Source: Hyphomicrobium sp. (GTDB lineage: Bacteria > Pseudomonadota > Alphaproteobacteria > Rhizobiales > Hyphomicrobiaceae). Taken from it: a stretch of 64,000 bases of DNA. The position numbers and the translations under genes were made by a program. This document shows positions 1-64,000 of the stretch, piece after piece (within the stretch, counting starts at the first letter, position 1; each line of letters begins with the position of its first letter). The stretch spans positions 47,371 to 111,370 of the forward strand of contig JASBSU010000008.1 in the NCBI GenBank assembly GCA_030148725.1. The letters run 5' to 3'. The notes under the pieces are model-generated. The model was given only the letters and a program-made list of their open reading frames with translations. It did not search any database and was not told where the DNA came from.

Positions 1-1
1 G

Positions 2-2680
2 GACATCGTCGCGCCCTACGCGCAGGCGCTGCGCATCATGGTCAAGAACTCGATGCTGTGGGTGATGTTCCTCGCCTGCATGTCGACGTCGGTGTTCTTC
101 TCCTTCGACAGCCGCTTCAACGTCGTGTTCCCCAAGGATCAGCGCGAGCGCGTTGCGGAGCTGCGTGCGACCAACCAGGTTTCGGCCATCATCGCCGACA
201 TCGGCGCGACCATCGCCAATCAGGAGCAGGAGCAGACCTCGGCGCTGTTCCAGAGCGAAGGCTGGCATGCCTATGAAGCACAGCTCGATCGGCTCGCCGC
301 GGCGGCGCAGGGTTCGACGGGCGAGATCGAGAAATACTTCAACGACCAGATCGAGGCGCGCAACCGCTCCATCAAGGAGCAGCAGGAGCGCATCACCACG
401 GCGCAGAGCGGACAGGCCGGCATCGCCGGCAAGAAGACATCGCTCACGGACGAGCTAGCGCGCCTCGAAGGCGACCGTGCGACGCTTGCGGCAGACTATG
501 CCGCAACGAAGACCGAACTCGATGCGCGGTCCAAAGCAATCGACGCCAAACGCGTCGAAGCCATGGCGGAAGGCCAGGGCGTCGAAGGCACGCTGAAGGA
601 AGGCCGCGGGCCGGTCTATCGCCAGCTCATGGGCGACCTCAGCAAGATGCAGGCGGCGTTCAAAATTCAGGACGACCGCGTCAAGGACGCCAAGAAGCGG
701 CTCGATACGGCGGAGACGCGCATCTCGCAGATCAAGCGAGAGTTGGCGTCGATCGACGGCGAGCTCGCCAAGTACAAGGGCGAGGAGGAGACTGCCGCCC
801 AGCGCATTAAGATGACGCAGGACAACGGTGCCGGCGAGGATCAGAGCCAGCGGGTGGATCCGGGCCGCGTGCTCCCGGCGTTCGAGACAGCACGCGCCGA
901 ATTCCGGCAGGCCCCCTCCGCGGAGCGCTTGGCAGAAGTGCAGCAGCGCTGCTCGCAGCTCTATAGCGCCATGTACTCGGCCGACGTTACGAAGCCGAAA
1001 GTCTCGGGCATCGACTGCGATCCCAAGCAGGCGAGCGAAGCCGCGTCGACGCTGTTCACGCTGCAGGCGGGCACGAAGACGTTCAACGCCAACTGCGTCG
1101 GCGGCGACAAGCTTGCAGCGCATCGCTCCACCGACGCGCTGTTCGGCTTTGCTGTGAAATGCCTTTCGGACAGTGGCCTGCCGAGCAAGCAGACGGACGA
1201 GCTTCGCACGACGATCAGCTTTGCGGAGATGAACCGCGACGACAAGGCTCACCGCTTCGTCGTGTCGTGGAACGCATTCCAGGACGGCAACCGTCTCGCA
1301 TATCTGGCGCTGGCCATTGCCATCGGCATCGACAGCCTGATCTTCATGACGGGTCTGTTCGGCGCCAATGCCGTGCGCTCGCCGCTGGCTGACGTTCCTT
1401 CGCCGAAGGGCCGCAACTCGCAGCAGCTGGAAGCCATCGTCGAGAACGCGCTGCTTCCCGATACGTTTGAAAATGCGCGGGCAACGCTGAACGCGATGCG
1501 ACCGATCACCAATGCATCGGGATTCATGGCGGAGGTGCGTCCGGAGATGCTCGACCCGCATTCGGGGCAACGTGTGCTTGGCGTTCTCAACGCCGGGGCA
1601 ACGATCAATGCCGTGGAGTACGACGAGAGCCGTGGGCGCTATCTCGTACGCGCCGAGCTGTTCGAGTTCCTGTCGATCGTCGCCAAACGCGCCTTCGAAG
1701 CGGACAAGGCGAACGTCGATCTCGCGGAGCTGGAGAAGATCGTCGGCGTGGCGCTACTGCCGAACATCAACGAGAACGCCGAGACGGTGCTGCACTACAT
1801 GCACCCGATCGACGAGGATCGCGGCTTCACGGCCGAGATCAATCTCGCGGAGGTGATCGACGAGCATCGCCGCACGGTGCGCTCGACGCTGAACGCCGGC
1901 GCGACGCTCGGCCGGGTGCAGCGGCGCGGCAAGAACGCCGACGAGTTCTGGATCCATCGCGACCTCTATAAGACCCTGGCGCGCATCCGTGCGCGCACGC
2001 TGATGACCGACTACGCAGCACCGCGCATCGCAAGCGCGCGGCCGGCAAGTGTGACGGCGCTCAAGGCCGAAAACCGGCCGACGCTGGCGATCGGCCACGC
2101 GGGTGCGGCGAGCGAGGACACGACCACGGAGATCCGCAACGGCTTCATCGGCCAGTTGCTCGCCGCTCTGAACCTCAAGATGGAGGCGTGGGAGCGCGTG
2201 TCTGGCAATGCGCACATGGCGGCGATCGCCGCCAATGACGCATTCAACCGCGCGCGTCGCTCGAATGCCTCCCTGGACGCCATGCTGCGCAAGCGGGATG
2301 ACGAGGCGCGGCTGGCCTTCGACGAAGCCTACTCGCTGATCAAGAATACGCTGCCGCCGCATTCCAGCTGGGACAAGCAGATGCTGGATGACTCCTACCA
2401 GGAGCTCGACCAGCATTGGCCGGTTCTGATGCTGCTGCCGAACGGACCTTACGAGCTGGTGCTGCGCGAGATCGTCGAGAGCCTGGAAGCCGATGCCGGT
2501 GCAGGGCGACTTTCGAGCGATCAGCAGACGCTGTTCGACATCAGCCGCGCGCTGGTCGAGGCGTTCCAGGCGAACTCGCGTGCCGACGAAGCGGCTTGGA
2601 GGCGACTTGGCAACAGCATCGCTGCCGCTCAGCACGTCGAAGCGCGTGCCTCCTCGTCGCCGGGATCGATGCTGCAGTAA
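2..2680 (+). CDS. Membrane-anchored coiled-coil protein with duplicated domain (5' partial)
   Basis: The frame is open from base 2, and the first in-frame ATG (38) lies inside what looks like continuous protein, so the true start is probably outside the window. Counting from that ATG: a hydrophobic segment at about residues 5-22, a long charged region rich in E, K, Q and R to about residue 270 that looks like coiled coil, a second membrane segment near 418-445, then two similar copies of a roughly 90-residue unit (about 462-550 and 562-655) sharing ALLP, a Met-Pro-Ile turn and LNAGAT. The C-terminal 200 residues look helical. Two membrane segments would place the long middle region on one side of the membrane and the repeats on the other. 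I do not recognise the family. A strong terminator follows. Confidence 0.8.
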   Translation, partial: DIVAPYAQALRIMVKNSMLWVMFLACMSTSVFFSFDSRFNVVFPKDQRERVAELRATNQVSAIIADIGATIANQEQEQTSALFQSEGWHAYEAQLDRLAAAAQGSTGEIEKYFNDQIEARNRSIKEQQERITTAQSGQAGIAGKKTSLTDELARLEGDRATLAADYAATKTELDARSKAIDAKRVEAMAEGQGVEGTLKEGRGPVYRQLMGDLSKMQAAFKIQDDRVKDAKKRLDTAETRISQIKRELASIDGELAKYKGEEETAAQRIKMTQDNGAGEDQSQRVDPGRVLPAFETARAEFRQAPSAERLAEVQQRCSQLYSAMYSADVTKPKVSGIDCDPKQASEAASTLFTLQAGTKTFNANCVGGDKLAAHRSTDALFGFAVKCLSDSGLPSKQTDELRTTISFAEMNRDDKAHRFVVSWNAFQDGNRLAYLALAIAIGIDSLIFMTGLFGANAVRSPLADVPSPKGRNSQQLEAIVENALLPDTFENARATLNAMRPITNASGFMAEVRPEMLDPHSGQRVLGVLNAGATINAVEYDESRGRYLVRAELFEFLSIVAKRAFEADKANVDLAELEKIVGVALLPNINENAETVLHYMHPIDEDRGFTAEINLAEVIDEHRRTVRSTLNAGATLGRVQRRGKNADEFWIHRDLYKTLARIRARTLMTDYAAPRIASARPASVTALKAENRPTLAIGHAGAASEDTTTEIRNGFIGQLLAALNLKMEAWERVSGNAHMAAIAANDAFNRARRSNASLDAMLRKRDDEARLAFDEAYSLIKNTLPPHSSWDKQMLDDSYQELDQHWPVLMLLPNGPYELVLREIVESLEADAGAGRLSSDQQTLFDISRALVEAFQANSRADEAAWRRLGNSIAAAQHVEARASSSPGSMLQ

Positions 2681-2704
2681 CCGACGAAGCCGAGCCAATC
2701 ATCG

Positions 2705-2750
2705 AACGCCCCGCGTTGCCAGCCAGCAACGCGGGGCGTTTCTCATTTTT
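2705..2750 (+). terminator. Rho-independent terminator
   Basis: A perfect 15-bp inverted repeat (2705-2719 with 2726-2740) has a 6-nt loop and is followed by TTCTCATTTTT. It lies 25 nt after the stop of the coiled-coil gene and separates it from the VWA gene. Confidence 0.9.
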
Positions 2751-2852
2751 CAGCCATTGCGCCGACGCCGTTTCGCCATCGACCGCTCCCGCTTCCGCCG
2801 CGCACCGCCCTTAGGTTGCTCCGACATTTGAATGACCAAGGAGATATTTGCG

Positions 2853-4205
2853 ATGTCGGTGATGATGCGATGCGCGGTGCTCGCCGTTGCGCTCGGCGCT
2901 TCTCTTTCTCCCCTGTCGGCAGCAGAGCTGAGGCTCGATGCCGATCTCGGACAGAATGTTCTGACGGCCGGAAAGAACGGCACCGTCTACCTGCGGCTCA
3001 GCCTCAAAAGCCTCGGCGCTGAAAAACGCGCACGGCGGACGCCCATCAACGCGGCCATCGTCATCGACCGTTCGGGCTCGATGGACGGGGACCGCATCGA
3101 GGCCGCCAAGGAAGGGGCGCGGGTGGCGCTGAAGCGGCTCGCCTCCGACGACACGATTTCACTCATCGCCTACAACCACGGCGTAGAGGTGCTCAGTGCC
3201 GCCGCGCCATTGCGCAATTCCCAGGAGCGGCTGATCAAGGCCATCGATGCCTTGCGTGCCGACGGAACGACGGCGCTCTATGCGGGCGTGAAAGAAGGCG
3301 GCAAGCAGGTCGAGAAGTATCTCGCGGACAACGCGGTCAACCGCGTGGTGCTGCTTTCCGATGGGCTCGCCAACGTCGGTCCATCGTCGCCGGGCGATCT
3401 GGCAGAACTGGGACGCGCCATCGCGTCCAAAGGCATATCGGTTTCGACCATCGGCCTCGGTCTCGACTACAACGAAGACCTGATGCAGCGTCTCGCTGCA
3501 GCGTCGGACGGCAACCATGTCTTCGTCGAGCGGCCGAGCGACCTTGCCGAGATCTTCGACCGGGAGTTCGGCGACGCGCTGTCGGTTTCGGCGCGTGACA
3601 TCACCATCATCATCGAATGCAAGACCGGGTTCACACCCAAGCGCATTCTCGGTCGGGATGGCACGATCGCGGGCGACAAGATCACTCTGAAGCTCAACCA
3701 GCTGCAGGCGGACAACGAACGCTACATCGTCGTTGAACTCGACGCGGCGGATGCGCATGGCGAAGGCGCCGCGGACGTTGCCGACGTGCGCGTCACCTAT
3801 ACCGACCTCGACAGCAATAAATCGGCGGAGGCGCAGGCAAAGCCGACGGTACGGTTTTCGAGCAGCGTGAAGGAGGTCGACGACAGCCTCAACAAGTCGG
3901 TGATGAGCCAGGTGACGGAACAGATCGCGACCGAGCAGAGCGAGAAGGCCGTCGATCTGCGCGACAAGGGCGACATCGCCGGGGCGCGCAAGGTGCTGGA
4001 GGACAACGTGCTCTACCTGAAGAAGTCGCGCGATACCTATGCGTCAGGCTCGGCGCCGGCTGCTCCAAAATCCGTAGGCGCCCTCTCCGAGCTGGAGAAG
4101 CAAAACGAGGAAGCCGCAAACAGCCTCGACGCCGGGGCATGGGAGCGCACTCGGAAGATCATGCGCCACGACCAGCACAAGGCGAAGGTGCAGCAGAGTT
4201 ATTGA
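2853..4205 (+). CDS. Secreted von Willebrand factor A domain protein
   Basis: Start chosen at 2853 because AAGGAG (2838-2843) lies 9 nt upstream; an in-frame ATG at 2832 lies before that site. The 450-residue protein begins with a signal peptide ending near SPLSA-AE, so it should be exported. A VWA domain follows, with an intact MIDAS metal site (DRSGSMD, D72 onward), a TTALY segment and a later SDG motif. Such proteins bind metal and a protein ligand; many similar ones sit in the periplasm. The C-terminal third is charged and helical (EQIATEQSEKAV region). The partner is unknown and the neighbours do not help, since it stands alone between two terminator-like hairpins. Confidence 0.88.
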   Translation: MSVMMRCAVLAVALGASLSPLSAAELRLDADLGQNVLTAGKNGTVYLRLSLKSLGAEKRARRTPINAAIVIDRSGSMDGDRIEAAKEGARVALKRLASDDTISLIAYNHGVEVLSAAAPLRNSQERLIKAIDALRADGTTALYAGVKEGGKQVEKYLADNAVNRVVLLSDGLANVGPSSPGDLAELGRAIASKGISVSTIGLGLDYNEDLMQRLAAASDGNHVFVERPSDLAEIFDREFGDALSVSARDITIIIECKTGFTPKRILGRDGTIAGDKITLKLNQLQADNERYIVVELDAADAHGEGAADVADVRVTYTDLDSNKSAEAQAKPTVRFSSSVKEVDDSLNKSVMSQVTEQIATEQSEKAVDLRDKGDIAGARKVLEDNVLYLKKSRDTYASGSAPAAPKSVGALSELEKQNEEAANSLDAGAWERTRKIMRHDQHKAKVQQSY

Positions 4206-4295
4206 TTGGTGACACGAGCTGAGGGCGCCGTTGTTAGCCGCGGGCCTAGCGCGAGTGGATGGCCGCGCCTAAGGCGCGGGCGCCCTTGGCGCCTG

Positions 4296-4320
4296 AGCAT
4301 GGCGGCAAAGCTGCCATGCT
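4296..4320. terminator. Hairpin between convergent genes
   Basis: AGCATGGC pairs with GCCATGCT around a short spacer, between the stops of the VWA gene (plus) and the FAH-family gene (minus). A second small GC hairpin (GGCGC/GCGCC) lies at about 4279-4293. No clear T tract, so this is a possible bidirectional terminator only. Confidence 0.45.
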
Positions 4321-4332
4321 GAGTGGATACGC

Positions 4333-5181
4333 CTAAAGCTGGAAGGGGACGACCTTGGAGCGCTGCTCGCCGAGCCCTTCGACACGCAGGACCAGCTCGT
4401 CACCGGCCTTCAGATATTCCGGCGGCTTCTTCGCGGAGCCGACGCCGGGCGGCGTGCCGGTGGTCACCACATCACCCGGCTCCAGGATCATGAACTGGGT
4501 GATGTAGGAGAGCAGGAACGGGATCGAGAAGATCATCGTGGACGTCGAGCCGGTCTGCTTGCGGTCACCGTTCACATCGAGCGACATGGCGAGGTTATGG
4601 ACGTCGGCAATCTCGTCCGGAGTGGCGAGGAACGGTCCCAAGGGACCGAAGTTCTCCGCCGACTTGCCCTTCACCCACTGACCGGCGCGCTTGACCTGAA
4701 ACTTGCGCTCGGAGACGTCGTTGCAGAGACAGAAGCCGGCGATGTGCGCCATGGCATCCTTCTCCTCGACGTAGCGAGCACGCGTGCCGACGACGAAGGC
4801 GATCTCGACCTCCCAGTCCATGTGGCGGGAGTCTTTCGGGTACATGATGTCGTCGTTGGGGCCGCAGATGCAGGTCGGCGCCTTGTTGAACAGGATCGGC
4901 TCGGCCGGGATCTCCTGGTTCGTCTCCTTCGCGTGGTCGGCGTAGTTGAGGCCGATGGCGATGAAGTTGCGCGTACCAGCCACTGGCGCGCCAAGCCGTG
5001 AGCCGGCAGGGGCGAGCGGCAGGCTCGCGGGATCAATGGCGCGCAGCTTGTCGAGGACAGCCGGGGCTAAGTTCGCGCCGACGAAATCGGAAACGTGGGC
5101 AGATAGGTCGCGGATGTTGCCCTGACTGTCGAGAAGGCCCGGCTTTTCGGAGCCCGGTTGGCCAAAACGCACAAGCTTCAT
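4333..5181 (-). CDS. Fumarylacetoacetate hydrolase family protein
   Basis: A 282-residue protein of the FAH superfamily, whose members cleave or isomerise C-C bonds in 2-oxo or enol acids using Mg or Mn. Family marks: the RNFIAIGLNY segment, the acidic metal-binding pattern DWEVE (about 122-126), the later CNDVSER, and the C-terminal TGTPPGVG loop before the last strands. The length fits bacterial single-domain members annotated as 2-hydroxyhepta-2,4-diene-1,7-dioate isomerase or ureidoglycolate lyase, but substrate cannot be read from sequence. It lies 101 bp downstream of the FAD/GcvT fusion gene on the same strand and may be the last gene of that transcript. Confidence 0.88.
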   Translation of the reverse strand: MKLVRFGQPGSEKPGLLDSQGNIRDLSAHVSDFVGANLAPAVLDKLRAIDPASLPLAPAGSRLGAPVAGTRNFIAIGLNYADHAKETNQEIPAEPILFNKAPTCICGPNDDIMYPKDSRHMDWEVEIAFVVGTRARYVEEKDAMAHIAGFCLCNDVSERKFQVKRAGQWVKGKSAENFGPLGPFLATPDEIADVHNLAMSLDVNGDRKQTGSTSTMIFSIPFLLSYITQFMILEPGDVVTTGTPPGVGSAKKPPEYLKAGDELVLRVEGLGEQRSKVVPFQL

Positions 5182-5282
5182 GTGTCGGCGCTCATTGGTG
5201 GCTGAAGGACGAAGGCGAGTAGGGGCTACTCGCTATCGCACTCTGCCGCCGGCGGCAACTTGATCGCTTGCGAACGTGCCCG

Positions 5283-7730
5283 TCAGGCCCTGATGCGCGC
5301 TCCCGTCGGGTCGTAGAGCGGATCGAGGAAAACCGCGGCCGGCACGCGCTCGGTCGCGACTTCCAGCTCGTAGGTGCCCGAGAGCACGTCGTCTCGGTCG
5401 ACGCCATCAGGGTTGCGGACGTAGCCGTAGCCGATGGAGCGGCCGACCGTATAACCAAAGCCGCCGCTCGCCAGCCAGCCGACGCGCTTGCCGTCACGGT
5501 AGATCGTCTCGCGGCCGAGCAGGACGACGGAGGGATCGGTGGTGAAACCGGCGAGCAGACGGGGCAGCGGCTTTGCGGCTTGCGCCTCGAGTGCCTCGCG
5601 GCCGAGGAAAGGCTGGCTCGTCTTGAGCTTGGCTGCCCAGCCGAGGCCGGCAACCAAGGGCGAATGGTCGGGGCCGATCTCGGAGCCCCAGGCGCGATAG
5701 CCTTTTTCGAGGCGCAGGGATTCGATGGCGCGATACCCGGCGTTGGCGATGCCATGCCCGGCGCCGGCCTTCATGATCGCCTCGTAGACGGTGACGGCAA
5801 ACTCGACCGGTATGTGCAGCTCCCAGCCGAGCTCACCAACGTACGTGACGCGCAGGGCGAGCACGGGCGCGCCGGCAAGACAGATGCGCTTGGCACGGGC
5901 AAAGGGAAACGCGGCGTTCGAGAGATCATCATCGGTCAGCGTCTGCAGAACATCGCGCGCGCGCGGGCCCATGACGGAGAGGACCGAATAGGCCGGTGTG
6001 ACATCGATGAGCTGAGCGTTGGCGCCGGCAGGTATCGCGCGCGAGATCCAGTCGAAATCGTGCGTCGCAAAGCCGGTGCCGGTGACGATGTAATAGTCGT
6101 GCTCGGCGACGCGGGCGACGGTCAGGTCGCACTCGATGCCGCCGCGGGCGTTGAGCATCTGAGTGTATGTGAGATGCCCCACGGGCCGCGAAACATCGCC
6201 GGCGGCAATGAAAGACAACGTCTTCTCGGCGTCGGGACCGGTGAGGCGGAATTTCGCGAAAGACGTCTGATCGAACACGGCGACACGCTCGCGGCATGCC
6301 TGATGCTCGCGGCCGACCGCGTCGAACCAGTTTTGACGGCCGTAGCTGTAGCGGTCCTCTGGCGTCTCACCGGCTGCCAGATCGGCGAACCAGTTGGGGC
6401 GCTCCCAGCCGAGCTTTTCGCCGAACACGGCGCCCTGCGAGAGCAGGCGATCATATAGCGGGGAACGGCGGAGTGGGCGCCCTGAGTGGTATTCCTCGAA
6501 CGGCCAGGCCATGGCGTAGTGCTTGGCGTAGGCTTCGAGGGTGCGCGTGCGCACCCAGTTGGTATCGAGGTGGTTGCGTCCAAAACGGCGGATGTCGACC
6601 GGCCACAAGTCGAAGGGAGGCGAGCCTTTTGCGACCCATTCGGCGAGTGCCATGCCGGCGCCGCCGCCGGCGGCGATGCCAAAGGCGTTGAAGCCGGCGC
6701 CGACATAGATACCGCGCACCTCGGGCGACTCGCCGAGAATGAAGTTGCCGTCCGGTGTGAAGCTCTCAGGGCCGTTGAGGAACTGCTTGATGCCAGCGTT
6801 CTCCATCGCGGGGACGCGTCCGGCGGCCAGCTCCAGCAACGGCTCGAAGTGCGCGAGATCGTTTTCGAGAAGCTGGAACTCGAAATCGCTCGGCAGGCCA
6901 TCGACCGCCCACGGGATCGGGTTCGGCTCGTAGCCGCCCATGACGAGGCCGCCCACTTCCTCCTTCCAGTAGGTGAGGCGATCGGGATCGCGCAGGGTGG
7001 GGAGATTGGGCGTCACGCCGTCGATGCGGTCGGTGATGAGATACTGATGCTGCACCGATACGAGCGGGATGTTCACTCCAGCCATGCGACCAAGCTCTCG
7101 TGACCATTGGCCGGCGCAGATCACGAGCTTGTCGCAGGCAACGCGGCCGCTGGTCGTCAGCACGGCGCGCACGCGACCACCTTCAACCTCGATGCCGGTG
7201 ACGCCGACGCCTTCGGCAATCGTGACGCCGCCCATGCGCGCGCCCTTGGCGAGCGACATGGCGATGTCCGACGGCGATGCCTGCCCGTCGGAGGGAAGGA
7301 ACGCTGCGCCGACGACGTCGTCGACCTGCATCAGCGGCCACAGCTCCTTGGCTTCGGCGGGCGTCAGGAGGTGCATCTCGAGGCCGAACGAGGTGGCGGT
7401 CGTCGCCTGCCGCTTCACCTCGGTCCACCGCTCCTCGTTGCAGGCGAGGCGCAAGCCGCCGTTGCGCTTCCATCCCGTGGCAAGCCCGGTTTCGGTTTCG
7501 AGCTTGCCGTAAAGCTCCACCGAGTAGCCGAGAAGCTGTGTGATGCCGGCGCTGGTGCGCAACTGACCGACGAGGCCGGCGGCGTGCCAGGTGGAACCGG
7601 ACGTCAGCTTACCGCGCTCCAAGAGCAGAACGTCGGTCATGCCAAGCTTGCCGAGGTGATAGGCGACAGAACAGCCGACGATGCCGCCGCCGATGATGAC
7701 GACTTTGGCAGAGGATGGCACGTCAGTCAT
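5283..7730 (-). CDS. FAD-dependent oxidoreductase/aminomethyltransferase fusion (dimethylglycine or sarcosine dehydrogenase-like)
   Basis: Start at 7730 (MTDVPSSAK): a GGAG motif lies just upstream and the start falls 2 bp after the stop of the preceding gene; longer in-frame starts run into that gene. The 815-residue protein has an N-terminal DAO-type FAD domain (GGGIVG near residue 12; a GSTWHAAG segment where family members attach FAD covalently to His), then a middle linker domain and a C-terminal GcvT folate-binding fold (GELGWELHIP, GLGWAAKL). Enzymes with this layout oxidatively demethylate dimethylglycine or sarcosine and pass the one-carbon unit to tetrahydrofolate. Substrate is inferred, not shown. 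The adjacent choline-kinase-like gene fits methylated-amine metabolism. Confidence 0.87.
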   Translation of the reverse strand: MTDVPSSAKVVIIGGGIVGCSVAYHLGKLGMTDVLLLERGKLTSGSTWHAAGLVGQLRTSAGITQLLGYSVELYGKLETETGLATGWKRNGGLRLACNEERWTEVKRQATTATSFGLEMHLLTPAEAKELWPLMQVDDVVGAAFLPSDGQASPSDIAMSLAKGARMGGVTIAEGVGVTGIEVEGGRVRAVLTTSGRVACDKLVICAGQWSRELGRMAGVNIPLVSVQHQYLITDRIDGVTPNLPTLRDPDRLTYWKEEVGGLVMGGYEPNPIPWAVDGLPSDFEFQLLENDLAHFEPLLELAAGRVPAMENAGIKQFLNGPESFTPDGNFILGESPEVRGIYVGAGFNAFGIAAGGGAGMALAEWVAKGSPPFDLWPVDIRRFGRNHLDTNWVRTRTLEAYAKHYAMAWPFEEYHSGRPLRRSPLYDRLLSQGAVFGEKLGWERPNWFADLAAGETPEDRYSYGRQNWFDAVGREHQACRERVAVFDQTSFAKFRLTGPDAEKTLSFIAAGDVSRPVGHLTYTQMLNARGGIECDLTVARVAEHDYYIVTGTGFATHDFDWISRAIPAGANAQLIDVTPAYSVLSVMGPRARDVLQTLTDDDLSNAAFPFARAKRICLAGAPVLALRVTYVGELGWELHIPVEFAVTVYEAIMKAGAGHGIANAGYRAIESLRLEKGYRAWGSEIGPDHSPLVAGLGWAAKLKTSQPFLGREALEAQAAKPLPRLLAGFTTDPSVVLLGRETIYRDGKRVGWLASGGFGYTVGRSIGYGYVRNPDGVDRDDVLSGTYELEVATERVPAAVFLDPLYDPTGARIRA

Positions 7731-7732
7731 GA

Positions 7733-8626
7733 TTACTCCGGGGCGTTGAAGGCATTGTAGGCCGCCTCGAAGCGGCGCAGGTTCTCGGCGGTGTAGGCGC
7801 CATAGTCGAAGTCGACGTCGGAATGGATTTCCGACACCATGCTCCACATCGTCTCGCGCAGCAGCGAAGCTGCGGTCATCGCGGCGGCGCGGCGACGCAG
7901 GTCATCGTCCACCGGTTTTCCGAAGTAGAGCGCGAGCAGCTCGTCGGTTGCTGCCGGCGTCAGCTCGCTGTTGGAAGCGAGGCCGCCGAGGTCGAACAGC
8001 GGCGAATTGAAGCCCGCGTAATCCCAATCGACGAGCCATAGCCGACGGCCATCATCCATGAAGTTGGCGGCCAGCAGGTCGTTATGACCGAACGCCACGT
8101 CGATTGGGCCGACAGCGCGTTCCAATGCTTCGGCGCGTTGCAGGAGATCAGGAACGATCGGGAGGTGGCGGCTATGGCCGGCCTGCAGCGTGTGCGCGTA
8201 GTCCCGCACCACGTGAAACACCCAGAACATGAAGCCGGGGCCACGCAGGTGCTTTGGTATTTCCTGATGGCAAAGGCGGAGCAGGTCCACCATGCGTGGC
8301 AGGTTGGCGGGATCGCGGACATCTTCGGGCGTGAAGGTGCGGCCGTCGATGAAGTCGAGGACGAGAACTCCCGGCTCTGAATAGGCCACGCGTGGGCTGA
8401 CGCCCGCCAGGTACGCGGCGCGGCTTGCAGCAAGCTCGTTGGCGCGCACGATGCCGTGCACGGGGATGTCGGCGCCGACGCGGACGACATAGCGCTGCCC
8501 GCGGTCCAGAACCGCGAAGTTGTGATTGGTGATGCCGCCCTTCAAAGGCTCGGGGTCGACGCGGCCGAACCATATCGGCAGAGCGGCAACGCGGGCTGCC
8601 TTGTCGGCTGCGGTCTCGGCGCTCAT
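7733..8626 (-). CDS. Choline/ethanolamine kinase-like phosphotransferase (APH fold)
   Basis: A 297-residue protein starting at 8626 (MSAETAAD); the frame continues upstream but that extension is Arg-rich and not family-like. It carries the aminoglycoside-phosphotransferase/choline-kinase fold: GGITNHNF nucleotide loop, RYVVRVG with the conserved strand Arg, catalytic FGHNDLLAAN (Asp near residue 181) and metal-binding VDWDYAG. HNDLLAANF followed by a WDY motif resembles choline/ethanolamine kinases and bacterial LicA-type proteins more than antibiotic kinases. It is the first gene of a probable three-gene minus-strand unit with the FAD/GcvT fusion (2 bp gap) and the FAH-family gene. Confidence 0.85.
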   Translation of the reverse strand: MSAETAADKAARVAALPIWFGRVDPEPLKGGITNHNFAVLDRGQRYVVRVGADIPVHGIVRANELAASRAAYLAGVSPRVAYSEPGVLVLDFIDGRTFTPEDVRDPANLPRMVDLLRLCHQEIPKHLRGPGFMFWVFHVVRDYAHTLQAGHSRHLPIVPDLLQRAEALERAVGPIDVAFGHNDLLAANFMDDGRRLWLVDWDYAGFNSPLFDLGGLASNSELTPAATDELLALYFGKPVDDDLRRRAAAMTAASLLRETMWSMVSEIHSDVDFDYGAYTAENLRRFEAAYNAFNAPE

Positions 8627-8852
8627 GCGGTCGCCCCATTGCGCACGACACGATCGATCCTGAGCCGGAGATCGCGCGAAAAGAGAGCGCGTTCGTCGCT
8701 GCCGTGCATCGCGGAGCCCCACCCCGGATGACGCGCCGCCGCGCCATCGTCATCCAGCAGTCTATTGGCGTCGGCCGCCAACATGCAATGGCAGGAAAAC
8801 TTCTTGCCGTGCAGCGGACTGCCGCAGCGCGACTGACGGTGGGGGGTGGTAA

Positions 8853-10652
8853 ATGCCGCACATGGCGAGATGGCTGCACACATGCATCGCCCTGGCGATG
8901 TTCGCAGCGCTGCCGGTCGCTGAGGCATCGGCCAACGACGACCTCATGCGCAGACAGGCCGACCCAAGCGGGTGGTCGATGCCCGGTGGCAGCTATTCTG
9001 CCCAGCGCTTCAGCACACTCAGCGAAATCACCACGGCCAATGCGCACGAGCTGCGCGCTGTGTGGAGCTTCTCGACCGGCGTGCTGCGCGGGCACGAGGG
9101 CGCACCGCTCGTCGTCGACGGCGTGATGTACGTCCACACGCCATTTCCGAACGTCGTCTATGCGCTCGACCTCGATCACGAGGGCCGCATCCTGTGGAGG
9201 TACGCGCCGCGCCAGGATGCTTCGGTGGCGGCGGTCATGTGCTGCGACACCGTCAATCGCGGGCTGGCCTACGGCGAGGGCAAGCTGCTGCTGGCGCAGG
9301 CCGATGCGACGCTGGTGGCGCTCGATGCGAAATCCGGTGCCGTCGTGTGGACCGCCAGGAATGGCGATGCGGCGCGCGGCGAGACGATGACCGGGGCGCC
9401 CCTCGTCGTGATGGACAAGGTGATCGTCGGCATCGGTGGAGGCGAATACGGCGCGCTCGGACGTCTCACGGCCTACGCGCTCACAGATGGCAAGCGACTG
9501 TGGTCCGCATCGTCGGCCGGTCCCGATGCGGAGATGCTGATCGATCCGACGGCAACGACCGAACTCGGCAAACCCGTTGGCGCCGATTCATCGCTCAAGA
9601 GCTGGGAAGGCGATGCGTGGAAGCTCGGCGGCGGCCCGACGTGGGGCTGGCTCTCGTACGATGCCGACCTGGACCTCGTCTATTACGGCACCGGCAATCC
9701 CGGCACGTGGAACCCGCTGCAGCGTCCGGGCGACAACAAATGGACCGATACGATTTTCGCGCGTTCAGCCAGCTCGGGCATGGCGCGATGGGTCTATCAG
9801 ATGACGCCGCACGACGAGTGGGACTTCGACGGCGTCAACGAGATGATCCTCGCGGATATTCCGGTTCACGGCCGGCAGCGCCACGCGCTCGTGCATTTCG
9901 ACCGCAACGGATTCGCCTACACGCTCGACCGCGCGACGGGGAAACTGCTCGTGGCAGAGAAGTTCGATGCGTCGGTGAACTGGGCGAGCGGGGTCGACCT
10001 CAAGACCGGGAAGCCGATGCGCGTCGACGGCTTCAGCACCGAGAAGGGCGGCGAGGACACGGCGACGTCGGGGATCTGCCCTTCGGCACTCGGCGCCAAG
10101 AACCAGCAGCCGGCGGCGTTCTCCCCGCAGACGCAGCTCTTTTACGTTCCGACCAATCACACCTGCATGAACTACGAGCCGTTCCATGTCTCGTACACCG
10201 CCGGTCAGCCATACGTCGGCGCAACGGTGACGATGACGGGCGTGCCCGACGATGACAGCCTCGGCGCTTTCGTTGCCTGGGACGCCGGCAGCGGCAAAAT
10301 CGTCTGGTCGGTTCGGGAGCGGTTTTCGGTTTGGTCGGGTGCGCTGGCGACCGCGGGGGGCGTCGTTTTCTACGGGACGCTCGAGGGATATTTCAAAGCG
10401 GTTGATGCACGGACGGGGCGGGAGCTTTATCGCTTCAAGACGCCGTCCGGCATCGTCGGCAACCCGATCACCTACGCGCACAACGGCAAGCAGTACGTGG
10501 CCGTGCTGTCCGGGCTCGGCGGATGGGCGGGGATCGGTCTGGCGGCCGGATTGTCGAGCCCAGACGACGGCTCGGGCGCTGTGGGGCTCAACCAAGCGTT
10601 GGCCGGCTATACGGCGCTCGGTGGGGTGCTGACGGTGTTCGCGCTGCCTTAG
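8853..10652 (+). CDS. xoxF: PQQ-dependent methanol dehydrogenase, XoxF type (lanthanide site)
   Basis: A 599-residue quinoprotein with a signal peptide ending near EASA-ND, so periplasmic. XoxF-type marks: vicinal C130-C131 disulfide pair over PQQ, E198 in GGGEYG, N282 in [10 protein letters not shown]324 and, two residues on, D326 in [10 protein letters not shown]. The second Asp is the extra ligand that distinguishes lanthanide XoxF enzymes from calcium MxaF enzymes, which have Ala there. The C-terminal [13 protein letters not shown] segment and overall length also match XoxF. It oxidises methanol to formaldehyde or formate and passes electrons to cytochrome cL. No xoxG, xoxJ or pqq genes are adjacent. 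The start ATG follows a GGGGGTGG stretch; ATG 8862 is an alternative. Confidence 0.93.
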
Positions 10653-10656
10653 CGGC

Positions 10657-10746
10657 TGGCGGAGAGGGTGGGATTTGAACCCACGATACCCTTGCGAGTA
10701 TGCCGCATTTCGAGTGCGGTGCTTTCAGCCACTCAGCCACCTCTCC
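10657..10746 (-). tRNA. tRNA-Ser (anticodon CGA)
   Basis: Read on the minus strand, the 90 nt fold as a class II tRNA: acceptor GGAGAGG/CCTCTCC, anticodon stem CCGCA/TGCGG around loop CTCGAAA (anticodon CGA, reading UCG), a long variable arm (ATACTCGCAAGGGTAT), T loop GGTTCAAATCC, and G plus encoded CCA. The CCA end lies 4 nt after the xoxF stop on the opposite strand. Confidence 0.97.
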
Positions 10747-11090
10747 ATTCGCCTTTTCTTACAAGGGCTTAGGCACAATCGTCAGCGGTCTCGAAAATCC
10801 GCCGTCGACCATTGGAGTGGCCTTCAATCCCTCGCAACCCCCAACAAAACGGCTCTCGTGGCAACGCCTGAAATGCCCTGATGTCGGGGAGCGAAGCGGC
10901 GTATTAGGTCAGGCTCGCGGCGCTGGCAAGAGGCTCAATCGCCCGTCTCGCCAAATCGGCGCAAAGAATGGACTGACCAGCCGGACGATGCGTGTGGATA
11001 CAGTCATGAGCCGCGGTCCAGGGGTCGTCCGTCGGACCGCGGCACTGCCGGGCGCGCTCAATGCGCAAAGCCGAGCACCAAGTTGGCAGT
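10747..11090. other. Intergenic stretch without a recognisable gene
   Basis: About 340 bp between tRNA-Ser and the next small gene. I see no convincing coding frame. It holds a 10-bp GC-rich inverted repeat (11010-11019 with 11034-11043, 14-nt loop), 48 nt beyond the stop of the minus-strand 54-codon gene; without a T tract it is at best a weak terminator. The tRNA promoter should lie just right of 10746. Confidence 0.5.
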
Positions 11091-11255
11091 CTACGCGGCC
11101 AGCCGTTCCAGCTGCTCGGCCTCGACGTAAAGCTCGCGCAGCTCGCTGCGGGCCTCTGACACGAAGACAACCGTGCGGTCGCCACTCGTGATCTGCTCCA
11201 GTTCCTCGATACGCTCGCGCACGACTGCCAGGCGCCGCTTGAACCGCTCAGACAT
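11091..11255 (-). CDS. Small hypothetical protein, 54 aa, helical
   Basis: A short frame: MSERFKRRLAVV start, many E, R and L residues with a helix-forming pattern, ending ERLAA. An AGGAG motif 8 nt before the ATG supports translation. No signal peptide, no membrane segment, no known domain. Its right-hand neighbour is a gene-poor stretch and its left is the tRNA region, so context says nothing about function. Confidence 0.7.
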   Translation of the reverse strand: MSERFKRRLAVVRERIEELEQITSGDRTVVFVSEARSELRELYVEAEQLERLAA

Positions 11256-11606
11256 TGGCTAACTCCTACAAGCTTAGGACCAGCCATGAATGCCCCCGCT
11301 CTTTGGCAAAAGCGGGTTGGTCCCGTGGCGGCTTGAGGTTATCCACAGGGCAAACGTGCGGTCGTTCGCCGCTCATGGGGGCCGTTCGTCGCGCCGTCTC
11401 GGCCTGCTCGTACCGTTTGGCGGGGCTGGAGAAAGAAGCCCGGATCGCTCACCAAAGTCCGGATGCGGACGATCGCGGCAATGCTCATCGCAATCGGCGC
11501 CGAAATTGAAATGGGTGGACAAGCGCAACACGGTTGTTGCTGCAAAGTCACCTCGGGAGCATTTCAGGTAGACATATTGTCGGAACACGGCGGGGGGCCG
11601 TTTTTC
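11256..11606. other. Intergenic stretch with one DnaA-box-like site
   Basis: About 350 bp between divergent genes. The only motif I recognise is TTATCCACA at 11339-11347, matching the DnaA-box consensus; a single box is common by chance and no AT-rich or clustered-box origin is seen. The frame of the lipoprotein gene is open upstream from 11463, but that extension would precede the signal peptide and is not favoured. A 44-codon plus-strand frame ending at 11509 has no good support. Confidence 0.4.
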
Positions 11607-11999
11607 ATGCGTTTTTCAGCGCTCATTGTTTTGAGCATTTTTGTTGCCGGGTGCGCCACGATCGTCAAAGGCACCACGCAGGTTGTGGCGATCGATACGC
11701 CTGGAGCACCGGGAGCTGCGTGCGAGCTTTCCTCGCCCGGCATCGGTTCGCGGAGCGTCGTCACGCCTGCAACCATCGAACTCGACAAGAGCCAGCACAA
11801 CGTCGCCGTCACCTGCCGAAAGCCTTGTTTTCAGGATGCGGTGGCTATGATCCCGTCCTACACGGAGGGCATGGCCGCTGGTAACGTGATCGCGGGTGGT
11901 GTGATCGGATTGGGTGTCGATGCTGCGACCGGCGCCATGAACAAGTACGCCGATCGCACATCGGTCACGATGATCCCGGTGCAGGGGTGCCGTGCTTGA
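11607..11999 (+). CDS. Small outer-membrane-type lipoprotein
   Basis: Start at 11607 places a classical lipoprotein signal at the N-terminus (MRFSALIVLSIFVAGC, lipobox VAGC with Cys 16), then CATIVKGTTQ, a common opening in small proteobacterial lipoproteins. The mature part (about 115 residues) has a beta-rich first half with paired Cys residues and a glycine-rich hydrophobic stretch (GNVIAGGVIGLGV) that may insert in or lie against the membrane, ending VQGC. Function unknown. It ends 1 nt before the stop of the convergent small membrane protein gene. Confidence 0.8.
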   Translation: MRFSALIVLSIFVAGCATIVKGTTQVVAIDTPGAPGAACELSSPGIGSRSVVTPATIELDKSQHNVAVTCRKPCFQDAVAMIPSYTEGMAAGNVIAGGVIGLGVDAATGAMNKYADRTSVTMIPVQGCRA

Positions 12000-12000
12000 A

Positions 12001-12180
12001 CTAGTTGATCCGGAGCGATCCCAGCAAGCCAAGCCCTTGCAGCAGCCAGATGATCACGAAGATCACCACGACGATATTGAGTATCTGTTTGATCTTGCCG
12101 TCCATCGGCACGTAGGTGTTGACGAGCCACAGCAGCACGCCGACGACAATCAACACGACGACGATATTCACTAGATCCAT
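12001..12180 (-). CDS. Thivi_2564-type small membrane protein, 59 aa
   Basis: A 59-codon frame: two hydrophobic helices (NIVVVLIVVGVLLWLVN and NIVVVIFVIIWLLQ) separated by TYVPMDGKIKQIL. The WLVNTYVPMD turn and the repeated NIVVV are the hallmarks of the small Thivi_2564-type membrane proteins found across Proteobacteria; no function is established. GGGGA lies about 7 nt before the ATG. Third in a minus-strand row of tiny genes with the 57- and 34-codon genes. Confidence 0.8.
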   Translation of the reverse strand: MDLVNIVVVLIVVGVLLWLVNTYVPMDGKIKQILNIVVVIFVIIWLLQGLGLLGSLRIN

Positions 12181-12221
12181 TTTTCAATCCCCGAACCAAT
12201 CAGAATGCGACTTGGTGGCTG

Positions 12222-12395
12222 TCAGCGAACAAGCAGCAGCGCGAAGACGAAACCCACGCCAGCTGAAATCGCGACCATTTCCAACGGCGACAAACGGATA
12301 GCCGCGTCGTCAGCGGCGCGCTTTTCGCGCGCCCTGGCGATTTCGGCCTGCGCCGCTGCAGCTATGTCGGGATGTTCATTTTGTACTTTGGACAT
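12222..12395 (-). CDS. Small single-pass membrane protein, 57 aa
   Basis: A 57-codon frame starting MSKVQNEHPD, with an Ala/Arg/Glu-rich helical first half and one C-terminal membrane segment (MVAISAGVGFVFALLLV) ending in Arg. AGGGG stands 7 nt before the ATG. It lies 41 bp upstream of the 59-aa membrane protein gene on the same strand, suggesting co-transcription. Family not recognised. Confidence 0.7.
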   Translation of the reverse strand: MSKVQNEHPDIAAAAQAEIARAREKRAADDAAIRLSPLEMVAISAGVGFVFALLLVR

Positions 12396-12457
12396 CGCTC
12401 GCCCCTGCTAATGCTCCCACAATGAACAGCGGCGGCGACCTTTGGTTCCATAGAATG

Positions 12458-12562
12458 CTATCTGCGGCGCCCGTCCTGCTTCGGCAGAACGTAGATCTCG
12501 CCGTTGCGCAGCTCGATTGTGTAGCCGCCGGCGTCAGCCAGAAAGCCAATGAACTCAGTCAT
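12458..12562 (-). CDS. Very small hypothetical protein, 34 aa
   Basis: A 34-codon frame (MTEFIGFLADAGGYTIEL start, end RRR) preceded by GAGGGAG about 9 nt before the ATG. The short alternating pattern suggests a beta hairpin. First of three consecutive minus-strand tiny genes; the ribosome site and the codon pattern are the only evidence, so it is tentative. Confidence 0.5.
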   Translation of the reverse strand: MTEFIGFLADAGGYTIELRNGEIYVLPKQDGRRR

Positions 12563-12736
12563 GGTGGTGCTCTCCCTCTCAAACCTTGGGCTGTTCTAGC
12601 CACAGGCGCGCAGGCGCTTTGTTCCACAGGGAACCCGATCATCAGGGGATTGCGGGGATAAGGCAGAGCTGCAACTGGCCGCCTCTGCGCCTCGGACAGC
12701 AGAATGCCGCAATCGCAAATGTGGGAGGGCATTCAG

Positions 12737-12973
12737 ATGCTGGATACGCAATCGCTCGAATGGCTCATGGCATGCGAGCGGCTGAAGGACGAGATTACCC
12801 AGGTTGAGCAGCAGTGCGAGAGCATCCTGCACCGCTTCGACGGGCTCGATCGTGAGCCGACCTCATCGGAGAGAGACGAGCGGCGGCAGGACTATCTCGA
12901 TAACAGGGCGCGGCTCATTGGGCTGCAGAGCGAGATCAACAGCATCGAGCGGCGCGTCGCAGCGCACGGATAG
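12737..12973 (+). CDS. Small helical hypothetical protein, 78 aa
   Basis: Start at 12737 because GGGAGGG (12723-12729) lies 7 nt upstream; an earlier in-frame ATG at 12704 precedes that site. The protein is almost entirely charged helix with heptad-like spacing (LKDEITQVEQQ, LIGLQSEINSIERR), so a small coiled coil is likely. It is followed by a terminator. Function unknown. Confidence 0.7.
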   Translation: MLDTQSLEWLMACERLKDEITQVEQQCESILHRFDGLDREPTSSERDERRQDYLDNRARLIGLQSEINSIERRVAAHG

Positions 12974-13000
12974 TTTTTCCGGCACATAATTGCATTCAAG

Positions 13001-13027
13001 GCGCGGCGATCAACAGCCGCGCTTTTT
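13001..13027 (+). terminator. Rho-independent terminator
   Basis: GCGCGGC (13001-13007) pairs with GCCGCGC (13016-13022) around an 8-nt loop and is followed by TTTTT. It lies 27 nt after the 78-codon gene, between convergent genes. Confidence 0.8.
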
Positions 13028-13063
13028 GTTTGTCGTAACGCGATTTTTCAGGCGCATTCGCCA

Positions 13064-13249
13064 TCAAATCATCGGCGTTCCTACGAGGCGCCAGACTTCG
13101 CCCACGACATTTCCGAACAGAAATGCCGACCACAGGTAAAGGCCGACGCCGGCCCACCAATGGCGGTCATGTGCCCGCGCGACGCTTTCCACCTTGTCCA
13201 TGCATACGGCTGCGTACTCGGACGCAACCAGCTTCAATGCCTCGGTCAT
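13064..13249 (-). CDS. Small membrane protein, 61 aa
   Basis: Start at 13249 (MTEALKLVASEY) with AGGGGG about 7 nt upstream; an in-frame extension to 13282 is less likely. A charged first half (KVESVARAHDRHWW) leads to one membrane helix (GVGLYLWSAFLFGNVVGEVW). No family recognised. Convergent with the 78-codon gene. Confidence 0.65.
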   Translation of the reverse strand: MTEALKLVASEYAAVCMDKVESVARAHDRHWWAGVGLYLWSAFLFGNVVGEVWRLVGTPMI

Positions 13250-13505
13250 CGACAGCCCCCTGGCGCAAAAACCCACCACCAAATCTCATCCGAGACTGGT
13301 TAACGCATTGCAAATAGGTGATTTGTTTTCGTCCGTCGAGCTGGATTTCGGGGGTGCATATGCTACCGCGAAGACAATTCTTCGTTGCATGCACAGTTTC
13401 GTTGGCCATGTGCAAAGCGGGCAAAAGACCAAGCGCTCATTGGTTGCCCAGATCCTGCCATGCTAGCAAATGGGGGTCGCCGCTTGAATGTAATGAGGTG
13501 GTAAA

Positions 13506-14063
13506 TTGAAAGCGTTTTGTCTTGCTTTTGCATTTCTGCTGGCATCGCTCCCAGCGGTTGCCGAGGAATTGCCGCAGACAAGTAATGCGTGGCGTGCAAG
13601 TCAGCCCGAGTTGGCAGAGCCGGGCAGTTATCAGTGGTCAGTGATCGATGATGCAGCGGGCGGGCGCAGAGCCCCGGCCGCAGCCAATGACAACGAGATT
13701 GTGAACAAGAGCGCTCCGGCGCGCGCAGCCCTCGCCCAGATCCGGGCAGAGACCCAGCGCATCATGGATGAAGCTCGCAGGACCTCAACCAGGGTTTCGC
13801 GGATCCGCTACGACCTGCGTGTCCGTTGCCTCGTCGAGGAAGTGGACACCGAACCGGAGGCGATCACGCCGGCCGCCATGCCCTACATCTGGGGCTCGCA
13901 GGACGACGCGGAGCCAAGCCGTGGCACGGTGGAGCTATGCGAAGTCGACTACTCGCAGCGGGTTCGCGCACAGCCTGAGCAGCAAGAGGCGGCGGCGCCT
14001 GCTCCAGCACCGGCAGCGCAGCCTGAACTGGTCGACTTCAACGTGGCCTTTCCGGTCGAATGA
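13506..14063 (+). CDS. Exported hypothetical protein with Ala/Pro-rich tail
   Basis: Begins with TTG at 13506; GAGGTGG ends 5 nt before it. The first 19 residues are a signal peptide (cut near AVA-EE). The 185-residue protein has a helical middle (ALAQIRAETQRIMDEARRT), two cysteines (RCLVEE and VELCEV) about 35 residues apart that may form a disulfide, and a low-complexity PAPAPAAQ segment near the end. Family not recognised. A strong terminator follows. Confidence 0.72.
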   Translation: MKAFCLAFAFLLASLPAVAEELPQTSNAWRASQPELAEPGSYQWSVIDDAAGGRRAPAAANDNEIVNKSAPARAALAQIRAETQRIMDEARRTSTRVSRIRYDLRVRCLVEEVDTEPEAITPAAMPYIWGSQDDAEPSRGTVELCEVDYSQRVRAQPEQQEAAAPAPAPAAQPELVDFNVAFPVE

Positions 14064-14105
14064 TTGCATCGCGATCCTCCCGTCTCTCAGGATCGCGAAT
14101 TGAGA

Positions 14106-14149
14106 AGCGCGTCGGGGCCCGCGGGGTGTCCCGGCGCGCTGCTTTTTTT
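14106..14149 (+). terminator. Rho-independent terminator
   Basis: An 11-bp GC-rich stem (14106-14116 with 14130-14140, one G-T pair) is followed by GC and seven T. It ends the transcript of the exported protein gene. Confidence 0.88.
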
Positions 14150-14202
14150 AGGCGCCAGGGTTTTGGGCCGGCCGGTATTACGAATTAAATGCGTGGCCGG
14201 CT

Positions 14203-14415
14203 CTAGGAGCGGCGACGGCGGCGCGACCAGTAAATCGCGAAAATACCCATCCAGAGCAGCAGGGCGAGGACGTCCAACAGCGTTGACAGCTCCTGCACCG
14301 CAGCCTGCCAAGGACGATCAGGGGCGCCGAGCCACACCGCAGCGCTTGCGATTACGCCAGCGACGAGGCAGAGGCCCGTCAGAACCCAGATCAAGCGTAT
14401 GGAGCGGCGTGTCAT
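14203..14415 (-). CDS. Small two-helix membrane protein, 70 aa
   Basis: A 70-codon frame: MTRRSIRLIW, then two hydrophobic helices (VLTGLCLVAGVIASAAVWLG and LLDVLALLLWMGIFAIYW) and a basic end RRRRRS, giving a likely cytosolic C-terminus. The frame stays open upstream into the DUF4166 gene, but the start by the first helix is natural. No clear ribosome site. It lies 89 bp after the DUF4166 gene on the same strand. Confidence 0.6.
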   Translation of the reverse strand: MTRRSIRLIWVLTGLCLVAGVIASAAVWLGAPDRPWQAAVQELSTLLDVLALLLWMGIFAIYWSRRRRRS

Positions 14416-14504
14416 GGCGCAATCATAGCGTTGATGATTCGGGCGCGCACGTGGCTTCTCGCGGCGCCGCGGCTGGCTTCGACGATCCGAAGCCAGCATC
14501 TCCA

Positions 14505-15194
14505 TCAGGGGTCGCGGAAATAGGCGATCTGCTCCACCAGCTGCCCGGCCAGGCGATGCTTCACTTCGAGGGTGAAAGCGAAGGCGCCATCGCCGAGATC
14601 GCGGTGAGCGATCGTCATGCCGCCGGGGTGCAAGAGGCGCGGTATAGGGAGGCGCCATGCGCCGAGCGCCAGGAAGTAACCGGCGGAGCGGAAGATCAGC
14701 GCGCCGTCTTCGACCGTGACCCGCAGCGCCATGCCGATGCCCCGGCCGACGTACTCCTCGAGCCCAGTCGGGCCGCGAAAGCGTTTGGCGGAGTGGATCG
14801 CCTGCGGGAAACGCCCGGGCCGGCTGTATATGCGCAGCCAGCACTGGCCGCCCAAGCGCTCATCCTCCGTGACGACCACCAGCGCAGGGCCGGTCGCGCC
14901 GTCACTTAGCGGCAGCGGGGCGCCGATGGCGCGCGCAAGAAAAGCCAGCACGCGGCCGGCGCGTGACAGGCGCGTGCGGAGCACCTCGCCGCGGTAGATG
15001 ATCGTTTCATTCGGCGCGAGGTGACGCGAGAACCGGCATCGCACGGCGTCGGGCAGCTGCGCCCAGGCCGCCTCACCCACAAGCGTGCGGAAACGGATGT
15101 CCTCAACGGACGATGGGGCCGGGTGAGGCAAGCCAGCGTCGCTGGGAGTGGCCAAGCGCGATGGCTCATTCTTCAGTTTTCCGACGACAGACAT
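14505..15194 (-). CDS. DUF4166 domain protein
   Basis: A 229-residue protein whose second half matches the DUF4166 pattern: WAQLPDAVRCRFSRHL, ARAIGAPLPL, a WLRIY strand with RPGRF, GGMTIAHRDLGDGAFAFTLEV, and a C-terminal FRDP. The fold and role are not established; similar domains are found alone or fused to saccharopine-dehydrogenase-like proteins. It lies 15 bp downstream of the GbsR/MarR-family gene and is probably in its operon, so the regulator may control it. Confidence 0.78.
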   Translation of the reverse strand: MSVVGKLKNEPSRLATPSDAGLPHPAPSSVEDIRFRTLVGEAAWAQLPDAVRCRFSRHLAPNETIIYRGEVLRTRLSRAGRVLAFLARAIGAPLPLSDGATGPALVVVTEDERLGGQCWLRIYSRPGRFPQAIHSAKRFRGPTGLEEYVGRGIGMALRVTVEDGALIFRSAGYFLALGAWRLPIPRLLHPGGMTIAHRDLGDGAFAFTLEVKHRLAGQLVEQIAYFRDP

Positions 15195-15209
15195 GGCGCA
15201 CCTTTTGGT

Positions 15210-15794
15210 TCAAGGGGAGCGGGCCGCGCGTGGCGTTTTGCGGCTCGCCTTGCCGACAAAGCGCGCGATCGTGCCCCCCATGCGGATGAGAGCGGTCACG
15301 GTCGGCGCCGGCAGTCGCATGATCTCGCCGAAGCTGCGGTCGACGGTTTCGGTGAATTCCAGCATCGCTGAGAGACGCTTGCGCACGCCCGGCGGGACGG
15401 CCGCATCGGCTTTTGCGTCCGTCGCGCAGGCGCGAAGTACGGCGATTGCCGGGTCGATCTCGCGGGCTTTGCGGGCCAACGCGATACGGCGAACCATTTC
15501 GAACACGTCGGCTTCGGCTTCGTAGAAATCGCGGCGGTCGCCCATGGCGTGAACGCGGCGGATCAGATTCCACGCCAGAAGCTCGCGCAGGCTGTTCGAC
15601 ACGTTGGAGCGGGCCATGCCGAGGCTGTCGGCAATATCCTCGGCCGAGAGGGGCTGTTCGCTCAGGTAGAGCAGGGCGTGAATCTGCGCCACGGAGCGGT
15701 TCACACCCCAGTTAGAGCCCATTTCGCCCCAGTGAACGACGAAGCGCTCGACGGGGCCAGGCATGCTGCCATTTCTGACGGTTGTTTCTGTCAT
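15210..15794 (-). CDS. GbsR/MarR family transcriptional regulator
   Basis: A 194-residue winged-helix regulator. HWGEMGSNWGVNRSVAQIHALLYL is split across the GbsR-type opening, followed by the helix-turn-helix (LSAEDIADSLGMARSNVSNSLREL) and wing (GDRRDFYEA), then helical dimerisation segments. GbsR-type proteins repress osmoprotectant and membrane-related genes. The ATG at 15794 lies inside a perfect palindrome (15785-15802); a start at 15764 (MPGPVERF) would leave it free as an operator and is equally possible. DUF4166 and a small membrane protein follow on the same strand. Confidence 0.85.
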   Translation of the reverse strand: MTETTVRNGSMPGPVERFVVHWGEMGSNWGVNRSVAQIHALLYLSEQPLSAEDIADSLGMARSNVSNSLRELLAWNLIRRVHAMGDRRDFYEAEADVFEMVRRIALARKAREIDPAIAVLRACATDAKADAAVPPGVRKRLSAMLEFTETVDRSFGEIMRLPAPTVTALIRMGGTIARFVGKASRKTPRAARSP

Positions 15795-15802
15795 TACAGA
15801 AA
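15785..15802. promoter_or_regulatory. Palindrome at the GbsR/MarR gene start (putative operator)
   Basis: TTTCTGT-CATT-ACAGAAA, a perfect 7+7 inverted repeat, overlaps the first possible start codon of the regulator gene. A further half-site ATTTCTGAC lies at about 15771-15779. MarR-type dimers bind such palindromes, so autoregulation is likely; this is inference. Confidence 0.55.
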
Positions 15803-16054
15803 TATGCGACAGAGTTGGCGCGACGTCAACCTTATCGGCCGGAGCGATGACGCAATTTGAGGCAGCACACTGCCTGCATTTGGCGCGTTCGTCGGGACGT
15901 CCGGGTGATAAGGTTGCCTTCGGCGCTCAGATATTCGTTGGACCCGCGCATCGCATTTCGGTTGCGCCCGTCCTTTCCGTCGAATGCACCTGGCATTGCA
16001 GGAACTGTGCAGCCTGAGCGTGCGTTATTGCCCTCGCGAAGAGGAATTCCCGAC

Positions 16055-16885
16055 ATGCTCATCAACTACGGCTTCGAGATCGCTATCACCGTTCCGAGAG
16101 CGACACCGCTGATCTGTCTGCTCGACGTGCACCCCGAGAGGCGCCCCGACATCAACTCGGAGACGCCGTTCCTCGTCCAGCCGGCGACGTCGTCGATGAC
16201 GTATCTCGATGCGTTCGGAAACCAATGCCGCCGCCTTCTCGCCCCGCCGGGGCAGATCAAGTTCTGCATCGATGGCACGATCGTCGACAGCGGTAAGCTG
16301 GATGAAGTGAACCGGGGCGCGCGGGAAGTTCCCGTCGAGCACCTGCCGCATCATCTTCTGACGTTCGTCCTCGGCAGCCGGTATTGCGAGACGGACCGTC
16401 TCGGCCAGATCGCGTGGGACCTGTTCGGCGGGATGAAGCCCGGCTACGAGCGCGTCGAAGCCATCTGCGATTACGTGCACAACCAAATCACCTTCGGCTA
16501 CAAGCACGCGCGTTCGACGCGCACGGCGCTCGAGGCGTTCGAGGAGCGCAAGGGCGTGTGCCGAGACTTCGCGCATCTCATGATCGCGTTCTGCCGGTGC
16601 CTCAACATCCCGGCGCGCTACGTCAACGGCTACCTCGGCGACATTGGCGTGCCGCCCGATCCTGCCGCGATGGACTTCAGCGCCTGGGCGGAAGTGTACC
16701 TCGAGAACCGCTGGTACACGTTCGATGCGCGCCACAACAAGCCGCGGATCGGGCGCATCGTGGTGGCCCGAGGGAGGGACGCGACGGACGTGCCCCTCTT
16801 CAACAGCTTCGGACCGCATACGCTCGATACGTTCAAGGTCTGGACGGACGAGGTCGTCGCGGAGACACAGGCGGCCAGCGCCTGA
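16055..16885 (+). CDS. Transglutaminase-like cysteine protease family protein
   Basis: Start at 16055 with GAGGAA (16041-16046) upstream gives 276 residues. The N-terminal half is a beta-rich domain (bacterial transglutaminase-like N-type); the second half holds the transglutaminase core with nucleophile C169 in KGVCRDFAHL, and the AWAEVYLENRWYTFDAR strand with D224. The residue before AWAEVY that is usually the catalytic His is Ser209 here; H227 in DARHN is nearby. The protein is probably cytosolic, as no signal peptide is visible. Substrate unknown. It is a single-gene unit upstream of creD. Confidence 0.85.
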   Translation: MLINYGFEIAITVPRATPLICLLDVHPERRPDINSETPFLVQPATSSMTYLDAFGNQCRRLLAPPGQIKFCIDGTIVDSGKLDEVNRGAREVPVEHLPHHLLTFVLGSRYCETDRLGQIAWDLFGGMKPGYERVEAICDYVHNQITFGYKHARSTRTALEAFEERKGVCRDFAHLMIAFCRCLNIPARYVNGYLGDIGVPPDPAAMDFSAWAEVYLENRWYTFDARHNKPRIGRIVVARGRDATDVPLFNSFGPHTLDTFKVWTDEVVAETQAASA

Positions 16886-17005
16886 GGCGCCGGTGCGCTG
16901 CCGCAAATTCGCGAACTTCCCGGTCGCGCGGCCTAATTGCTGACTTGTTCGCGCCACCGGGCTGCGCTTGCCTCCGAGCGACTTGCTCGTCTCGGAGGTA
17001 TTTCC

Positions 17006-18391
17006 TTGGAAAGCTTTTCTGACATCGTCCGGCGCTTGCTCGGCAGCCCGGGCTTCAAATTCTTTTTGATCTGCGGACTGATCCTCATCATGACGATACC
17101 CCTTCTGCTGGTGTGGGGGCTCGTCAGCGAACGGGAGACGCGCGCGGCGAGCGTGCGTCAGGGCGTTGCCAGCGAATGGGGGCGCGAACAATACATCGAC
17201 GGCCCGTTGCTGATCGTCCCTTACACGGTGAAGCGCGTCACGGGCGAGGGCGATAAGCGCATCGAGGAGATCGTGGAACGCCGCGCCGTTTTCCTTCCGC
17301 AATCACTGAAGATCAGCGGCAACGCGGCAACCAAGGTTCTTCACCGCTCGATCTACGATGTCGCGGTTTATACCGGGCTGCTCGACTTCGAGGGGAGCTT
17401 TTCTGCACCCGACATGGCGGAAGTCACTGCGGACGTGCAGACGATCCGATGGCGGGATGCGGTTCTGGCGGTGGCGATCAGCGATGTCTCGGGGCTGAAG
17501 ACCGCCGCGTCGCTCACCATCGATGCCGCGCAACAGCTCAACTTCGAGCCAAGCATCGGCGTGCCGGCCATGCGTGGCGACGGCATTCATGCGCGGCTCG
17601 CGCCGGTCCGAGAGATTTTCGAAATGCCGGCAGGCGCCGACGGCGCGGCTTCCGGCATCAAAGGCTTCAGCTTCAAATTCTCGCTGACGCTGAATGGCTC
17701 CTCGGAGCTGACATTCGCCCCGGTTGCCCGCGAGACGAGCGTTGACATCACCTCGGACTGGAGCGCGCCAAGCTTCTGGGGCGCGTTCCTGCCAAACGAT
17801 CGCGACATCAAGGCGGATTCATTTACGGCGCGTTGGGAAATTCCGCATCTGGCGCGTAGCGTCCCGCAATCCTGGAGCCTTGCAGACCAGCCTCTGGAGC
17901 GGATGCAGAACTACGCTTTCGGCGTCCGCTTCTTCGTGCCCGTCGACTTCTACCAGCTCGTCACGCGCGCCGCCAAATACGCGATGATGTTTCTGGCGAC
18001 CGCGTTCATGGCGGTGTTCCTTCTGGAGATCGGCGCCAGCCGGCAAGTGCATCCCGTGCAGTATCTCTTCGTCGGACTGGCGATGACGTTCTTCTACGTG
18101 CTTCTGCTGTCGTTCGCCGAGCACATCGGATTCTTGCTGGCCTATCTCGTTGCGGCGGGTGCAACCGGCGGCGTCATCTCGCTCTACGTTGCGAAGGTGC
18201 AGGCCAGCGTAACCAAGGGGCTCATCATGGGCGCGGTGTTCTTCGTCCTGTATGGCCTCCTCTACATGATCCTGCAGCTCGAGGACTATGCGCTGATCGC
18301 CGGCGCCATCGGAGGGTTCGTGATGCTGGCTGTCGTGATGTTCGCAACGCTCAACGTCGACTGGTCAGGCAAGGCACGCACCGCGGGCTGA
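17006..18391 (+). CDS. creD: Inner membrane protein CreD
   Basis: A TTG start at 17006 is chosen because GGAGG (16994-16998) sits 7 nt before it; the next upstream TTG lacks such a site. The 461-residue protein has one N-terminal membrane helix (FFLICGLILIMTIPLLLVWGLV) just after SPGFK, a large extracytoplasmic domain (RREQYIDGPLLIVPY region), and at least five C-terminal helices beginning at DFYQLVTRAAKYAMMF. This is the CreD layout, with the conserved ALIAG and FATLNVDW end. CreD is linked to envelope integrity and beta-lactam or colicin tolerance; its biochemistry is unclear. No creBC genes are nearby. Confidence 0.9.
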   Translation: MESFSDIVRRLLGSPGFKFFLICGLILIMTIPLLLVWGLVSERETRAASVRQGVASEWGREQYIDGPLLIVPYTVKRVTGEGDKRIEEIVERRAVFLPQSLKISGNAATKVLHRSIYDVAVYTGLLDFEGSFSAPDMAEVTADVQTIRWRDAVLAVAISDVSGLKTAASLTIDAAQQLNFEPSIGVPAMRGDGIHARLAPVREIFEMPAGADGAASGIKGFSFKFSLTLNGSSELTFAPVARETSVDITSDWSAPSFWGAFLPNDRDIKADSFTARWEIPHLARSVPQSWSLADQPLERMQNYAFGVRFFVPVDFYQLVTRAAKYAMMFLATAFMAVFLLEIGASRQVHPVQYLFVGLAMTFFYVLLLSFAEHIGFLLAYLVAAGATGGVISLYVAKVQASVTKGLIMGAVFFVLYGLLYMILQLEDYALIAGAIGGFVMLAVVMFATLNVDWSGKARTAG

Positions 18392-18420
18392 GCCTGGGCC
18401 ACAGCAAACATTCGGCGAAA

Positions 18421-18468
18421 CAGGCCGCGCGTTGTAACGACCGGAACAACGCTGCGGCCTGCATTTTT
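18421..18468 (+). terminator. Terminator after creD
   Basis: A long stem (CAGGCCGC and GTTGT pairing with ACAAC and GCGGCCTG, with one bulge) between 18421 and 18461 is followed by CATTTTTCT. Confidence 0.75.
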
Positions 18469-18527
18469 CTAAACTTTCCCTCAATCGCGCCAACGATGCG
18501 CGGGCGAAAAGTGCAGGGAGAGTCATC

Positions 18528-18728
18528 ATGAGCGCATCCGTAGATACCCACTCGTTCGAAATCGTCGCTCCGTTTCCAGGACATCCGTTCGGCGGTCTTT
18601 GCCGCGAGGATCGCGCAGGCCGCAGCGTCGAGGCACCACAGCCGCCAAGCGATGCCGATTCCGGCGCGGCCGGCGACACCGACGACGCCGGCTTCGACTT
18701 CCACCTCGGCGTCTATTCGCGATTTTGA
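18528..18728 (+). CDS. Small acidic hypothetical protein, 66 aa
   Basis: GGGAGAG lies about 6 nt before the ATG. The protein is Asp, Gly and Pro rich (SDADSGAAGDTDDAG), with no membrane segment or known motif, and ends FHLGVYSRF. It precedes the alpha-oxoamine synthase gene by 38 bp on the same strand and may be co-transcribed. Frame use is modestly convincing. Confidence 0.5.
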   Translation: MSASVDTHSFEIVAPFPGHPFGGLCREDRAGRSVEAPQPPSDADSGAAGDTDDAGFDFHLGVYSRF

Positions 18729-18766
18729 ACCGTTTGCGCTGTCAGTCGCGTGACCAGGAGCCCCCC

Positions 18767-20017
18767 ATGAACATCATGCCTCACACGATGAACAAGCTGC
18801 GCGCGAAGCTCGACCGCAGCCTCGTCGCCAGCTCGTTCTCCGCGTTGCCGGAATACAAGGCGATCAAGCAGCACGAGAACCTCGGCGCTCTGCTCGGCAT
18901 CAAGAACCCGTTCTTTCGGTCGACCGAAGGGCCGCAGGGACGGCACACGCTGATCGACGGCAAGCCCGTGCTCAACTTTGCGTGGTGCGACTATCTCGGC
19001 CTCAGCCAGCATCCGGAGCTCATTGCAGCTTCCAAGGCGGCCATCGACACATACGGCACGTCGGTATCGGCGAGCCGCATGGTTTCGGGCGATACACCGC
19101 TGCATCGCGAACTGGAGCGCGAGATCGCAGAAACGATCGGCGTCGAGGCGGCGCTGGCGTTCGTCAGCGGACACGCGGCGAATGTTTCGACGATCGGCAC
19201 GATCATGACGCCCGACGACCTGATCATCCACGACGAGTTCGTGCACAACAGTGCGGTGGTCGGTATGCGGCTGTCCGGCGCCACGACGATGACCTTCAAG
19301 CACAATCGGCTGGACCAGCTCGAACGGATCCTGCGGGAGGAGCGCGTCAAATATAAAAACACGCTGGTGGTGATCGAGGGGCTCTATTCCACCGAAGGCG
19401 ACGTGCCCGATCTGCAGCGGGTGGTCGAGCTGAAGGAGCGGTATGGCGCGTGGCTGATGGTGGACGATGCGCACGGCTGCGGCGTTCTGGGTCGTACCGG
19501 CGCCGGGCTTGCCGAGCATACGGGTGTTCCCGGCGATCGCGTCGACATCTGGATGGGCACGCTCAGCAAGGCGTACGCATCGTGCGGCGGCTACATTGCC
19601 GGCAATCATGACCTCATCAATGCGCTGCGCTATTCGGCCCCGGGCTTCGTTTTCTCCGTCGGTCTTCCACCGAGCATGACGGCAGCGGCGCTCGCAGCGC
19701 TGCGGGTCGTAAAGCGGGAACCGCATCGCGTGGCACGACTGCACGCAAACGGCGCGCTGTTCCTGCGGGAGGCGAAGCTGCGCGGGCTCGATACGGGGCG
19801 CGCGGTCGGCATCGGCATGCTGCCGGTGATCGTCGGGGCGACCACTCGCGCTGCAAAGGCCGTGACGGCGGTGCTCGAACGGGGCATCAACGCTTCGCTG
19901 ATCATGTCGCCGGGCGTACCCGTCAACGCCGCGCGCCTGCGCTTCTTCCTCACTTCGGAATTCACGCCGAGTGAAATCCTGCACGCGCTCGACTTGACGA
20001 AGGAAGTGCTCGGCTGA
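18767..20017 (+). CDS. Alpha-oxoamine synthase (serine palmitoyltransferase/KBL/AONS family)
   Basis: Start at 18767 with AGGAG 6 nt upstream; 416 residues. PLP-dependent fold type I enzyme: NFAWCDYLGLSQHP opening, GTSVSASRMVSGD, VDDAHGCGVLGRTGAG with the PLP-binding Asp, and the Schiff-base lysine K268 in GTLSKAYASCGG. The family condenses an amino acid with an acyl-CoA or acyl-ACP and includes serine palmitoyltransferase, KBL, AONS and ALA synthase. The N-terminal extension of about 50 residues before the core resembles bacterial serine palmitoyltransferases, but no acyl-carrier-protein gene is beside it, so the substrate is open. The convergent neighbour looks like an acid-ceramidase-type hydrolase. 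Confidence 0.85.
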   Translation: MNIMPHTMNKLRAKLDRSLVASSFSALPEYKAIKQHENLGALLGIKNPFFRSTEGPQGRHTLIDGKPVLNFAWCDYLGLSQHPELIAASKAAIDTYGTSVSASRMVSGDTPLHRELEREIAETIGVEAALAFVSGHAANVSTIGTIMTPDDLIIHDEFVHNSAVVGMRLSGATTMTFKHNRLDQLERILREERVKYKNTLVVIEGLYSTEGDVPDLQRVVELKERYGAWLMVDDAHGCGVLGRTGAGLAEHTGVPGDRVDIWMGTLSKAYASCGGYIAGNHDLINALRYSAPGFVFSVGLPPSMTAAALAALRVVKREPHRVARLHANGALFLREAKLRGLDTGRAVGIGMLPVIVGATTRAAKAVTAVLERGINASLIMSPGVPVNAARLRFFLTSEFTPSEILHALDLTKEVLG

Positions 20018-20035
20018 CGACCGGAGCCGTGACGC

Positions 20036-21031
20036 TTAGACGGTGAGTTCCAGCGGCGCTGTCGCTGGAGCCGCCGTGTGGCCTACGACCTCGTAACCGC
20101 GGGCAACCAGCCTGCCCTCGGCCGCGTCGGCGATCATCGCGAGGCGCGTGTTCCAGTTGAGGATCGGCCGCTTCATCCAGGCGAAACTCGGATCGAGCTC
20201 GGTCGACACAGCGTGCATCTGACAGGCGCGGCCGGCGCTATCGAGCCCACGCGTGTGCCCGCGCCATCCCGGCGCCTGCCAGTGGTTCGCGACCGCGTTG
20301 CAGCCATCATGGACGTGCGCTGCCGTCTCGGTGCGTTCGATCACCGTCGTCTCGTGAGGCTTTATGCCGGCCAGTGAGAAGATTGCAGGCGCGGATATTG
20401 GCCGCTCGCGCAACATGCGCTTGGCCTCGGAGAAAGACGGGGCCGTCTCGAAGACCTCGCGCAGCAAGTGCGCCGGGGTGATGTGGGTCATGCGCCAGAC
20501 GCGGTGGCGATTGAGCGCCCAATCGAGGCCGAAATGACCGATGCGCGGCCGCATCGGGGCCTGGTTGAGTGCAGCCGAGAAACGGCCCGGCGCCATGGCC
20601 TGCAGGACGCCCGTGTAGCCCGGCCAGGTGAGGGCGACGAACGGACCGGCTGCCCCGGAGACGCGTGCCGCGATGACGTATCGGCCTAGCCCGTGCGTCA
20701 CCCAATCGAGAACGCGGATGAGGCGGGCACTCTTGCCATCGGGCGAAGGCGCGACGCGGCACGTGCAGCCCCACTCGTAGTTGACCGACAGGAAGTAAGC
20801 GCCCGGCCGGGCCAAGCGGCTCGCGATGGCGTCGATCTCGGGGAGGTGGATGCTGTCCTGCTTTGCCAGCCAGCGGCGCGAAACGGCATCGAGGGCCTTC
20901 AGCGCTGTTCGGGGTACGCCGTGGGTCGCCCCATCAATCAAGGCGTGGGCGCGCGCCTCCTCAAGCTCCAACGTCTCGAGCGGGAAAGCCCGCCCGACGT
21001 CGTGGACGGGGATGGATTCGAAAGAGGGCAT
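20036..21031 (-). CDS. Possible acid-ceramidase-like Ntn hydrolase
   Basis: A 331-residue protein without signal peptide. After a helical N-terminal region comes NYEWGCTCRVAPSPDGK followed by LIRVLDW. A Cys-Thr at a strand start, a G-K turn and an R-x-LDW strand resemble the first strands of acid ceramidase/NAAA and choloylglycine-type Ntn hydrolases, in which the Cys becomes N-terminal after self-cleavage; C89 would be the nucleophile. LTWPGYTGVLQAMAPGRFSAALNQ fits the next two strands (family Trp-x-Gly and Asn positions). This is recognised from pattern only. It faces the alpha-oxoamine synthase gene tail to tail with an 18-bp gap. Confidence 0.6.
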   Translation of the reverse strand: MPSFESIPVHDVGRAFPLETLELEEARAHALIDGATHGVPRTALKALDAVSRRWLAKQDSIHLPEIDAIASRLARPGAYFLSVNYEWGCTCRVAPSPDGKSARLIRVLDWVTHGLGRYVIAARVSGAAGPFVALTWPGYTGVLQAMAPGRFSAALNQAPMRPRIGHFGLDWALNRHRVWRMTHITPAHLLREVFETAPSFSEAKRMLRERPISAPAIFSLAGIKPHETTVIERTETAAHVHDGCNAVANHWQAPGWRGHTRGLDSAGRACQMHAVSTELDPSFAWMKRPILNWNTRLAMIADAAEGRLVARGYEVVGHTAAPATAPLELTV

Positions 21032-21127
21032 GCCAACGCTCCAAAAAGGCCCAGCGGCGCCAGGGGAGATGTATATAGTGGCGGCATCCCCCTGGGCTGC
21101 CCGCTCATCTCATGTTGCCTCAGCCGA

Positions 21128-21156
21128 TTGACAATATTCGGGGCTTCGACGATAAA
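21128..21156 (+). promoter_or_regulatory. Putative sigma-70 promoter of rplU-rpmA
   Basis: TTGACA (21128-21133), a 17-nt spacer and GATAAA (21151-21156), 137 nt before the rplU start, in a 260-bp gene-free stretch. The -35 is perfect, the -10 moderate. Confidence 0.5.
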
Positions 21157-21292
21157 CCCGCCTTCTCGCGCCCCCTTCAAACGGGGCGCGCAATGCGCTG
21201 CCCGAGGCCAGATCTCCCTTATTGAGGCGATCCATAGAAGTCCGCAGCTCGACTGCGGCGCCATAGGGCGCGGAAAACATTGAGGATTTACA

Positions 21293-21604
21293 ATGTACGC
21301 TGTCATCAAGACGGGCGGAAAGCAGTATCGTGTTGCTGCCGACGACGTCATCACCATCGAGAAGATTGCCGGTGAAGCCGGCTCCAAGGTCGAGTTCGCC
21401 GAGGTTCTGCTGATCGGCGGCGACAACCCCAAAATCGGTAGCCCGTTCGTCTCCGGCGCCAAGGTCGTCGCAGAGTTCGTCGAGGCCACCCGCGGCCCGA
21501 AGGTCATCGCCTTCAAGAAGCGCCGCCGCAAGAATTCGCGCCGCAAGCGCGGGCATCGCCAGGACCTGGTCAAGGTCCGCATCAAGAGCATCGTTGGCGC
21601 CTAA
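21293..21604 (+). CDS. rplU: 50S ribosomal protein L21
   Basis: A 103-residue L21: opening MYAVIKTGGKQYRV, KRRRRKNSRRKRGHRQ basic loop and VKVRIKSI end are typical. Binds 23S rRNA in the large subunit. Cotranscribed with rpmA, 34 bp downstream, as in most bacteria. Confidence 0.98.
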   Translation: MYAVIKTGGKQYRVAADDVITIEKIAGEAGSKVEFAEVLLIGGDNPKIGSPFVSGAKVVAEFVEATRGPKVIAFKKRRRKNSRRKRGHRQDLVKVRIKSIVGA

Positions 21605-21638
21605 AAGGCCGCCCGGCACACAATCGAGGTACTGACCA

Positions 21639-21911
21639 ATGGCACAAAAGAAAGCTGGCGGCTCAACGAAGAACGGCCGCGACTCGCACTCCAAGCGCCT
21701 CGGCGTGAAGCGCTTCGGCGGCGAGCACGTCATCCCCGGCAACATCCTGGTTCGCCAGCGTGGCACGCAGTGGCACCCTGGCTCCGGCGTCGGCATGGGC
21801 ACTGACCACACGATTTTCGCCGTCGTCGAAGGCGACGTCGAGTTCAAGACCAAGAGCAACGGCCGCGTCTACGTTTCGGTTCGCGAAACCGAGACCGTGG
21901 CCGCCGAATAA
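21639..21911 (+). CDS. rpmA: 50S ribosomal protein L27
   Basis: A 90-residue L27: [26 protein letters not shown] and [15 protein letters not shown]. The N-terminal tail reaches the peptidyl transferase centre. The N-terminus is not of the Firmicutes type that needs cleavage. A terminator follows immediately. Confidence 0.98.
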
Positions 21912-21939
21912 GCTGCATCCGGCAGCGCAGAATTGCGAA

Positions 21940-21966
21940 GGGGGATGTCGCGACATCCCCCTTTTT
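21940..21966 (+). terminator. Terminator after rpmA
   Basis: GGGGGATGTCG (21940-21950) abuts its exact reverse complement (21951-21961) and TTTTT follows. It ends the ribosomal protein operon 28 nt after the rpmA stop. Confidence 0.92.
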
Positions 21967-22020
21967 CATGGCAAACACGGCAACGATATCTTGCCTCAAG
22001 GAACCGGACCCGCGGGGCAG

Positions 22021-23582
<1,562 letters not shown>

Positions 23583-23784
23583 AAGGAGCGAACGACCGCA
23601 GGTGTGCGGCGGCCGGGCACTCAACCCTGGGGCGATTGTCTCGTTTATGAGCGCACAACCTTCGGCATTTTAACAAACTGGCTACTTCGTTCTCGGGAAT
23701 TGCCCGAACATTACAGGTTCTTCAGCGCTCGGGACGCACATTGGCCATCGACATCCAGTTCGATGCGTTGAGTGAGCCGGTCTG

Positions 23785-25992
23785 TTGGGACAGCCGACCA
23801 AATCATTCCTGACCTTGCCGATCGCGGCGCTTTGCGTCGCGACGATCGTCGTCGTGCTCGCGTCCTTGTTTGTCGGCGCTCGGGAAGTCGACAGGGTGGC
23901 CCTGGCAGGCCAGCAGACGACCATCGCGCACGCCGTCAATCAGCATGGCCTCGCCCACGCGCGTGAGCTTAGGCTCATGACGGTTTGGGACGAGGCATAC
24001 GACAACGTAACTGCCGTCGACCTCGATTGGATGGACAAATATCTCGGGAGCTACCTCAACGAAGTCCTCGGGTACGACCGCCTCTACGTCATTTCGGGCG
24101 ACGACAAGCCGCTCTATGGCTCGATCGGGGGCGCGAAAGGGACGGTGGGTATGCCGCTGCCACCGAGCGTAGAGAAGCTCGTGCAAGCGGCTCGCTCCCC
24201 AAAGCCTGACGTACCCGCGGACCATATCCAAACGACGCCGATAACGCTCGACAACGGCAAGACCGTAGAGCATCGGTCGATCGTCGATGTGCTGCCCATC
24301 GATGGCAAGCCGGCATCGGTGATCGCCTCGACGGTGCTGCCCGATCACGGCTCTCAGCGCGACGGAAGCGGGCAGCCGTCGCTGATTATCGCCATGACCA
24401 ACCTGGATGATACCGAGATCAACAGGATCGGGAACGACTTCGGATTCCGCGGCTTGCATTGGGTGCAGGACGGCACCCGCCCGGGATATGATTCCGCAGC
24501 GATCCGATCGATCGACGGCACGCCGGTCGGTGCGCTCGCTTGGCAGGAACACCGGCCCGGCAGAGAGTTCCTGAGCCGCGCCGCGCCGGGACTGCTGCTC
24601 GCCCTGCTGCCGATCGCCGCGATCGCATACCTGCTGCTCGCGTGGGGGAACCGGCAGGTCAAGCAGTTGATGGAAAGCGAGGCGCACGCGAAGCGCGCCG
24701 CACGCACCGACAGCCTGACTGAGCTTCCCAACCTCGTCGCGCTCCGCGAGAATTTCGAACGCCTTCTCGATGAGGCCAAGCGCGGAGGTTCGACGCTCGC
24801 GGTGATCAGCATCGATATCGACCGGTTCAAGGCCATCAACGACGCATTCGGGCACGCCGTCGGCGACGCGGTTCTGAAGGCGTGCGCGGTGCGATTGAAG
24901 AGAATGATGCCGGAGAACGGCTGCCTTTCGCGTCCGGACGGAGACAGCTTCGTCATGCTCGCACCGGCCGTCGATGCGCCTGCGGCCGCCGAACTCACCA
25001 GCGATATCATCGCGGCTCTGAGCGAGCCGTTCGACCTCGACAGCGGCACACGCGTGTTCATCGCCGCCTCCATCGGCTACGCACTTGCGCCTCTCGACGG
25101 CGTCACAGTCGGTGAACTCACGCGCCGCGCGGAGCTTGCATTGCGCAAGGCCAAGGCGGACGCCGAGGGTGAGGCCGTCGCATTCACGCGCGACATGGAT
25201 GCGGAAGTGACGTTCCGCTTGATGCTCGAAACGGCGCTGCGTGCGGCGATCGCGGACGGATCGATCGACGTGATGTATCAGCCGGTCATGGATGCGAGCG
25301 GGCAGCGCGTCCTCGGCGTGGAAGCGCTGGCACGCTGGACCGACTCCGATCTTGGACCCATCTCTCCCGTCGTGTTCATTCCGCTGGCCGAGGAGACGGG
25401 CCTCATTCAGCACATCGGCGAGTTGGTGCTGCGCCGCGCCGTCGAAGACTGCAAGGCGTGGCCAGGTGTCCTCGTTGCCGTGAACGTATCGGCGTCGCAG
25501 ATCCATCACGGCGATATCGTCGAAGTGGTGCGCGAGGCGCTCGAGGACAGCCAATTGCCACCGGAGCGCCTGGAAATCGAGATCACGGAGAGCGTGCTGC
25601 TGGCCGACGAAAAGCGCGCCAACGAGCAGATGCGCGGGTTGCAGTCTCTCGGCGTCAGGATTGCGCTCGACGATTTCGGTACCGGCTACTCGAGCCTGCA
25701 GTATCTTAGCCGCTTCGGCTTCGACAAACTGAAGATCGACAGAAGCTTCATCGACGGCGCGGGAGATCCAGCAGGCAGCTCGGTCGTGCTGGCGTCGATC
25801 ATCAGGCTCGGGCAGGATCTCAAGATGACGATCACTGCAGAGGGCGTCGAGACGGAAGCGCAACGCCGGTGGCTGCAAACGTCGGGATGCAACGAGCTGC
25901 AGGGCTACCTTTTCTCACGGCCGTTAACGAGGGCGGATATGTCGGCTTTCATCGCGTCCCGCCGCGCCGAAGCCAAAGCGGTCGCGAGCTGA
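23785..25992 (+). CDS. Membrane EAL-domain protein with degenerate GGDEF (putative c-di-GMP phosphodiesterase)
   Basis: 735 residues from a TTG start. Order: membrane helix (about 10-30), extracytoplasmic sensor domain of CHASE4 type (VWDEAYDNVT, GYDRLYVISGDDKPLY), second membrane helix (APGLLLALLPIAAIAYLLLAW), GGDEF domain, EAL domain. The GGDEF active loop reads DGDSF (385-389) and cannot be a normal cyclase site; the rest of that domain (DIDRFKAINDAFGHAVGD) is kept. The EAL site is intact: EAL at 513-515, NVSASQ, EITES, DDFGTGYSSL, KIDRSF, EGVET and QGYLFSRP. Expected to degrade c-di-GMP in response to an external signal, with the GGDEF domain perhaps binding GTP. Confidence 0.9.
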   Translation: MGQPTKSFLTLPIAALCVATIVVVLASLFVGAREVDRVALAGQQTTIAHAVNQHGLAHARELRLMTVWDEAYDNVTAVDLDWMDKYLGSYLNEVLGYDRLYVISGDDKPLYGSIGGAKGTVGMPLPPSVEKLVQAARSPKPDVPADHIQTTPITLDNGKTVEHRSIVDVLPIDGKPASVIASTVLPDHGSQRDGSGQPSLIIAMTNLDDTEINRIGNDFGFRGLHWVQDGTRPGYDSAAIRSIDGTPVGALAWQEHRPGREFLSRAAPGLLLALLPIAAIAYLLLAWGNRQVKQLMESEAHAKRAARTDSLTELPNLVALRENFERLLDEAKRGGSTLAVISIDIDRFKAINDAFGHAVGDAVLKACAVRLKRMMPENGCLSRPDGDSFVMLAPAVDAPAAAELTSDIIAALSEPFDLDSGTRVFIAASIGYALAPLDGVTVGELTRRAELALRKAKADAEGEAVAFTRDMDAEVTFRLMLETALRAAIADGSIDVMYQPVMDASGQRVLGVEALARWTDSDLGPISPVVFIPLAEETGLIQHIGELVLRRAVEDCKAWPGVLVAVNVSASQIHHGDIVEVVREALEDSQLPPERLEIEITESVLLADEKRANEQMRGLQSLGVRIALDDFGTGYSSLQYLSRFGFDKLKIDRSFIDGAGDPAGSSVVLASIIRLGQDLKMTITAEGVETEAQRRWLQTSGCNELQGYLFSRPLTRADMSAFIASRRAEAKAVAS

Positions 25993-26085
25993 GCCGTTCC
26001 TCCCTGAAAGCAGGAAATTGCGCGACGTGCGTCGGTTGACGGGCTACCTTCTGCGCCGACAGCCATGGGGCACGTACATAGTAGA

Positions 26086-27651
26086 ATGACTGCGCAATAT
26101 GACGTCATCATCGTCGGGGCGGGCCTGGGTGGCCTCACCGCTGCGGCCCGCCTGGCGCAAGCCGGATGCAAGACGCTGCTCATCGAGCGCAATACCAGCG
26201 TCGGCGGTGCGGCATCGACCTATAAAGCCGGCGATCTGGTGATCGAGGCGTCGCTGCACGAAACGTCGGGACCGGAGAACCCGCTCGACGCCAAGCACGC
26301 GGTGCTGAAAGACATCGGCGTCCTCGACAGTGTCACCTGGGTGCCGACCGGCTCGGTGTACGAGGTGCGCGGCGGTCCGCTCGGCGTTCCGTTCGTGCTG
26401 CCGGAGGGCTTTGCAGCGGCTCGTGAGGCATTGTCCGAGCGGTTCCCTGCGCTTCGCAGCGGCATCGTGGAGATCGTCTCGGAAATGGAGCGCATCACGA
26501 GCTGCCTCGGGACGCTCGGCCAGGGCGGCGCGGCGCTCGATGATCCGCTGGCGGCCCTTTCCGCTCTGCCGAAGCTGGCCGATCTCGCCAGCGGCTGGCG
26601 GCGCTCCGTGTCGGAGCGTCTCGCGGCGGCATTCGGCGATGACGAGGGTGCAAAGTGCGCGCTCGGGGCGAACCTCCTTTACTGGCACGACGACCCAGAT
26701 GAGCTGTGGTGGATCCTGTTCGCCGTCGCCCAAGGCGGCTACATCGGATCAGGTGGGCGTTATGTGCAGGGTGGTTCGCAGCGCCTGAGCAACGCCATCG
26801 CGCGAGCGTTCAAGGCGGCTGGTGGCGAGTTGCTGATGCGCCGACGCGTCAGCGAAATTCTGATCGGCGCGGATGGGTTGCCGTCTGGCGTCGTGCACGT
26901 GGCGAAGGACGGCAGTGAGCGCACCGAGGTGGGTGCCCGCGTCGTGGTCGGCAACGCGGCTCCCACGGCACTTGCAAGCATGCTGCCGGAACCACAGCGG
27001 GAACGCTTTATCGCGCCCTATGCGCAACAGCCGCTTTCCATCTCGCTGTTCTCCGCAACGATCGGAATGTCGCAACCGCCGCAACAGTTCGGCCTCTCGT
27101 CGTACGCGACGATGCTGCTCCCGGAATGGATGCGGACGCTCGCAGATTATGGGCGCGCGGCAGCCATCATGGCGGACGCGCCGGGCGAGGCGATGCCGCC
27201 GCTCGCGGTCGTCAACTATGCCGCCATCGACAGCGGGCTCGGCGGGCCGCCGTACCCAGTCTCCGTGGTCGGTGTTGACAAGATCGCGAACTGGCAGGGG
27301 CTCGATGCCGACGCGTACGAGGAAAAGCGTGCGCTGTGGCGCTCGGCGCTCGTTGCCCAGCTCCACCGGACGTATCCCGGGTTTGCGGACGCTGTGGTTT
27401 CGACCGTGCTGAGCACACCCGTCACCATGCAAAGCTATCTCGGCACGCCAGATGGCGCCGTCTACGGATTTGCCCCCTTGCCACCATCAGGGCCGCTGTG
27501 GCGCGGGCCGGGCCGTTCGCCACGGACGCCAATCGACAGGTTGTTCCTCGCCTCGGCCTACGCGGGTTGCGGGGGCTACACGGGCGCCATCCTCAGCGGC
27601 GCCACGGCGGCCAAACAGGTGCTTGCGACGCTGCCGGTTAGCAAAAAATAG
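26086..27651 (+). CDS. Phytoene-desaturase-like FAD oxidoreductase
   Basis: Start at 26086 (MTAQYDVIIVGAG), 521 residues; the in-frame extension to 26065 is not needed. Dinucleotide-binding N-terminus VGAGLGGLTAAARLAQAG then IERNTSVGGAAST, the signature of CrtI/CrtISO-type desaturases, isomerases and retinol saturase relatives. C-terminal GCGGYTGAILSGATAAKQVL is the FAD-binding end. GGSQRLSNAIARAFKAAGGELL is the mid-domain FAD site. No carotenoid cluster (crtB, crtE) is present here, so the substrate could be another polyene or lipid. Followed 55 bp later by the HdeD-like gene. Confidence 0.85.
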   Translation: MTAQYDVIIVGAGLGGLTAAARLAQAGCKTLLIERNTSVGGAASTYKAGDLVIEASLHETSGPENPLDAKHAVLKDIGVLDSVTWVPTGSVYEVRGGPLGVPFVLPEGFAAAREALSERFPALRSGIVEIVSEMERITSCLGTLGQGGAALDDPLAALSALPKLADLASGWRRSVSERLAAAFGDDEGAKCALGANLLYWHDDPDELWWILFAVAQGGYIGSGGRYVQGGSQRLSNAIARAFKAAGGELLMRRRVSEILIGADGLPSGVVHVAKDGSERTEVGARVVVGNAAPTALASMLPEPQRERFIAPYAQQPLSISLFSATIGMSQPPQQFGLSSYATMLLPEWMRTLADYGRAAAIMADAPGEAMPPLAVVNYAAIDSGLGGPPYPVSVVGVDKIANWQGLDADAYEEKRALWRSALVAQLHRTYPGFADAVVSTVLSTPVTMQSYLGTPDGAVYGFAPLPPSGPLWRGPGRSPRTPIDRLFLASAYAGCGGYTGAILSGATAAKQVLATLPVSKK

Positions 27652-27706
27652 GCAGATGGCGTGCTACTCCGGCGGCGAACCGAAAGCGCATTGCCGCGGG
27701 GATACA

Positions 27707-28267
27707 ATGGCCGAAACCAAGGGACTGCGTTCGAAGCTGCATCAGAGCTGGGGCTGGCTGCTGGCACTCGGCATCGTGCTCATGCTGTTCGGCTTCCTCA
27801 TCCTGACGACGCCGATGGGCGTCGTGACCGCATCGCTGACGACCGAAATCTGGATCGCGGCGGCGATGGTGGCGGCCGGCGTGTTCCAGCTCATGCACGG
27901 CATCAAGGCCTCCGACTGGAGCCATTCGAGCTGGCAGATCCTCGGCGGCGCGATCTTCATCGTCGGAGGCATTCTGATTTTCGTGTACCCGACGCTCGGC
28001 CTGCTCTCGCTGACGATGATCGTCGCGGTGACACTCGTTGCGCAGGGCATCACATCGCTGATGGTCGGTGGTGGCGTCGGCGATGCCGCCAGCCGCCGCT
28101 GGCTCATTCTCTCGGCGGTGATCTCGATCGTCGCTGGCCTGTTGATCCTGTTCGACCTGCCGTCGTCGGCGGGCTGGACGCTCGGGACCATCGTTGGTGC
28201 GGCGCTGCTGTTGCAGGGCGTCAGCCTGACGCTCTTGTCGCTGGAAGTGCGCCGCGCGATCGACTAA
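27707..28267 (+). CDS. HdeD family (DUF308) membrane protein
   Basis: 186 residues with six hydrophobic helices in three pairs, opening WGWLLALGIVLMLFGFLIL. The repeated WQILGGAIFIVGGILIF, WLILSAVISIVAGLLILFDLP and TLGTIVGAALLLQG pairs are typical of the HdeD/DUF308 family, of which E. coli HdeD contributes to acid resistance at high density. GCGGGGA lies upstream of the ATG. The function here is inferred from family only. Confidence 0.88.
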   Translation: MAETKGLRSKLHQSWGWLLALGIVLMLFGFLILTTPMGVVTASLTTEIWIAAAMVAAGVFQLMHGIKASDWSHSSWQILGGAIFIVGGILIFVYPTLGLLSLTMIVAVTLVAQGITSLMVGGGVGDAASRRWLILSAVISIVAGLLILFDLPSSAGWTLGTIVGAALLLQGVSLTLLSLEVRRAID

Positions 28268-28268
28268 G

Positions 28269-28862
28269 TCAGCGCGATTGCGCGAGCCAGACAGTATGGC
28301 CGCCGCATTGCGCGTCCTCGACGGTGTGGATGATGACGTCGAACCCGCTGGCATCGAGGCGTTCGCGGTATTCATCGGCGGACAGGCTGGCGTGGTAGAG
28401 CCGCTCTCCGTAGATCTCTCCGATCGCCTCGCCGTGCGCCGGGCCGGATGTGAAGAGCAGCAAGCCGCGCGGCGCCGTGTGATCGGCGAAAACCGGAAAC
28501 ATCGCGCGCTGTTCCTCACAGCGCAGATGAAAGAAGCTGTCCCACGCGACAATAGCGTCGAAGCGCCTGCCGAGCGACAGCGTCCGCATGTCGGCCGCGA
28601 TCCACTCCATGCCGGGGAAGCGGCGCGCGCATAGTTCGATCATTGCAGTGGCGCCGTCGATGCCGGTGATGCGGCATCCGTTGTCAATCAGGTAGCGGGC
28701 GATGGGCTCGCCGGTGCCGCAACCCACATCCAGCACGTTTCCGCCATTGGGAGACAAGCGCGTCATAAGCGCGTCGAGGTAGGGTTTCTCCGCAAGCTGC
28801 CGGCCGCGGTCGCGGTCGAACGCTTCGGCATTATTTTCGTAGATGTGGAGAACTTCGGCCAT
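28269..28862 (-). CDS. Class I SAM-dependent methyltransferase
   Basis: 197 residues from ATG 28862, 14 bp after the WD40 gene stop. Motif I VLDVGCGTGEPIARYL, acidic end of strand 2 GIDGATAMIE, and post I DAIVAWDSFFHL, all in the order of class I methyltransferases. Substrate unknown; the ubiquinone/bile-acid type UbiE-like fold is closest by pattern. Stop is 1 nt from the stop of the convergent HdeD-like gene. Confidence 0.87.
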   Translation of the reverse strand: MAEVLHIYENNAEAFDRDRGRQLAEKPYLDALMTRLSPNGGNVLDVGCGTGEPIARYLIDNGCRITGIDGATAMIELCARRFPGMEWIAADMRTLSLGRRFDAIVAWDSFFHLRCEEQRAMFPVFADHTAPRGLLLFTSGPAHGEAIGEIYGERLYHASLSADEYRERLDASGFDVIIHTVEDAQCGGHTVWLAQSR

Positions 28863-28876
28863 GGTCCGTGGGTGCC

Positions 28877-30013
28877 TCAATGCGGCTGATAGGCGGCAAC
28901 GTCCCAGATTCTGGCGATGCCGTCGAACGACGCTGCGAGCAGCCGCTTGCCGTCGGGACTGAAGGCGACCGTCTGCACCTCGCTCCCGTCGGTCGGCAGC
29001 ATGACGAGGAGCTGGCCGGTTGCGGCGTCCCACAGGCGTACGTTCTTGTCGTGCGAGGCAGTTGCCGCGAGCTTGCCGTCGGGACTGAACGCGCCGTCCA
29101 TCACCGGGCGGCCGTGGCCACCAAGCGTGAAGAGCAACGCGCCGCTGCCGGCATCCCAAATGCGCGCCGTGCGGTCGCTCGATGTGGTGAGGATTTTCGA
29201 CCCATCCGGACTGAACTCGACGTGCAGCACGCCGCGTTCGTGACCTGTCAAAGTTGCGAGGCGTTCTCCCGTCTTGGCGTTCCAGACTGCGCCGGTTTCA
29301 TCGCTGCCGGCGGTCGCCACGCGCTCACCCTTCGGATCGAAGGCAGCGCCCAGCACCATGCGCTGATGGCCCTGCAGGGTCTCGACCGCGGCGCCGCTCG
29401 CAGCATCCCAAATGCGCGCGGTCTTGTCGGTCGAAGCGGTGACGACACGCGTGCCGTCCGGGCTGAAGGCGGCGCGCATGACCGGGCTGGTGTGGCCGAG
29501 CAGCTCGGCGATGACCTTGCCAGTCGTTGCATCCCAGACGGTCGCGCGCTTATCCCGCGACGCGGTCACGATGCGCGTGCCGTCAGGGCTCCAGGCCGCC
29601 TGCTCCAACATGCCGGCGTGGCCGTCGAGCGTAACGAGCTGCTTGCCGGACGCCGCATCCCAGACACGCGCGCTGCCATCGCGCGACGCCGTCACGATGC
29701 GCTTTTCATCGGGACTGAAGGCGGCGCTGCGAACGGCTTCGGCATGGCCCTCCAAAGCCGTGAGCTGGGTGCCGGATCGGGCGTCCCAGATGCGCGCCGT
29801 ATGATCGCTGGAGGCGGTGACGACCTTCGATCCGTCATGGCTGAAAGCTGCGCCGGCGAGGTCGGCGGTATGGCCTTTCAGTACGAGGATCGGCTGGATC
29901 GCCGCCGGATCGGCGGCCGGTGCGGCAGCGCCTGCCAGCGCCACCGGGCCGATGGGTGCGGCGAAGCTTCCAACGAGCAGAGCGAGAGCGAGCCGGCGCC
30001 GAACGATATCCAT
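28877..30013 (-). CDS. Exported WD40 beta-propeller protein
   Basis: Start at 30013 (MDIVRRRLALALL) with GGGGAAG just upstream. The 378 residues begin with a signal peptide (cut near ALAGA) and then eight WD repeats, seven with a GH dipeptide and each ending WD or WN (IWD, VWD, VWD, IWD, VWN, IWD, LWD, IWD); the last has lost GH. This predicts an exported propeller for protein contacts, not an enzyme. It precedes the methyltransferase gene on the same strand. Secreted WD40 proteins are less common than cytosolic ones in bacteria. Confidence 0.88.
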   Translation of the reverse strand: MDIVRRRLALALLVGSFAAPIGPVALAGAAAPAADPAAIQPILVLKGHTADLAGAAFSHDGSKVVTASSDHTARIWDARSGTQLTALEGHAEAVRSAAFSPDEKRIVTASRDGSARVWDAASGKQLVTLDGHAGMLEQAAWSPDGTRIVTASRDKRATVWDATTGKVIAELLGHTSPVMRAAFSPDGTRVVTASTDKTARIWDAASGAAVETLQGHQRMVLGAAFDPKGERVATAGSDETGAVWNAKTGERLATLTGHERGVLHVEFSPDGSKILTTSSDRTARIWDAGSGALLFTLGGHGRPVMDGAFSPDGKLAATASHDKNVRLWDAATGQLLVMLPTDGSEVQTVAFSPDGKRLLAASFDGIARIWDVAAYQPH

Positions 30014-30083
30014 GAGCTTCCCCGTGCGTGCTTGCACCACCCCGGTCAGGAGCGGCTATTCTGTTTGCCAATGCCACGCACCG

Positions 30084-30106
30084 GGGCCGATCGGCCCTCG
30101 TTTTTT
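30084..30106 (+). terminator. Terminator-like hairpin in the proB leader
   Basis: A GGGCCGATCGGCCC palindrome (30084-30097) is followed by TCG and six T on the plus strand, 86 nt before the proB ATG. No plus-strand gene lies just upstream, so it may be an attenuator or the end of a small RNA. Confidence 0.7.
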
Positions 30107-30191
30107 GGGCTGAGGCTACCGCTTTTGCCGCGACTGGGCTATCAGGCGTGCCTTGAACCCGTGGCCATCAGCCGGCTGACAAGCGCAAACC

Positions 30192-31358
30192 ATGACAACT
30201 GAAGCAAAATCCGCCCCCGCGACCGCAGTGCGTGCCGAATGGACCAACGCCCGGCGGATCGTCGTGAAAATCGGCTCGGCGCTGTTGACCGACCGCGCCA
30301 CCGGTACGCTGAAGGCGGACTGGCTGGCCTCGCTGCTGGATGACGTCGCTGGGCTCACCAAGGCGGGCAAGCAAGTGGTGCTGGTGTCGTCGGGCGCCAT
30401 CGCGCTCGGACGGCATACGCTGAAGCTGCCGAAGGGACCGCTCGAACTCGAGCAGAGCCAGGCGGCGGCAGCCGTGGGACAGATCAGCCTGGCGCACGCC
30501 TATCAGGAGATGTTCGGCGCGCGCGGACTCGTCGCGGCGCAAATCCTTTTGACGCTCGGCGATACCGAGGAGCGCACGCGCTACCTCAACGCGCGCCACA
30601 CCATCGAAACGCTGCTCGACCTCAAGGCCGTTCCGGTGGTGAACGAGAACGATACCGTCGCGACGGCGGAGATCCGTTATGGCGACAACGACCGTCTGTC
30701 GGCGCGTGTGGCGTCGATGGTGTCGGCGGACTGCCTCGTGCTGCTGTCGGACATCGACGGCCTCTATACGGCGCCGCCGAACGCCAATGCCGATGCGACT
30801 CGGCTCGACATCGTCACGGCCATCACACCGCAGATCGAGGCGATGGCCGGGGACGTCGGCACGGAGTTGTCGAAGGGTGGAATGAAGACGAAGGTCGAGG
30901 CCGGCAAGATCGCGCTCGGCGCGGGCACGCACATGGTCATCGCCAGCGGCAAGGTCATGAACCCGTTACGCTCGATCGGCGAGGGCGCGCCATGCACGTG
31001 GTTCCTTGCGCATTCGGACCCGATCACCGCGCGCAAGCGCTGGATTGCCGGGCAGCTCGAGCCGAAGGGCTTCGTCTACCTCGATGCGGGGGCCGTGACG
31101 GCACTTGCCGCCGGCAAAAGCCTGCTTCCGGCCGGCGTCGCGCGGGTGGAAGGCCAGTTCGAGCGGGGAGATGCGGTGGTCATCCGTGCGCCGGATGGCC
31201 GCGAACTGGGGCGCGGCCTCGTCGCCTACGGCCGCTTCGACGCTGAGCGGATCATGGGGAAGAAAAGCTCGGAGATCGCCACTATATTAGGGGTGTCGCG
31301 CTGCGATGAGCTGATCCACCGCGACGACATGGCGCTGCACCGGAACACGAGCACATGA
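30192..31358 (+). CDS. proB: Glutamate 5-kinase
   Basis: 388 residues. Phosphorylates glutamate with ATP, the first step of proline synthesis. Kinase domain: [41 protein letters not shown] with GDNDRLSA, and [12 protein letters not shown]-terminal PUA domain from about 285 ([14 protein letters not shown]). The pathway is usually controlled by proline feedback on ProB. Its stop overlaps the proA start by ATGA. A terminator-like hairpin lies in its leader. Confidence 0.97.
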
Positions 31359-32641
31359 ACAAGCCCGAGCGGATCGACACATCCACCGAGAAAGCCATGC
31401 TCGCCATGGGACAGCAGGCGCGCGAGGCGGCGCACCAGCTATCGCTCGCCAGCCCGGGCGCCAAGGCCGAAGCGCTGCATGCCGCGGCCAAAGCGTTGCG
31501 CGAGGCGAAGCCCCAGATCCTCGCCGCCAACGAAAAGGACCTTGCGGCCGCGCGCGCAGCAGGGCGACCCAGCGCGTTCGTCGATCGCCTGATGCTGAAT
31601 GCGGCACGCATCGAGGCCATGGCGACCGGCATCGACGAGATCGCCGAGCTGGCCGATCCCGTCGGAACGGTGCTCGCGGAGTGGGTACGCCCGAACGGGT
31701 TGCGCTTCCAGCGCGTGCGCGTGCCCATCGGGGTCATCGGGATCATTTTCGAAAGCCGCCCCAACGTGACGGCGGATGCCGGGGCGCTGGCGGTGAAGGC
31801 CGGCAATGCGGCGATCCTGCGGGCCGGATCGGAAAGCCTCAACTCGGCGCTCGCGATTCATGCGGCGCTCGTCTCAGGCCTCAAGAGCGCGGGGCTGCCG
31901 GAAGCTGCCATCCAGATCGTACCGACACCGGATCGCGCGGCCGTCGGGCATATGCTCGCTGGCCTCAACGGCAGCATCGACGTGATCGTGCCGCGCGGAG
32001 GCAAAAGTCTCGTAGAGCGCGTGCAGCAGGAAGCGCGTGTCCCGGTGTTCGCGCACCTGGAAGGCCTGTGCCACACTTACGTCGACAAGGACGCCGACCT
32101 CGACATGGCCGTCAGCATCCTCGTCAATGCCAAGATGCGCCGCACCGGCGTTTGCGGCGCGACGGAGACGCTGCTGGTCGACAGGGCAGCGCCCGACAGC
32201 TTCATGCCGACCCTCGTTTCGGCGCTGCTCGATGCGGGCTGCGAGGTACGCGGCGATGCGACGGCGCAGCATGCTGACGCACGCGTCAAGCCGGCCACCG
32301 ATGCCGACTGGGCGACGGAGTATCTCGACGCGATCATCTCCGCGAAGACCGTCGACGGGGTTGCCGGTGCGATCGCGCATATCGGACGCTACGGCACGCA
32401 ACATACCGACGCGATCGTAACCGCCAACGAAGAGACGGCGGAGCGCTTCATGCGCGAGGTCGATTCCGCCATCGTGCTGCACAATGCATCGACGCAATTC
32501 GCCGACGGCGGCGAGTTCGGGTTCGGCGGGGAGATCGGCATTGCCACGGGCAAGCTGCACGCCCGTGGTCCGGTCGGCGTCGAGCAGCTCACGAGCTTCA
32601 AATACGTCGTGCGGGGGAACGGCCAGACGCGGCCGACCTGA
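31355..32641 (+). CDS. proA: Glutamate-5-semialdehyde dehydrogenase (gamma-glutamyl phosphate reductase)
   Basis: 428 residues. NADPH-dependent reduction of glutamyl 5-phosphate, the second step of proline synthesis. ALDH-like fold: [42 protein letters not shown], and catalytic Cys in [15 protein letters not shown], with [12 protein letters not shown] near the end. Coupled to proB by the ATGA overlap. Confidence 0.97.
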
Positions 32642-32663
32642 GTAGCCTGTAAGGAGTCTAGGT

Positions 32664-32882
32664 ATGCACGCCTTCACAATTTGTTTGATCGCGGTGGGCG
32701 CCGTCCTTCTCGCGGCCACTGCCGCAGACGCCAAGCGCCGGCCGTCTGGAACGTGGCAGCCCGCTCCGGCAGTGAAAGATTGCACGCGTCTCAACGGTCG
32801 CTTCGGCTACTACGGCAATCCGTGGTGCACGAAGGCGGAGCAGGACGCCTTCGACCGCGCAACGTCACGTCGGTTGCGCTGA
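32664..32882 (+). CDS. Small exported protein, 72 aa
   Basis: AAGGAG lies 7 nt before the ATG. Signal peptide (MHAFTICLIAVGAVLLAATAADA), then a short mature part with two Cys residues (KDCTRLNG and NPWCTKAEQ) that could form one disulfide. Similar short exported proteins with this NGRFGYYGNPWC-type core occur in Hyphomicrobiales; function unknown. It lies 22 bp after proA. Confidence 0.75.
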   Translation: MHAFTICLIAVGAVLLAATAADAKRRPSGTWQPAPAVKDCTRLNGRFGYYGNPWCTKAEQDAFDRATSRRLR

Positions 32883-32959
32883 TCCGCGGTCCCAAGCGCT
32901 TCGGAATTCGAGCGCAAGAAACGGGATGCGCGCGCTAGAGCGGGCGCTATGCTGCGGCC

Positions 32960-34054
32960 ATGAATGCAAACGTCCGCAATCTTTTCCGGTCTCCCGACGT
33001 CGCCTGCGAGCAGGATGAGCGCTGCTGGAACGCGATTTTATCGCGCGATCCCTCGGCGGACGGGACTTTCTACTATTCCGTGGCGAGTACGGGCGTCTAT
33101 TGCCGGCCGTCGTGCGGAGCACGCAGGCCATTGCGCCGGAACGTTGCGTTCCATGCAACGTGCGCCGACGCGGAGGCGGCCGGGTTCCGCCCCTGCAAGC
33201 GATGCAGACCGGACGTTGCCGCAAGTGGGGGCGCGCACGCGGAAAAGGTTGCAGTGGCCTGCCGCCTGATCGAGACGGCCGAGACGCTGCCCGATCTCAG
33301 CGAGCTCGCGCAGCAGGCGGGCTTCAGCCGATTTCACTTTCAGCGCGTCTTCAAAGAGGTCACCGGGCTGACGCCAAAAGCGTACGCCACAGCACATCGC
33401 AGCCAACGCATGCGCACCGCGCTGCAGGGTGGCGAGACAGTGACCGACGCCCTATATGGCGCCGGCTTCCAATCGAGCAGCTCGTTTTACGCGGGGGCCC
33501 GAGGCGCACTCGGAATGGCACCGCGCTCGTTTCGCGCAGGAGGCGCGGGCATGAATATCCGCTACGCGATCGCAGATAGCTCCCTCGGGCGCGTACTTGC
33601 CGCTGCGACGACAGAGGGCGTGTGCGCGATCTTGCTGGGAGACGACGATCGCAGCCTGCGGCGCGAGCTCGCCGAGCGGTTTGTGAAGGCTGACATCGCC
33701 GAAGATGCCACCGGCCTCGGTGCGCTTCTCGCAGACGTGGTTGCTGGCATCGAAGTGCCGACAAAGGCCGCTGCTCTGCCGCTGGATATACGCGGTACGG
33801 CCTTCCAACAGCTCGTCTGGACCGCGCTGCGCGATATCGCGCCGGGAGAAACGGCGACGTATTCCGATATTGCGCGCCGCATCGGGAAACCGAACGCGGT
33901 GCGGGCAGTTGGCGCCGCTTGTGGGGCCAATCCCATTGCGGTCGCTGTGCCGTGCCACAGGGTCGTCGGCAGCGACGGCAAGCTCACCGGCTACCGCTGG
34001 GGTGTCGAACGCAAGCGGGCGTTGCTGGCGCGCGAACGCAAGCCCAACGACTAG
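32960..34054 (+). CDS. ada: Ada: methylphosphotriester/O6-methylguanine-DNA methyltransferase and regulator
   Basis: 364 residues with three parts. N-terminal Ada zinc domain: GVYCRPSC (C48, the phosphotriester methyl acceptor, and C52) with C79 and C82 of CKRC. AraC-type helix-turn-helix: LSELAQQAGFSRFHFQRVFKEVTG. C-terminal O6-methylguanine methyltransferase: GTAFQQLVWTALRDIAPGETATYSDIARRIG, with active Cys in PCHRVV. Methylation of C48 turns Ada into an activator of its own gene in E. coli. All key residues are present. Convergent with the PAS-GGDEF-EAL gene, 9 bp apart. Confidence 0.96.
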   Translation: MNANVRNLFRSPDVACEQDERCWNAILSRDPSADGTFYYSVASTGVYCRPSCGARRPLRRNVAFHATCADAEAAGFRPCKRCRPDVAASGGAHAEKVAVACRLIETAETLPDLSELAQQAGFSRFHFQRVFKEVTGLTPKAYATAHRSQRMRTALQGGETVTDALYGAGFQSSSSFYAGARGALGMAPRSFRAGGAGMNIRYAIADSSLGRVLAAATTEGVCAILLGDDDRSLRRELAERFVKADIAEDATGLGALLADVVAGIEVPTKAAALPLDIRGTAFQQLVWTALRDIAPGETATYSDIARRIGKPNAVRAVGAACGANPIAVAVPCHRVVGSDGKLTGYRWGVERKRALLARERKPND

Positions 34055-34063
34055 CTGCGCGCC

Positions 34064-36259
34064 TCAGGCGACGCGGCGCTGCTTTTCCTCGAGCAGCTTG
34101 ATGACCTCGGCTTGCGGGCGTGCCTCGCTGAAGTAGAATCCCTGGCCTTCCTTGCAGCCTTCGGCCGCGAGGCAGGCGAGATCGGCTTGCGTCTCGATGC
34201 CCTCGGCGACGACTTTCATGTCGAGCCCGGAGGCCAGCCCAAGGATTGCGCGCACGATGGCGAGTGTGTGCCGGTTGTTCGGCAGGTCGCGCACGAACGA
34301 GCGATCTATCTTGATCTTGTCGAACGGGAACGCGCGCAAATAACTGAGCGATGAGTACCCGGTGCCGAAATCGTCCATCGATATCCTCACGCCCAATGCG
34401 CGCAACGCGTGGAGATGGGCGATCACCTGGTCGGTGCGATCAAGCAGGACGCTTTCTGTGATCTCAAGATCCAGGCGGTCGGGCTGGAGCCCCGACAAAG
34501 CGAGCGCGTTCTTCACATTGGCGAAAACGTTGCCTACCCGGAACTGCATCGGTGACAGGTTCACGGCCAGCTTGATGTGCGACGGCCACGCAACTGCGTC
34601 GGCGCAGGCGCGGCGCAGCACGAAGTTTCCGAGCGCCGTGATCATCCCGGTTTCCTCGGCGAGCGGCACAAACTCTGAAGGCGGAACGTAGCCGCGTGTT
34701 GCGTGTGGCCAGCGCAGCAGCGCCTCAAACCCGATGACATCATTGTTCGTCAGGTCGACGAGCGGCTGATAGTGCACCTCGAGTGAATCGTTGGCGACGG
34801 CGAAGCGGAGATCGGCCTCGAGCTGGCGGCGCGCCTGAGCCTTTGCGTCCATCTCCTGTTCAAAGAAACGGAACGTCGACTTTCCGTCCGACTTGCCGCG
34901 GTAAAGCGCCATATCGGCATTTCTCAGCAGGCGGTCCGCGTCCTCGCCGTCGGTCGGAGCGACCGCGATGCCGATGGTTGTGCCCACCGTGAGGGCATGC
35001 CCCTCGACCATGTATGGCTCACTCACGGCGTCGATGAGCCGCTGCGCGAGAATCGCCAGCTCCTGGGGAGATTTGGTTTCCGGGACGAGGACGGCAAACT
35101 CGTCGCCACCGAGGCGCGCTGCCATGTCCCGCTGGCGCGTGACGCGCTTGATGCGCTGCGCGACGTCCTGCAGCAGCCGGTCACCGATCGGATGACCGAG
35201 CGTGTCGTTGACGAGCTTGAAGTTGTCGAGGTCTATGCACAGCACACCGACAAAGCCGCCGGTCCGATCGCGCTGTGCGAGGGCGTCGCCCATGTGCTGG
35301 CGGAAGAGGACGCGGTTGGGCAGCTCGGTCAGCGCATCGTGATGTGCCATGTAGGCGATGCGTGCCTCCGCCTGCTTGCGCTCGGTGATATCGATTACCG
35401 CAAGCAGGATCGCCGGCATACCTTCGTAGTCGAGCCGCCGGGAGAATGCGACGACCTCGATCACGCGGCCATCGCTCGTCGTGTGCTTAGAGGTTACGAC
35501 CTCACTCGCAAACGGCGTTTCGCCATCTTCCACGAGCTCGTCGTGCTCGATGCGCAGATCGTTCAGGTTCATCGCAAGGAGCTTGGCGCGGCTGTAGCCG
35601 TAGTGTGCCTGAGCGGCGGCATTGGCGGCGAGAAATGCTTGCGTGTCCCGATGCAAAACGAACATCGGTACGGGGTTGTCGTCGAACAGCAGCCGGAAGG
35701 ACGCTTCGCGCTGTTTGAGCGCCGTGATGTCCATGCGCAGGCCGATGACACCGCCATCGCTGGTCCGGCGCTCCTCGATCAGGATGCAGCGGCCGTCGGA
35801 GAGATTCTGCTCGTGCGGGCCGCGCGGATTGTAGAGCAGCTCAAGGCGCTCCTTGATCCACGCTTCTTCGTTGCCCTTGGCTTCCGGGTAATCGCCGCGC
35901 GCCACGCCAATTCGCAGCGTATCTTCAAGGCGGACGCCGACTTTGAACAGATCGGCGCTGCGCTTGTAGATGTCGGCGTACTTCTGATTCCAGAGAATGT
36001 AGCGGCCTTCGTCGTCGAGGAAGACGATACCTTGCGGGAGGATTTCGAGAGCGGCGCGAAGCCGCTCGTGCGCCGCCGTTGCATTGGCAATCGCGGCATC
36101 CGCCACCGCGCGGGCGTTCTCGATCTTGGTGCGGCCGCTGGTCAAAGTATCGACAGCGCTTCGGCAGCGTGCCGACGCCCTCTGCATCAGATTGCGCGCC
36201 GGCTGCCAAAGCTTGCCGCTCCGCTTTGCGTGTATAGGCTCTTCTGCAGTTCCAGACAT
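34064..36259 (-). CDS. PAS-GGDEF-EAL protein (dual c-di-GMP cyclase/phosphodiesterase candidate)
   Basis: 731 residues from ATG 36259 (MSGTAEEPI); the longer TTG start at 36289 is less likely. Helical N-terminus, PAS domain 1 (LRAALEILPQGIVFLDDEGRYILWNQKY, PAS_7-type), PAS domain 2 (RLLFDDNPVPMFVLHRDTQAFLAAN), GGDEF (RLGGDEFAV, GGDEF at 384-388, intact), EAL (EALLRW, EAL at 512-514, with NLSPMQ, EITES, DDFGTGYSSL, DLPNN). No membrane segment, so a cytosolic sensor. Both active sites are intact, unlike the other protein of this class at 23785, so either activity is possible. Confidence 0.94.
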   Translation of the reverse strand: MSGTAEEPIHAKRSGKLWQPARNLMQRASARCRSAVDTLTSGRTKIENARAVADAAIANATAAHERLRAALEILPQGIVFLDDEGRYILWNQKYADIYKRSADLFKVGVRLEDTLRIGVARGDYPEAKGNEEAWIKERLELLYNPRGPHEQNLSDGRCILIEERRTSDGGVIGLRMDITALKQREASFRLLFDDNPVPMFVLHRDTQAFLAANAAAQAHYGYSRAKLLAMNLNDLRIEHDELVEDGETPFASEVVTSKHTTSDGRVIEVVAFSRRLDYEGMPAILLAVIDITERKQAEARIAYMAHHDALTELPNRVLFRQHMGDALAQRDRTGGFVGVLCIDLDNFKLVNDTLGHPIGDRLLQDVAQRIKRVTRQRDMAARLGGDEFAVLVPETKSPQELAILAQRLIDAVSEPYMVEGHALTVGTTIGIAVAPTDGEDADRLLRNADMALYRGKSDGKSTFRFFEQEMDAKAQARRQLEADLRFAVANDSLEVHYQPLVDLTNNDVIGFEALLRWPHATRGYVPPSEFVPLAEETGMITALGNFVLRRACADAVAWPSHIKLAVNLSPMQFRVGNVFANVKNALALSGLQPDRLDLEITESVLLDRTDQVIAHLHALRALGVRISMDDFGTGYSSLSYLRAFPFDKIKIDRSFVRDLPNNRHTLAIVRAILGLASGLDMKVVAEGIETQADLACLAAEGCKEGQGFYFSEARPQAEVIKLLEEKQRRVA

Positions 36260-36564
36260 GTTCTTTGCCACCCGGTGATCCAGCGGCAAAGGTGCCCAGG
36301 CGGCACTAATAAACGCTTGCCCTCATGCGCGACGGGCAAAATGCTCTGCACTCTGAAGGACCACTTACTGAGCAGTATTTTCGTAGATTGTTTGTGTTCG
36401 GAGGTTTGCTCACACGGCAAGCGCCCAACGGGTGTTCATCTGCACGCAAATGAGGCTGCGATGCTCGAATTTGTGGCACCTGCGAATATACCTAAGACCG
36501 CGTTTACTGCGAGGTTGCAAACGATCGCGCGACGTCATGCGCCGCGCGATCGAAACGTTGCAGG
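36260..36564. other. Intergenic stretch
   Basis: About 300 bp between the PAS-GGDEF-EAL start and the PRC-barrel gene stop. No gene is evident. It contains the hairpin listed separately, and the promoter of the PAS-GGDEF-EAL gene should lie here; no clear promoter motif is seen. Confidence 0.4.
36522..36552 (-). terminator. Possible terminator of the PRC-barrel operon
   Basis: CGATCGCGCG (36522-36531) pairs with CGCGCGATCG (36543-36552), 12 nt beyond the PRC-barrel stop in minus orientation, followed by only TTTGC. A weak T tract limits confidence. Confidence 0.55.
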
Positions 36565-37137
36565 TCAGTCCTTCCAGGCCGGGAGACGACCCAGATCCTC
36601 TTCGGTCATGTCGACGACGATGTTGCCGTCCTTGGTCTTCATCTTGTCGAAGGTGACGACAGCGCCCTTCTGACCAATTCCGAGAAAGCCGCCGTATTCG
36701 ATCGCGACGCCCTTCACGTTGCCGTCTTTATCTTCGAGCACCGCATCGACCTCGGCGATCTTCTTGCCGTTGGCATCGTAGACGTCCATTTCCTCGACCT
36801 TGTCGACGGTCGCATTGAGCGGCGACACCATCTTGTTGTCGTCCTCGGTCTCGCGCAACTCGGTGATCAGAACTTCGCCGACCGGGGCAGGCGTCGCAGC
36901 CTGCTGTGAGCCCGCCTTGTCGAGCGGTTCAGGCGATGCGGGATTGGCCGTGGTCGTTGCCTGACCGGCGGGCGCTGTGCCTGCGTTATCAAGTGGTTCG
37001 GGCGTCGCGGCGGGTGCCGGTGCTGGCATGTTCTCCGTGGTCGACGGTTGCGTTCCGGATTTCTCCAGCGGCTCCTGGGCGAGTACCGGTCCTGCCAACA
37101 GCAAAGTGGATGCGACGACAATAAGTTTGGTCTTCAT
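36565..37137 (-). CDS. Exported PRC-barrel domain protein
   Basis: 190 residues from ATG 37137 with AGAGGTG upstream. Signal peptide (cut at VLA-QE). A low-complexity region follows with three similar units EPLEKSG, EPLDNAG and EPLDKAG. The C-terminal PRC-barrel (DVYDANGKKIAEVDAVLEDKDGNVKGVAIEYGG with KGAVVTFDKM) is intact. PRC barrels occur in RNA processing, photosynthetic and stress proteins; with a signal peptide this is probably periplasmic. It is the last gene of the NTF2-like/hydrolase unit. Confidence 0.85.
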   Translation of the reverse strand: MKTKLIVVASTLLLAGPVLAQEPLEKSGTQPSTTENMPAPAPAATPEPLDNAGTAPAGQATTTANPASPEPLDKAGSQQAATPAPVGEVLITELRETEDDNKMVSPLNATVDKVEEMDVYDANGKKIAEVDAVLEDKDGNVKGVAIEYGGFLGIGQKGAVVTFDKMKTKDGNIVVDMTEEDLGRLPAWKD

Positions 37138-37193
37138 TGGGACACCTCTTTCATGATCAAACCTGCACAACGCTTTCGTCCCACCCCAAGTTT

Positions 37194-37682
37194 CTATTCG
37201 TTCTGAGGCAGCGGTCGCTGCGGCTGTTCGTAAGCGATGTAACGGATGATCTTCCAATCTCCGCGCGCATCCTTGCGCAGCACATCCATGCCGGGCTCGA
37301 CTGTCGTAACGACCTGACCGTTCGGCAAAGTGACCGTCAGCGTCCAGGTGAGGCGTACGACAGCCAGATCGCCGGAGACGAGGATGTCCTTTATTTCCAA
37401 GGCGTATTTGTAGGTCCGGCTGGGATCGCGCAACGAGCGATGCAACAGGTTGCAGATGTCGTCATAGCCGCGCTCGGGATAGCCGCGAAAATCGTAGCGC
37501 AGATCAGGCGAGAACAGATTGCAGACCGCTTCAGCCTTGCCGGCGTTGAAGTCGCGCGTCCACCGGCTGAGCGTCCCGTGGATGGCTTCCTCGGCGCTGT
37601 CAGCGAGTACATGGCCTGCCGGTGCCGCGAACAGCAGCAGGGCGAGGGCGCCCGACACCAGTATGTTGTCGCTCGCCAACAC
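37194..37682 (-). CDS. Exported NTF2-like (SnoaL/DUF4440-type) protein
   Basis: 162 residues, a GTG start directly after the preceding stop codon. Signal peptide (cut near VLA-DS) and an NTF2-like fold: EAIHGTLSRWTRDFNAGKAEAVCNLFSPDLRYDFRGYPERG, then KDILVSGDLAVVRLTWTLTV and MDVLRKDARGDWKIIRYIAYE. Such small folds serve as binding or catalytic domains; no catalytic residues can be assigned. Part of the beta-lactamase-like/PRC unit. Confidence 0.8.
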   Translation of the reverse strand: MLASDNILVSGALALLLFAAPAGHVLADSAEEAIHGTLSRWTRDFNAGKAEAVCNLFSPDLRYDFRGYPERGYDDICNLLHRSLRDPSRTYKYALEIKDILVSGDLAVVRLTWTLTVTLPNGQVVTTVEPGMDVLRKDARGDWKIIRYIAYEQPQRPLPQNE

Positions 37683-38687
37683 CTAGGATCTGGTCTCCAC
37701 CAACCGCTTGTGGACCTTGCTCAGCACTTCCGCGACGGCGTCCTTGTAGCCGGCGGTGATCGTCTTCGCGTCGCCGTCGGCGTCCGTCCAGTTGAGCAGG
37801 AAGGCCGCCGTCACGGGGATGTCGCGCACCACCATTTGCCCCGCCAACGCAAGACAGTGGAAGCCGTTCCAGTCGATCGAACCGCCCTTCATGTATGCCG
37901 CCGTGTTCGCGGGCACGACCAGGGCGATAGCGTCCGCCATCGCCTGCACGCGCTTGAACTCGGTGAGCGTCTCCGGCTTCTTGAAGTAGTCGCCGGCGAG
38001 CGCGCGCTTGTAGTAGGCGACGAACTCGGACGCCGGCACAGCCATCGTCTCGACGTCATTGAGCGCAGGACGGAATTTCGTCGTGTCGGGCTTTTCCGCG
38101 TCGGCGATGGCTTTGACAGCCTTCCATCCGAGATCCTCGCCCTTCGGTGCGCCGGCGATATAAGAGAAGAAGGTGCGCGTCGAATCCGGAATGCGCGCCT
38201 TTGAAAGGCCAGCCTCGGCGATGAAATCGCGGACCTTTTGCGGCGTCACGCGCTTCATCGCCATGTCGGTCGCGGTGTTGTCGCTGTGAGCGATCATCGC
38301 TTCGAGGGCGCTGCGGGCCTGCGTGGTGCCGGTGAGATTTTCAAACACGGGGCTGACGAGTGAGCGAATACCGTCGTCGAGCGGGAGCTGTTCCAGCTCG
38401 TCGAGGCTTCCGGCCTCGACCTCACGCAGGTAGGTCGCGAGCACGAACGTCTTGAAGCAGCTGCCGCAGAAGAGTTCGGCGTCCGGCTGATACTTGACGC
38501 GCCATGGGTCTGCCGACTCCTCGACATCGACCTGCGCACTCTTCTTTCCCGGCAAGGCGAGAAAGCTATCGAGGAGGTGGGGAACTGCATGCGCCTCGCT
38601 GCCATCGGCAGCCTGTGCGGGCATTCGCGCGACGCTCAGCGCTCCTGCCAGCGATGCTGCCGAGGTCAGGAACTGCCGTCTGCGCAT
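37683..38687 (-). CDS. Beta-lactamase-like serine hydrolase, Tat signal
   Basis: 334 residues. N-terminus MRRRQFLTSAASLAGALS resembles a twin-arginine signal, so export folded to the periplasm. Penicillin-recognising motifs are present: SxxK as SCFK (S76-K79), SDN at 135-137, and a KGG near residue 266. This matches the class A beta-lactamase/PBP fold. The family includes beta-lactamases and serine hydrolases of unknown substrate; the KGG in place of KTG and the neighbours do not favour a resistance gene specifically. First gene of a minus-strand unit with NTF2-like and PRC-barrel genes. Confidence 0.85.
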   Translation of the reverse strand: MRRRQFLTSAASLAGALSVARMPAQAADGSEAHAVPHLLDSFLALPGKKSAQVDVEESADPWRVKYQPDAELFCGSCFKTFVLATYLREVEAGSLDELEQLPLDDGIRSLVSPVFENLTGTTQARSALEAMIAHSDNTATDMAMKRVTPQKVRDFIAEAGLSKARIPDSTRTFFSYIAGAPKGEDLGWKAVKAIADAEKPDTTKFRPALNDVETMAVPASEFVAYYKRALAGDYFKKPETLTEFKRVQAMADAIALVVPANTAAYMKGGSIDWNGFHCLALAGQMVVRDIPVTAAFLLNWTDADGDAKTITAGYKDAVAEVLSKVHKRLVETRS

Positions 38688-38887
38688 GTGTCACTCCCGA
38701 CGTGCGCCGCAGGCAAAGGCGAGCGGCCTCACCTGAGAAATGACAGAGCAATCATAACTGCCGCGTTACTAGAGTTGCATGTCGCATGATGCGGCGTCGT
38801 GTCGGCCATCTCTGCCGCTCACTTTCGCTCCGAAATTTCCAGCTGGTGAAGCAGGGAGCGTCTACAATCGGACCAAGCTACCAACGG

Positions 38888-39538
38888 ATGACGATGCCCG
38901 CTCCGCCTCCCAACCCACTTCGATCGCATGCGCTGCTGCCGGCCGCTTCCGCGGGCCAGCGCATCGGGCTGATGGGTGGCACATTCAATCCGCCGCATGA
39001 GGGGCACGCGGTGTGTGCGGTGACGGCTCTCCGGCGCATCGAACTCGACCAGCTGTGGTGGATGGTGACGCCGGGCAATCCCCTGAAGAGCGGCGAAGGC
39101 CTGCCGCCCTTAGCGGAGCGGATGGCCGCGAGCCAAACTCTCGTCACCGACCCGCGCATAAAAATCACGGGGTTCGAAGAGTCTCTGGGCACCCCTTATA
39201 CGTACGCGACGCTGCAGTACCTGAAACATAGGATGCCCGGGATCGACTTCGTCTGGGTGATGGGCGCGGACAACCTCGCCGGCTTCCATCGCTGGCGGCA
39301 GTGGCGGGCCATCGCCGATCTCGTGCCGATCGCCGTGGTCGACCGTCCGGGCTGGCGGCATAAGGCGCTGGCCTCTCCGGCGGCGATGGCGCTAGCCCGT
39401 TTTCGCATCCCTGAGGTAGAGGCCAAGCTGCTGCCGGGATTGTCCGCCCCGGCCTGGACTTTCCTCAGCACACGGCTATCCGACGCCTCATCGACGGCAA
39501 TCCGCACCGGCTCCGCTGGTTCTAACGCCCAGAAATAA
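38888..39538 (+). CDS. nadD: Nicotinate-nucleotide adenylyltransferase
   Basis: 216 residues from ATG 38888 (an earlier in-frame ATG at 38786 gives a poor N-terminus). GLMGGTFNPPHEGH holds the nucleotidyltransferase HxGH-type motif, and STRLSDASSTAIR the ATP-binding ISSTxxR-type motif. Transfers AMP to nicotinate mononucleotide in NAD synthesis. nadD-rsfS-rlmH is a standard alphaproteobacterial order. Confidence 0.94.
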   Translation: MTMPAPPPNPLRSHALLPAASAGQRIGLMGGTFNPPHEGHAVCAVTALRRIELDQLWWMVTPGNPLKSGEGLPPLAERMAASQTLVTDPRIKITGFEESLGTPYTYATLQYLKHRMPGIDFVWVMGADNLAGFHRWRQWRAIADLVPIAVVDRPGWRHKALASPAAMALARFRIPEVEAKLLPGLSAPAWTFLSTRLSDASSTAIRTGSAGSNAQK

Positions 39539-39742
39539 ATACAATTTTTGACAGCAACCTGTGGCCTGCGGGAATGCTTAACACGCATTAACTATTGCTG
39601 GACGGCACCCTGAGGCCTTATGTTTTGCTTCGGTGGTGGGTTGGTCCGCCACCGGAGACGAGCGTCGCCAAGGCGTTGAGTTTGTCGACGACACGCGGCG
39701 CAGGCCCCAAGGGGTACATGAGGAAGGGACAACCAGCACACG

Positions 39743-40153
39743 ATGCGAACCGCACTTGAGGGTGCCCGTAGGGGCGCGCCTCACGCCGAGCTTTTGTCAG
39801 ACGGACAGAGATCGGCAGCCCTGGTCCAGGAAATCGTCCACTGGCTCGACGAAGCCAAGGCCGAGGAGATTGTGACCATCGACTTGGCGGGTAAGACCTC
39901 GATCGGCGATTTCATGCTGATCGCCACCGGTCGCTCCGACCGTCACGTCGGCGCCATCGCCGAGCAGATCAGTAAAAAGCTGAAAGAGCAGGGTCTCGGA
40001 CGTGTCCGCGTCGAGGGCCTGGAAGCTTGCGACTGGGTGCTCATCGATACCGGCGACATCATCGTGCATGTGTTCCGCGACGAGGTTCGCGAGTTCTACA
40101 ACCTCGAAAAGATGTGGTCGGGCGACAGACCGGTCGAGCCGACGGCACACTGA
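39743..40153 (+). CDS. rsfS: Ribosomal silencing factor RsfS
   Basis: 136 residues, with the RsfS core: LDEAKAEEIVTIDLAGKTSIGDFMLIATGRSDRHV, VEGLEACDWVLIDTGDIIVHVFRDEVREFYNLEKMW. Binds L14 and blocks subunit joining under starvation. A 200-bp gap separates it from nadD; a TTGACA at 39548 may be a promoter, but no good -10 follows. AGGAAGGGAC lies well upstream of the ATG. Confidence 0.95.
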   Translation: MRTALEGARRGAPHAELLSDGQRSAALVQEIVHWLDEAKAEEIVTIDLAGKTSIGDFMLIATGRSDRHVGAIAEQISKKLKEQGLGRVRVEGLEACDWVLIDTGDIIVHVFRDEVREFYNLEKMWSGDRPVEPTAH

Positions 40154-40219
40154 CGCCGGTCGGCGTTAATGCGCCGATGAACGAGGGCGCGGGAAGCGCC
40201 CTCGTAGGATGAATTGTTG

Positions 40220-40699
40220 ATGCGCCTCATCGTTGCCGCCGTCGGGCGCCTCAAAGACGCCGAGAGCGATCTGTGCGCCCGGTATGCGAAACGCTTCGAT
40301 GCCGCCGGGCGCTCACTGGGGCTCGGACCTCTTTCCATCAGCGAGATCAACGAAAGCCGCGCGGCCAGCGCAGACATGCGTAAAGCTGACGAGGCTTCGC
40401 GCCTGCTCAAGGCCGCTGCCGGCGCGGCTCACTGCGTCGTGCTCGACGAAGGCGGCAAGGAACTCTCGAGCGCGGCGTTCGCCAGTTGGATCGCGCAACG
40501 GCGCGACGAAGGCTGCAAGGGGCTGGCGTTTCTGATCGGCGGGCCGGATGGGCACGGCGCCGAGGTTGCATCCGCCGCTACGCTGAAACTTTCGCTCGGT
40601 CCGATGACCCTGCCGCACGGCCTCGCGCGTGCGGTGCTGATCGAGCAGCTCTACCGCACGGCGACGATCCTTTCCGGACATCCCTACCACCGCGCCTAG
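40220..40699 (+). CDS. rlmH: 23S rRNA pseudouridine(1915) N3-methyltransferase RlmH
   Basis: 159 residues from ATG 40220 (TTG 40214 is also in frame). SPOUT fold: MRLIVAAVGRLKDAE opening, LDEGGKELSSAAFA, FLIGGPDGHG with the knotted SAM site, LSLGPMTLPHGLARAVLIEQLYRT, and the HPYHRA end, all conserved in RlmH. It follows rsfS by 66 bp. Confidence 0.97.
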   Translation: MRLIVAAVGRLKDAESDLCARYAKRFDAAGRSLGLGPLSISEINESRAASADMRKADEASRLLKAAAGAAHCVVLDEGGKELSSAAFASWIAQRRDEGCKGLAFLIGGPDGHGAEVASAATLKLSLGPMTLPHGLARAVLIEQLYRTATILSGHPYHRA

Positions 40700-40842
40700 T
40701 CGGCACGCGTCGGCACCGCTTAACGCCGCGTAGCCGACGGCACTCAAGCGTTAGCGCATTATTTCAGCGAGTTTTCATCGCTCTCAGCCAATGTGGTTCA
40801 GCGTCGGCACGTTAGCCGACATCTGATTGTGGAGAGTGACCC

Positions 40843-41301
40843 ATGAAAACGCTGCAGCCTGTACTGGCCGCCGGACTTGGCGTTCTGATCGGCCTGACGG
40901 CGCTGAGCTCCATCGCTGATGCTCGCGGCGGTGCAGGCGCCGGGGGATACGGCGGCGGCTATGGCGGTGGCGGTGCTTTCGCCGGCGGCGGACGCGACGG
41001 CGGAGGATTCCGGCCCGATAGCGGAGGCGGCTGGGGTCCTGGCAGCCACAACTACGGTCCACCGAATGGCGGTTACGGTCCCGGTGGCGGCGGTTATGGT
41101 CCGGTTCCAGGGCGCCGCAATCCGTGGGTCAACGGCGCGGTGCCCTTCATCGACATGAACTACAATGACCTGCTGCAGCAGCCACCGAACAACTCGGGCT
41201 CGCAGCTGCCGAACGATTGCGATTATCTCTTCAAGAAGGCGATGGACGAAGGCACGCCGCAGATGTGGCGGCTCTTCAATGACTGCGCGCACAATCGCTA
41301 A
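40843..41301 (+). CDS. Glycine-rich exported protein
   Basis: 152 residues. Signal peptide (cut near ADA-RG), then a Gly-rich segment (about 28-88, repeated GGYGGG and GGYGPG), and a distinct C-terminal domain with two Cys residues (NDCDYLF and NDCAHN) that may pair. Gly-rich proteins of this kind are common and unassigned in alphaproteobacteria. A terminator lies 45 nt after the stop. Confidence 0.8.
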   Translation: MKTLQPVLAAGLGVLIGLTALSSIADARGGAGAGGYGGGYGGGGAFAGGGRDGGGFRPDSGGGWGPGSHNYGPPNGGYGPGGGGYGPVPGRRNPWVNGAVPFIDMNYNDLLQQPPNNSGSQLPNDCDYLFKKAMDEGTPQMWRLFNDCAHNR

Positions 41302-41346
41302 TTCAAAGGTGACGCACGCGCCTGTTTGGTTCACGGAATGAATTCG

Positions 41347-41374
41347 ACGCCTGCGCTTTCTCCGGCGCGGGCGT
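41347..41374 (+). terminator. Terminator after the Gly-rich protein gene
   Basis: ACGCCTGCGC (41347-41356) pairs with GCGCGGGCGT (41365-41374) with one G-T pair, 8-nt loop; TTCG then TTTCT follow. T tract weak. Confidence 0.6.
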
Positions 41375-41573
41375 TTCGCGTTTCTCGCTCGGTATGCGCG
41401 CCTCGCGGACCGAAGCTGTCTTCGGCTCACGCACGCTGAATCAGTTCGGGAGCCGGCGCGGCTAATCGCTTGTTAGCACTACCCTCCTATAGTCCCGAAC
41501 ATGGCAGATTGGATGGCCCTCGCGCGCCGCCAAAGAGCATGATGCCGCTCTGCCATGCCGGTGCGAGCCCGGT

Positions 41574-43478
41574 ATGTCGTCGCTAACAGCGGACAAGAGG
41601 CTCGCCGGTACAATGCTCGCCAATTTGAAGGTCTCACGCAAACTTGCGTTGGGGCTCGCGTCGATTCTCGTCGTGTTTGCCGTCACGGGAACCGCATTCT
41701 TCTTCACGCTACTGTCGATTGATCACGCCAACGTGGGCGTGGCGTCGGCGACGACACTCAACAAGCATCTCGTGAGCGCGACGTCGGACATCCACGACGA
41801 ACAGCGCGCGCAAGGATCGCCTGCTACCGCTGCGCAGGCCGCGCAGCGATTTGCTACTCAGATCGCAGCCGCGCGGATGATCGTCGATGCTCATCCAAAC
41901 GTTGCCGCCATCGGCTCAGACATAGATGCCATGCAGAGCGCTGCCGGCGCCTGGCGGCGCGATGCAGAGCGTGGAGACGCCAGCGCGATGAACGCTGCGT
42001 TCGATGCCTTCCGCACTGCCGCCGACAGCGCGCAGGCCAAGGCCGACGCGTGGATCAGCTCGGCGATGACCCAGCTGAACTCGGCACTTTACTGGTCGCA
42101 TGTCACGCAGCTGCTCGGTAGCCTGCTGGCCATCGGCATGGCGCTGATGGCGGGCTGGTGGTTGTCTCGCATGATCGCCCGTCCACTCGGAGAGATCACT
42201 GTCGCCGTGAACGGTCTTGCTGCCGGCAACAACGACATCAACGTTCCGTCTATCGATCGCCACGACGAGATCGGCTTGATGGCGAAGGCCGTCGAGACGT
42301 TCAAGCAGGCTGCGCTCGAAAAGCAGCGCCTCGAGGCGGAGGCTGAGGCCGCCCGCATCGCTGGCGAAGAAGCGCGGCGCAAGCAGGAAGCCGAGAGCCA
42401 GTTCTACATCGATGCTCACAACACGTTCATGCGCGACTTCTCGGCTGCCCTCGAGCGCTTGTCGAAGGGGGACCTGACGTTCCGCCTCAACACGCCGTTC
42501 ACCGAGGACCACGAGAAGATCCGTCACGACTTCAACACGACGGCATCGAGCCTGCAGGACGCACTGGTGACCATCGCCTCCAGTACCCAGGCGATCCGCT
42601 TTGCGACGACCGAGATCTCTACGGCTGCCGACGATCAGTCACGCCGCACGGCTCAGCAGGCCGCAAGCCTGGAGCAGACGGCTGCTGCACTCGACGAGAT
42701 CACGGCCACCGTCAAGAAGACTGCGGACGGTGCCGGCCACGCTCGCGAGGTCGTTGCATCGGCGAAGTCAGATGCGGAGAAGAGCGACGAAGTCGTGCGC
42801 CAGGCCATCTCGGCCATGGGCGACATCGAACGCTCCTCGCAGCAGATCAGCCACATCATCGGCGTGATCGATGAAATCGCCTTCCAGACGAACCTTCTCG
42901 CTCTCAACGCGGGCGTCGAGGCTGCACGTGCCGGTGAAGCCGGACGCGGGTTTGCCGTCGTCGCCTCCGAGGTTCGGGCGCTGGCTCAGCGCTCCGCCGA
43001 GGCGGCGAAGGAGATCAAGGGGCTCATCTCCGCTTCGACGAAGCAGGTCGAGCAGGGTGTCGATCTCGTTGGGCAGATGGGCAAGGCGCTCGAGCGCATC
43101 ATGACCGAGGTCACGGAGATCAACACGATCGTCTCCGAAATCGCGTCTGGTGCCAAGGAGCAGTCGGTCGGCCTGCAGGAGATCAACACCGGCGTCTCGC
43201 AGATGGATCACGTCACGCAGCAGAACGCGGCGGTCGTCGAGGAGACGACGGCAGCGAGCCACGGCCTGGCGCGCGAAATCGAGAAGCTGCTGGAACTCGT
43301 CAGCCGCTTCGAGACCGGGCACGAACTGGCGGCTGATCCCGCTCCGCGCGACGCACGTCCTGCGGCGACGCAGCCGAAGACTCGCACAGCCCTGAAAACC
43401 ATCTCCATGCGCGGCGTTCCGTCCGCGGTGCGGAAGCTGGAGGCCATCGCCAATGAGCAGGACTGGGAAGAGTTCTAA
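41574..43478 (+). CDS. Methyl-accepting chemotaxis protein with CheR/CheB tether
   Basis: 634 residues. Two membrane helices ([21 protein letters not shown] and [18 protein letters not shown]) bracket an external helical sensor of about 130 residues. A HAMP linker follows, then a further helical stretch and the signalling hairpin [42 protein letters not shown]. The last residues EQDWEEF match the xWxxF pentapeptide that tethers CheR and CheB. First gene of the che operon. ATG 41613 ([12 protein letters not shown]) is a possible alternative start. Confidence 0.93.
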
Positions 43479-43779
43479 GGCGGGCGAGCGGCGGGGCACG
43501 AGGAAAAAGCTGCAGCTGCCCGAGGTCATGGACCTCACGGCTGCAGCGCCACTGGCCCAATCGCTCCTCACACGCCGCGGCAGCGATCTCAGTATCGATG
43601 CCAGCCGTGTTCGCCGCGTCGGCGCGCAGTGCCTGCAAGTTCTGCTTGCGGCGTCGGCGACGTGGAAAGCGGACGGCGTGAACCTCGCTCTCGAAAAGCC
43701 GACCGAGGAATTCCTGGCGGGCACCCGGCTCCTTGGAATTTCTTTCGATCAAGACATGACCCGACCGGAGTCCGCGTGA
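43453..43779 (+). CDS. STAS domain protein in che operon (CheS position)
   Basis: 108 residues; starts inside the receptor gene (26-nt overlap) and ends on the following cheY start (TGATG). [30 protein letters not shown] is the STAS core; the basic N-terminus ([19 protein letters not shown]) is unusual. The conserved Ser/Thr of anti-sigma antagonists appears as Val-Gly here. In Sinorhizobium meliloti the gene between the receptor and cheY1 encodes CheS, which helps CheA take phosphate back from CheY1; equivalence is inferred from position. Confidence 0.78.
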
Positions 43780-44144
43780 TGAGCAAAACGGTACTTACAG
43801 TCGACGACTCCCGCACGATGCGCGAGATGCTGCTCCTGGCGCTCCAGGATGCGGGCTTCAATGTGCTGCAGGCGGAAGATGGCATGCACGGGCTCGAGGT
43901 TCTGAAGGGCCGGTCGGCGGATGTGATCATCACCGACATCAACATGCCGCGTCTCGATGGGTTCGGATTCATCGAGCACGTGCGCCGGGACACGACGCAC
44001 CGCGCGACGCCGATCCTGGTTCTGACCACGGAAAGCGATGCCGAAAAGAAGGCTCGCGCCCGCAATGCCGGGGCTACCGGCTGGATCGTCAAGCCATTCC
44101 ATCCCGTGAAGCTGGTGGACGCCGTCCGCCGGGTTTCGGGCTAG
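43779..44144 (+). CDS. cheY: Response regulator CheY
   Basis: 121 residues, single receiver domain, no output domain. Acidic pair DD (residues 9-10), phospho-acceptor D53 in ITDINMP, and conserved K105 in VKPF. The start overlaps the STAS gene stop. One of two CheY proteins in this operon; in rhizobia CheY2 drives the motor and CheY1 acts as a phosphate sink, and position makes this the CheY1 equivalent. Confidence 0.94.
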   Translation: MSKTVLTVDDSRTMREMLLLALQDAGFNVLQAEDGMHGLEVLKGRSADVIITDINMPRLDGFGFIEHVRRDTTHRATPILVLTTESDAEKKARARNAGATGWIVKPFHPVKLVDAVRRVSG

Positions 44145-44166
44145 GTCAAATCGGGGGCACTGGACC

Positions 44167-46425
44167 GTGAGCGAGATGGACGCGCTGCGCCAGATCTTCT
44201 TTCAGGAATGCGAGGAGCAGCTCGCGGAACTGGAAACGGGTCTGCTCGAGATACAGAGCGGCGGCTCCGATCCGGAGATCGTCAACGCCGTATTCCGTGC
44301 CGTGCATTCGATCAAGGGCGGCGCCGGAGCGTTCGCACTCGAAGACCTCGTGCGGTTCGCGCACGTCTTCGAGACGGTGCTCGACGAGGTTCGCAAGGGT
44401 AAGCTGGCCGCCAGCGAGCACGTGCTCGCGATCATGCTGCGGGCTGCCGACGTTCTGGCGGATCTGGTTCGCGTTGCACGTGACGGCGGCTCCGTGGACG
44501 ATGCCCGCATCGGCACCGCGACGGACGAGCTTGCTTCCTTGAGCGGCGCGCCGGCTGCGGCGCACGGTGGGGCGTCGGAAACGGAGGCTGAAGAGGAAGA
44601 CTTCGCCTTCACACCGGTCGCGGTGGCGTTCCCCGCATTCGACGAGGTCGCGACCGAGCCGGAGCCGGCCGTCAACGAATTCACGATCACCTTCAAGCCG
44701 CACGCCAGCCTCTATTCGAGTGCGAATGAGCCGGTGGTGCTGTTGCGGGAGCTTGAGCGTCTCGGTGAGATGTCCGTTGCCTGCGACGTGACCGAGGTCC
44801 CGTTGCTGACGGATCTCGACGCGGAAGGCTCCTACCTCGCCTGGACCATTACGCTCAAGACGACGCACTGCGAAGATGACGTTCGCGGTATTTTCGAGTT
44901 CGTCGACGGCGACTGCGATCTCACCATCGAAGGTACAGCCGGGGTCTCCGCGGCTGGAGAAGACGAGATCGAGGCGCTGCTGCGCCGCATTCGCGAGGAA
45001 GCCGAAGCTCCGGTCGAGGACGCTGCCTCGGAGACGATCGCGGTTGAAACCGCCGTCATCGAAGCCGCAGCGGACGAATTCTCCAGCACCGACGAGGCCG
45101 TGGCCGCTCCAGCGCCGGTGCATGACGCCAAGCTGGCGATCGTGCCAGCCGAGCCGCTCCCCGCCGCACAAAAGGCCGAAGCGCCCAAGGCTGACAAGGC
45201 CGCAAGCGGCGAGGCTGCACAGCAGACGATCCGCGTCGATCTCGATCGCGTGGATCGCCTGATGAACCTCGTCGGCGAACTCGTCATCAACCAGGCGATG
45301 CTCTCACAGAGGCTTGCGGAAGCGGGTCTCTCACGTTCGTCGGATTTCGCGACTGGGCTCGACGAATTCGAGCAGCTGACGCGCGACATCCAGGAAGGCG
45401 TGATGGCCATCCGCGCGCAGCCGGTAAAGTCAGTATTCCAGCGGATGCCGCGGCTGGTGCGCGAGGTTGCGGCGGCGACCGGCAAGAAGGTGCGCCTTGT
45501 TACAGAAGGCGAAGGCACCGAAGTCGACAAGACCGTCATCGAGCGTCTCGCCGATCCGCTGACGCACATGATCCGCAATGCCATCGACCACGGCCTCGAA
45601 AAGCCCGAGGTGCGCGCTGCCAACGGCAAACGCGAGGAAGGGCTGGTGCGCCTTTCCGCAACGCACCGGTCGGGACGCATCGTGATCGACATCGCCGACG
45701 ACGGCGCCGGCATCAATCGGCCGCGCGTCAGGGCGATTGCCGAAGACAAGGGTCTCATCCCTGCGAACGCGCAGCTGACCGATGAAGAGATCGACAACCT
45801 GATCTTCCTGCCGGGGTTCTCGACCGCTTCGACCATCTCCGACATCTCGGGACGCGGCGTCGGCATGGATGTCGTCAAGCGTTCGATCCAGGCGCTCGGC
45901 GGCCGGGTATCCATTTCCTCACGTCCGGGCGAGGGCTCGACGTTCACGCTCAGCCTGCCGCTGACGCTGGCCGTTCTTTACGGCATGGTCGTCACGGTAG
46001 GCGATCAGACGCTGGTCGTGCCGCTCACCTCGATCATCGAGACGCTGAAGCCGAAGCCGGGCGACGTGCACGGTTTCGGCGGGGATTCTCGCGTCATCGC
46101 GCTGCGCAACAATTTCGTGCCGCTGATCGATGTCGGCCGTGAGCTCGGCTATCGCACCCAGATTGTAGATCCAGGTGCCGGCGTGGCGCTGCTGGTTGAA
46201 TCGGACGGAGGCGCCCAAAGTGCGCTGCTGGTCGATGCCATCCAGGGCCAGCGTCAGGTCGTCATCAAGAGCCTCGAAGAAAACTACGGACGCGTGCCCG
46301 GCATCGCCGCGGCGACCATTCTCGGCGACGGCCGCGTCGCGCTGATCCTCGACGTCGATGCCGTCGTGGCAGGCGCACGCAACGGCGGTCTCGCCTCCGA
46401 CAACCTTCTTGCATTGGCAGGTTAA
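44167..46425 (+). CDS. cheA: Chemotaxis histidine kinase CheA
   Basis: 752 residues from GTG 44167, preceded by GGGGGCAC. P1 Hpt domain with H47 in VHSIKGGAG; an Ala/Glu/Pro-rich linker containing a P2-like CheY-binding domain ([20 protein letters not shown]); P3 dimer helices ([17 protein letters not shown]); P4 ATPase ([30 protein letters not shown]); P5 CheW-like domain. Phosphorylates both CheY proteins and CheB. Five nt separate it from cheW. Confidence 0.97.
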
Positions 46426-46430
46426 ATCCC

Positions 46431-46916
46431 ATGTACGAATTGAGCGCTGCAGCCATCAAGGAACCAAGGGGCGGAGCCGCACGCGAGCTCATCGCTTTCG
46501 CAGTCGGCAATCAGGAGTTCTGCATCGACGTGATGTCGGTGCGGGAGATCCGCGGCTGGACGCCGGCGACGGTGCTGCCGCATTCGCAGCCGTTCGTGCG
46601 CGGCGTGATCAATCTACGCGGCGCGGTGCTGCCGATCATGGATCTGGCGGTGCGTCTTGGATTTCCACCGACGGAGCCAAAGGGTCGTCACGTCATCATC
46701 GTTGCTCAGGTCGGAAGCCAGGTCGTCGGGCTGCTGGTCGATGCCGTGTCCGATATCCTCACGGTGACGGATGCAGAGATCCTGCCGCCGCCGGACGTTG
46801 CGTCGGAGATGGCCAAGCGATTCGTATCCGGCCTGCTGGCGCAGGACGGCAGAATGGTCAGCCTGCTTTCGGTCGATCAGGTCCTGCCCGAGCGCGAGCG
46901 GAGCGAGGTGCAATGA
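46431..46916 (+). CDS. cheW: Coupling protein CheW
   Basis: 161 residues: [47 protein letters not shown], and [23 protein letters not shown] form the usual CheW fold. Bridges receptor and CheA. Overlaps cheR by ATGA. Confidence 0.96.
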
Positions 46917-47812
46917 GCTCGGCGCTCGCAAGCTCCGGCCGCAATCGGGAGGCATCGCTGATCGACGGCGAGTTTCCGCTTACGCGCGACGACTATCAGC
47001 AGATTGCGGGCATCGCATACGCCGACGCGGGGATCGACCTCGGCGAGGGAAAGGCGAGCCTCGTTTACTCGCGGCTTGCCAAGCGCCTGCGTGCGCTGCA
47101 CATGGAGAACTTCCGCAGCTACTGCCAGCTGCTTTCCCGCGAAGAGGGCGTGGAAGAGCGCCAGCAGATGGTTGCCGCGCTGACGACCAACGTCACGCGG
47201 TTCTTCCGCGAGCCGCATCACTTCGAGCACATGCGCGCGAACGTCCTGCCGCAGCTGGCGTCACGGGCGCGTTCCGGTGCTCCCGTGCGCATCTGGTCGG
47301 CGGCCTGCTCAAGCGGCGAAGAGCCTTATTCCATCGCGCTTTCTATTTTGGCGGTCATGCCCGACGCGGCCTCGCGTAACGTCCGGGTGCTGGCGACCGA
47401 CATCGACCCCAACGTGCTGCGCAAGGGCGATGCGGGCATCTATGGCGAATCCGCCATGGAGCCGGTGCCCAAAGAGGTGCGGCAGCGCTGGTTCGTTCCG
47501 CATGGCACCGATCACAGCGGCAAGACTTGGCGCGTCGGCGATGACCTGCGCAAGCTCGTGGTGTTTCGCAAGCTGAACCTGATCGGCCCGTGGCCGATGC
47601 GCGGGCCGTTTCAAGCCATCATGTGCCGCAACGCGCTCATCTACTTCAAGGAAGAGACGCAGGTGGAGATCTGGCGGCGCTTCGTGCCGCTGCTCGCGCC
47701 TGCCGGACGGCTTTACATCGGCCACTCGGAGCGCCTGTTCGGTGCCGCTTCGCCGTTCTTCACGAATGAAGCGATCACCACGTATCGTCTGAAGGAGGGT
47801 CCTTCGGCATGA
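46913..47812 (+). CDS. cheR: Receptor methyltransferase CheR
   Basis: 299 residues from ATG 46913. N-terminal helical domain ([19 protein letters not shown]), [12 protein letters not shown], then the SAM domain: [37 protein letters not shown] and [13 protein letters not shown]. Methylates glutamates of the receptor; the receptor pentapeptide would bind the beta subdomain. Overlaps cheB by ATGA. Confidence 0.97.
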
Positions 47813-48861
47813 CGACACCTATTCGCGTGCTCGTGGTCGACGATTCCGCCACCATGCGCGGTCTCATTTCGCTGGCGCTGCGTCGCGACCCGGAGATCGA
47901 AGTCGTCGGAACCGCCAGCAATCCGCTGACGGCGCGCGATGCCATCAAGGCGCATAATCCGGACGTCATCACGCTCGACGTGGAGATGCCGGGCATGAAC
48001 GGGCTCGACTTCCTGGAGAAGATCGTGCGGCTGCGGCCAACGCCGGTCATCATGGTGTCGAACCTCACCGGCCAGGGCACCGAAACGGCGATCGAGGCGA
48101 TGCAGATCGGCGCCGTCGACTGCATTGCCAAACCGGCGCCCGGCGATGCGCAACCGTTCGCCGAACTGCCGCGGATCGTGAAGTCAGCCGCGGGCGCTCG
48201 CGTGCGCTCTCGTGCGGCACCGGTCGTCGAGGCCAAGCCGCGTGATGCGCAGCGTCGCCCCATGCTGGCTGCCTACGAACCAGACGGACGCGTGGTGGCG
48301 ATCGGATCGTCTACCGGTGGCGTCGAGGCGCTGTCGGCGTACATCTCACAGCTCCCGGACAATTGTCCGCCGACGGTGATCGTGCAGCACATGCCGCCGG
48401 ATTTCACCGCAAGCCTAGCTACTCGTCTCGACCGGCTGAATGCTCCGAAGGTCGTCGAGGCCAGCGATGGCATGCCGGTTGAAACCGGCTGCGTCTACAT
48501 CGCGCCAGGTGGCACAAAACACCTCGAGATCGAAGATGCCAAGGGATTGCGCTGCCGCCTGCGCGCTGGTCCTGCGGTCAGCGGTCATTCGCCCTCGGTC
48601 GACGTGCTGTTCAGCTCGGTCGCCCAAGTCGCCAAGCAGAACGCCCTCGGCATCATCCTGACGGGCATGGGCCGCGATGGCGCTCAGGGGCTTCTAGCCA
48701 TGCGCCAGGCCGGGGCCAAAACAATCGGACAGGACGAAGCTTCCAGCCTCATCTACGGCATGCCGAGAGCCGCTTTCGAGATCGGAGCGGTGGAGCGACA
48801 GCTGCCCCTCGACCGGATCGCAAATGCGGTCCTGGTCATGACCAATCTGCGCGGCCGCTGA
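47809..48861 (+). CDS. cheB: Receptor methylesterase/deamidase CheB
   Basis: 350 residues. Receiver domain with D57 in ITLDVEMPGMNG, linker, then the esterase domain with active Ser (about 168) in IGSSTGGVEAL, QHMPPDFTASLATRLD, and GMGRDGAQGL. Phosphorylation by CheA relieves inhibition of the esterase. Confidence 0.97.
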   Translation: MTTPIRVLVVDDSATMRGLISLALRRDPEIEVVGTASNPLTARDAIKAHNPDVITLDVEMPGMNGLDFLEKIVRLRPTPVIMVSNLTGQGTETAIEAMQIGAVDCIAKPAPGDAQPFAELPRIVKSAAGARVRSRAAPVVEAKPRDAQRRPMLAAYEPDGRVVAIGSSTGGVEALSAYISQLPDNCPPTVIVQHMPPDFTASLATRLDRLNAPKVVEASDGMPVETGCVYIAPGGTKHLEIEDAKGLRCRLRAGPAVSGHSPSVDVLFSSVAQVAKQNALGIILTGMGRDGAQGLLAMRQAGAKTIGQDEASSLIYGMPRAAFEIGAVERQLPLDRIANAVLVMTNLRGR

Positions 48862-48876
48862 ACCAGGAGAATAACA

Positions 48877-49266
48877 ATGTCACTCGCCGATCAGCTCAAA
48901 GTTCTCATCGTCGACGATACGACGACGAGCCGCATGTTGGTGCGCGACGGCCTGCAGGAACTCGGCATCAAGAACATTTCGTTCGCCTCGGACGGCGAGC
49001 AGGGCCTCAAACATGTGATGTCGACGCAGACACACCTCGTCATCTCCGATTTCAACATGCCGAAGCTTGACGGTCTTGGCCTGCTGCGTGCCATCCGCCA
49101 GAACGGCCCGACGCAGAAGACGCCCTTCATCATGCTGACGGGCAAGGGCGACAAGGAGCTGGTTCAGAAGGCGGTCCAGTTCGGCATCAACAACTACCTG
49201 ACAAAGCCGTTCACAGTGCCCGCGCTCAAAACGGCGCTGGAAGCCGTCGTTGGCAAACTCAAATGA
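48877..49266 (+). CDS. cheY: Response regulator CheY (second copy)
   Basis: 129 residues, single receiver domain. Acidic pair DD (13-14), D58 in [18 protein letters not shown], and a late K in YLTKPF. Nearest to the motor-type CheY by position (after cheB, before cheD), the CheY2 place in rhizobial operons. AGGAGA lies upstream of the ATG. Confidence 0.94.
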
Positions 49267-49796
49267 CGCAGCCGACCCTCGTCCGAAAACACGTGATGGA
49301 GGGCCAATACTTCGTCTCCGACGATCCAGATCTCGTCATGACGACCGTCCTTGGCTCATGCGTTGCTGCCTGCCTGCGCGATCCCGTCGCGCGTGTCGGC
49401 GGGATGAACCATTTCCTGTTGCCGGGCGAAACGAGACGAGCGGACCTGCGCGATGCTGAACGCTACGGCGTTCATCTGATGGAGCTTCTGGTCAACGGCC
49501 TGATGAGCCATGGCGCTCATAGGGGGCGGCTGGAGGCCAAACTCTTCGGCGGGGCACGCACCATCTTCAAGAGTTCGGACGTCGGCGACATGAATGCCAA
49601 GTTTGCTGAACGATTTTTGAAGAATGAGGGCATTACAATCGTCGGGCGCAGTCTGGGCGGGGCGTCCGGGCGGCGCGTCGAGTACTGGCCTGTCACGGGC
49701 CGGGCACGACAGATCTTCATCGGTGAGGCTTCGACGGTTGCAGCTCCAAGCGCTCCGCCAAAGCCGCTGCCGGAAGGAGATCTGGAGCTTTTCTAA
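49263..49796 (+). CDS. cheD: Receptor glutamine deamidase CheD
   Basis: 177 residues, ATGA overlap with cheY. Active residues in [13 protein letters not shown] (C33) and MNHFLLPG (H50), plus [11 protein letters not shown], as in CheD. Deamidates receptor glutamines and cooperates with receptor adaptation. Confidence 0.95.
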
Positions 49797-49834
49797 GGGG
49801 GCCGGCGCGTATCTCTGCCGGGATCAGTTCAGTC

Positions 49835-50209
49835 ATGTGTGCGCAATCAGCGTCCAATTCAGAGACCACCCCCATACCGCTGCTGCTGAGCGCGGTCGGC
49901 GAGGAGCTTGGCCATCTCGCCGCCGATGTGGAGCGGCTACACGCCATCGTCGAATTGCCCGGGGTGCGCGAGTCGCTGCGTAAGGCGCAGTGCTTCGACG
50001 TGCTGCAGGGCATCGATCACGTCACGCAGCATCTCGCCGGTCTCTCCGAATTTCTCGCCACGTTGTCCGCGACGACGCCGGAGCACTGGGTTCTCGACAC
50101 CCGCGCTGCCTGCGACGTGCTGCTCATCGCATCTCTTTGTGAGCGCCTGAAGCAACCCGCGGCTCCGCGAGCGAAGGCTACGGAGCAAGACGAATGCGAA
50201 TTTTTCTGA
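49835..50209 (+). CDS. Helical che-operon protein with acidic aromatic tail (CheT position)
   Basis: 124 residues, 38 bp after cheD. Mostly helix (LLLSAVGEELGHLAADVERLHAIVE, LRKAQCFDVLQGIDHVTQHLAGLSEFLATL), then a disordered, charged segment ending EQDECEFF. The acidic tail with final aromatic residues recalls C-terminal peptides by which CheZ-type proteins bind CheY, but no CheZ catalytic motif is evident. In S. meliloti the gene after cheD is cheT. Relationship inferred from position. Confidence 0.75.
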   Translation: MCAQSASNSETTPIPLLLSAVGEELGHLAADVERLHAIVELPGVRESLRKAQCFDVLQGIDHVTQHLAGLSEFLATLSATTPEHWVLDTRAACDVLLIASLCERLKQPAAPRAKATEQDECEFF

Positions 50210-50226
50210 ACAGCGGCGAGCGACGC

Positions 50227-50643
50227 ATGAACTTCTCCGATGTCCTGGATGACGTGTCGCGTGCTGCGGGCGTCGATATAGACTTTGAGCCGAAGCGTTC
50301 GCGGCCTCGCAGCGTGCGGCCGTCGCGCCTGGATAAGATCAGCGAGATCGCCCGCGAGATCCGGATGTCGACGTTGTCGTCGCTGCTCGAATCCTATCTC
50401 GAACATCATCGCGAGCGGAAGGTGCAGCGCGTGCGACGCACCGCCGATCCGCAGGCTGTCGCCGCGGAGCTCGCGATCACCGAGCAAATGACATCTGCCG
50501 AGCTTGCGCGCCTGCGCCGGCGGTTTGCCCTCGCCAATCATCCCGATCGCGTTGCACGCGAGGAGCGGGACGTTGCGACGCGCCGCATGATGGTGGCCAA
50601 CATGCTGATCGACGGAGCAATAAAGCGTCGTATCGGCGCTTGA
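50227..50643 (+). CDS. Basic helical protein with J-domain-like C-terminus
   Basis: 138 residues from ATG 50227; ATG 50194, which overlaps the preceding gene by 16 nt, gives 149. Helical and Arg-rich, with a C-terminal unit LARLRRRFALANHPDRV containing HPD, the J-domain signature, followed by MMVANMLIDGAIKRR. The second helix, loop with HPD and third helix of a J domain are covered, but the first helix cannot be confirmed, so it may not act with DnaK. It ends the che operon. Confidence 0.7.
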   Translation: MNFSDVLDDVSRAAGVDIDFEPKRSRPRSVRPSRLDKISEIAREIRMSTLSSLLESYLEHHRERKVQRVRRTADPQAVAAELAITEQMTSAELARLRRRFALANHPDRVAREERDVATRRMMVANMLIDGAIKRRIGA

Positions 50644-50815
50644 GCAGACCTGACAAAACGCCACGCCGAAGGATGCAATTCGAACGATTGGTTTGAGGGG
50701 AAGCGAACATCTCTCGCATAGCATCACCTCCCTCGACCGGAGCGATGCCGCAGGTTGAACAGATGCGGTGGCGAGTTGGTCGAGGGGAGTGGCGTCAGTG
50801 GGGTTGGTTCAGAGT

Positions 50816-51010
50816 ATGTCCGCCGAGAGAAACATGGCGCTCCTCGTGGAACGCAGGGACAACATTCGCGAGTGGCTGGAGCAGCAGGGCGAGCCGGCCG
50901 ATCTCGAGCAACGTCATCTCGACCAGGGTTCGTCCGAGCAGACCTATTGGCATCACGGTTATCAGGCGGCGCTCGACGACATATTGAAACTGCTCAAGAG
51001 CCAGTCTTGA
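50816..51010 (+). CDS. Small helical hypothetical protein, 64 aa
   Basis: MSAERNMALLVERRDNIREW... from ATG 50816 to LLKSQS; a GTG at 50768 is in frame. Charged helices with YWHHGYQAALDDILKLL. No clear ribosome site. Stop lies 17 nt past the stop of the convergent gene, so the two overlap. Tentative. Confidence 0.5.
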   Translation: MSAERNMALLVERRDNIREWLEQQGEPADLEQRHLDQGSSEQTYWHHGYQAALDDILKLLKSQS

Positions 51011-51350
51011 ATATCTTGCAGCGCGGACACTCCCAGTTCGTGCCTTTGGCACGCCCGGGATGGATGCGGTTGCCAGGCGGACTGAAGTCGTGGAACAGCT
51101 CGCACTCCTTCTCGAAGGCGGCACGCGCCGTTGCGAAGAAGCCTACCTTGAACAAGACGTCCGATCCGATGCGCTCGCAAAGCGTCGCCCGGATATCGGA
51201 ATCTGCGCGGCCGACGTGCTTGACGCGGAAGTTTCCGTGCGGATCCATGCTGCCGAGCGCGTAGACGCCGGCAGACTGGCGCGCGACGGCACTGTTGATG
51301 CCGTCGAACGTCAGGCGGTACGGGCCGAGCAATCCTGTCTTTGTCGTCAT
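50994..51350 (-). CDS. Hypothetical protein, possibly GIY-YIG-like
   Basis: 118 residues. GVYALGSMDPHGNFRVKHVGRAD, then RATLCERIG, FEKECELFHDF and NRIHP lie in the order of a GIY-YIG fold (a G-Y strand, V-G-R, a helix, late E-C and H). The tail NWECPRCKIF has a CxxC, perhaps a metal site with the earlier Cys. The catalytic Tyr-Arg set is not complete, so nuclease activity is unproven. Confidence 0.6.
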   Translation of the reverse strand: MTTKTGLLGPYRLTFDGINSAVARQSAGVYALGSMDPHGNFRVKHVGRADSDIRATLCERIGSDVLFKVGFFATARAAFEKECELFHDFSPPGNRIHPGRAKGTNWECPRCKIFKTGS

Positions 51351-51403
51351 TGTTCAACAGCCGTTCCTGTTCGATTCATCTGCCCGTGGAACGCCGGGCT
51401 CAC

Positions 51404-51976
51404 TCAATTTCCGCAATAGGCGCGTGCATCGTCCGTCCACTCGCCGAAGCCGGACTTCACCATGTGTCCGATGACGCGGCAGACGTAGGTCTTCTGGGCC
51501 GCCGTATTGGTCGGGCCGGCGTGATAGCGCGCGATGGCCTTGGTCCAAGTTCCCTCGCGCTCTTTCAGCTCGCTGAGAAATCGCGCGGCGTAAGCGACGT
51601 TCTTCGCCGGATCGAACATGTCCTCGAGCCGATCGAAGCTTTCGGCGTGATAGCGGTGGTTGATCTGCATGCAACCGATGTCGATGAATTTCGCGCCGGC
51701 GCGCTGCGCATCCTTGAAGGCGTGCAGTGCTTCGTCCTTGGTCATCTCGTATGTGGCGCGCCCATCTATGTTGAGCGCGTACGGACGCAGCGAGCCGTTG
51801 CGGCCCGTTTCCGACAAGCCGATGGCGTACAGCATACCCAACGGCACGTTGTGCATGGCCGCGGCGCGCACGAGTTCCTGCTCGCAGGCGTTCTGGAGCG
51901 CGTCCCGCGCGTCGGCGGCGACGGCGAGTCCCGCGCTAAATATAGAGGCCGCGACCAGCGCGATCAGGCGTTTCAT
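51404..51976 (-). CDS. Lytic transglycosylase (SLT-like), flagellar locus
   Basis: 190 residues from ATG 51976. Signal peptide (cut near ADA-RD). Core: LYAIGLSETGRNG (catalytic Glu in the ET of SLT enzymes), FIDIGCMQINHRYH, NVAYAARFLSEL and AIARYHAG. It cleaves peptidoglycan, probably to let the flagellum pass. The start lies 41 bp inside the end of fliK. In S. meliloti a similar gene follows motD/fliK. Confidence 0.88.
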   Translation of the reverse strand: MKRLIALVAASIFSAGLAVAADARDALQNACEQELVRAAAMHNVPLGMLYAIGLSETGRNGSLRPYALNIDGRATYEMTKDEALHAFKDAQRAGAKFIDIGCMQINHRYHAESFDRLEDMFDPAKNVAYAARFLSELKEREGTWTKAIARYHAGPTNTAAQKTYVCRVIGHMVKSGFGEWTDDARAYCGN

Positions 51977-53327
51977 GGACTTCGGTCCGGTTCGTTTGGG
52001 GCCGGGACTCACCACCACTCGCATTGGCGTTCCCGCGTTGCTGGTTGCCTTGGCGCTCGGACGCGCCGGGATGGGACTGCGGCGAAGATTGGAAGCTCGT
52101 CTGCGTGCCGTTCTGTCCGGTTTGCTGCGCGGCCGCCGTGCGATCCGCGTCGGTCACGCGTACGGAGGCAGGGTCGACGTTATAGCCAGAGGCACGCAGC
52201 AGCTTCGACAGGGTGTCCTGGTCGTTGCGGATCAATTCGGCTGTCTCGGGCCGCTCCGCCTCGACATGAAGAGACAGCTCGGCGTCCTTCAGCTCCATTC
52301 GGACGGTGACTGTGCCGAGGTCGGCGGGCTGAAGCTGGATGTGCAGGATCTTGAGCACCGACTTCGCGGCGGGCTGTCCGGGCACGCTCACCGTGCGATC
52401 AGCCAATTGGGTGTCAGCTTGTGTCTCGGCGAGGATGTGGTCGGCGATCTGGTTGGCTGGACGATTGCCGGCGGCCGCCAATTCGTCAAAGGAAGGCTGC
52501 GTTTCGGGCGGCGCGCTGACGCTTTTAGCATCTGCGGATTGCGTGCCGGAGGCGGCTGCGTCGTCGGCGGTCGGCTGGGATGCGCCTTCAATCGCCGGCG
52601 CGAAATGGGCCTCCTGGGAGAGCACCTTGGCGGCGTGGCGGACTGTCGTGTCGGTATCAGCGGCGGAGGCGGATGGCGTACGCGGCAGCGCTGTTCCGGA
52701 ATCAACCTCGCCCGGCTTACGGGATTGCTTGCTCTTATCCAGTCCGTTCGTCTGCGGGGCGGCATCGGTCGCAGCGGCGATGTTTTGCACGACCGTCGCT
52801 TGGTCAGGGGTGGCCGTCGCGACCGGTGGAGGCACATCAGCCGTCGCCTGGTCCGTCGTGACCTGCACATCGTGCGGCTGGGGCGCAGAGACGTTCGGCG
52901 CAGGCGTCGTCAATGCGGGCGCTTCATTTGCTAGCTTCGATGCGCCGTTGTTCGATGCCACGGCGGCATGCATCGCGGGTAGCGCAATCGCTGCGATAAT
53001 ATCGGTTACAGCTCCCGCCTGAGGCGTTGCACGCGTATCATCGTCGGCAGGTTGCGCGTCCGCCTGTACGAGGCTTTCGAGCACGGAGTCGATGCTTGTC
53101 AGGACGGCAGCTTCGTCGCGAAGCTGCTGGCCGTTACCCTGCGCCTGGGGGCTCACTTTGTCGGCTTGCTTGGCGTCTCCGGGGGCGCCGCGCATCTTCG
53201 TCAGCACGTCGCCGAAGCCGGCCTCTGCGTCATCTGCGTTCGCTCCGCCCTTGGCCGCAGCATCGCGTTGGCCACCGACCGTTGTGCGCGTCGGAGCCGG
53301 GCCCGGGACATTCACCGCTGTCGTCAT
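51936..53327 (-). CDS. fliK: Flagellar hook-length control protein FliK (MotD in rhizobia)
   Basis: 463 residues. N-terminal two thirds are low complexity, rich in A, P, D and T; the C-terminal domain (IQLQPADLGTVTVRMELKDAELSLHVEAERPETAELIRND) is the Flg_hook fold, followed by a disordered Gln/Gly/Asn tail. Length varies with species, as usual. Overlaps motC by ATGA. Confidence 0.9.
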   Translation of the reverse strand: MTTAVNVPGPAPTRTTVGGQRDAAAKGGANADDAEAGFGDVLTKMRGAPGDAKQADKVSPQAQGNGQQLRDEAAVLTSIDSVLESLVQADAQPADDDTRATPQAGAVTDIIAAIALPAMHAAVASNNGASKLANEAPALTTPAPNVSAPQPHDVQVTTDQATADVPPPVATATPDQATVVQNIAAATDAAPQTNGLDKSKQSRKPGEVDSGTALPRTPSASAADTDTTVRHAAKVLSQEAHFAPAIEGASQPTADDAAASGTQSADAKSVSAPPETQPSFDELAAAGNRPANQIADHILAETQADTQLADRTVSVPGQPAAKSVLKILHIQLQPADLGTVTVRMELKDAELSLHVEAERPETAELIRNDQDTLSKLLRASGYNVDPASVRVTDADRTAAAQQTGQNGTQTSFQSSPQSHPGASERQGNQQRGNANASGGESRPQTNRTEVHETPDRAGRGLYI

Positions 53328-54508
53328 CTCGAACCCTCCTTCAAGAGACCATCGGCTTGCACCAAGGCCTGCTCGGCATTCTTGAACAGGCGGGCGCTTT
53401 CGCCATCGACCGACGGCGCTTCAACGGGCGATCCGCCGCTTTCGGCGCTCGGCTGAGCGGCCGAGGGCGGACGCGCGATCTCGCGCGCGACGGCAAGGGC
53501 TGCGTCGAGCAAAGGCTCATCGCGCACGCCGAGCTTGGCGCGGTCGATTGTGAAGAGCGCTCTCGATGCCTCCTCGTAGTCCGGCGTTACGAGCAGCGTA
53601 GCGGCCTCATAGAGGCGCATCCGGGTCGCCTCGTATGGGTAAGTGCGCGCGTCAACGGCGGCGAGGCGCGCTGCGAAGCGAACCATGTCGACGTTGCCGG
53701 CCTCGACTGCTTCCTCGGCGATGGCAAGGCATGTTTCGCGCCGTTCCGCTTCCGGGAGCCCGGTGAGCTGCGTTTCGAGATGAGCGAACCTCCTCTCGTC
53801 GGCCGCATAGTTGTGTGCGACGACCTCTTTAGCGAACTGGTGCTCGAAGGTGCGCGCGAATATCGAAGTCGCAAAGCGACGGAAATACTGCGATGAAAGC
53901 TGATCGAATGCGTCGAGCTGCTTCATCTTCGCAGCCAGTATCGCCTGCCGACGAAGTGCGGCCTCCTCGACGATCGTGCCTGGCGAGATGACGCGGGCGC
54001 GGTCGAGCAAGGCATAGGCCTTACGCTGATCGGTCTTGGATATGAGCATGGCACGCACCAGGGCGACGTGCCCTCCGATACTGCGATCGAGCGCCTCGAC
54101 GTCGACGCCATCGAGAAGCTTGGTCGCCTCCTCATCGCGACGCTCGCTGTACGCCAACGCGCCCTTTGCCAAGCGCTCGTCGAGCCCGGTGACAGCTCCG
54201 GAGGCCAATAGGCTGCGCAGTATTCGAGGGTCGCCGCCGCTGAGCGCATAAATGATGGCTGCGCGCATGTTGCGCGGATCGCTCCAGACTTTTGGTCCAA
54301 AGCTCATGAGCTGGGAGGCAACCTTGGCGATGCGTTCGCGCTGCTCGCGCTGCTCTGCGCGGGCGCTGGTCGCCTTCAGGGCTGCCTGATCCTGAAAGAT
54401 CTGAAGTTCGCGCACGAGTTCATACGGCTGCCTGGCAAGCTCGTCCGCTGCCGCCGGCACGCACAGCGCACCAAGACACAGAAGATTGAGCCGCAGTCGA
54501 CGCATCAC
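53324..54508 (-). CDS. motC: Motor protein MotC
   Basis: 394 residues. Signal peptide (cut near PAAADE), then a helical, TPR-like body (YALSGGDPRILRSLLASGAVTGLDERLAKGALAYSERRDEEAT). MotC is a periplasmic rhizobial motor protein that interacts with MotB. Overlaps motB by ATGA on one side and fliK on the other. Confidence 0.92.
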   Translation of the reverse strand: MMRRLRLNLLCLGALCVPAAADELARQPYELVRELQIFQDQAALKATSARAEQREQRERIAKVASQLMSFGPKVWSDPRNMRAAIIYALSGGDPRILRSLLASGAVTGLDERLAKGALAYSERRDEEATKLLDGVDVEALDRSIGGHVALVRAMLISKTDQRKAYALLDRARVISPGTIVEEAALRRQAILAAKMKQLDAFDQLSSQYFRRFATSIFARTFEHQFAKEVVAHNYAADERRFAHLETQLTGLPEAERRETCLAIAEEAVEAGNVDMVRFAARLAAVDARTYPYEATRMRLYEAATLLVTPDYEEASRALFTIDRAKLGVRDEPLLDAALAVAREIARPPSAAQPSAESGGSPVEAPSVDGESARLFKNAEQALVQADGLLKEGSR

Positions 54509-55629
54509 GGCTTGCCCTTTGCGAGCAGGATCTCGATGCGGCGGTTTTCAGCCGCGAGCGGGTCGCCGGTGTTCTTCAAGCTGTGATCGGCGTGACCCTC
54601 GATGCGTGCGACCCTCGTCGGAGGAATGCCGCTGCGCATGAGCATGTAGTAGGCCATCTGGGCGCGCGCCGTCGAGAGCCGCCAGTTGTCATAGTCGCCG
54701 CGGTAAGGCCGACCGTCGGTATGACCACGGATCACCACGCTTTCGGGGCGATCCATGAGGATCTTGCCGATCTTTTCGAGCAGCACCACGACCTCAGGCT
54801 TGGGGCGCGCGGAGGCGATACCGAACATTTCGAAATCCGGCTGATCCGAAATGCTGATGAGCAAGCCTTCGTCTGTCGTGCGGACGTCGATGCCCGGTAT
54901 AGGATGGAAGCCCGTCGCCTTGACCGCGTTCTCGATCGGCTGGCTGAGATCCGTCGATGCATTCGATGCCGGCGCGCCATCAGCAGGCGGGGGGACCGGC
55001 TGCGGCTCCGCATGACTGAGACCGTTTACATTCGGTGCGCCGCCAGCGGCGGCGTCCTTGCTGCCGGCGCCAGCGTCCGGCTCGACGCTCTGGCGCGGAT
55101 CAAAACGCGAGTCGGGGTCGAACGGGTCGCGGAACGCTTCGCCGGTGTGGTGCCCAAGCGGGTTGCCGCGCTCCGTCAGGTGCAGAGCCGGTGGCCCTTT
55201 GCCGGCTTCGGCGGCCAGCTTGTCGAGCACCTCGTACGGCTCGCCGAATAGCGCGGCCTCGGCGTTGTTCGGCCCCTCTGTGCCCTTGCCCGTGCGCGAT
55301 CCGCTGTGCTTGCCCGCGTCGGACGTTCCGGGCGAGCTGCCTTCCTTGCTGCTGCTGCCGGGCTCCATATTGTTGATGCCTTTCGGCCGAGCGTTGGAGT
55401 CACTCAACCGCATCGGATTGAAGTAGTTCGCGACGCCGGTGATCGTCTTGTCGTCCGTCGCGGTGATGAGCCACATGACGAGGAAGAAGGCCATGAGGGC
55501 GGTCATGAAGTCGGCGTGCGCGATCTTCCAGACGCCGCCCTTGTGCGGCGCTTCTTCGCCGTTGCTACGACGACGGATGATGACCAGCTCGTGTTGATGC
55601 GTGTCGCCGTCGCCCTGGGCTGGGTTCAT
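54505..55629 (-). CDS. motB: Flagellar stator protein MotB
   Basis: 374 residues. HADFMTALMAFFLVMWL holds the proton-carrying Asp (D40), then a long periplasmic linker and an OmpA-like domain (ESVVIRGHTDGRPYRGDYDNWRLSTARAQMAYYML) that anchors to peptidoglycan. MotA is not in this window. Overlaps the FliH-like gene by ATGA. Confidence 0.96.
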   Translation of the reverse strand: MNPAQGDGDTHQHELVIIRRRSNGEEAPHKGGVWKIAHADFMTALMAFFLVMWLITATDDKTITGVANYFNPMRLSDSNARPKGINNMEPGSSSKEGSSPGTSDAGKHSGSRTGKGTEGPNNAEAALFGEPYEVLDKLAAEAGKGPPALHLTERGNPLGHHTGEAFRDPFDPDSRFDPRQSVEPDAGAGSKDAAAGGAPNVNGLSHAEPQPVPPPADGAPASNASTDLSQPIENAVKATGFHPIPGIDVRTTDEGLLISISDQPDFEMFGIASARPKPEVVVLLEKIGKILMDRPESVVIRGHTDGRPYRGDYDNWRLSTARAQMAYYMLMRSGIPPTRVARIEGHADHSLKNTGDPLAAENRRIEILLAKGKP

Positions 55630-56240
55630 CGAACTTGCGCCTCACAATTGTTCAGCCACGCCGCGATGCGCGTTTCGATCAGCGACGATCCGGCTTTTAT
55701 TTGCACGTCGGTTGCTTCGTTGATCACGAACGAAGCCGATGCCATTGCGGCAGGCAGGCTGCCGCGAATGCTGTCCAGCAGGTCCTCGGGTCCGGAAATG
55801 TCGAAAGTGATGGCCGGGTTGTTCGCGATCAGTTCGTCGAGGGTCGCACGCAATTGCCGCAGCGCCTCTCTGCGCGCTGCGTCCGCTATGAACGGCCGAA
55901 GGGTTCTGTCGACTGCGTCAGCGATGCGGTCTTGCATGTCGCCCACGGCAGCGACGATCTGTTCGGCGATGCGCGGTCCGCTTTCCAGCACCCACGCTTG
56001 GCGCGCCGCTGCGATGCCCTGTTCCATCGCGGCCTTCTGATCATCGAGCCGGATGGCGGCTTCGGCTTGCATAGCCCTGCCGCCTTCCTCGACGCCGCGG
56101 GCGTACGCCTCGTCAATGCGCTCAGCCCAGTAGGCCTCGCTGAACGCGGGTGTTTGCAAAAGCGGCGCGTCAATGATCACGTCAGCCGGCGGCTTGCTGT
56201 CGAAGTCGACCAGGAAGTGGGCGACGGGCAATCCGCTCAC
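55626..56240 (-). CDS. FliH-like flagellar export protein
   Basis: 204 residues from GTG 56240, which overlaps the fliF stop (GTGA). Long helical middle rich in A, E, Q and R (RGVEEGGRAMQAEAAIRLDDQ), then a C-terminal region (TFDISGPEDLLDSIRGSLP) of FliH type. FliH tethers and controls the FliI ATPase. Gene position between fliF and motB agrees; similarity is moderate. Confidence 0.75.
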   Translation of the reverse strand: MSGLPVAHFLVDFDSKPPADVIIDAPLLQTPAFSEAYWAERIDEAYARGVEEGGRAMQAEAAIRLDDQKAAMEQGIAAARQAWVLESGPRIAEQIVAAVGDMQDRIADAVDRTLRPFIADAARREALRQLRATLDELIANNPAITFDISGPEDLLDSIRGSLPAAMASASFVINEATDVQIKAGSSLIETRIAAWLNNCEAQVR

Positions 56241-57886
56241 GCCTGCACCCCACCGCGCAGCCACTGCTTGAGGATGGCTACCGCCTGCTCTTCGTCATAG
56301 TCGACCATCTGCTCGAGCCGCTTCTGCGGGCCGCGGTTGATCTTGCTCGTCAGGTCTCCGATCAGGTCCTGGGTCGACTCTGAAGAAGCAAACTGTGGCT
56401 CCACTGCGAACGCCGGCGCGATCTGCGGCTCAAACGGCAGCTCGATGTCTGCTCCGGCGGCCTGTGGCAGCGCCTGCGGCTGATACTCTAGCAGCATGCG
56501 GGTTGCCGGGCGCAGGCCGAACCAGACCAGCACGATGGCTGCGGCGATGATCGCCAGCGCCTTTACCACGGTGTCCATCTGATCGAGCAGGTAGTCGCCG
56601 ACGCCACGCGAGGGTAGCGGCTGCATCAACTCGTCGTGGGCGAGGAATTCGACGGCCGCCACGGTGATGCGGTCACCCCGCTTCTGGTCCGTGCCGGTCG
56701 CCGATGCGACGAGGCTCTCGACCTCCTTCAGCTTGGCATCGATCGCCTCCTGCGAGGCACCGGCGCCCAGCAAGGCTTCGAGACGGCGCTTGTTGATGAC
56801 GACTGCGACCGTCAGCGCCTCGACGCGGTAACCGTCGCTCACGGTGGAAATTGTTTTGGAGTTGGCCTCGAAGTTCTTCAGCTCCTCCTTGCGCTCGCTT
56901 GCGCGCATGGAGCTGTTGTCGCCACTGGCGTTGGCTCCCGGCTCGGCGGGCAGGTTCTGGTCGACGCCAACCGGCTGCGTGTTGCCGGCGTCCTTGGAGT
57001 TCGTCTTTTCCTTCACCGTGCGGCGCGAGCGCTCGAACCGGGATTCCGGATCATAAGCCGTCTCGTTCACCTGCCGCTTGTCGATGTTCAGCCGCGCTGC
57101 CACGCTGAGCTGGAAGTTGTCGACGCCTATGTAGGGCGCGAGCGTCTCGCTGACGTTCTGCTTCAGCTCGTTCGCTATGGAGCGCTCCAGCTCGAGCATC
57201 TTGGTGGGGGCAGCGCTGAATGTGCCATCGCCCGAAGCGAGGACGGTTCCGTCGGTGCTGAGCACGCGAACCTTGTCGATCGTCAGTCCCGGCACGGCCG
57301 CGGCAACGAGATGCCGTATCGCCTGGGCCGAGGAGAAATCCGATGAGGCATCGGTGCGGATCACGACCGATGCGGATGGCTGCTGCGTGCTGCGACGGAA
57401 CGAGCCGGTGTCAGCCATCACGATGTGGACGCGCGCTGCGCGCACACCCTTCATGCCTTGAATCGTGCGGCCGATCTCGCCCTCGAGCGCGCGCACACGG
57501 GTAATTTCCTGCATGAAGGAGGTGAGGCCGATGGCGCCCATCTTATCGAAGAGCTCGTAGCCGGCACCATTGCTGCTCGGCAGGCCCTTTTCTGCCAGCA
57601 GCATACGCGCCTGGGAGGTCTGGCCCGGATGGACCAGGACGGAGGTGCCGCCAGTGCTGACGTCGAAGGAGATGCCTGATTCCTGCAGCGTGGCGCCGAT
57701 GCGGGCGACGTCCTGCGCGTCGAGCCCGGTGTATAGCGTCTCGTAGCTCGGCCGGCTCATGTAGTAGCTGCCGAGGCCGATCGAGACGAATACTGTGAGT
57801 CCTACAAGCGCCAGCACGGCAAGCCGCTGTGCCCCGAGGGCGAGCAGATTGCCCCACAACTGCTTGAGCTGATCGCTCCAGACCAT
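56237..57886 (-). CDS. fliF: Flagellar MS-ring protein FliF
   Basis: 549 residues from ATG 57886. N-terminal membrane helix (LAVLALVGLTVFVSIGLGSYY), periplasmic ring domains (YETLYTGLDAQDVARIGATLQESGISFDVS, ITRVRALEGEIGRTIQGMKGVRAARVHIVM), second helix (VVKALAIIAAAIVLVWFGLRP), and a cytosolic C-terminus for FliG binding. GGGGAG lies 4 nt before the ATG. Confidence 0.95.
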   Translation of the reverse strand: MVWSDQLKQLWGNLLALGAQRLAVLALVGLTVFVSIGLGSYYMSRPSYETLYTGLDAQDVARIGATLQESGISFDVSTGGTSVLVHPGQTSQARMLLAEKGLPSSNGAGYELFDKMGAIGLTSFMQEITRVRALEGEIGRTIQGMKGVRAARVHIVMADTGSFRRSTQQPSASVVIRTDASSDFSSAQAIRHLVAAAVPGLTIDKVRVLSTDGTVLASGDGTFSAAPTKMLELERSIANELKQNVSETLAPYIGVDNFQLSVAARLNIDKRQVNETAYDPESRFERSRRTVKEKTNSKDAGNTQPVGVDQNLPAEPGANASGDNSSMRASERKEELKNFEANSKTISTVSDGYRVEALTVAVVINKRRLEALLGAGASQEAIDAKLKEVESLVASATGTDQKRGDRITVAAVEFLAHDELMQPLPSRGVGDYLLDQMDTVVKALAIIAAAIVLVWFGLRPATRMLLEYQPQALPQAAGADIELPFEPQIAPAFAVEPQFASSESTQDLIGDLTSKINRGPQKRLEQMVDYDEEQAVAILKQWLRGGVQA

Positions 57887-57968
57887 GCGCCTCCCCGGCA
57901 ATTCGAATCCGGCTTATGGGTTATGAGGCGATCTTTGGTCGGGAACCTTGTGCGAGAATTGCCAACAG

Positions 57969-58001
57969 AAAAGCCAAGCCCTCTGAGAGAGCTTGGCTTT
58001 T
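57969..58001. terminator. Terminator between flagellin and fliF
   Basis: AAAAGCCAAGC (57969-57979) pairs with GCTTGGCTTTT (57991-58001); 11-bp stem, 11-nt loop, with a T run in the minus reading. It lies 22 nt past the flagellin stop. The stem matches that of the next flagellin terminator. Confidence 0.85.
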
Positions 58002-58023
58002 CGGAATATCGTCGATTGTGGCC

Positions 58024-58962
58024 TTAACGGAACAGGCTGAGGATGCTCTGGCTCGACGAGTTGGCGATCGAGAGAGCCTGAATGCCAAGTTGCTGCTTCA
58101 CCTGCAGAGCCTGAAGGCGCGTCGATTCCTCGTTCATGTCGGCGTCGACGAGCTGGCTGATGCCGCCTTCGATGGCATCCATGAGCGACGTCACGAACGA
58201 CTGCTGGATGTCGATGCGAGCCTTGGCAGCGCCGAGGCCGGTCGCGCCGGCGGCCATCTCGGTGATCGCGCGGTCGGCACCTTTGATGTAGCCGTCGAGG
58301 ATGGCCATATCGGCGGTGCTATCGGTGAGCGCGGAGATGTTCAAGCTGCCGACCGTGAAGGTGCCGGCGGCGTCGACGACACCCGTCGTGGCGTTACGCG
58401 AGGAATCGAGGATGCCGTTGGCGGCTGCGTTGGTGTCGAACAGCACCATCGAGGACGTGTTGATCGAAATCGTCTGCACCGACACCGAACCACCGGCGCG
58501 GCTGATCGAGGACACGACCTGCTTGGTCGCGTTGTAGCCGGCGGCCGAAGAGTCGACCGAAAGCCAGTTCTGACCCTGCAAAGTTGCAGAGGCGGCCATA
58601 CCCGAGAGCTGGGCCTGCAGCTCGCCGATTTCGGTCTGGATCTTGCCGCGGTCGAGGCCGGGCTGAGCGGCGGCGACCAGCTTGTCCTTGATCTTGGTGA
58701 CGATGTTCTTGGCTTCGTCGAGTGCGGTGTAGGCGACGTCAATGACGGCGGCGCCGAGGCCGAGCGCGTCCTGCACCGTGGAGAGCGACGACTTGTCAGA
58801 GCGCATGGTCGTTGCGATCGACCAGTAGGCGGCGTTGTCGGAAGCGGTTGCGACGCGCAGGCCGCTCGAAATGCGGCTCTGGGTCTGGGTGAGTGCCTGG
58901 TTGGTGGCCGTGAGCGACCGCAGCGCCGTCATGGCGGCGACATTGGTATTGATACTAGACAT
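58024..58962 (-). CDS. Flagellin (copy A)
   Basis: 312 residues, start MSSINTNVAAM. Conserved N-terminal helix (AAMTALRSLTATNQALTQTQ, SGLRVATASDNAAYWSI) and C-terminal helix (LVDADMNEESTRLQALQVKQQLGIQALSIANSSSQSILSLF), with a short variable middle. Polymerises as filament. Structured leader and AGGGACA ribosome site upstream. It is the copy nearest fliF. Confidence 0.97.
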   Translation of the reverse strand: MSSINTNVAAMTALRSLTATNQALTQTQSRISSGLRVATASDNAAYWSIATTMRSDKSSLSTVQDALGLGAAVIDVAYTALDEAKNIVTKIKDKLVAAAQPGLDRGKIQTEIGELQAQLSGMAASATLQGQNWLSVDSSAAGYNATKQVVSSISRAGGSVSVQTISINTSSMVLFDTNAAANGILDSSRNATTGVVDAAGTFTVGSLNISALTDSTADMAILDGYIKGADRAITEMAAGATGLGAAKARIDIQQSFVTSLMDAIEGGISQLVDADMNEESTRLQALQVKQQLGIQALSIANSSSQSILSLFR

Positions 58963-59077
58963 AAAGGTTTGTCCCTTGGCTACGCAGTACAAAACGGGGG
59001 ACATACCGGGTCGCGGCCGGCACGACAGCTCGGCATCATGCCCTTGAGCACGCGCCTGGCGCACTCAACCTGTCGTC
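58963..59077 (-). promoter_or_regulatory. Structured 5' leader of flagellin copy A
   Basis: Conserved with the other two flagellin genes. Pairings (plus coordinates): outer 59022-59028 ACGACAG with 59070-59076 CTGTCGT, inner TTGAG (59044-59048) with CTCAA (59064-59068). TGTCCC at 58970-58975 (the ribosome-site complement) faces GGGACA at 58998-59003. Resembles the flg-Rhizobiales RNA class. Confidence 0.75.
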
Positions 59078-59237
59078 CTCCAGATTTAGCCGGGGAGCGG
59101 TTGCAACAACGCTAAAATGCCGGGGCCAGTCTTATCTAAGGGCGTCGCGCCATCGCGGCTGTGGGAACGCACCTAAGCAGAGATTAATAGCGGGCCTGAC
59201 TCGTTAGGCTGCTGGCCATGCCCGCCGGAAATGGAAA

Positions 59238-59268
59238 AAGCCAAGCCCCCGGGAGAGGAGCTTGGCTT
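59238..59268 (-). terminator. Terminator of flagellin copy B
   Basis: AAGCCAAGC (59238-59246) pairs with GCTTGGCTT (59260-59268); in the minus reading GGCTTTTTCC follows. It lies 22 nt past the copy B stop. Confidence 0.85.
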
Positions 59269-59289
59269 CCTTGCGCGCTATTCCGACGA

Positions 59290-60255
59290 TTAGCGGAAGA
59301 GGCTGAGAATGCTCTGGCTCGAGCCGTTGGCGATCGAGAGCGCCTGAATGCCGAGCTGCTGCTTGACCTGCAGAGCCTGAAGGCGCGTCGACTCCTCGTT
59401 CATATCGGCGTCGACGAGCTGGCTGATGCCGCCCTCGATCGCGTCCTTGAGCGAGTCGACGAACGACTGCTGGATCTCGATACGGGCCTTCGCAGCACCG
59501 AGAGCGGTCGCACCAGCGGCCAGCTCGGTGATCGCACGATCGGCGCCTTTGATATAGCCGTCGAGGGTCGCCATGTCGGCGGTGCTGTCTGTCAGCGCGG
59601 CGATGTTGATCGTCGCGACCGTGAAGTCCGTCGCGGCGGGCACGGCCGGCTGAACAGCGTGACGGATACCCGTCGTGCCGTCCCGATAGGCGTCGAGGAT
59701 GCCGACGCCGCCGACAGCGGCGTTCGCGTCGAACAGCACCATCGACGAGGTGTTGATGGAGATGGTCTGGACCGAGATCGTGCCGTTGGCGCGGCTGATC
59801 GAAGAAACGATATTCTTGGTGCCGTTGTAGCCGGCGGCCGCGGAGTCGACCGAAAGCCAGTTCTGGCCCTGCAGCGTCGCGGCGCTGGCGATGCCGGAAA
59901 GCTGCGCCTGGAGCTCAGTGATTTCCGTCTGGATCTTGGCGCGATCGAGGCCGGGCTGCGCGGCGGCGACGAGCTTGTCCTTGATCTTGGTGACGATGTT
60001 CTTGGCTTCATCGAGCGCGGTATAAGCGACGTCGACCGTCGCGGCGCCGAGGCCGAGCGCGTCCTGCACCGTAGAAAGCGCCGAGTTGTCGGAGCGCATC
60101 GTGGTCGCAATAGACCAGTAGGCGGCGTTGTCGGCGGCGGTTGCGACGCGCAAGCCCGTCGAGATGCGATCCTGCGTCTGTGTCAGTGCCTGGTTGGTGG
60201 CCGTAAGCGACCGCAGCGCCGTCATGGCGGCGACGTTGGTGTTAATACTCGACAT
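59290..60255 (-). CDS. Flagellin (copy B)
   Basis: 321 residues, same ends as copy A, but with a longer, altered middle (DAYRDGTTGIRHAVQPAVPAATDFTVATINIAALT) replacing a shorter segment in A and C. Expected minor or variant filament subunit. Own leader and own terminator. Confidence 0.97.
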   Translation of the reverse strand: MSSINTNVAAMTALRSLTATNQALTQTQDRISTGLRVATAADNAAYWSIATTMRSDNSALSTVQDALGLGAATVDVAYTALDEAKNIVTKIKDKLVAAAQPGLDRAKIQTEITELQAQLSGIASAATLQGQNWLSVDSAAAGYNGTKNIVSSISRANGTISVQTISINTSSMVLFDANAAVGGVGILDAYRDGTTGIRHAVQPAVPAATDFTVATINIAALTDSTADMATLDGYIKGADRAITELAAGATALGAAKARIEIQQSFVDSLKDAIEGGISQLVDADMNEESTRLQALQVKQQLGIQALSIANGSSQSILSLFR

Positions 60256-60362
60256 TGAGGCGTGTCCCTAAAATGTACTTGTTGTTCCGGGGGACATACC
60301 GGATCACGCCGGCACGACAGTTCGGCATCATGCCCTTGGGCCTAATGACCCAACCTGTCGTC
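60256..60362 (-). promoter_or_regulatory. Structured 5' leader of flagellin copy B
   Basis: Outer ACGACAG (60314-60320) with CTGTCGT (60355-60361); inner TTGGG (60336-60340) with CCCAA (60349-60353). TGTCCC at 60263-60268 (complement of AGGGACA) faces GGGACA at 60291-60296. Confidence 0.75.
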
Positions 60363-60455
60363 AAACTACATTAGTGACGGCGACTTGAGGTTTGGTTATC
60401 GCCGCGGTGACTTGGATCACTCGGAGCGACGTTCCGTCAGGCGCAGTCTCTCGTT

Positions 60456-60479
60456 CCGGGCCCTCGTGAGAGGGCCCGG
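60456..60479. terminator. Hairpin after flagellin copy C
   Basis: Perfect 10-bp stem CCGGGCCCTC/GAGGGCCCGG with a 4-nt loop, 28 nt past the copy C stop. No T tract, so terminator or 3' stabilising hairpin. Confidence 0.6.
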
Positions 60480-60506
60480 GTGGTACGTTATCAGTTCATT
60501 TTGCCG

Positions 60507-61448
60507 TTATTGCCGGAAGAGGCTGAGGATGCTCTGGCTCGAGCCGTTGGCGATCGAGAGCGCCTGGATGCCGAGCTGCTGCTTCACCTGCAGCGCCTGC
60601 AGGCGCGTCGATTCTTCGTTCATGTCGGCGTCGACGAGCTGGCTGATGCCGCCCTCGATCGCGTCCATGAGGGCATCGACGAACGACTGCTGAATTTCGA
60701 TACGGGCCTTGGCGGCACCGAGAGCGGTCGCACCGGCGGCCATCTCGGTGATCGCGCGGTCAGCGCCCTTGATGTAGCCGTCGAGGATGGCCATGTCGGC
60801 GGCGCTGTCGGTGAGCGCAGAGATATTCAGCGTTCCAACGGTGAACGTGCCGGCGGCGTCGATAACGCCGGTCGTAGCGTTACGCGTGGAGTCGAGGATG
60901 CCGTTTGCCGCCGCGTTGGTGTCGAAGAGCACCATCGAGCCGGTGTTGATCGAGATCGTCTGCACCGAGATCGTGCCGCCCGAGCGGCTGATCGAGGAAA
61001 CGATCTTCTTTGTCGCGTTGAAGCCGGCGGCTGAAGAGTCGACCGAGAGCCAGTTCTGGCCCTGCAGCGTCGCGGCGCTGGCGATGCCGGACAGCTGTGC
61101 CTGAAGCTCGGTGATTTCCGTCTGGATCTTGGTGCGGTCGAGGCCGGGCTGAGCGGCGGCGACCAGCTTGTCCTTGATTTTGGTGACGATGTTCTTGGCT
61201 TCATCGAGCGCGGTGTAGGCGACGTCGACCGTCGCGGCGCCGAGGCCGAGAGCGTCCTGCACCGTCGAGAGCGCCGAGTTGTCAGACTTCATCGTGGTCG
61301 CGATCGACCAGTACGCGGCGTTGTCGGCAGCGGTCGCGACGCGCAAGCCCGTCGAGATGCGATCCTGCGTCTGCGTCAGTGCCTGGTTGGTGGCCGTGAG
61401 CGACCGCAGCGCCGTCATTGCGGCGATGTTGGTATTGATACTGGCCAT
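60507..61448 (-). CDS. Flagellin (copy C)
   Basis: 313 residues, start MASINTNIAAM. Middle similar to copy A. Same conserved ends. Its leader is structured, and it lies next to fliP. Confidence 0.97.
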   Translation of the reverse strand: MASINTNIAAMTALRSLTATNQALTQTQDRISTGLRVATAADNAAYWSIATTMKSDNSALSTVQDALGLGAATVDVAYTALDEAKNIVTKIKDKLVAAAQPGLDRTKIQTEITELQAQLSGIASAATLQGQNWLSVDSSAAGFNATKKIVSSISRSGGTISVQTISINTGSMVLFDTNAAANGILDSTRNATTGVIDAAGTFTVGTLNISALTDSAADMAILDGYIKGADRAITEMAAGATALGAAKARIEIQQSFVDALMDAIEGGISQLVDADMNEESTRLQALQVKQQLGIQALSIANGSSQSILSLFRQ

Positions 61449-61553
61449 GATGGCTGTCCCTGGATTTTCGAATCGGTCGGGGGACATACCGGATGTTGCC
61501 GGCACGACAGAGCGGCTTCATGCCCTTGGGCCTCGGCGGCCCAACCTGTCGTC
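61449..61553 (-). promoter_or_regulatory. Structured 5' leader of flagellin copy C
   Basis: Outer ACGACAG (61504-61510) with CTGTCGT (61546-61552); inner TTGGGCC (61526-61532) with GGCCCAA (61538-61544). TGTCCC at 61455-61460 (complement of the ribosome site) faces GGGACA at 61481-61486. Confidence 0.75.
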
Positions 61554-61606
61554 ACTCGATTTATAGTAAACGCTTGATTGAGGATTGGTAAACGCGTCGG
61601 TTACGT

Positions 61607-62398
61607 TCACGCGAAAGATCGGATCAGACCTCCGACGAGCAGGTTCCAGCCGTCGATCAGGACGAAGAACAGGATCTTGAACGGCAAGGAGATGACAGTC
61701 GGTGGCAGCATCATCATGCCCATCGACATCGTCAGCGTCGCGACGATCATGTCGATGACGAGGAACGGCAGCACCATCAGGAAGCCGATCTCGAAGCCGC
61801 GGCGCAGCTCAGAGATCATGAAGGCGGGGATGAGAACGCGAAGCTCGATGTTGGCCCCATCGGCGGTCGTCGGGGCGGGCGGCGGAGGCGGTGCCGGCGC
61901 ATCGGTCTTGGTCTGCTTGGGCCACAGATATTCGTGTGCCAGGTCGTTGAACAGCTTCAGGTCCTTGTCGCGGACGTTGGCCAGCATGAACGTGCGGAAG
62001 GGCGCGGAGATTTTCTCAAAGGCCTCTGCCTCGTTGATCTTGTTCTCCATGAGGGGAACGACGCCGCCCTGCCAGGCGCGATCGAAGGTCGGCGCCATGA
62101 CGTAGAGCGTCATGAAGAGGGCGAGGCTGATAAGAATGAGATTGGCTGGCGTGGTCTGCAGACCGATGCCCGCGCGGAGGAACGACAACGCGATTACAAA
62201 TCGCGTGAAGCACGTCACCATGATGAGGATGCCCGGCGCCACCGACAGCACCGTGATCAGGATGACGAGCTGAACGATGCGGCCAGCAGCACTCGTATCG
62301 CCCGCCGGCATCAGCTGGTCGAGGCCGGGGATCTGCTGTGCGGCGACCGGCGCAACGCTCAGCAGCAGCGCGCAGACAATGAGCAAGGCTCGCTTCAT
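61607..62398 (-). CDS. fliP: Flagellar export protein FliP
   Basis: 263 residues. Signal peptide (cut near VAAQ), then four membrane helices: VQLVILITVLSVAPGILIMV, ILISLALFMTLYVM, GFEIGFLMVLPFLVIDMIVATLTMSMGMMMLPP and LPFKILFFVLIDGW. LRAGIGLQTTPANLILISLALF is family-typical. Part of the FliPQR export gate. Overlaps fliL by ATGA. Confidence 0.97.
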   Translation of the reverse strand: MKRALLIVCALLLSVAPVAAQQIPGLDQLMPAGDTSAAGRIVQLVILITVLSVAPGILIMVTCFTRFVIALSFLRAGIGLQTTPANLILISLALFMTLYVMAPTFDRAWQGGVVPLMENKINEAEAFEKISAPFRTFMLANVRDKDLKLFNDLAHEYLWPKQTKTDAPAPPPPPAPTTADGANIELRVLIPAFMISELRRGFEIGFLMVLPFLVIDMIVATLTMSMGMMMLPPTVISLPFKILFFVLIDGWNLLVGGLIRSFA

Positions 62399-62904
62399 TC
62401 GACGATCAGCCCCTGAATGATCAGCTCGCGCACAACGCCGTCGCTGCGGGCGCGGACGCGCTCGTTCAGATCCTCCGACAGGTACTGAAATCCGGTAGCG
62501 CCCTCGATCTGCTTCATCGACAGGGTGCGCAGGTAGCCGAGGATGTCCTCGGAGATGCGCGCCGCCAGCTCATCTGCGTCTTTCGGGATTTCGTCGAAAA
62601 CCAGCGCGGCCTCGATGCGGATCCAGACGGGTGTTGCCTCCGCGAGGTTGGTAACGATCGGCGCCAGCGGCCGCAGCTTGGCGCTCTCCATGCGCTGGCG
62701 TTCGCCGAGGTAGCCGGCGTGCTGTGCCGGTGCGGCCTCGGGCGTTGCCTGCATGCCGGACAGAATCTGCTGGCCTCCGAGAAATCCGACAGCGGCGGCG
62801 ACGAGCGTCAGCACGCCGACGATGAGCGTGAAGGTCATCGTCGACAGCGGCCGAGATGTCTGACCGCCTTCGCCCGCTCGTCCGTCCTCGGCAGCCGACG
62901 CCAT
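62395..62904 (-). CDS. fliL: Flagellar basal-body protein FliL
   Basis: 169 residues: one membrane helix (FTLIVGVLTLVAAAVGFLGG) then a periplasmic domain (WIRIEAALVFDEIP, ISEDILGYLRTLSMKQIEGATGFQYLSEDLNERVRARSDG). Links to stators. 13 bp after flgH. Confidence 0.92.
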   Translation of the reverse strand: MASAAEDGRAGEGGQTSRPLSTMTFTLIVGVLTLVAAAVGFLGGQQILSGMQATPEAAPAQHAGYLGERQRMESAKLRPLAPIVTNLAEATPVWIRIEAALVFDEIPKDADELAARISEDILGYLRTLSMKQIEGATGFQYLSEDLNERVRARSDGVVRELIIQGLIVE

Positions 62905-62917
62905 CGCTAGAGCCCCA

Positions 62918-63637
62918 TCACCAAGGCAGCACGTTGTCGACGAGCTGCTGTCCCCACGGCGGCTGATTGACTTCCATTAGCCTGCCGCGGCCGCCGTAGG
63001 CGATGCGCGCCTCGGCGATCTTCTCGTAAGCGACGGTGTTGTCGGAGGAGATGTCCACCGGACGCACGATGCCGGCAACGTTCAGGACGCGCACCTCGTA
63101 GTTCACGCGAACTTCCTGCGAGCCGCTGATGACGAGATTGCCATTGGGCAGAACGTCGGAAACGACAGCGGCGACGAGGAGGTCGATCCGCTCGTAGCGC
63201 TCGATGCCGCCTTCGCTCTTCGTCTTGGTTTTGGAGGCCGCGCTCGCGCCGAGGTCGCCGCCGTTGGCGATCGTAATGTCGCTCGACGTGGCGCCGTAGG
63301 TGAAGCCGACGTCGACGGAGTTGGAAGCGTCGCGCTTGCGCTCGGAATCGTTGGTGATCGATGCGCGGTCCTTCATCGAGATCTTGACCGTCACCGTGTC
63401 ACCCATCTTGCGGGCGCGAAGATCGGAGAAGAGATCGGCGCGGGAATCCTGCCAGATCGAGCTGTTGCCGCGATAGACGGGGGGCGGCGCCGGCTCCATC
63501 ACCATCGCAACGCGCTTAGGCACCATGCCGCTGCCCACGGGCGTCATGTGCGGCTCGCGATTGAAGTCGCGCACGTCCACTGCGCAAGCGCCGAGCGTTG
63601 CGGCGGCGAGTGGAACCCAAAGAAGTTTCGCGATCAT
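62918..63637 (-). CDS. flgH: L-ring lipoprotein FlgH
   Basis: 239 residues. Lipobox LGAC near residue 18; SSIWQDSRADLFSDLRARKMGDTVTVKI, LVAAVVSDVLPNGNLVISGSQEVRVN, VRPVDISSDNTVAYEKIAEARIAYGGRG. Outer-membrane ring. Overlaps motE by ATGA. Confidence 0.95.
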   Translation of the reverse strand: MIAKLLWVPLAAATLGACAVDVRDFNREPHMTPVGSGMVPKRVAMVMEPAPPPVYRGNSSIWQDSRADLFSDLRARKMGDTVTVKISMKDRASITNDSERKRDASNSVDVGFTYGATSSDITIANGGDLGASAASKTKTKSEGGIERYERIDLLVAAVVSDVLPNGNLVISGSQEVRVNYEVRVLNVAGIVRPVDISSDNTVAYEKIAEARIAYGGRGRLMEVNQPPWGQQLVDNVLPW

Positions 63638-64000
63638 GATCTGCCCTCACGACCGGGATAGGCGGGCAGATCCTGGTTCGGTTGCGGCCGCGGCGGCGCC
63701 TGCTGGGCGGCATTCGGCCTTGGCAGGCGCGCTGCGCCCGATATCGTGGCGGCGAGCCGCGCAGCCTTTTCCGGCACCATCTCGTTCAGAATTGCGCTTG
63801 CACCTTGCGGATCGAGCTTCATCAGCAGCGACGCGGCCGTTTCCTCGTCCATCGAGACGAGCTGAAGTGCGGCGGCGTCCGGCTCCATCTGGCCGTAGAT
63901 CTTGACCAGCGATGTCGTTGCGCGCTTCAGGAATTCGTCACGGCGCTCGACCCAGGACTTGTATTCGGCAGTTTTTGCCTCGAGCGCGGCGATGCGGCGG
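63634..64000 (-). CDS. motE: MotE-type flagellar chaperone (5' truncated by window)
   Basis: The frame runs to the window edge; about 122 residues are seen. Helical start (AALEAKTAEYKSWVERRDEF), then the MgtE_N-like core KIYGQMEPDAAALQLVSMDEETAASLLMKLDPQGASAILNEM and a Pro/Gln-rich tail. In rhizobia MotE is a periplasmic chaperone for MotC. Start outside the window. Confidence 0.85.
   Translation of the reverse strand, partial: RRIAALEAKTAEYKSWVERRDEFLKRATTSLVKIYGQMEPDAAALQLVSMDEETAASLLMKLDPQGASAILNEMVPEKAARLAATISGAARLPRPNAAQQAPPRPQPNQDLPAYPGREGRS

Follow-up and report, generated by a model that had tools for sequence, protein, structure and literature searches.

A predicted five-helix leader RNA of flagellin and chemoreceptor genes in Hyphomicrobium and its likely partner FlbT

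Described control of flagellin leaders

In CsrA-FliW control, the ribosome site of the flagellin mRNA is masked. The leaders considered here, from a Hyphomicrobium sp., would have this masking in common with CsrA-FliW leader control, whereas CsrA was not detected in the source genome. Leaders controlled by FlbT are known from Caulobacter fljK, Brucella fliC and Bradyrhizobium lafA1/lafA2; as far as the available parts of the literature go, these are likewise flagellin 5′ leaders in genomes with flaF-flbT, and their control is post-transcriptional, as proposed here. In Bradyrhizobium, FlbT is said to induce the translation of the lateral flagellins LafA1 and LafA2 (PMC8429497, in the part available), in the same direction as we propose. 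The Caulobacter protein, unlike the activator proposed here, is described in partly available sources as a repressor (PMC3930126) that promotes the decay of its targets (PMC4347634). The accessible sections of reviews give FlbT an activating role in Brucella and Bradyrhizobium and a repressing one in Caulobacter, and one of the reviews calls both the post-transcriptional control and this split by lineage unclear (PMC4347634). In those sections, no five-helix leader family spanning an order is mentioned for the FlbT-controlled leaders, and a published drawing for a single species may exist. Similarly, no such leader element is mentioned in the available portions of PMC2864571, PMC3765529, PMC4347634, PMC8781033, PMC3930126, PMC7591256, PMC9812332, PMC12363192, PMC6406911 and PMC8429497.

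The flg-Rhizobiales RNA (RF01736) resembles the element described below in being a cis-regulatory RNA of flagellar genes in the same order. We rejected this identity, as the two differ in fold and sequence, and RF01736 had no match in the window (the whole 64 kb stretch of DNA that was analysed) or in the source genome. Its two UUGGGAG hairpins and third hairpin at the coding start do not occur in our fold, and the leaders score below the membership cut-off, set at a covariance-model score of at least 55 bits. The best-scoring RF01736 copy, at locus L083, runs into a frame that we read as flgF. At the gathering threshold, Rfam found only a tRNA in the window and matched 0 of 20 related loci; within 57900-61700, at E up to 5, it returned two unrelated weak matches and no RF01736.

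Four copies of the leader in the window

Three flagellin genes on the minus strand and one chemoreceptor gene on the plus strand are preceded by the element:

58963..59083, minus strand, fla1 leader, whole element P1-P5 (R2 model 84.2 bits, E = 1.7e-20 at 58964-59083)
58024..58962, minus strand, fla1, flagellin (Pfam Flagellin_N 2.3e-30, Flagellin_C 1.3e-18)
58998..59003, minus strand, fla1 P5 5′ arm UGUCCC
58970..58975, minus strand, fla1 P5 3′ arm GGGACA, covering the ribosome site
59022..59076, minus strand, fla1 P1 (ACGACAG/CTGTCGT) around P2 and P3 (GGCATGATGCC)
60256..60368, minus strand, fla2 leader, whole element (R2 model 80.6 bits, E = 1.4e-19 at 60257-60368)
59290..60255, minus strand, fla2, flagellin (Pfam)
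60291..60296, minus strand, fla2 P5 5′ arm UGUCCC
60263..60268, minus strand, fla2 P5 3′ arm GGGACA
60314..60361, minus strand, fla2 P1-P3 domain
61449..61559, minus strand, fla3 leader, whole element (R2 model 79.7 bits, E = 2.5e-19)
60507..61448, minus strand, fla3, flagellin (Pfam)
61481..61486, minus strand, fla3 P5 5′ arm UGUCCC
61455..61460, minus strand, fla3 P5 3′ arm GGGACA
61504..61552, minus strand, fla3 P1-P3 domain
41494..41601, plus strand, fourth copy, chemoreceptor leader (R2 model 55.9 bits, E = 3.5e-13)
41613..43478, plus strand, methyl-accepting chemotaxis protein (MCPsignal 7e-53, HAMP 1.8e-10)

The initial annotation of this DNA had pointed to AGGGACA shortly before each flagellin ATG and to a complementary TGTCCC in a fixed upstream element, with differing loops in between. 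These observations hold: GGTATGTCCCCC and AGGGACA are present in all three flagellin leaders, the distances from the end of GGGACA to the ATG of fla1, fla2 and fla3 (first bases 58962, 60255 and 61448) are 7, 7 and 6 nt, and the intervening P5 loops of 22, 22 and 20 nt are unlike in sequence. The pair is real, but its frame was drawn too narrowly, for the element starts about 65-75 nt further upstream, with the P1 5′ arms at 59070-59076, 60355-60361 and 61546-61552, and the pair appears to form the output portion of a longer RNA. The 64 kb window contains three copies of the octamer TGTCCCCC, all of them in these leaders, against 1.16 expected; since 14 of 100 shuffles also reach at least three, the octamer alone is weak evidence, and it is its fixed place in the three leaders that counts. 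A chance origin of the leader was rejected, as the R2 model gave four matches in the window with E below 1e-12 and a next best of 1.3.

The fourth copy was missed by the initial account, which described the element in the flagellin leaders. It lies before a chemoreceptor gene about 17 kb from the flagellin genes. Its P5, read by eye as UGUC(GU)CGC-UAACA-GCGGACA at 41575-41595, adjoins AAGAGG, and the R2 model aligns UGUC/GACA there. The open frame runs from 41574; we chose 41613 as the start because two relatives of the same genus begin with the same residues at that point.

The flagellin leaders are predicted to fit a five-helix RNA, in which P1 encloses P2 and P3 (loop AUGA), followed by P4 and, at the downstream end, by P5, the UGUCCC/GGGACA pair over the ribosome site. 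Run unconstrained on a MAFFT alignment of 19 hand-chosen leaders that was not fitted to any structure, RNAalifold returned P1-P5 with 28 pairs, 16 of which carry two-sided changes that keep the pairing. For the hand-written structure on the unfitted alignment, 97.0% of cells pair; 0 of 500 shuffles reached such a value. A 150-row alignment, which was fitted to the model, gave 94.7% paired cells and two-sided changes in 25 of 27 pairs. Across these comparisons, many compensatory changes support helices P1-P4. Folding energies are modest, with z values of -1.55, -2.03 and -1.83 for the flagellin leaders and -0.77 for the chemoreceptor leader.

The proposed switch, its distribution and FlbT

We regard it as fairly probable that the three flagellin leaders and the chemoreceptor leader form this five-helix RNA and that P5 of the flagellin leaders masks the ribosome site until a protein, likely FlbT, opens it. 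UGUCCC would pair with the ribosome site and likely keep translation off; a protein would then bind the leader, open P5 and turn translation on. P1-P3, with the near-invariant AUGA loop, would serve as the reading site and P5 as the output. The opening protein is likely the cell's own FlbT, which would act as an activator in the source bacterium. We infer the lowering of translation by P5, the reading role of P1-P3, the identity of the protein and its activating role, whereas the P1-P5 fold, the position before flagellin and chemoreceptor genes and the co-occurrence with one FlbT clade are supported by sequence comparison. In the chemoreceptor leader, any blocking would act by neighbourhood rather than by site pairing, because the AAGAGG ribosome site adjoins the end of P5 there.

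Comparison also supports wide conservation of the element in the order. In a flagellin census of the window plus 79 named loci, the element lies upstream of 148 of 169 uncut flagellin starts; it also stands within about 230 nt upstream of 11 genes with a Pfam MCP domain. Pairing had been expected to be lacking in homologous leaders if the initial proposal were wrong; in most of them UGUCCC remains complementary to the ribosome site, though 21 of the 169 flagellin genes are without the element. A class survey with the R2 model gave matches in 3 of 289 genomes, the source genome included, and an exact pattern search hit the source genome alone (1 of 103). No convincing copy was found outside the order in the class sample, and the Caulobacter fljK leader itself lay outside the comparison; two weak R2 matches there, L144 and L145, were rejected as copies since they are not flagellar.

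The source genome carries flaF-flbT (FlbT 2.1e-39, FlaF 3.9e-31). In the order survey, FlbT was found in 41 of 42 element genomes and in 97 of 157 others (p = 9e-7). A tree of 39 chosen FlbTs shows two deep clades (support 100/100), one of which contains all 20 FlbTs linked to the element. Seven element genomes carry a second FlbT gene, and in all seven one of the two genes is sited no more than about 21 kb from the element, the other at a great distance or on a separate contig. Genome G136 has two flagellar systems; there the element precedes two flagellins about 12 kb from flaF-flbT and not the four others. A sequence search for a solved FlbT structure found none, the two chains returned having E values of 0.58 and 0.7.

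Within the family, R2 is without a match in 12 genomes that have FlbT, and eight of these belong to one genus (g11). Searched with lax settings, 60 kb from two g11 genomes gave nothing convincing, and the named loci L023, L032 and L043 reached at best E = 0.16; this search says little, because the searched stretches contain flaF-flbT but no flagellin by tblastn. Genome G219 has an FlbT of the element clade and no element match, and its 11 kb contig holds no flagellin either.

The co-occurrence may reflect only a shared flagellar lineage, and the translation switch would then be read by some other factor, such as another RNA-binding protein, a small RNA or a metabolite. The family offers this idea some room, with no FlbT in 8 of 54 element genomes (four of these assemblies fall short of 90% completeness, and the match is weak in several); in five of the eight, the element precedes a flagellin-like gene. 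Set against the near-complete presence of FlbT in element genomes of the order and its reported role, in partly available sources, as a flagellin regulator in relatives, a factor other than FlbT seems unlikely, though it is still a serious contender.

With FlbT preferred as the reader, the FlbT target suggested in the initial annotation stands as a link, through the genome association and the available part of PMC8429497. Its likeness to Caulobacter is doubtful, because the class sample holds no convincing element outside the order, reviews describe FlbT as repressing there and as activating in Brucella and Bradyrhizobium, and the element-linked FlbT clade is deeply distinct from the other clade of the order. 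The leaders belong to an RNA family that Rfam 15 does not contain, and this RNA likely keeps flagellin mRNA untranslated until the FlbT of the element-linked clade acts. More tentatively, one leader-RNA family and one FlbT clade may form a dedicated Hyphomicrobiales pair, a translational regulon for flagellins and chemoreceptors, and the two-clade split could explain why FlbT is reported to activate in rhizobial relatives and to repress in Caulobacter. If true, this would add a structured RNA family new to Rfam 15 and a regulon that links flagella and chemotaxis at the level of translation; the defined helices, near-invariant loop and natural variants of the element make the FlbT question directly testable.

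Predicted pairing over the ribosome site and other readings of the leader

In the fitted alignment, 99.3% of 692 P5 cells are paired, with two-sided changes in 4 of 6 pairs compared with 0.5 in shuffles. When the partners were slid by +3 columns, 13 cells had two-sided changes against 8 in P5, with far fewer paired (29%). The unfitted alignment showed no two-sided changes in P5, and 5 of 6 pairs were invariant. A structure-blind swap test of 31 leaders with a changed 5′ arm found the leader's own arm better than the canonical one in 5, equal in 6 and worse in 20, which gives no sign of P5 covariation and counts against the helix. Changes in P5 are mostly one-sided, with G-U tolerated; UGUUCC/GGAACA replaces UGUCCC/GGGACA at L040 and, upstream of chemotaxis genes, at L228 and L236. 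On these alignments, the support for P5 comes from pairing that is kept; double changes are few, and one test goes the other way.

Free-energy folding of the three flagellin leaders had been suggested in the initial annotation. When each leader is folded by itself, the 5′ arm of P5 is paired close to the start with probabilities of about 0.8 (fla1), 0.5 (fla2) and 0.77-1.0 (fla3), although the minimum-energy fold equals the consensus in fla3 only, among the four window leaders. Over 131 leaders, the probability that this arm pairs with the 22 nt preceding ATG is 0.68 on average and exceeds 0.5 in 90 of them. The mean accessibility of the ribosome site is 0.28 with the element (n = 131) and 0.39 without it (n = 21), a modest difference.

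The few and mostly one-sided changes, together with a 5′ arm that reads TGTCCC in 101 of 132 distinct leaders, would also suit a real structured RNA that mainly sets mRNA life-time or processing, with P5 arising incidentally where a purine-rich ribosome site faces a pyrimidine stretch kept for other reasons; the target decay ascribed to Caulobacter FlbT in the available part of PMC4347634 points the same way. The ACA of GGGACA, dispensable for a ribosome site, is nevertheless kept opposite UGU, and a few leaders change both arms together, so that we consider this explanation quite improbable. A leader peptide, translated from the near-invariant AUG of P3 or that at the P4/P5 border, could draw on CATGA in 125 of 132 leaders, the border ATG in 129 of 132 and recurring 8-residue frames from the P3 AUG, yet, across the full set, both the frame relative to flagellin and the place of the stop differ widely from leader to leader, and helix P3 itself covaries, which makes it very improbable. 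CsrA-type control, in which CsrA would bind the GGA of AGGGACA at the ribosome site by analogy with the CsrA-FliW control of other flagellin leaders, is scarcely credible for a source genome (96% complete) without a CsrA match in a search that was positive in 3 of 14 control genomes.

A folded RNA element in flagellin leaders

The window belongs to a genome resembling Hyphomicrobium and carries three consecutive minus-strand flagellin genes (fla1, fla2 and fla3), with the closest flagellins in the named genomes searched coming from Hyphomicrobium (92% and 84% identity). The initial annotation had described a UGUCCC/GGGACA pair ahead of the flagellin ATGs, and we confirmed it in all three leaders. 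Upstream of this pair, each leader has an outer helix, P1 (ACGACAG/CTGTCGT), which encloses P2 (e.g. TTGGGC/GCCCAA) and P3 (GGC-AUGAN-GCC); 3' of P1-P3 lie P4 (GCCGG/CCGGU) and then the pair itself, P5. The same order of parts could be seen by eye in most of the 60 upstream stretches of relatives' flagellin genes that we viewed.

The fold was assessed on 19 leaders, hand-picked as clear examples and aligned by MAFFT with no structure imposed. Unconstrained folding of this alignment returned P1-P5 as the hand-written helices plus one pair. In total, 97.0% of cells were paired and two-sided changes occurred at 15 pairs, a level reached by 0 of 500 shuffles, and shifting the partners by one to three columns reduced pairing to 34-47%. 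No two-sided change was found in P5 in this unfitted alignment. The RNA element is almost certainly real.

A covariance model built on the 19 leaders (R1), applied to the window and 80 loci, gave 154 matches at E of 0.01 or below. The loci had been chosen through protein similarity, without regard to the RNA. A separate tblastn search of the window and the 79 named loci located 170 flagellin starts; 148 have the element, 21 do not, and one is cut by a contig end. The second model (R2), built on 118 matches, found four copies in the window (E 1.7e-20 to 3.5e-13; next best 1.3). R2 missed the Hyphomicrobium flagellin leaders at L023 3001, L032 691 and L043 731 (best E 0.16, at L043). By eye, these three show P1-, P2- and P4-like helices without the P3 AUGA loop.

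The probable P5 helix at the ribosome site

In a 118-row alignment, which was fitted to the structure and is thereby biased in favour of P5, 99.3% of the 692 P5 cells were paired, with two-sided changes at 4 of 6 pairs (8 cells) versus 0.5 pairs in shuffles. Shifting the P5 partners by +3 columns gave 13 two-sided cells, yet only 29% pairing. We also conducted a structure-blind test on 143 of the 148 element-bearing flagellin leaders (132 distinct). A strong partner of the 5' arm (score at least 10) was present in 108 leaders versus 4% of shuffles, and the partner ended 4 to 9 nt before the ATG in 125. In 31 leaders the 5' arm departs from the canonical one; swapping the canonical arm in would improve pairing in 20 of them, leave it equal in 6 and weaken it in 5. 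The outcome of this test is thus mixed: pairing is kept, chiefly through changes tolerated by G-U pairs. Clean UGUUCC/GGAACA double changes are few (L040 in this set, and L228 and L236 among the elements from the survey genomes). P5 is likely, with support less firm than that for P1-P4. Masking of the ribosome site is the likely output of the element in flagellins.

An ATG at the P4/P5 border (59002-59004 and 61485-61487, minus strand) is in frame with the fla1 and fla3 starts without a stop. Since only 21 of the 129 leaders with such an ATG have it in frame with the flagellin and stop-free, the in-frame arrangement looks like chance.

Element copies ahead of other genes

Six of the 154 R1 matches in the named loci and the window lie away from any flagellin start. 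Four precede chemoreceptors (the window's, L026, L030 and L036), the one in L048 falls on the opposite strand to a flagellin leader, and the one in L061 is cut near the locus end and reads like a flagellin start. The window copy is:

41494-41601, element copy ahead of the chemoreceptor gene, P1-P4 intact

Its P5 reads UGUC(GU)CGC-UAACA-GCGGACA and adjoins AAGAGG. Two same-genus relatives (L124 and L125) have the same chemoreceptor gene and element with altered P5 letters, and from comparison with them we placed the probable start codon at 41613.

A further 40 hand-chosen matches from survey genomes were inspected, with flagellins among them called by eye. The first 19 comprised 13 flagellins, 4 chemoreceptors, 1 PilZ protein and 1 with nothing, and three more gave 2 chemoreceptors and a protein that matched no Pfam family. 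The last 18, picked to take in weak matches and FlbT-less genomes, comprised 5 flagellins, 2 chemoreceptors (L229 by Pfam, L228 by eye), 1 CZB protein, 1 match ahead of a CheA-like frame (by eye), 3 GGDEF-domain proteins and 6 unrelated or none. Pfam confirms eleven chemoreceptor genes in all, namely the window's and those of L026, L030, L036, L124-L127, L171, L172 and L229. In several chemoreceptor copies the start codon lies 50-230 nt past the match, so P5 is not at the ribosome site there.

Single matches among the weakest (E above about 1e-5) are not trustworthy. Weak copies precede genes for GGDEF or GGDEF-EAL proteins and a PilZ gene (L221, L230, L236 and L131); if these are real, c-di-GMP signalling would join the putative regulon.

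Distribution and association with FlbT

In the survey of the order, R1 and R2 each matched 42 of 199 genomes. The element was present in 54 of 103 family genomes; in the class sample, 3 of 289 genomes matched, one of them the window's own, and the matches in the remaining two are not flagellar. These large surveys apply stricter filters, so weak matches are lost, and many surveyed genomes of the order may be without flagella.

Two reviews (PMC4347634, PMC3930126) present the flagellar regulator FlbT as proposed to bind the flagellin leader, promoting decay or repressing in Caulobacter and proposed as an activator in Brucella. A further review describes LafA1 and LafA2 of Bradyrhizobium as translationally induced by FlbT (PMC8429497). 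Other publications describe flbT and flaF within the Bradyrhizobium lateral cluster (PMC6406911), the Caulobacter flagellin FljJ as what is said to be FlbT's co-repressor partner (PMC7591256), hits in both flbT and flaF in an Agrobacterium motility screen (PMC9812332) and a Phaeobacter flbT mutant that is still motile (PMC12363192). In its presumed mode of action the element resembles flagellin leaders under FlbT control.

A different contig of the window's genome carries flgL-flaF-flbT-flgD, where Pfam identifies FlaF and FlbT, and flgL and flgD were assigned from reading the sequence. FlbT was found in 138 of the 199 order genomes, including 41 of the 42 with the element; the exception, G212, is 86% complete. 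Taking length as a rough proxy only, a longer class (Pfam match at most 2 residues short of the model span, a bar set after viewing the list, G290 left out) held 41 of 42 element genomes versus 6 of 96 element-less FlbT genomes (p 2e-27), and with the bar at one residue, 38 of 42 versus 1 of 96. The FlbT of G290 was matched as two overlapping pieces (G290:C1:4965761-4966130), which suggests that the gene is broken or the sequence is in error.

A tree of 39 rows (40 genes hand-chosen to span both length classes, 38 readable, plus the own FlbT) gave two clades of 18 and 21 rows with 100/100 support, the bootstrap being not fully settled, and mean identity was 22% between and 44-51% within clades. 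One clade took all 20 element-linked FlbTs plus G219, whose FlbT lies on an 11 kb contig with no flagellin. Among the other element-less genomes with longer FlbTs, G210, G211 and G268 fell in the other clade; G228 is outside the tree and G251 has only its other copy placed. In all seven element genomes with two FlbTs, one lies at most about 21 kb from the element; in the four with the second copy in the tree (G136, G218, G276 and G292), the near FlbT belongs to the element clade and the far one to the other.

Any gene of the same flagellar lineage would track the element alike. The link is also looser within the family, where element and FlbT occur together in 46 genomes, 8 carry the element without FlbT, 12 carry FlbT without the element and 37 have neither. 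In 5 of the 8 element-only genomes the element precedes a flagellin-like gene, and 8 of the 12 FlbT-only genomes belong to one genus (g11); the stretches searched in two g11 genomes contain flaF-flbT and, by tblastn, no flagellin. FlbT as the reader of the element is plausible, and we hold it at roughly even chances.

The element is not a member of flg-Rhizobiales RNA (RF01736), a known Rfam family. G136 has two flagellar systems, with two tandem element-bearing flagellins ~12 kb from flaF-flbT and four further flagellins that lack the element and lie close to an RF01736 copy and to the second FlbT. RF01736 scored above cut-off in 5 of the 199 order genomes and more weakly in 18 others. Its copies are:

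L083, 1501-1643, RF01736 copy
G136, G241, G211, G268 and G290, RF01736 copies

The L083 copy extends into a frame read as flgF.
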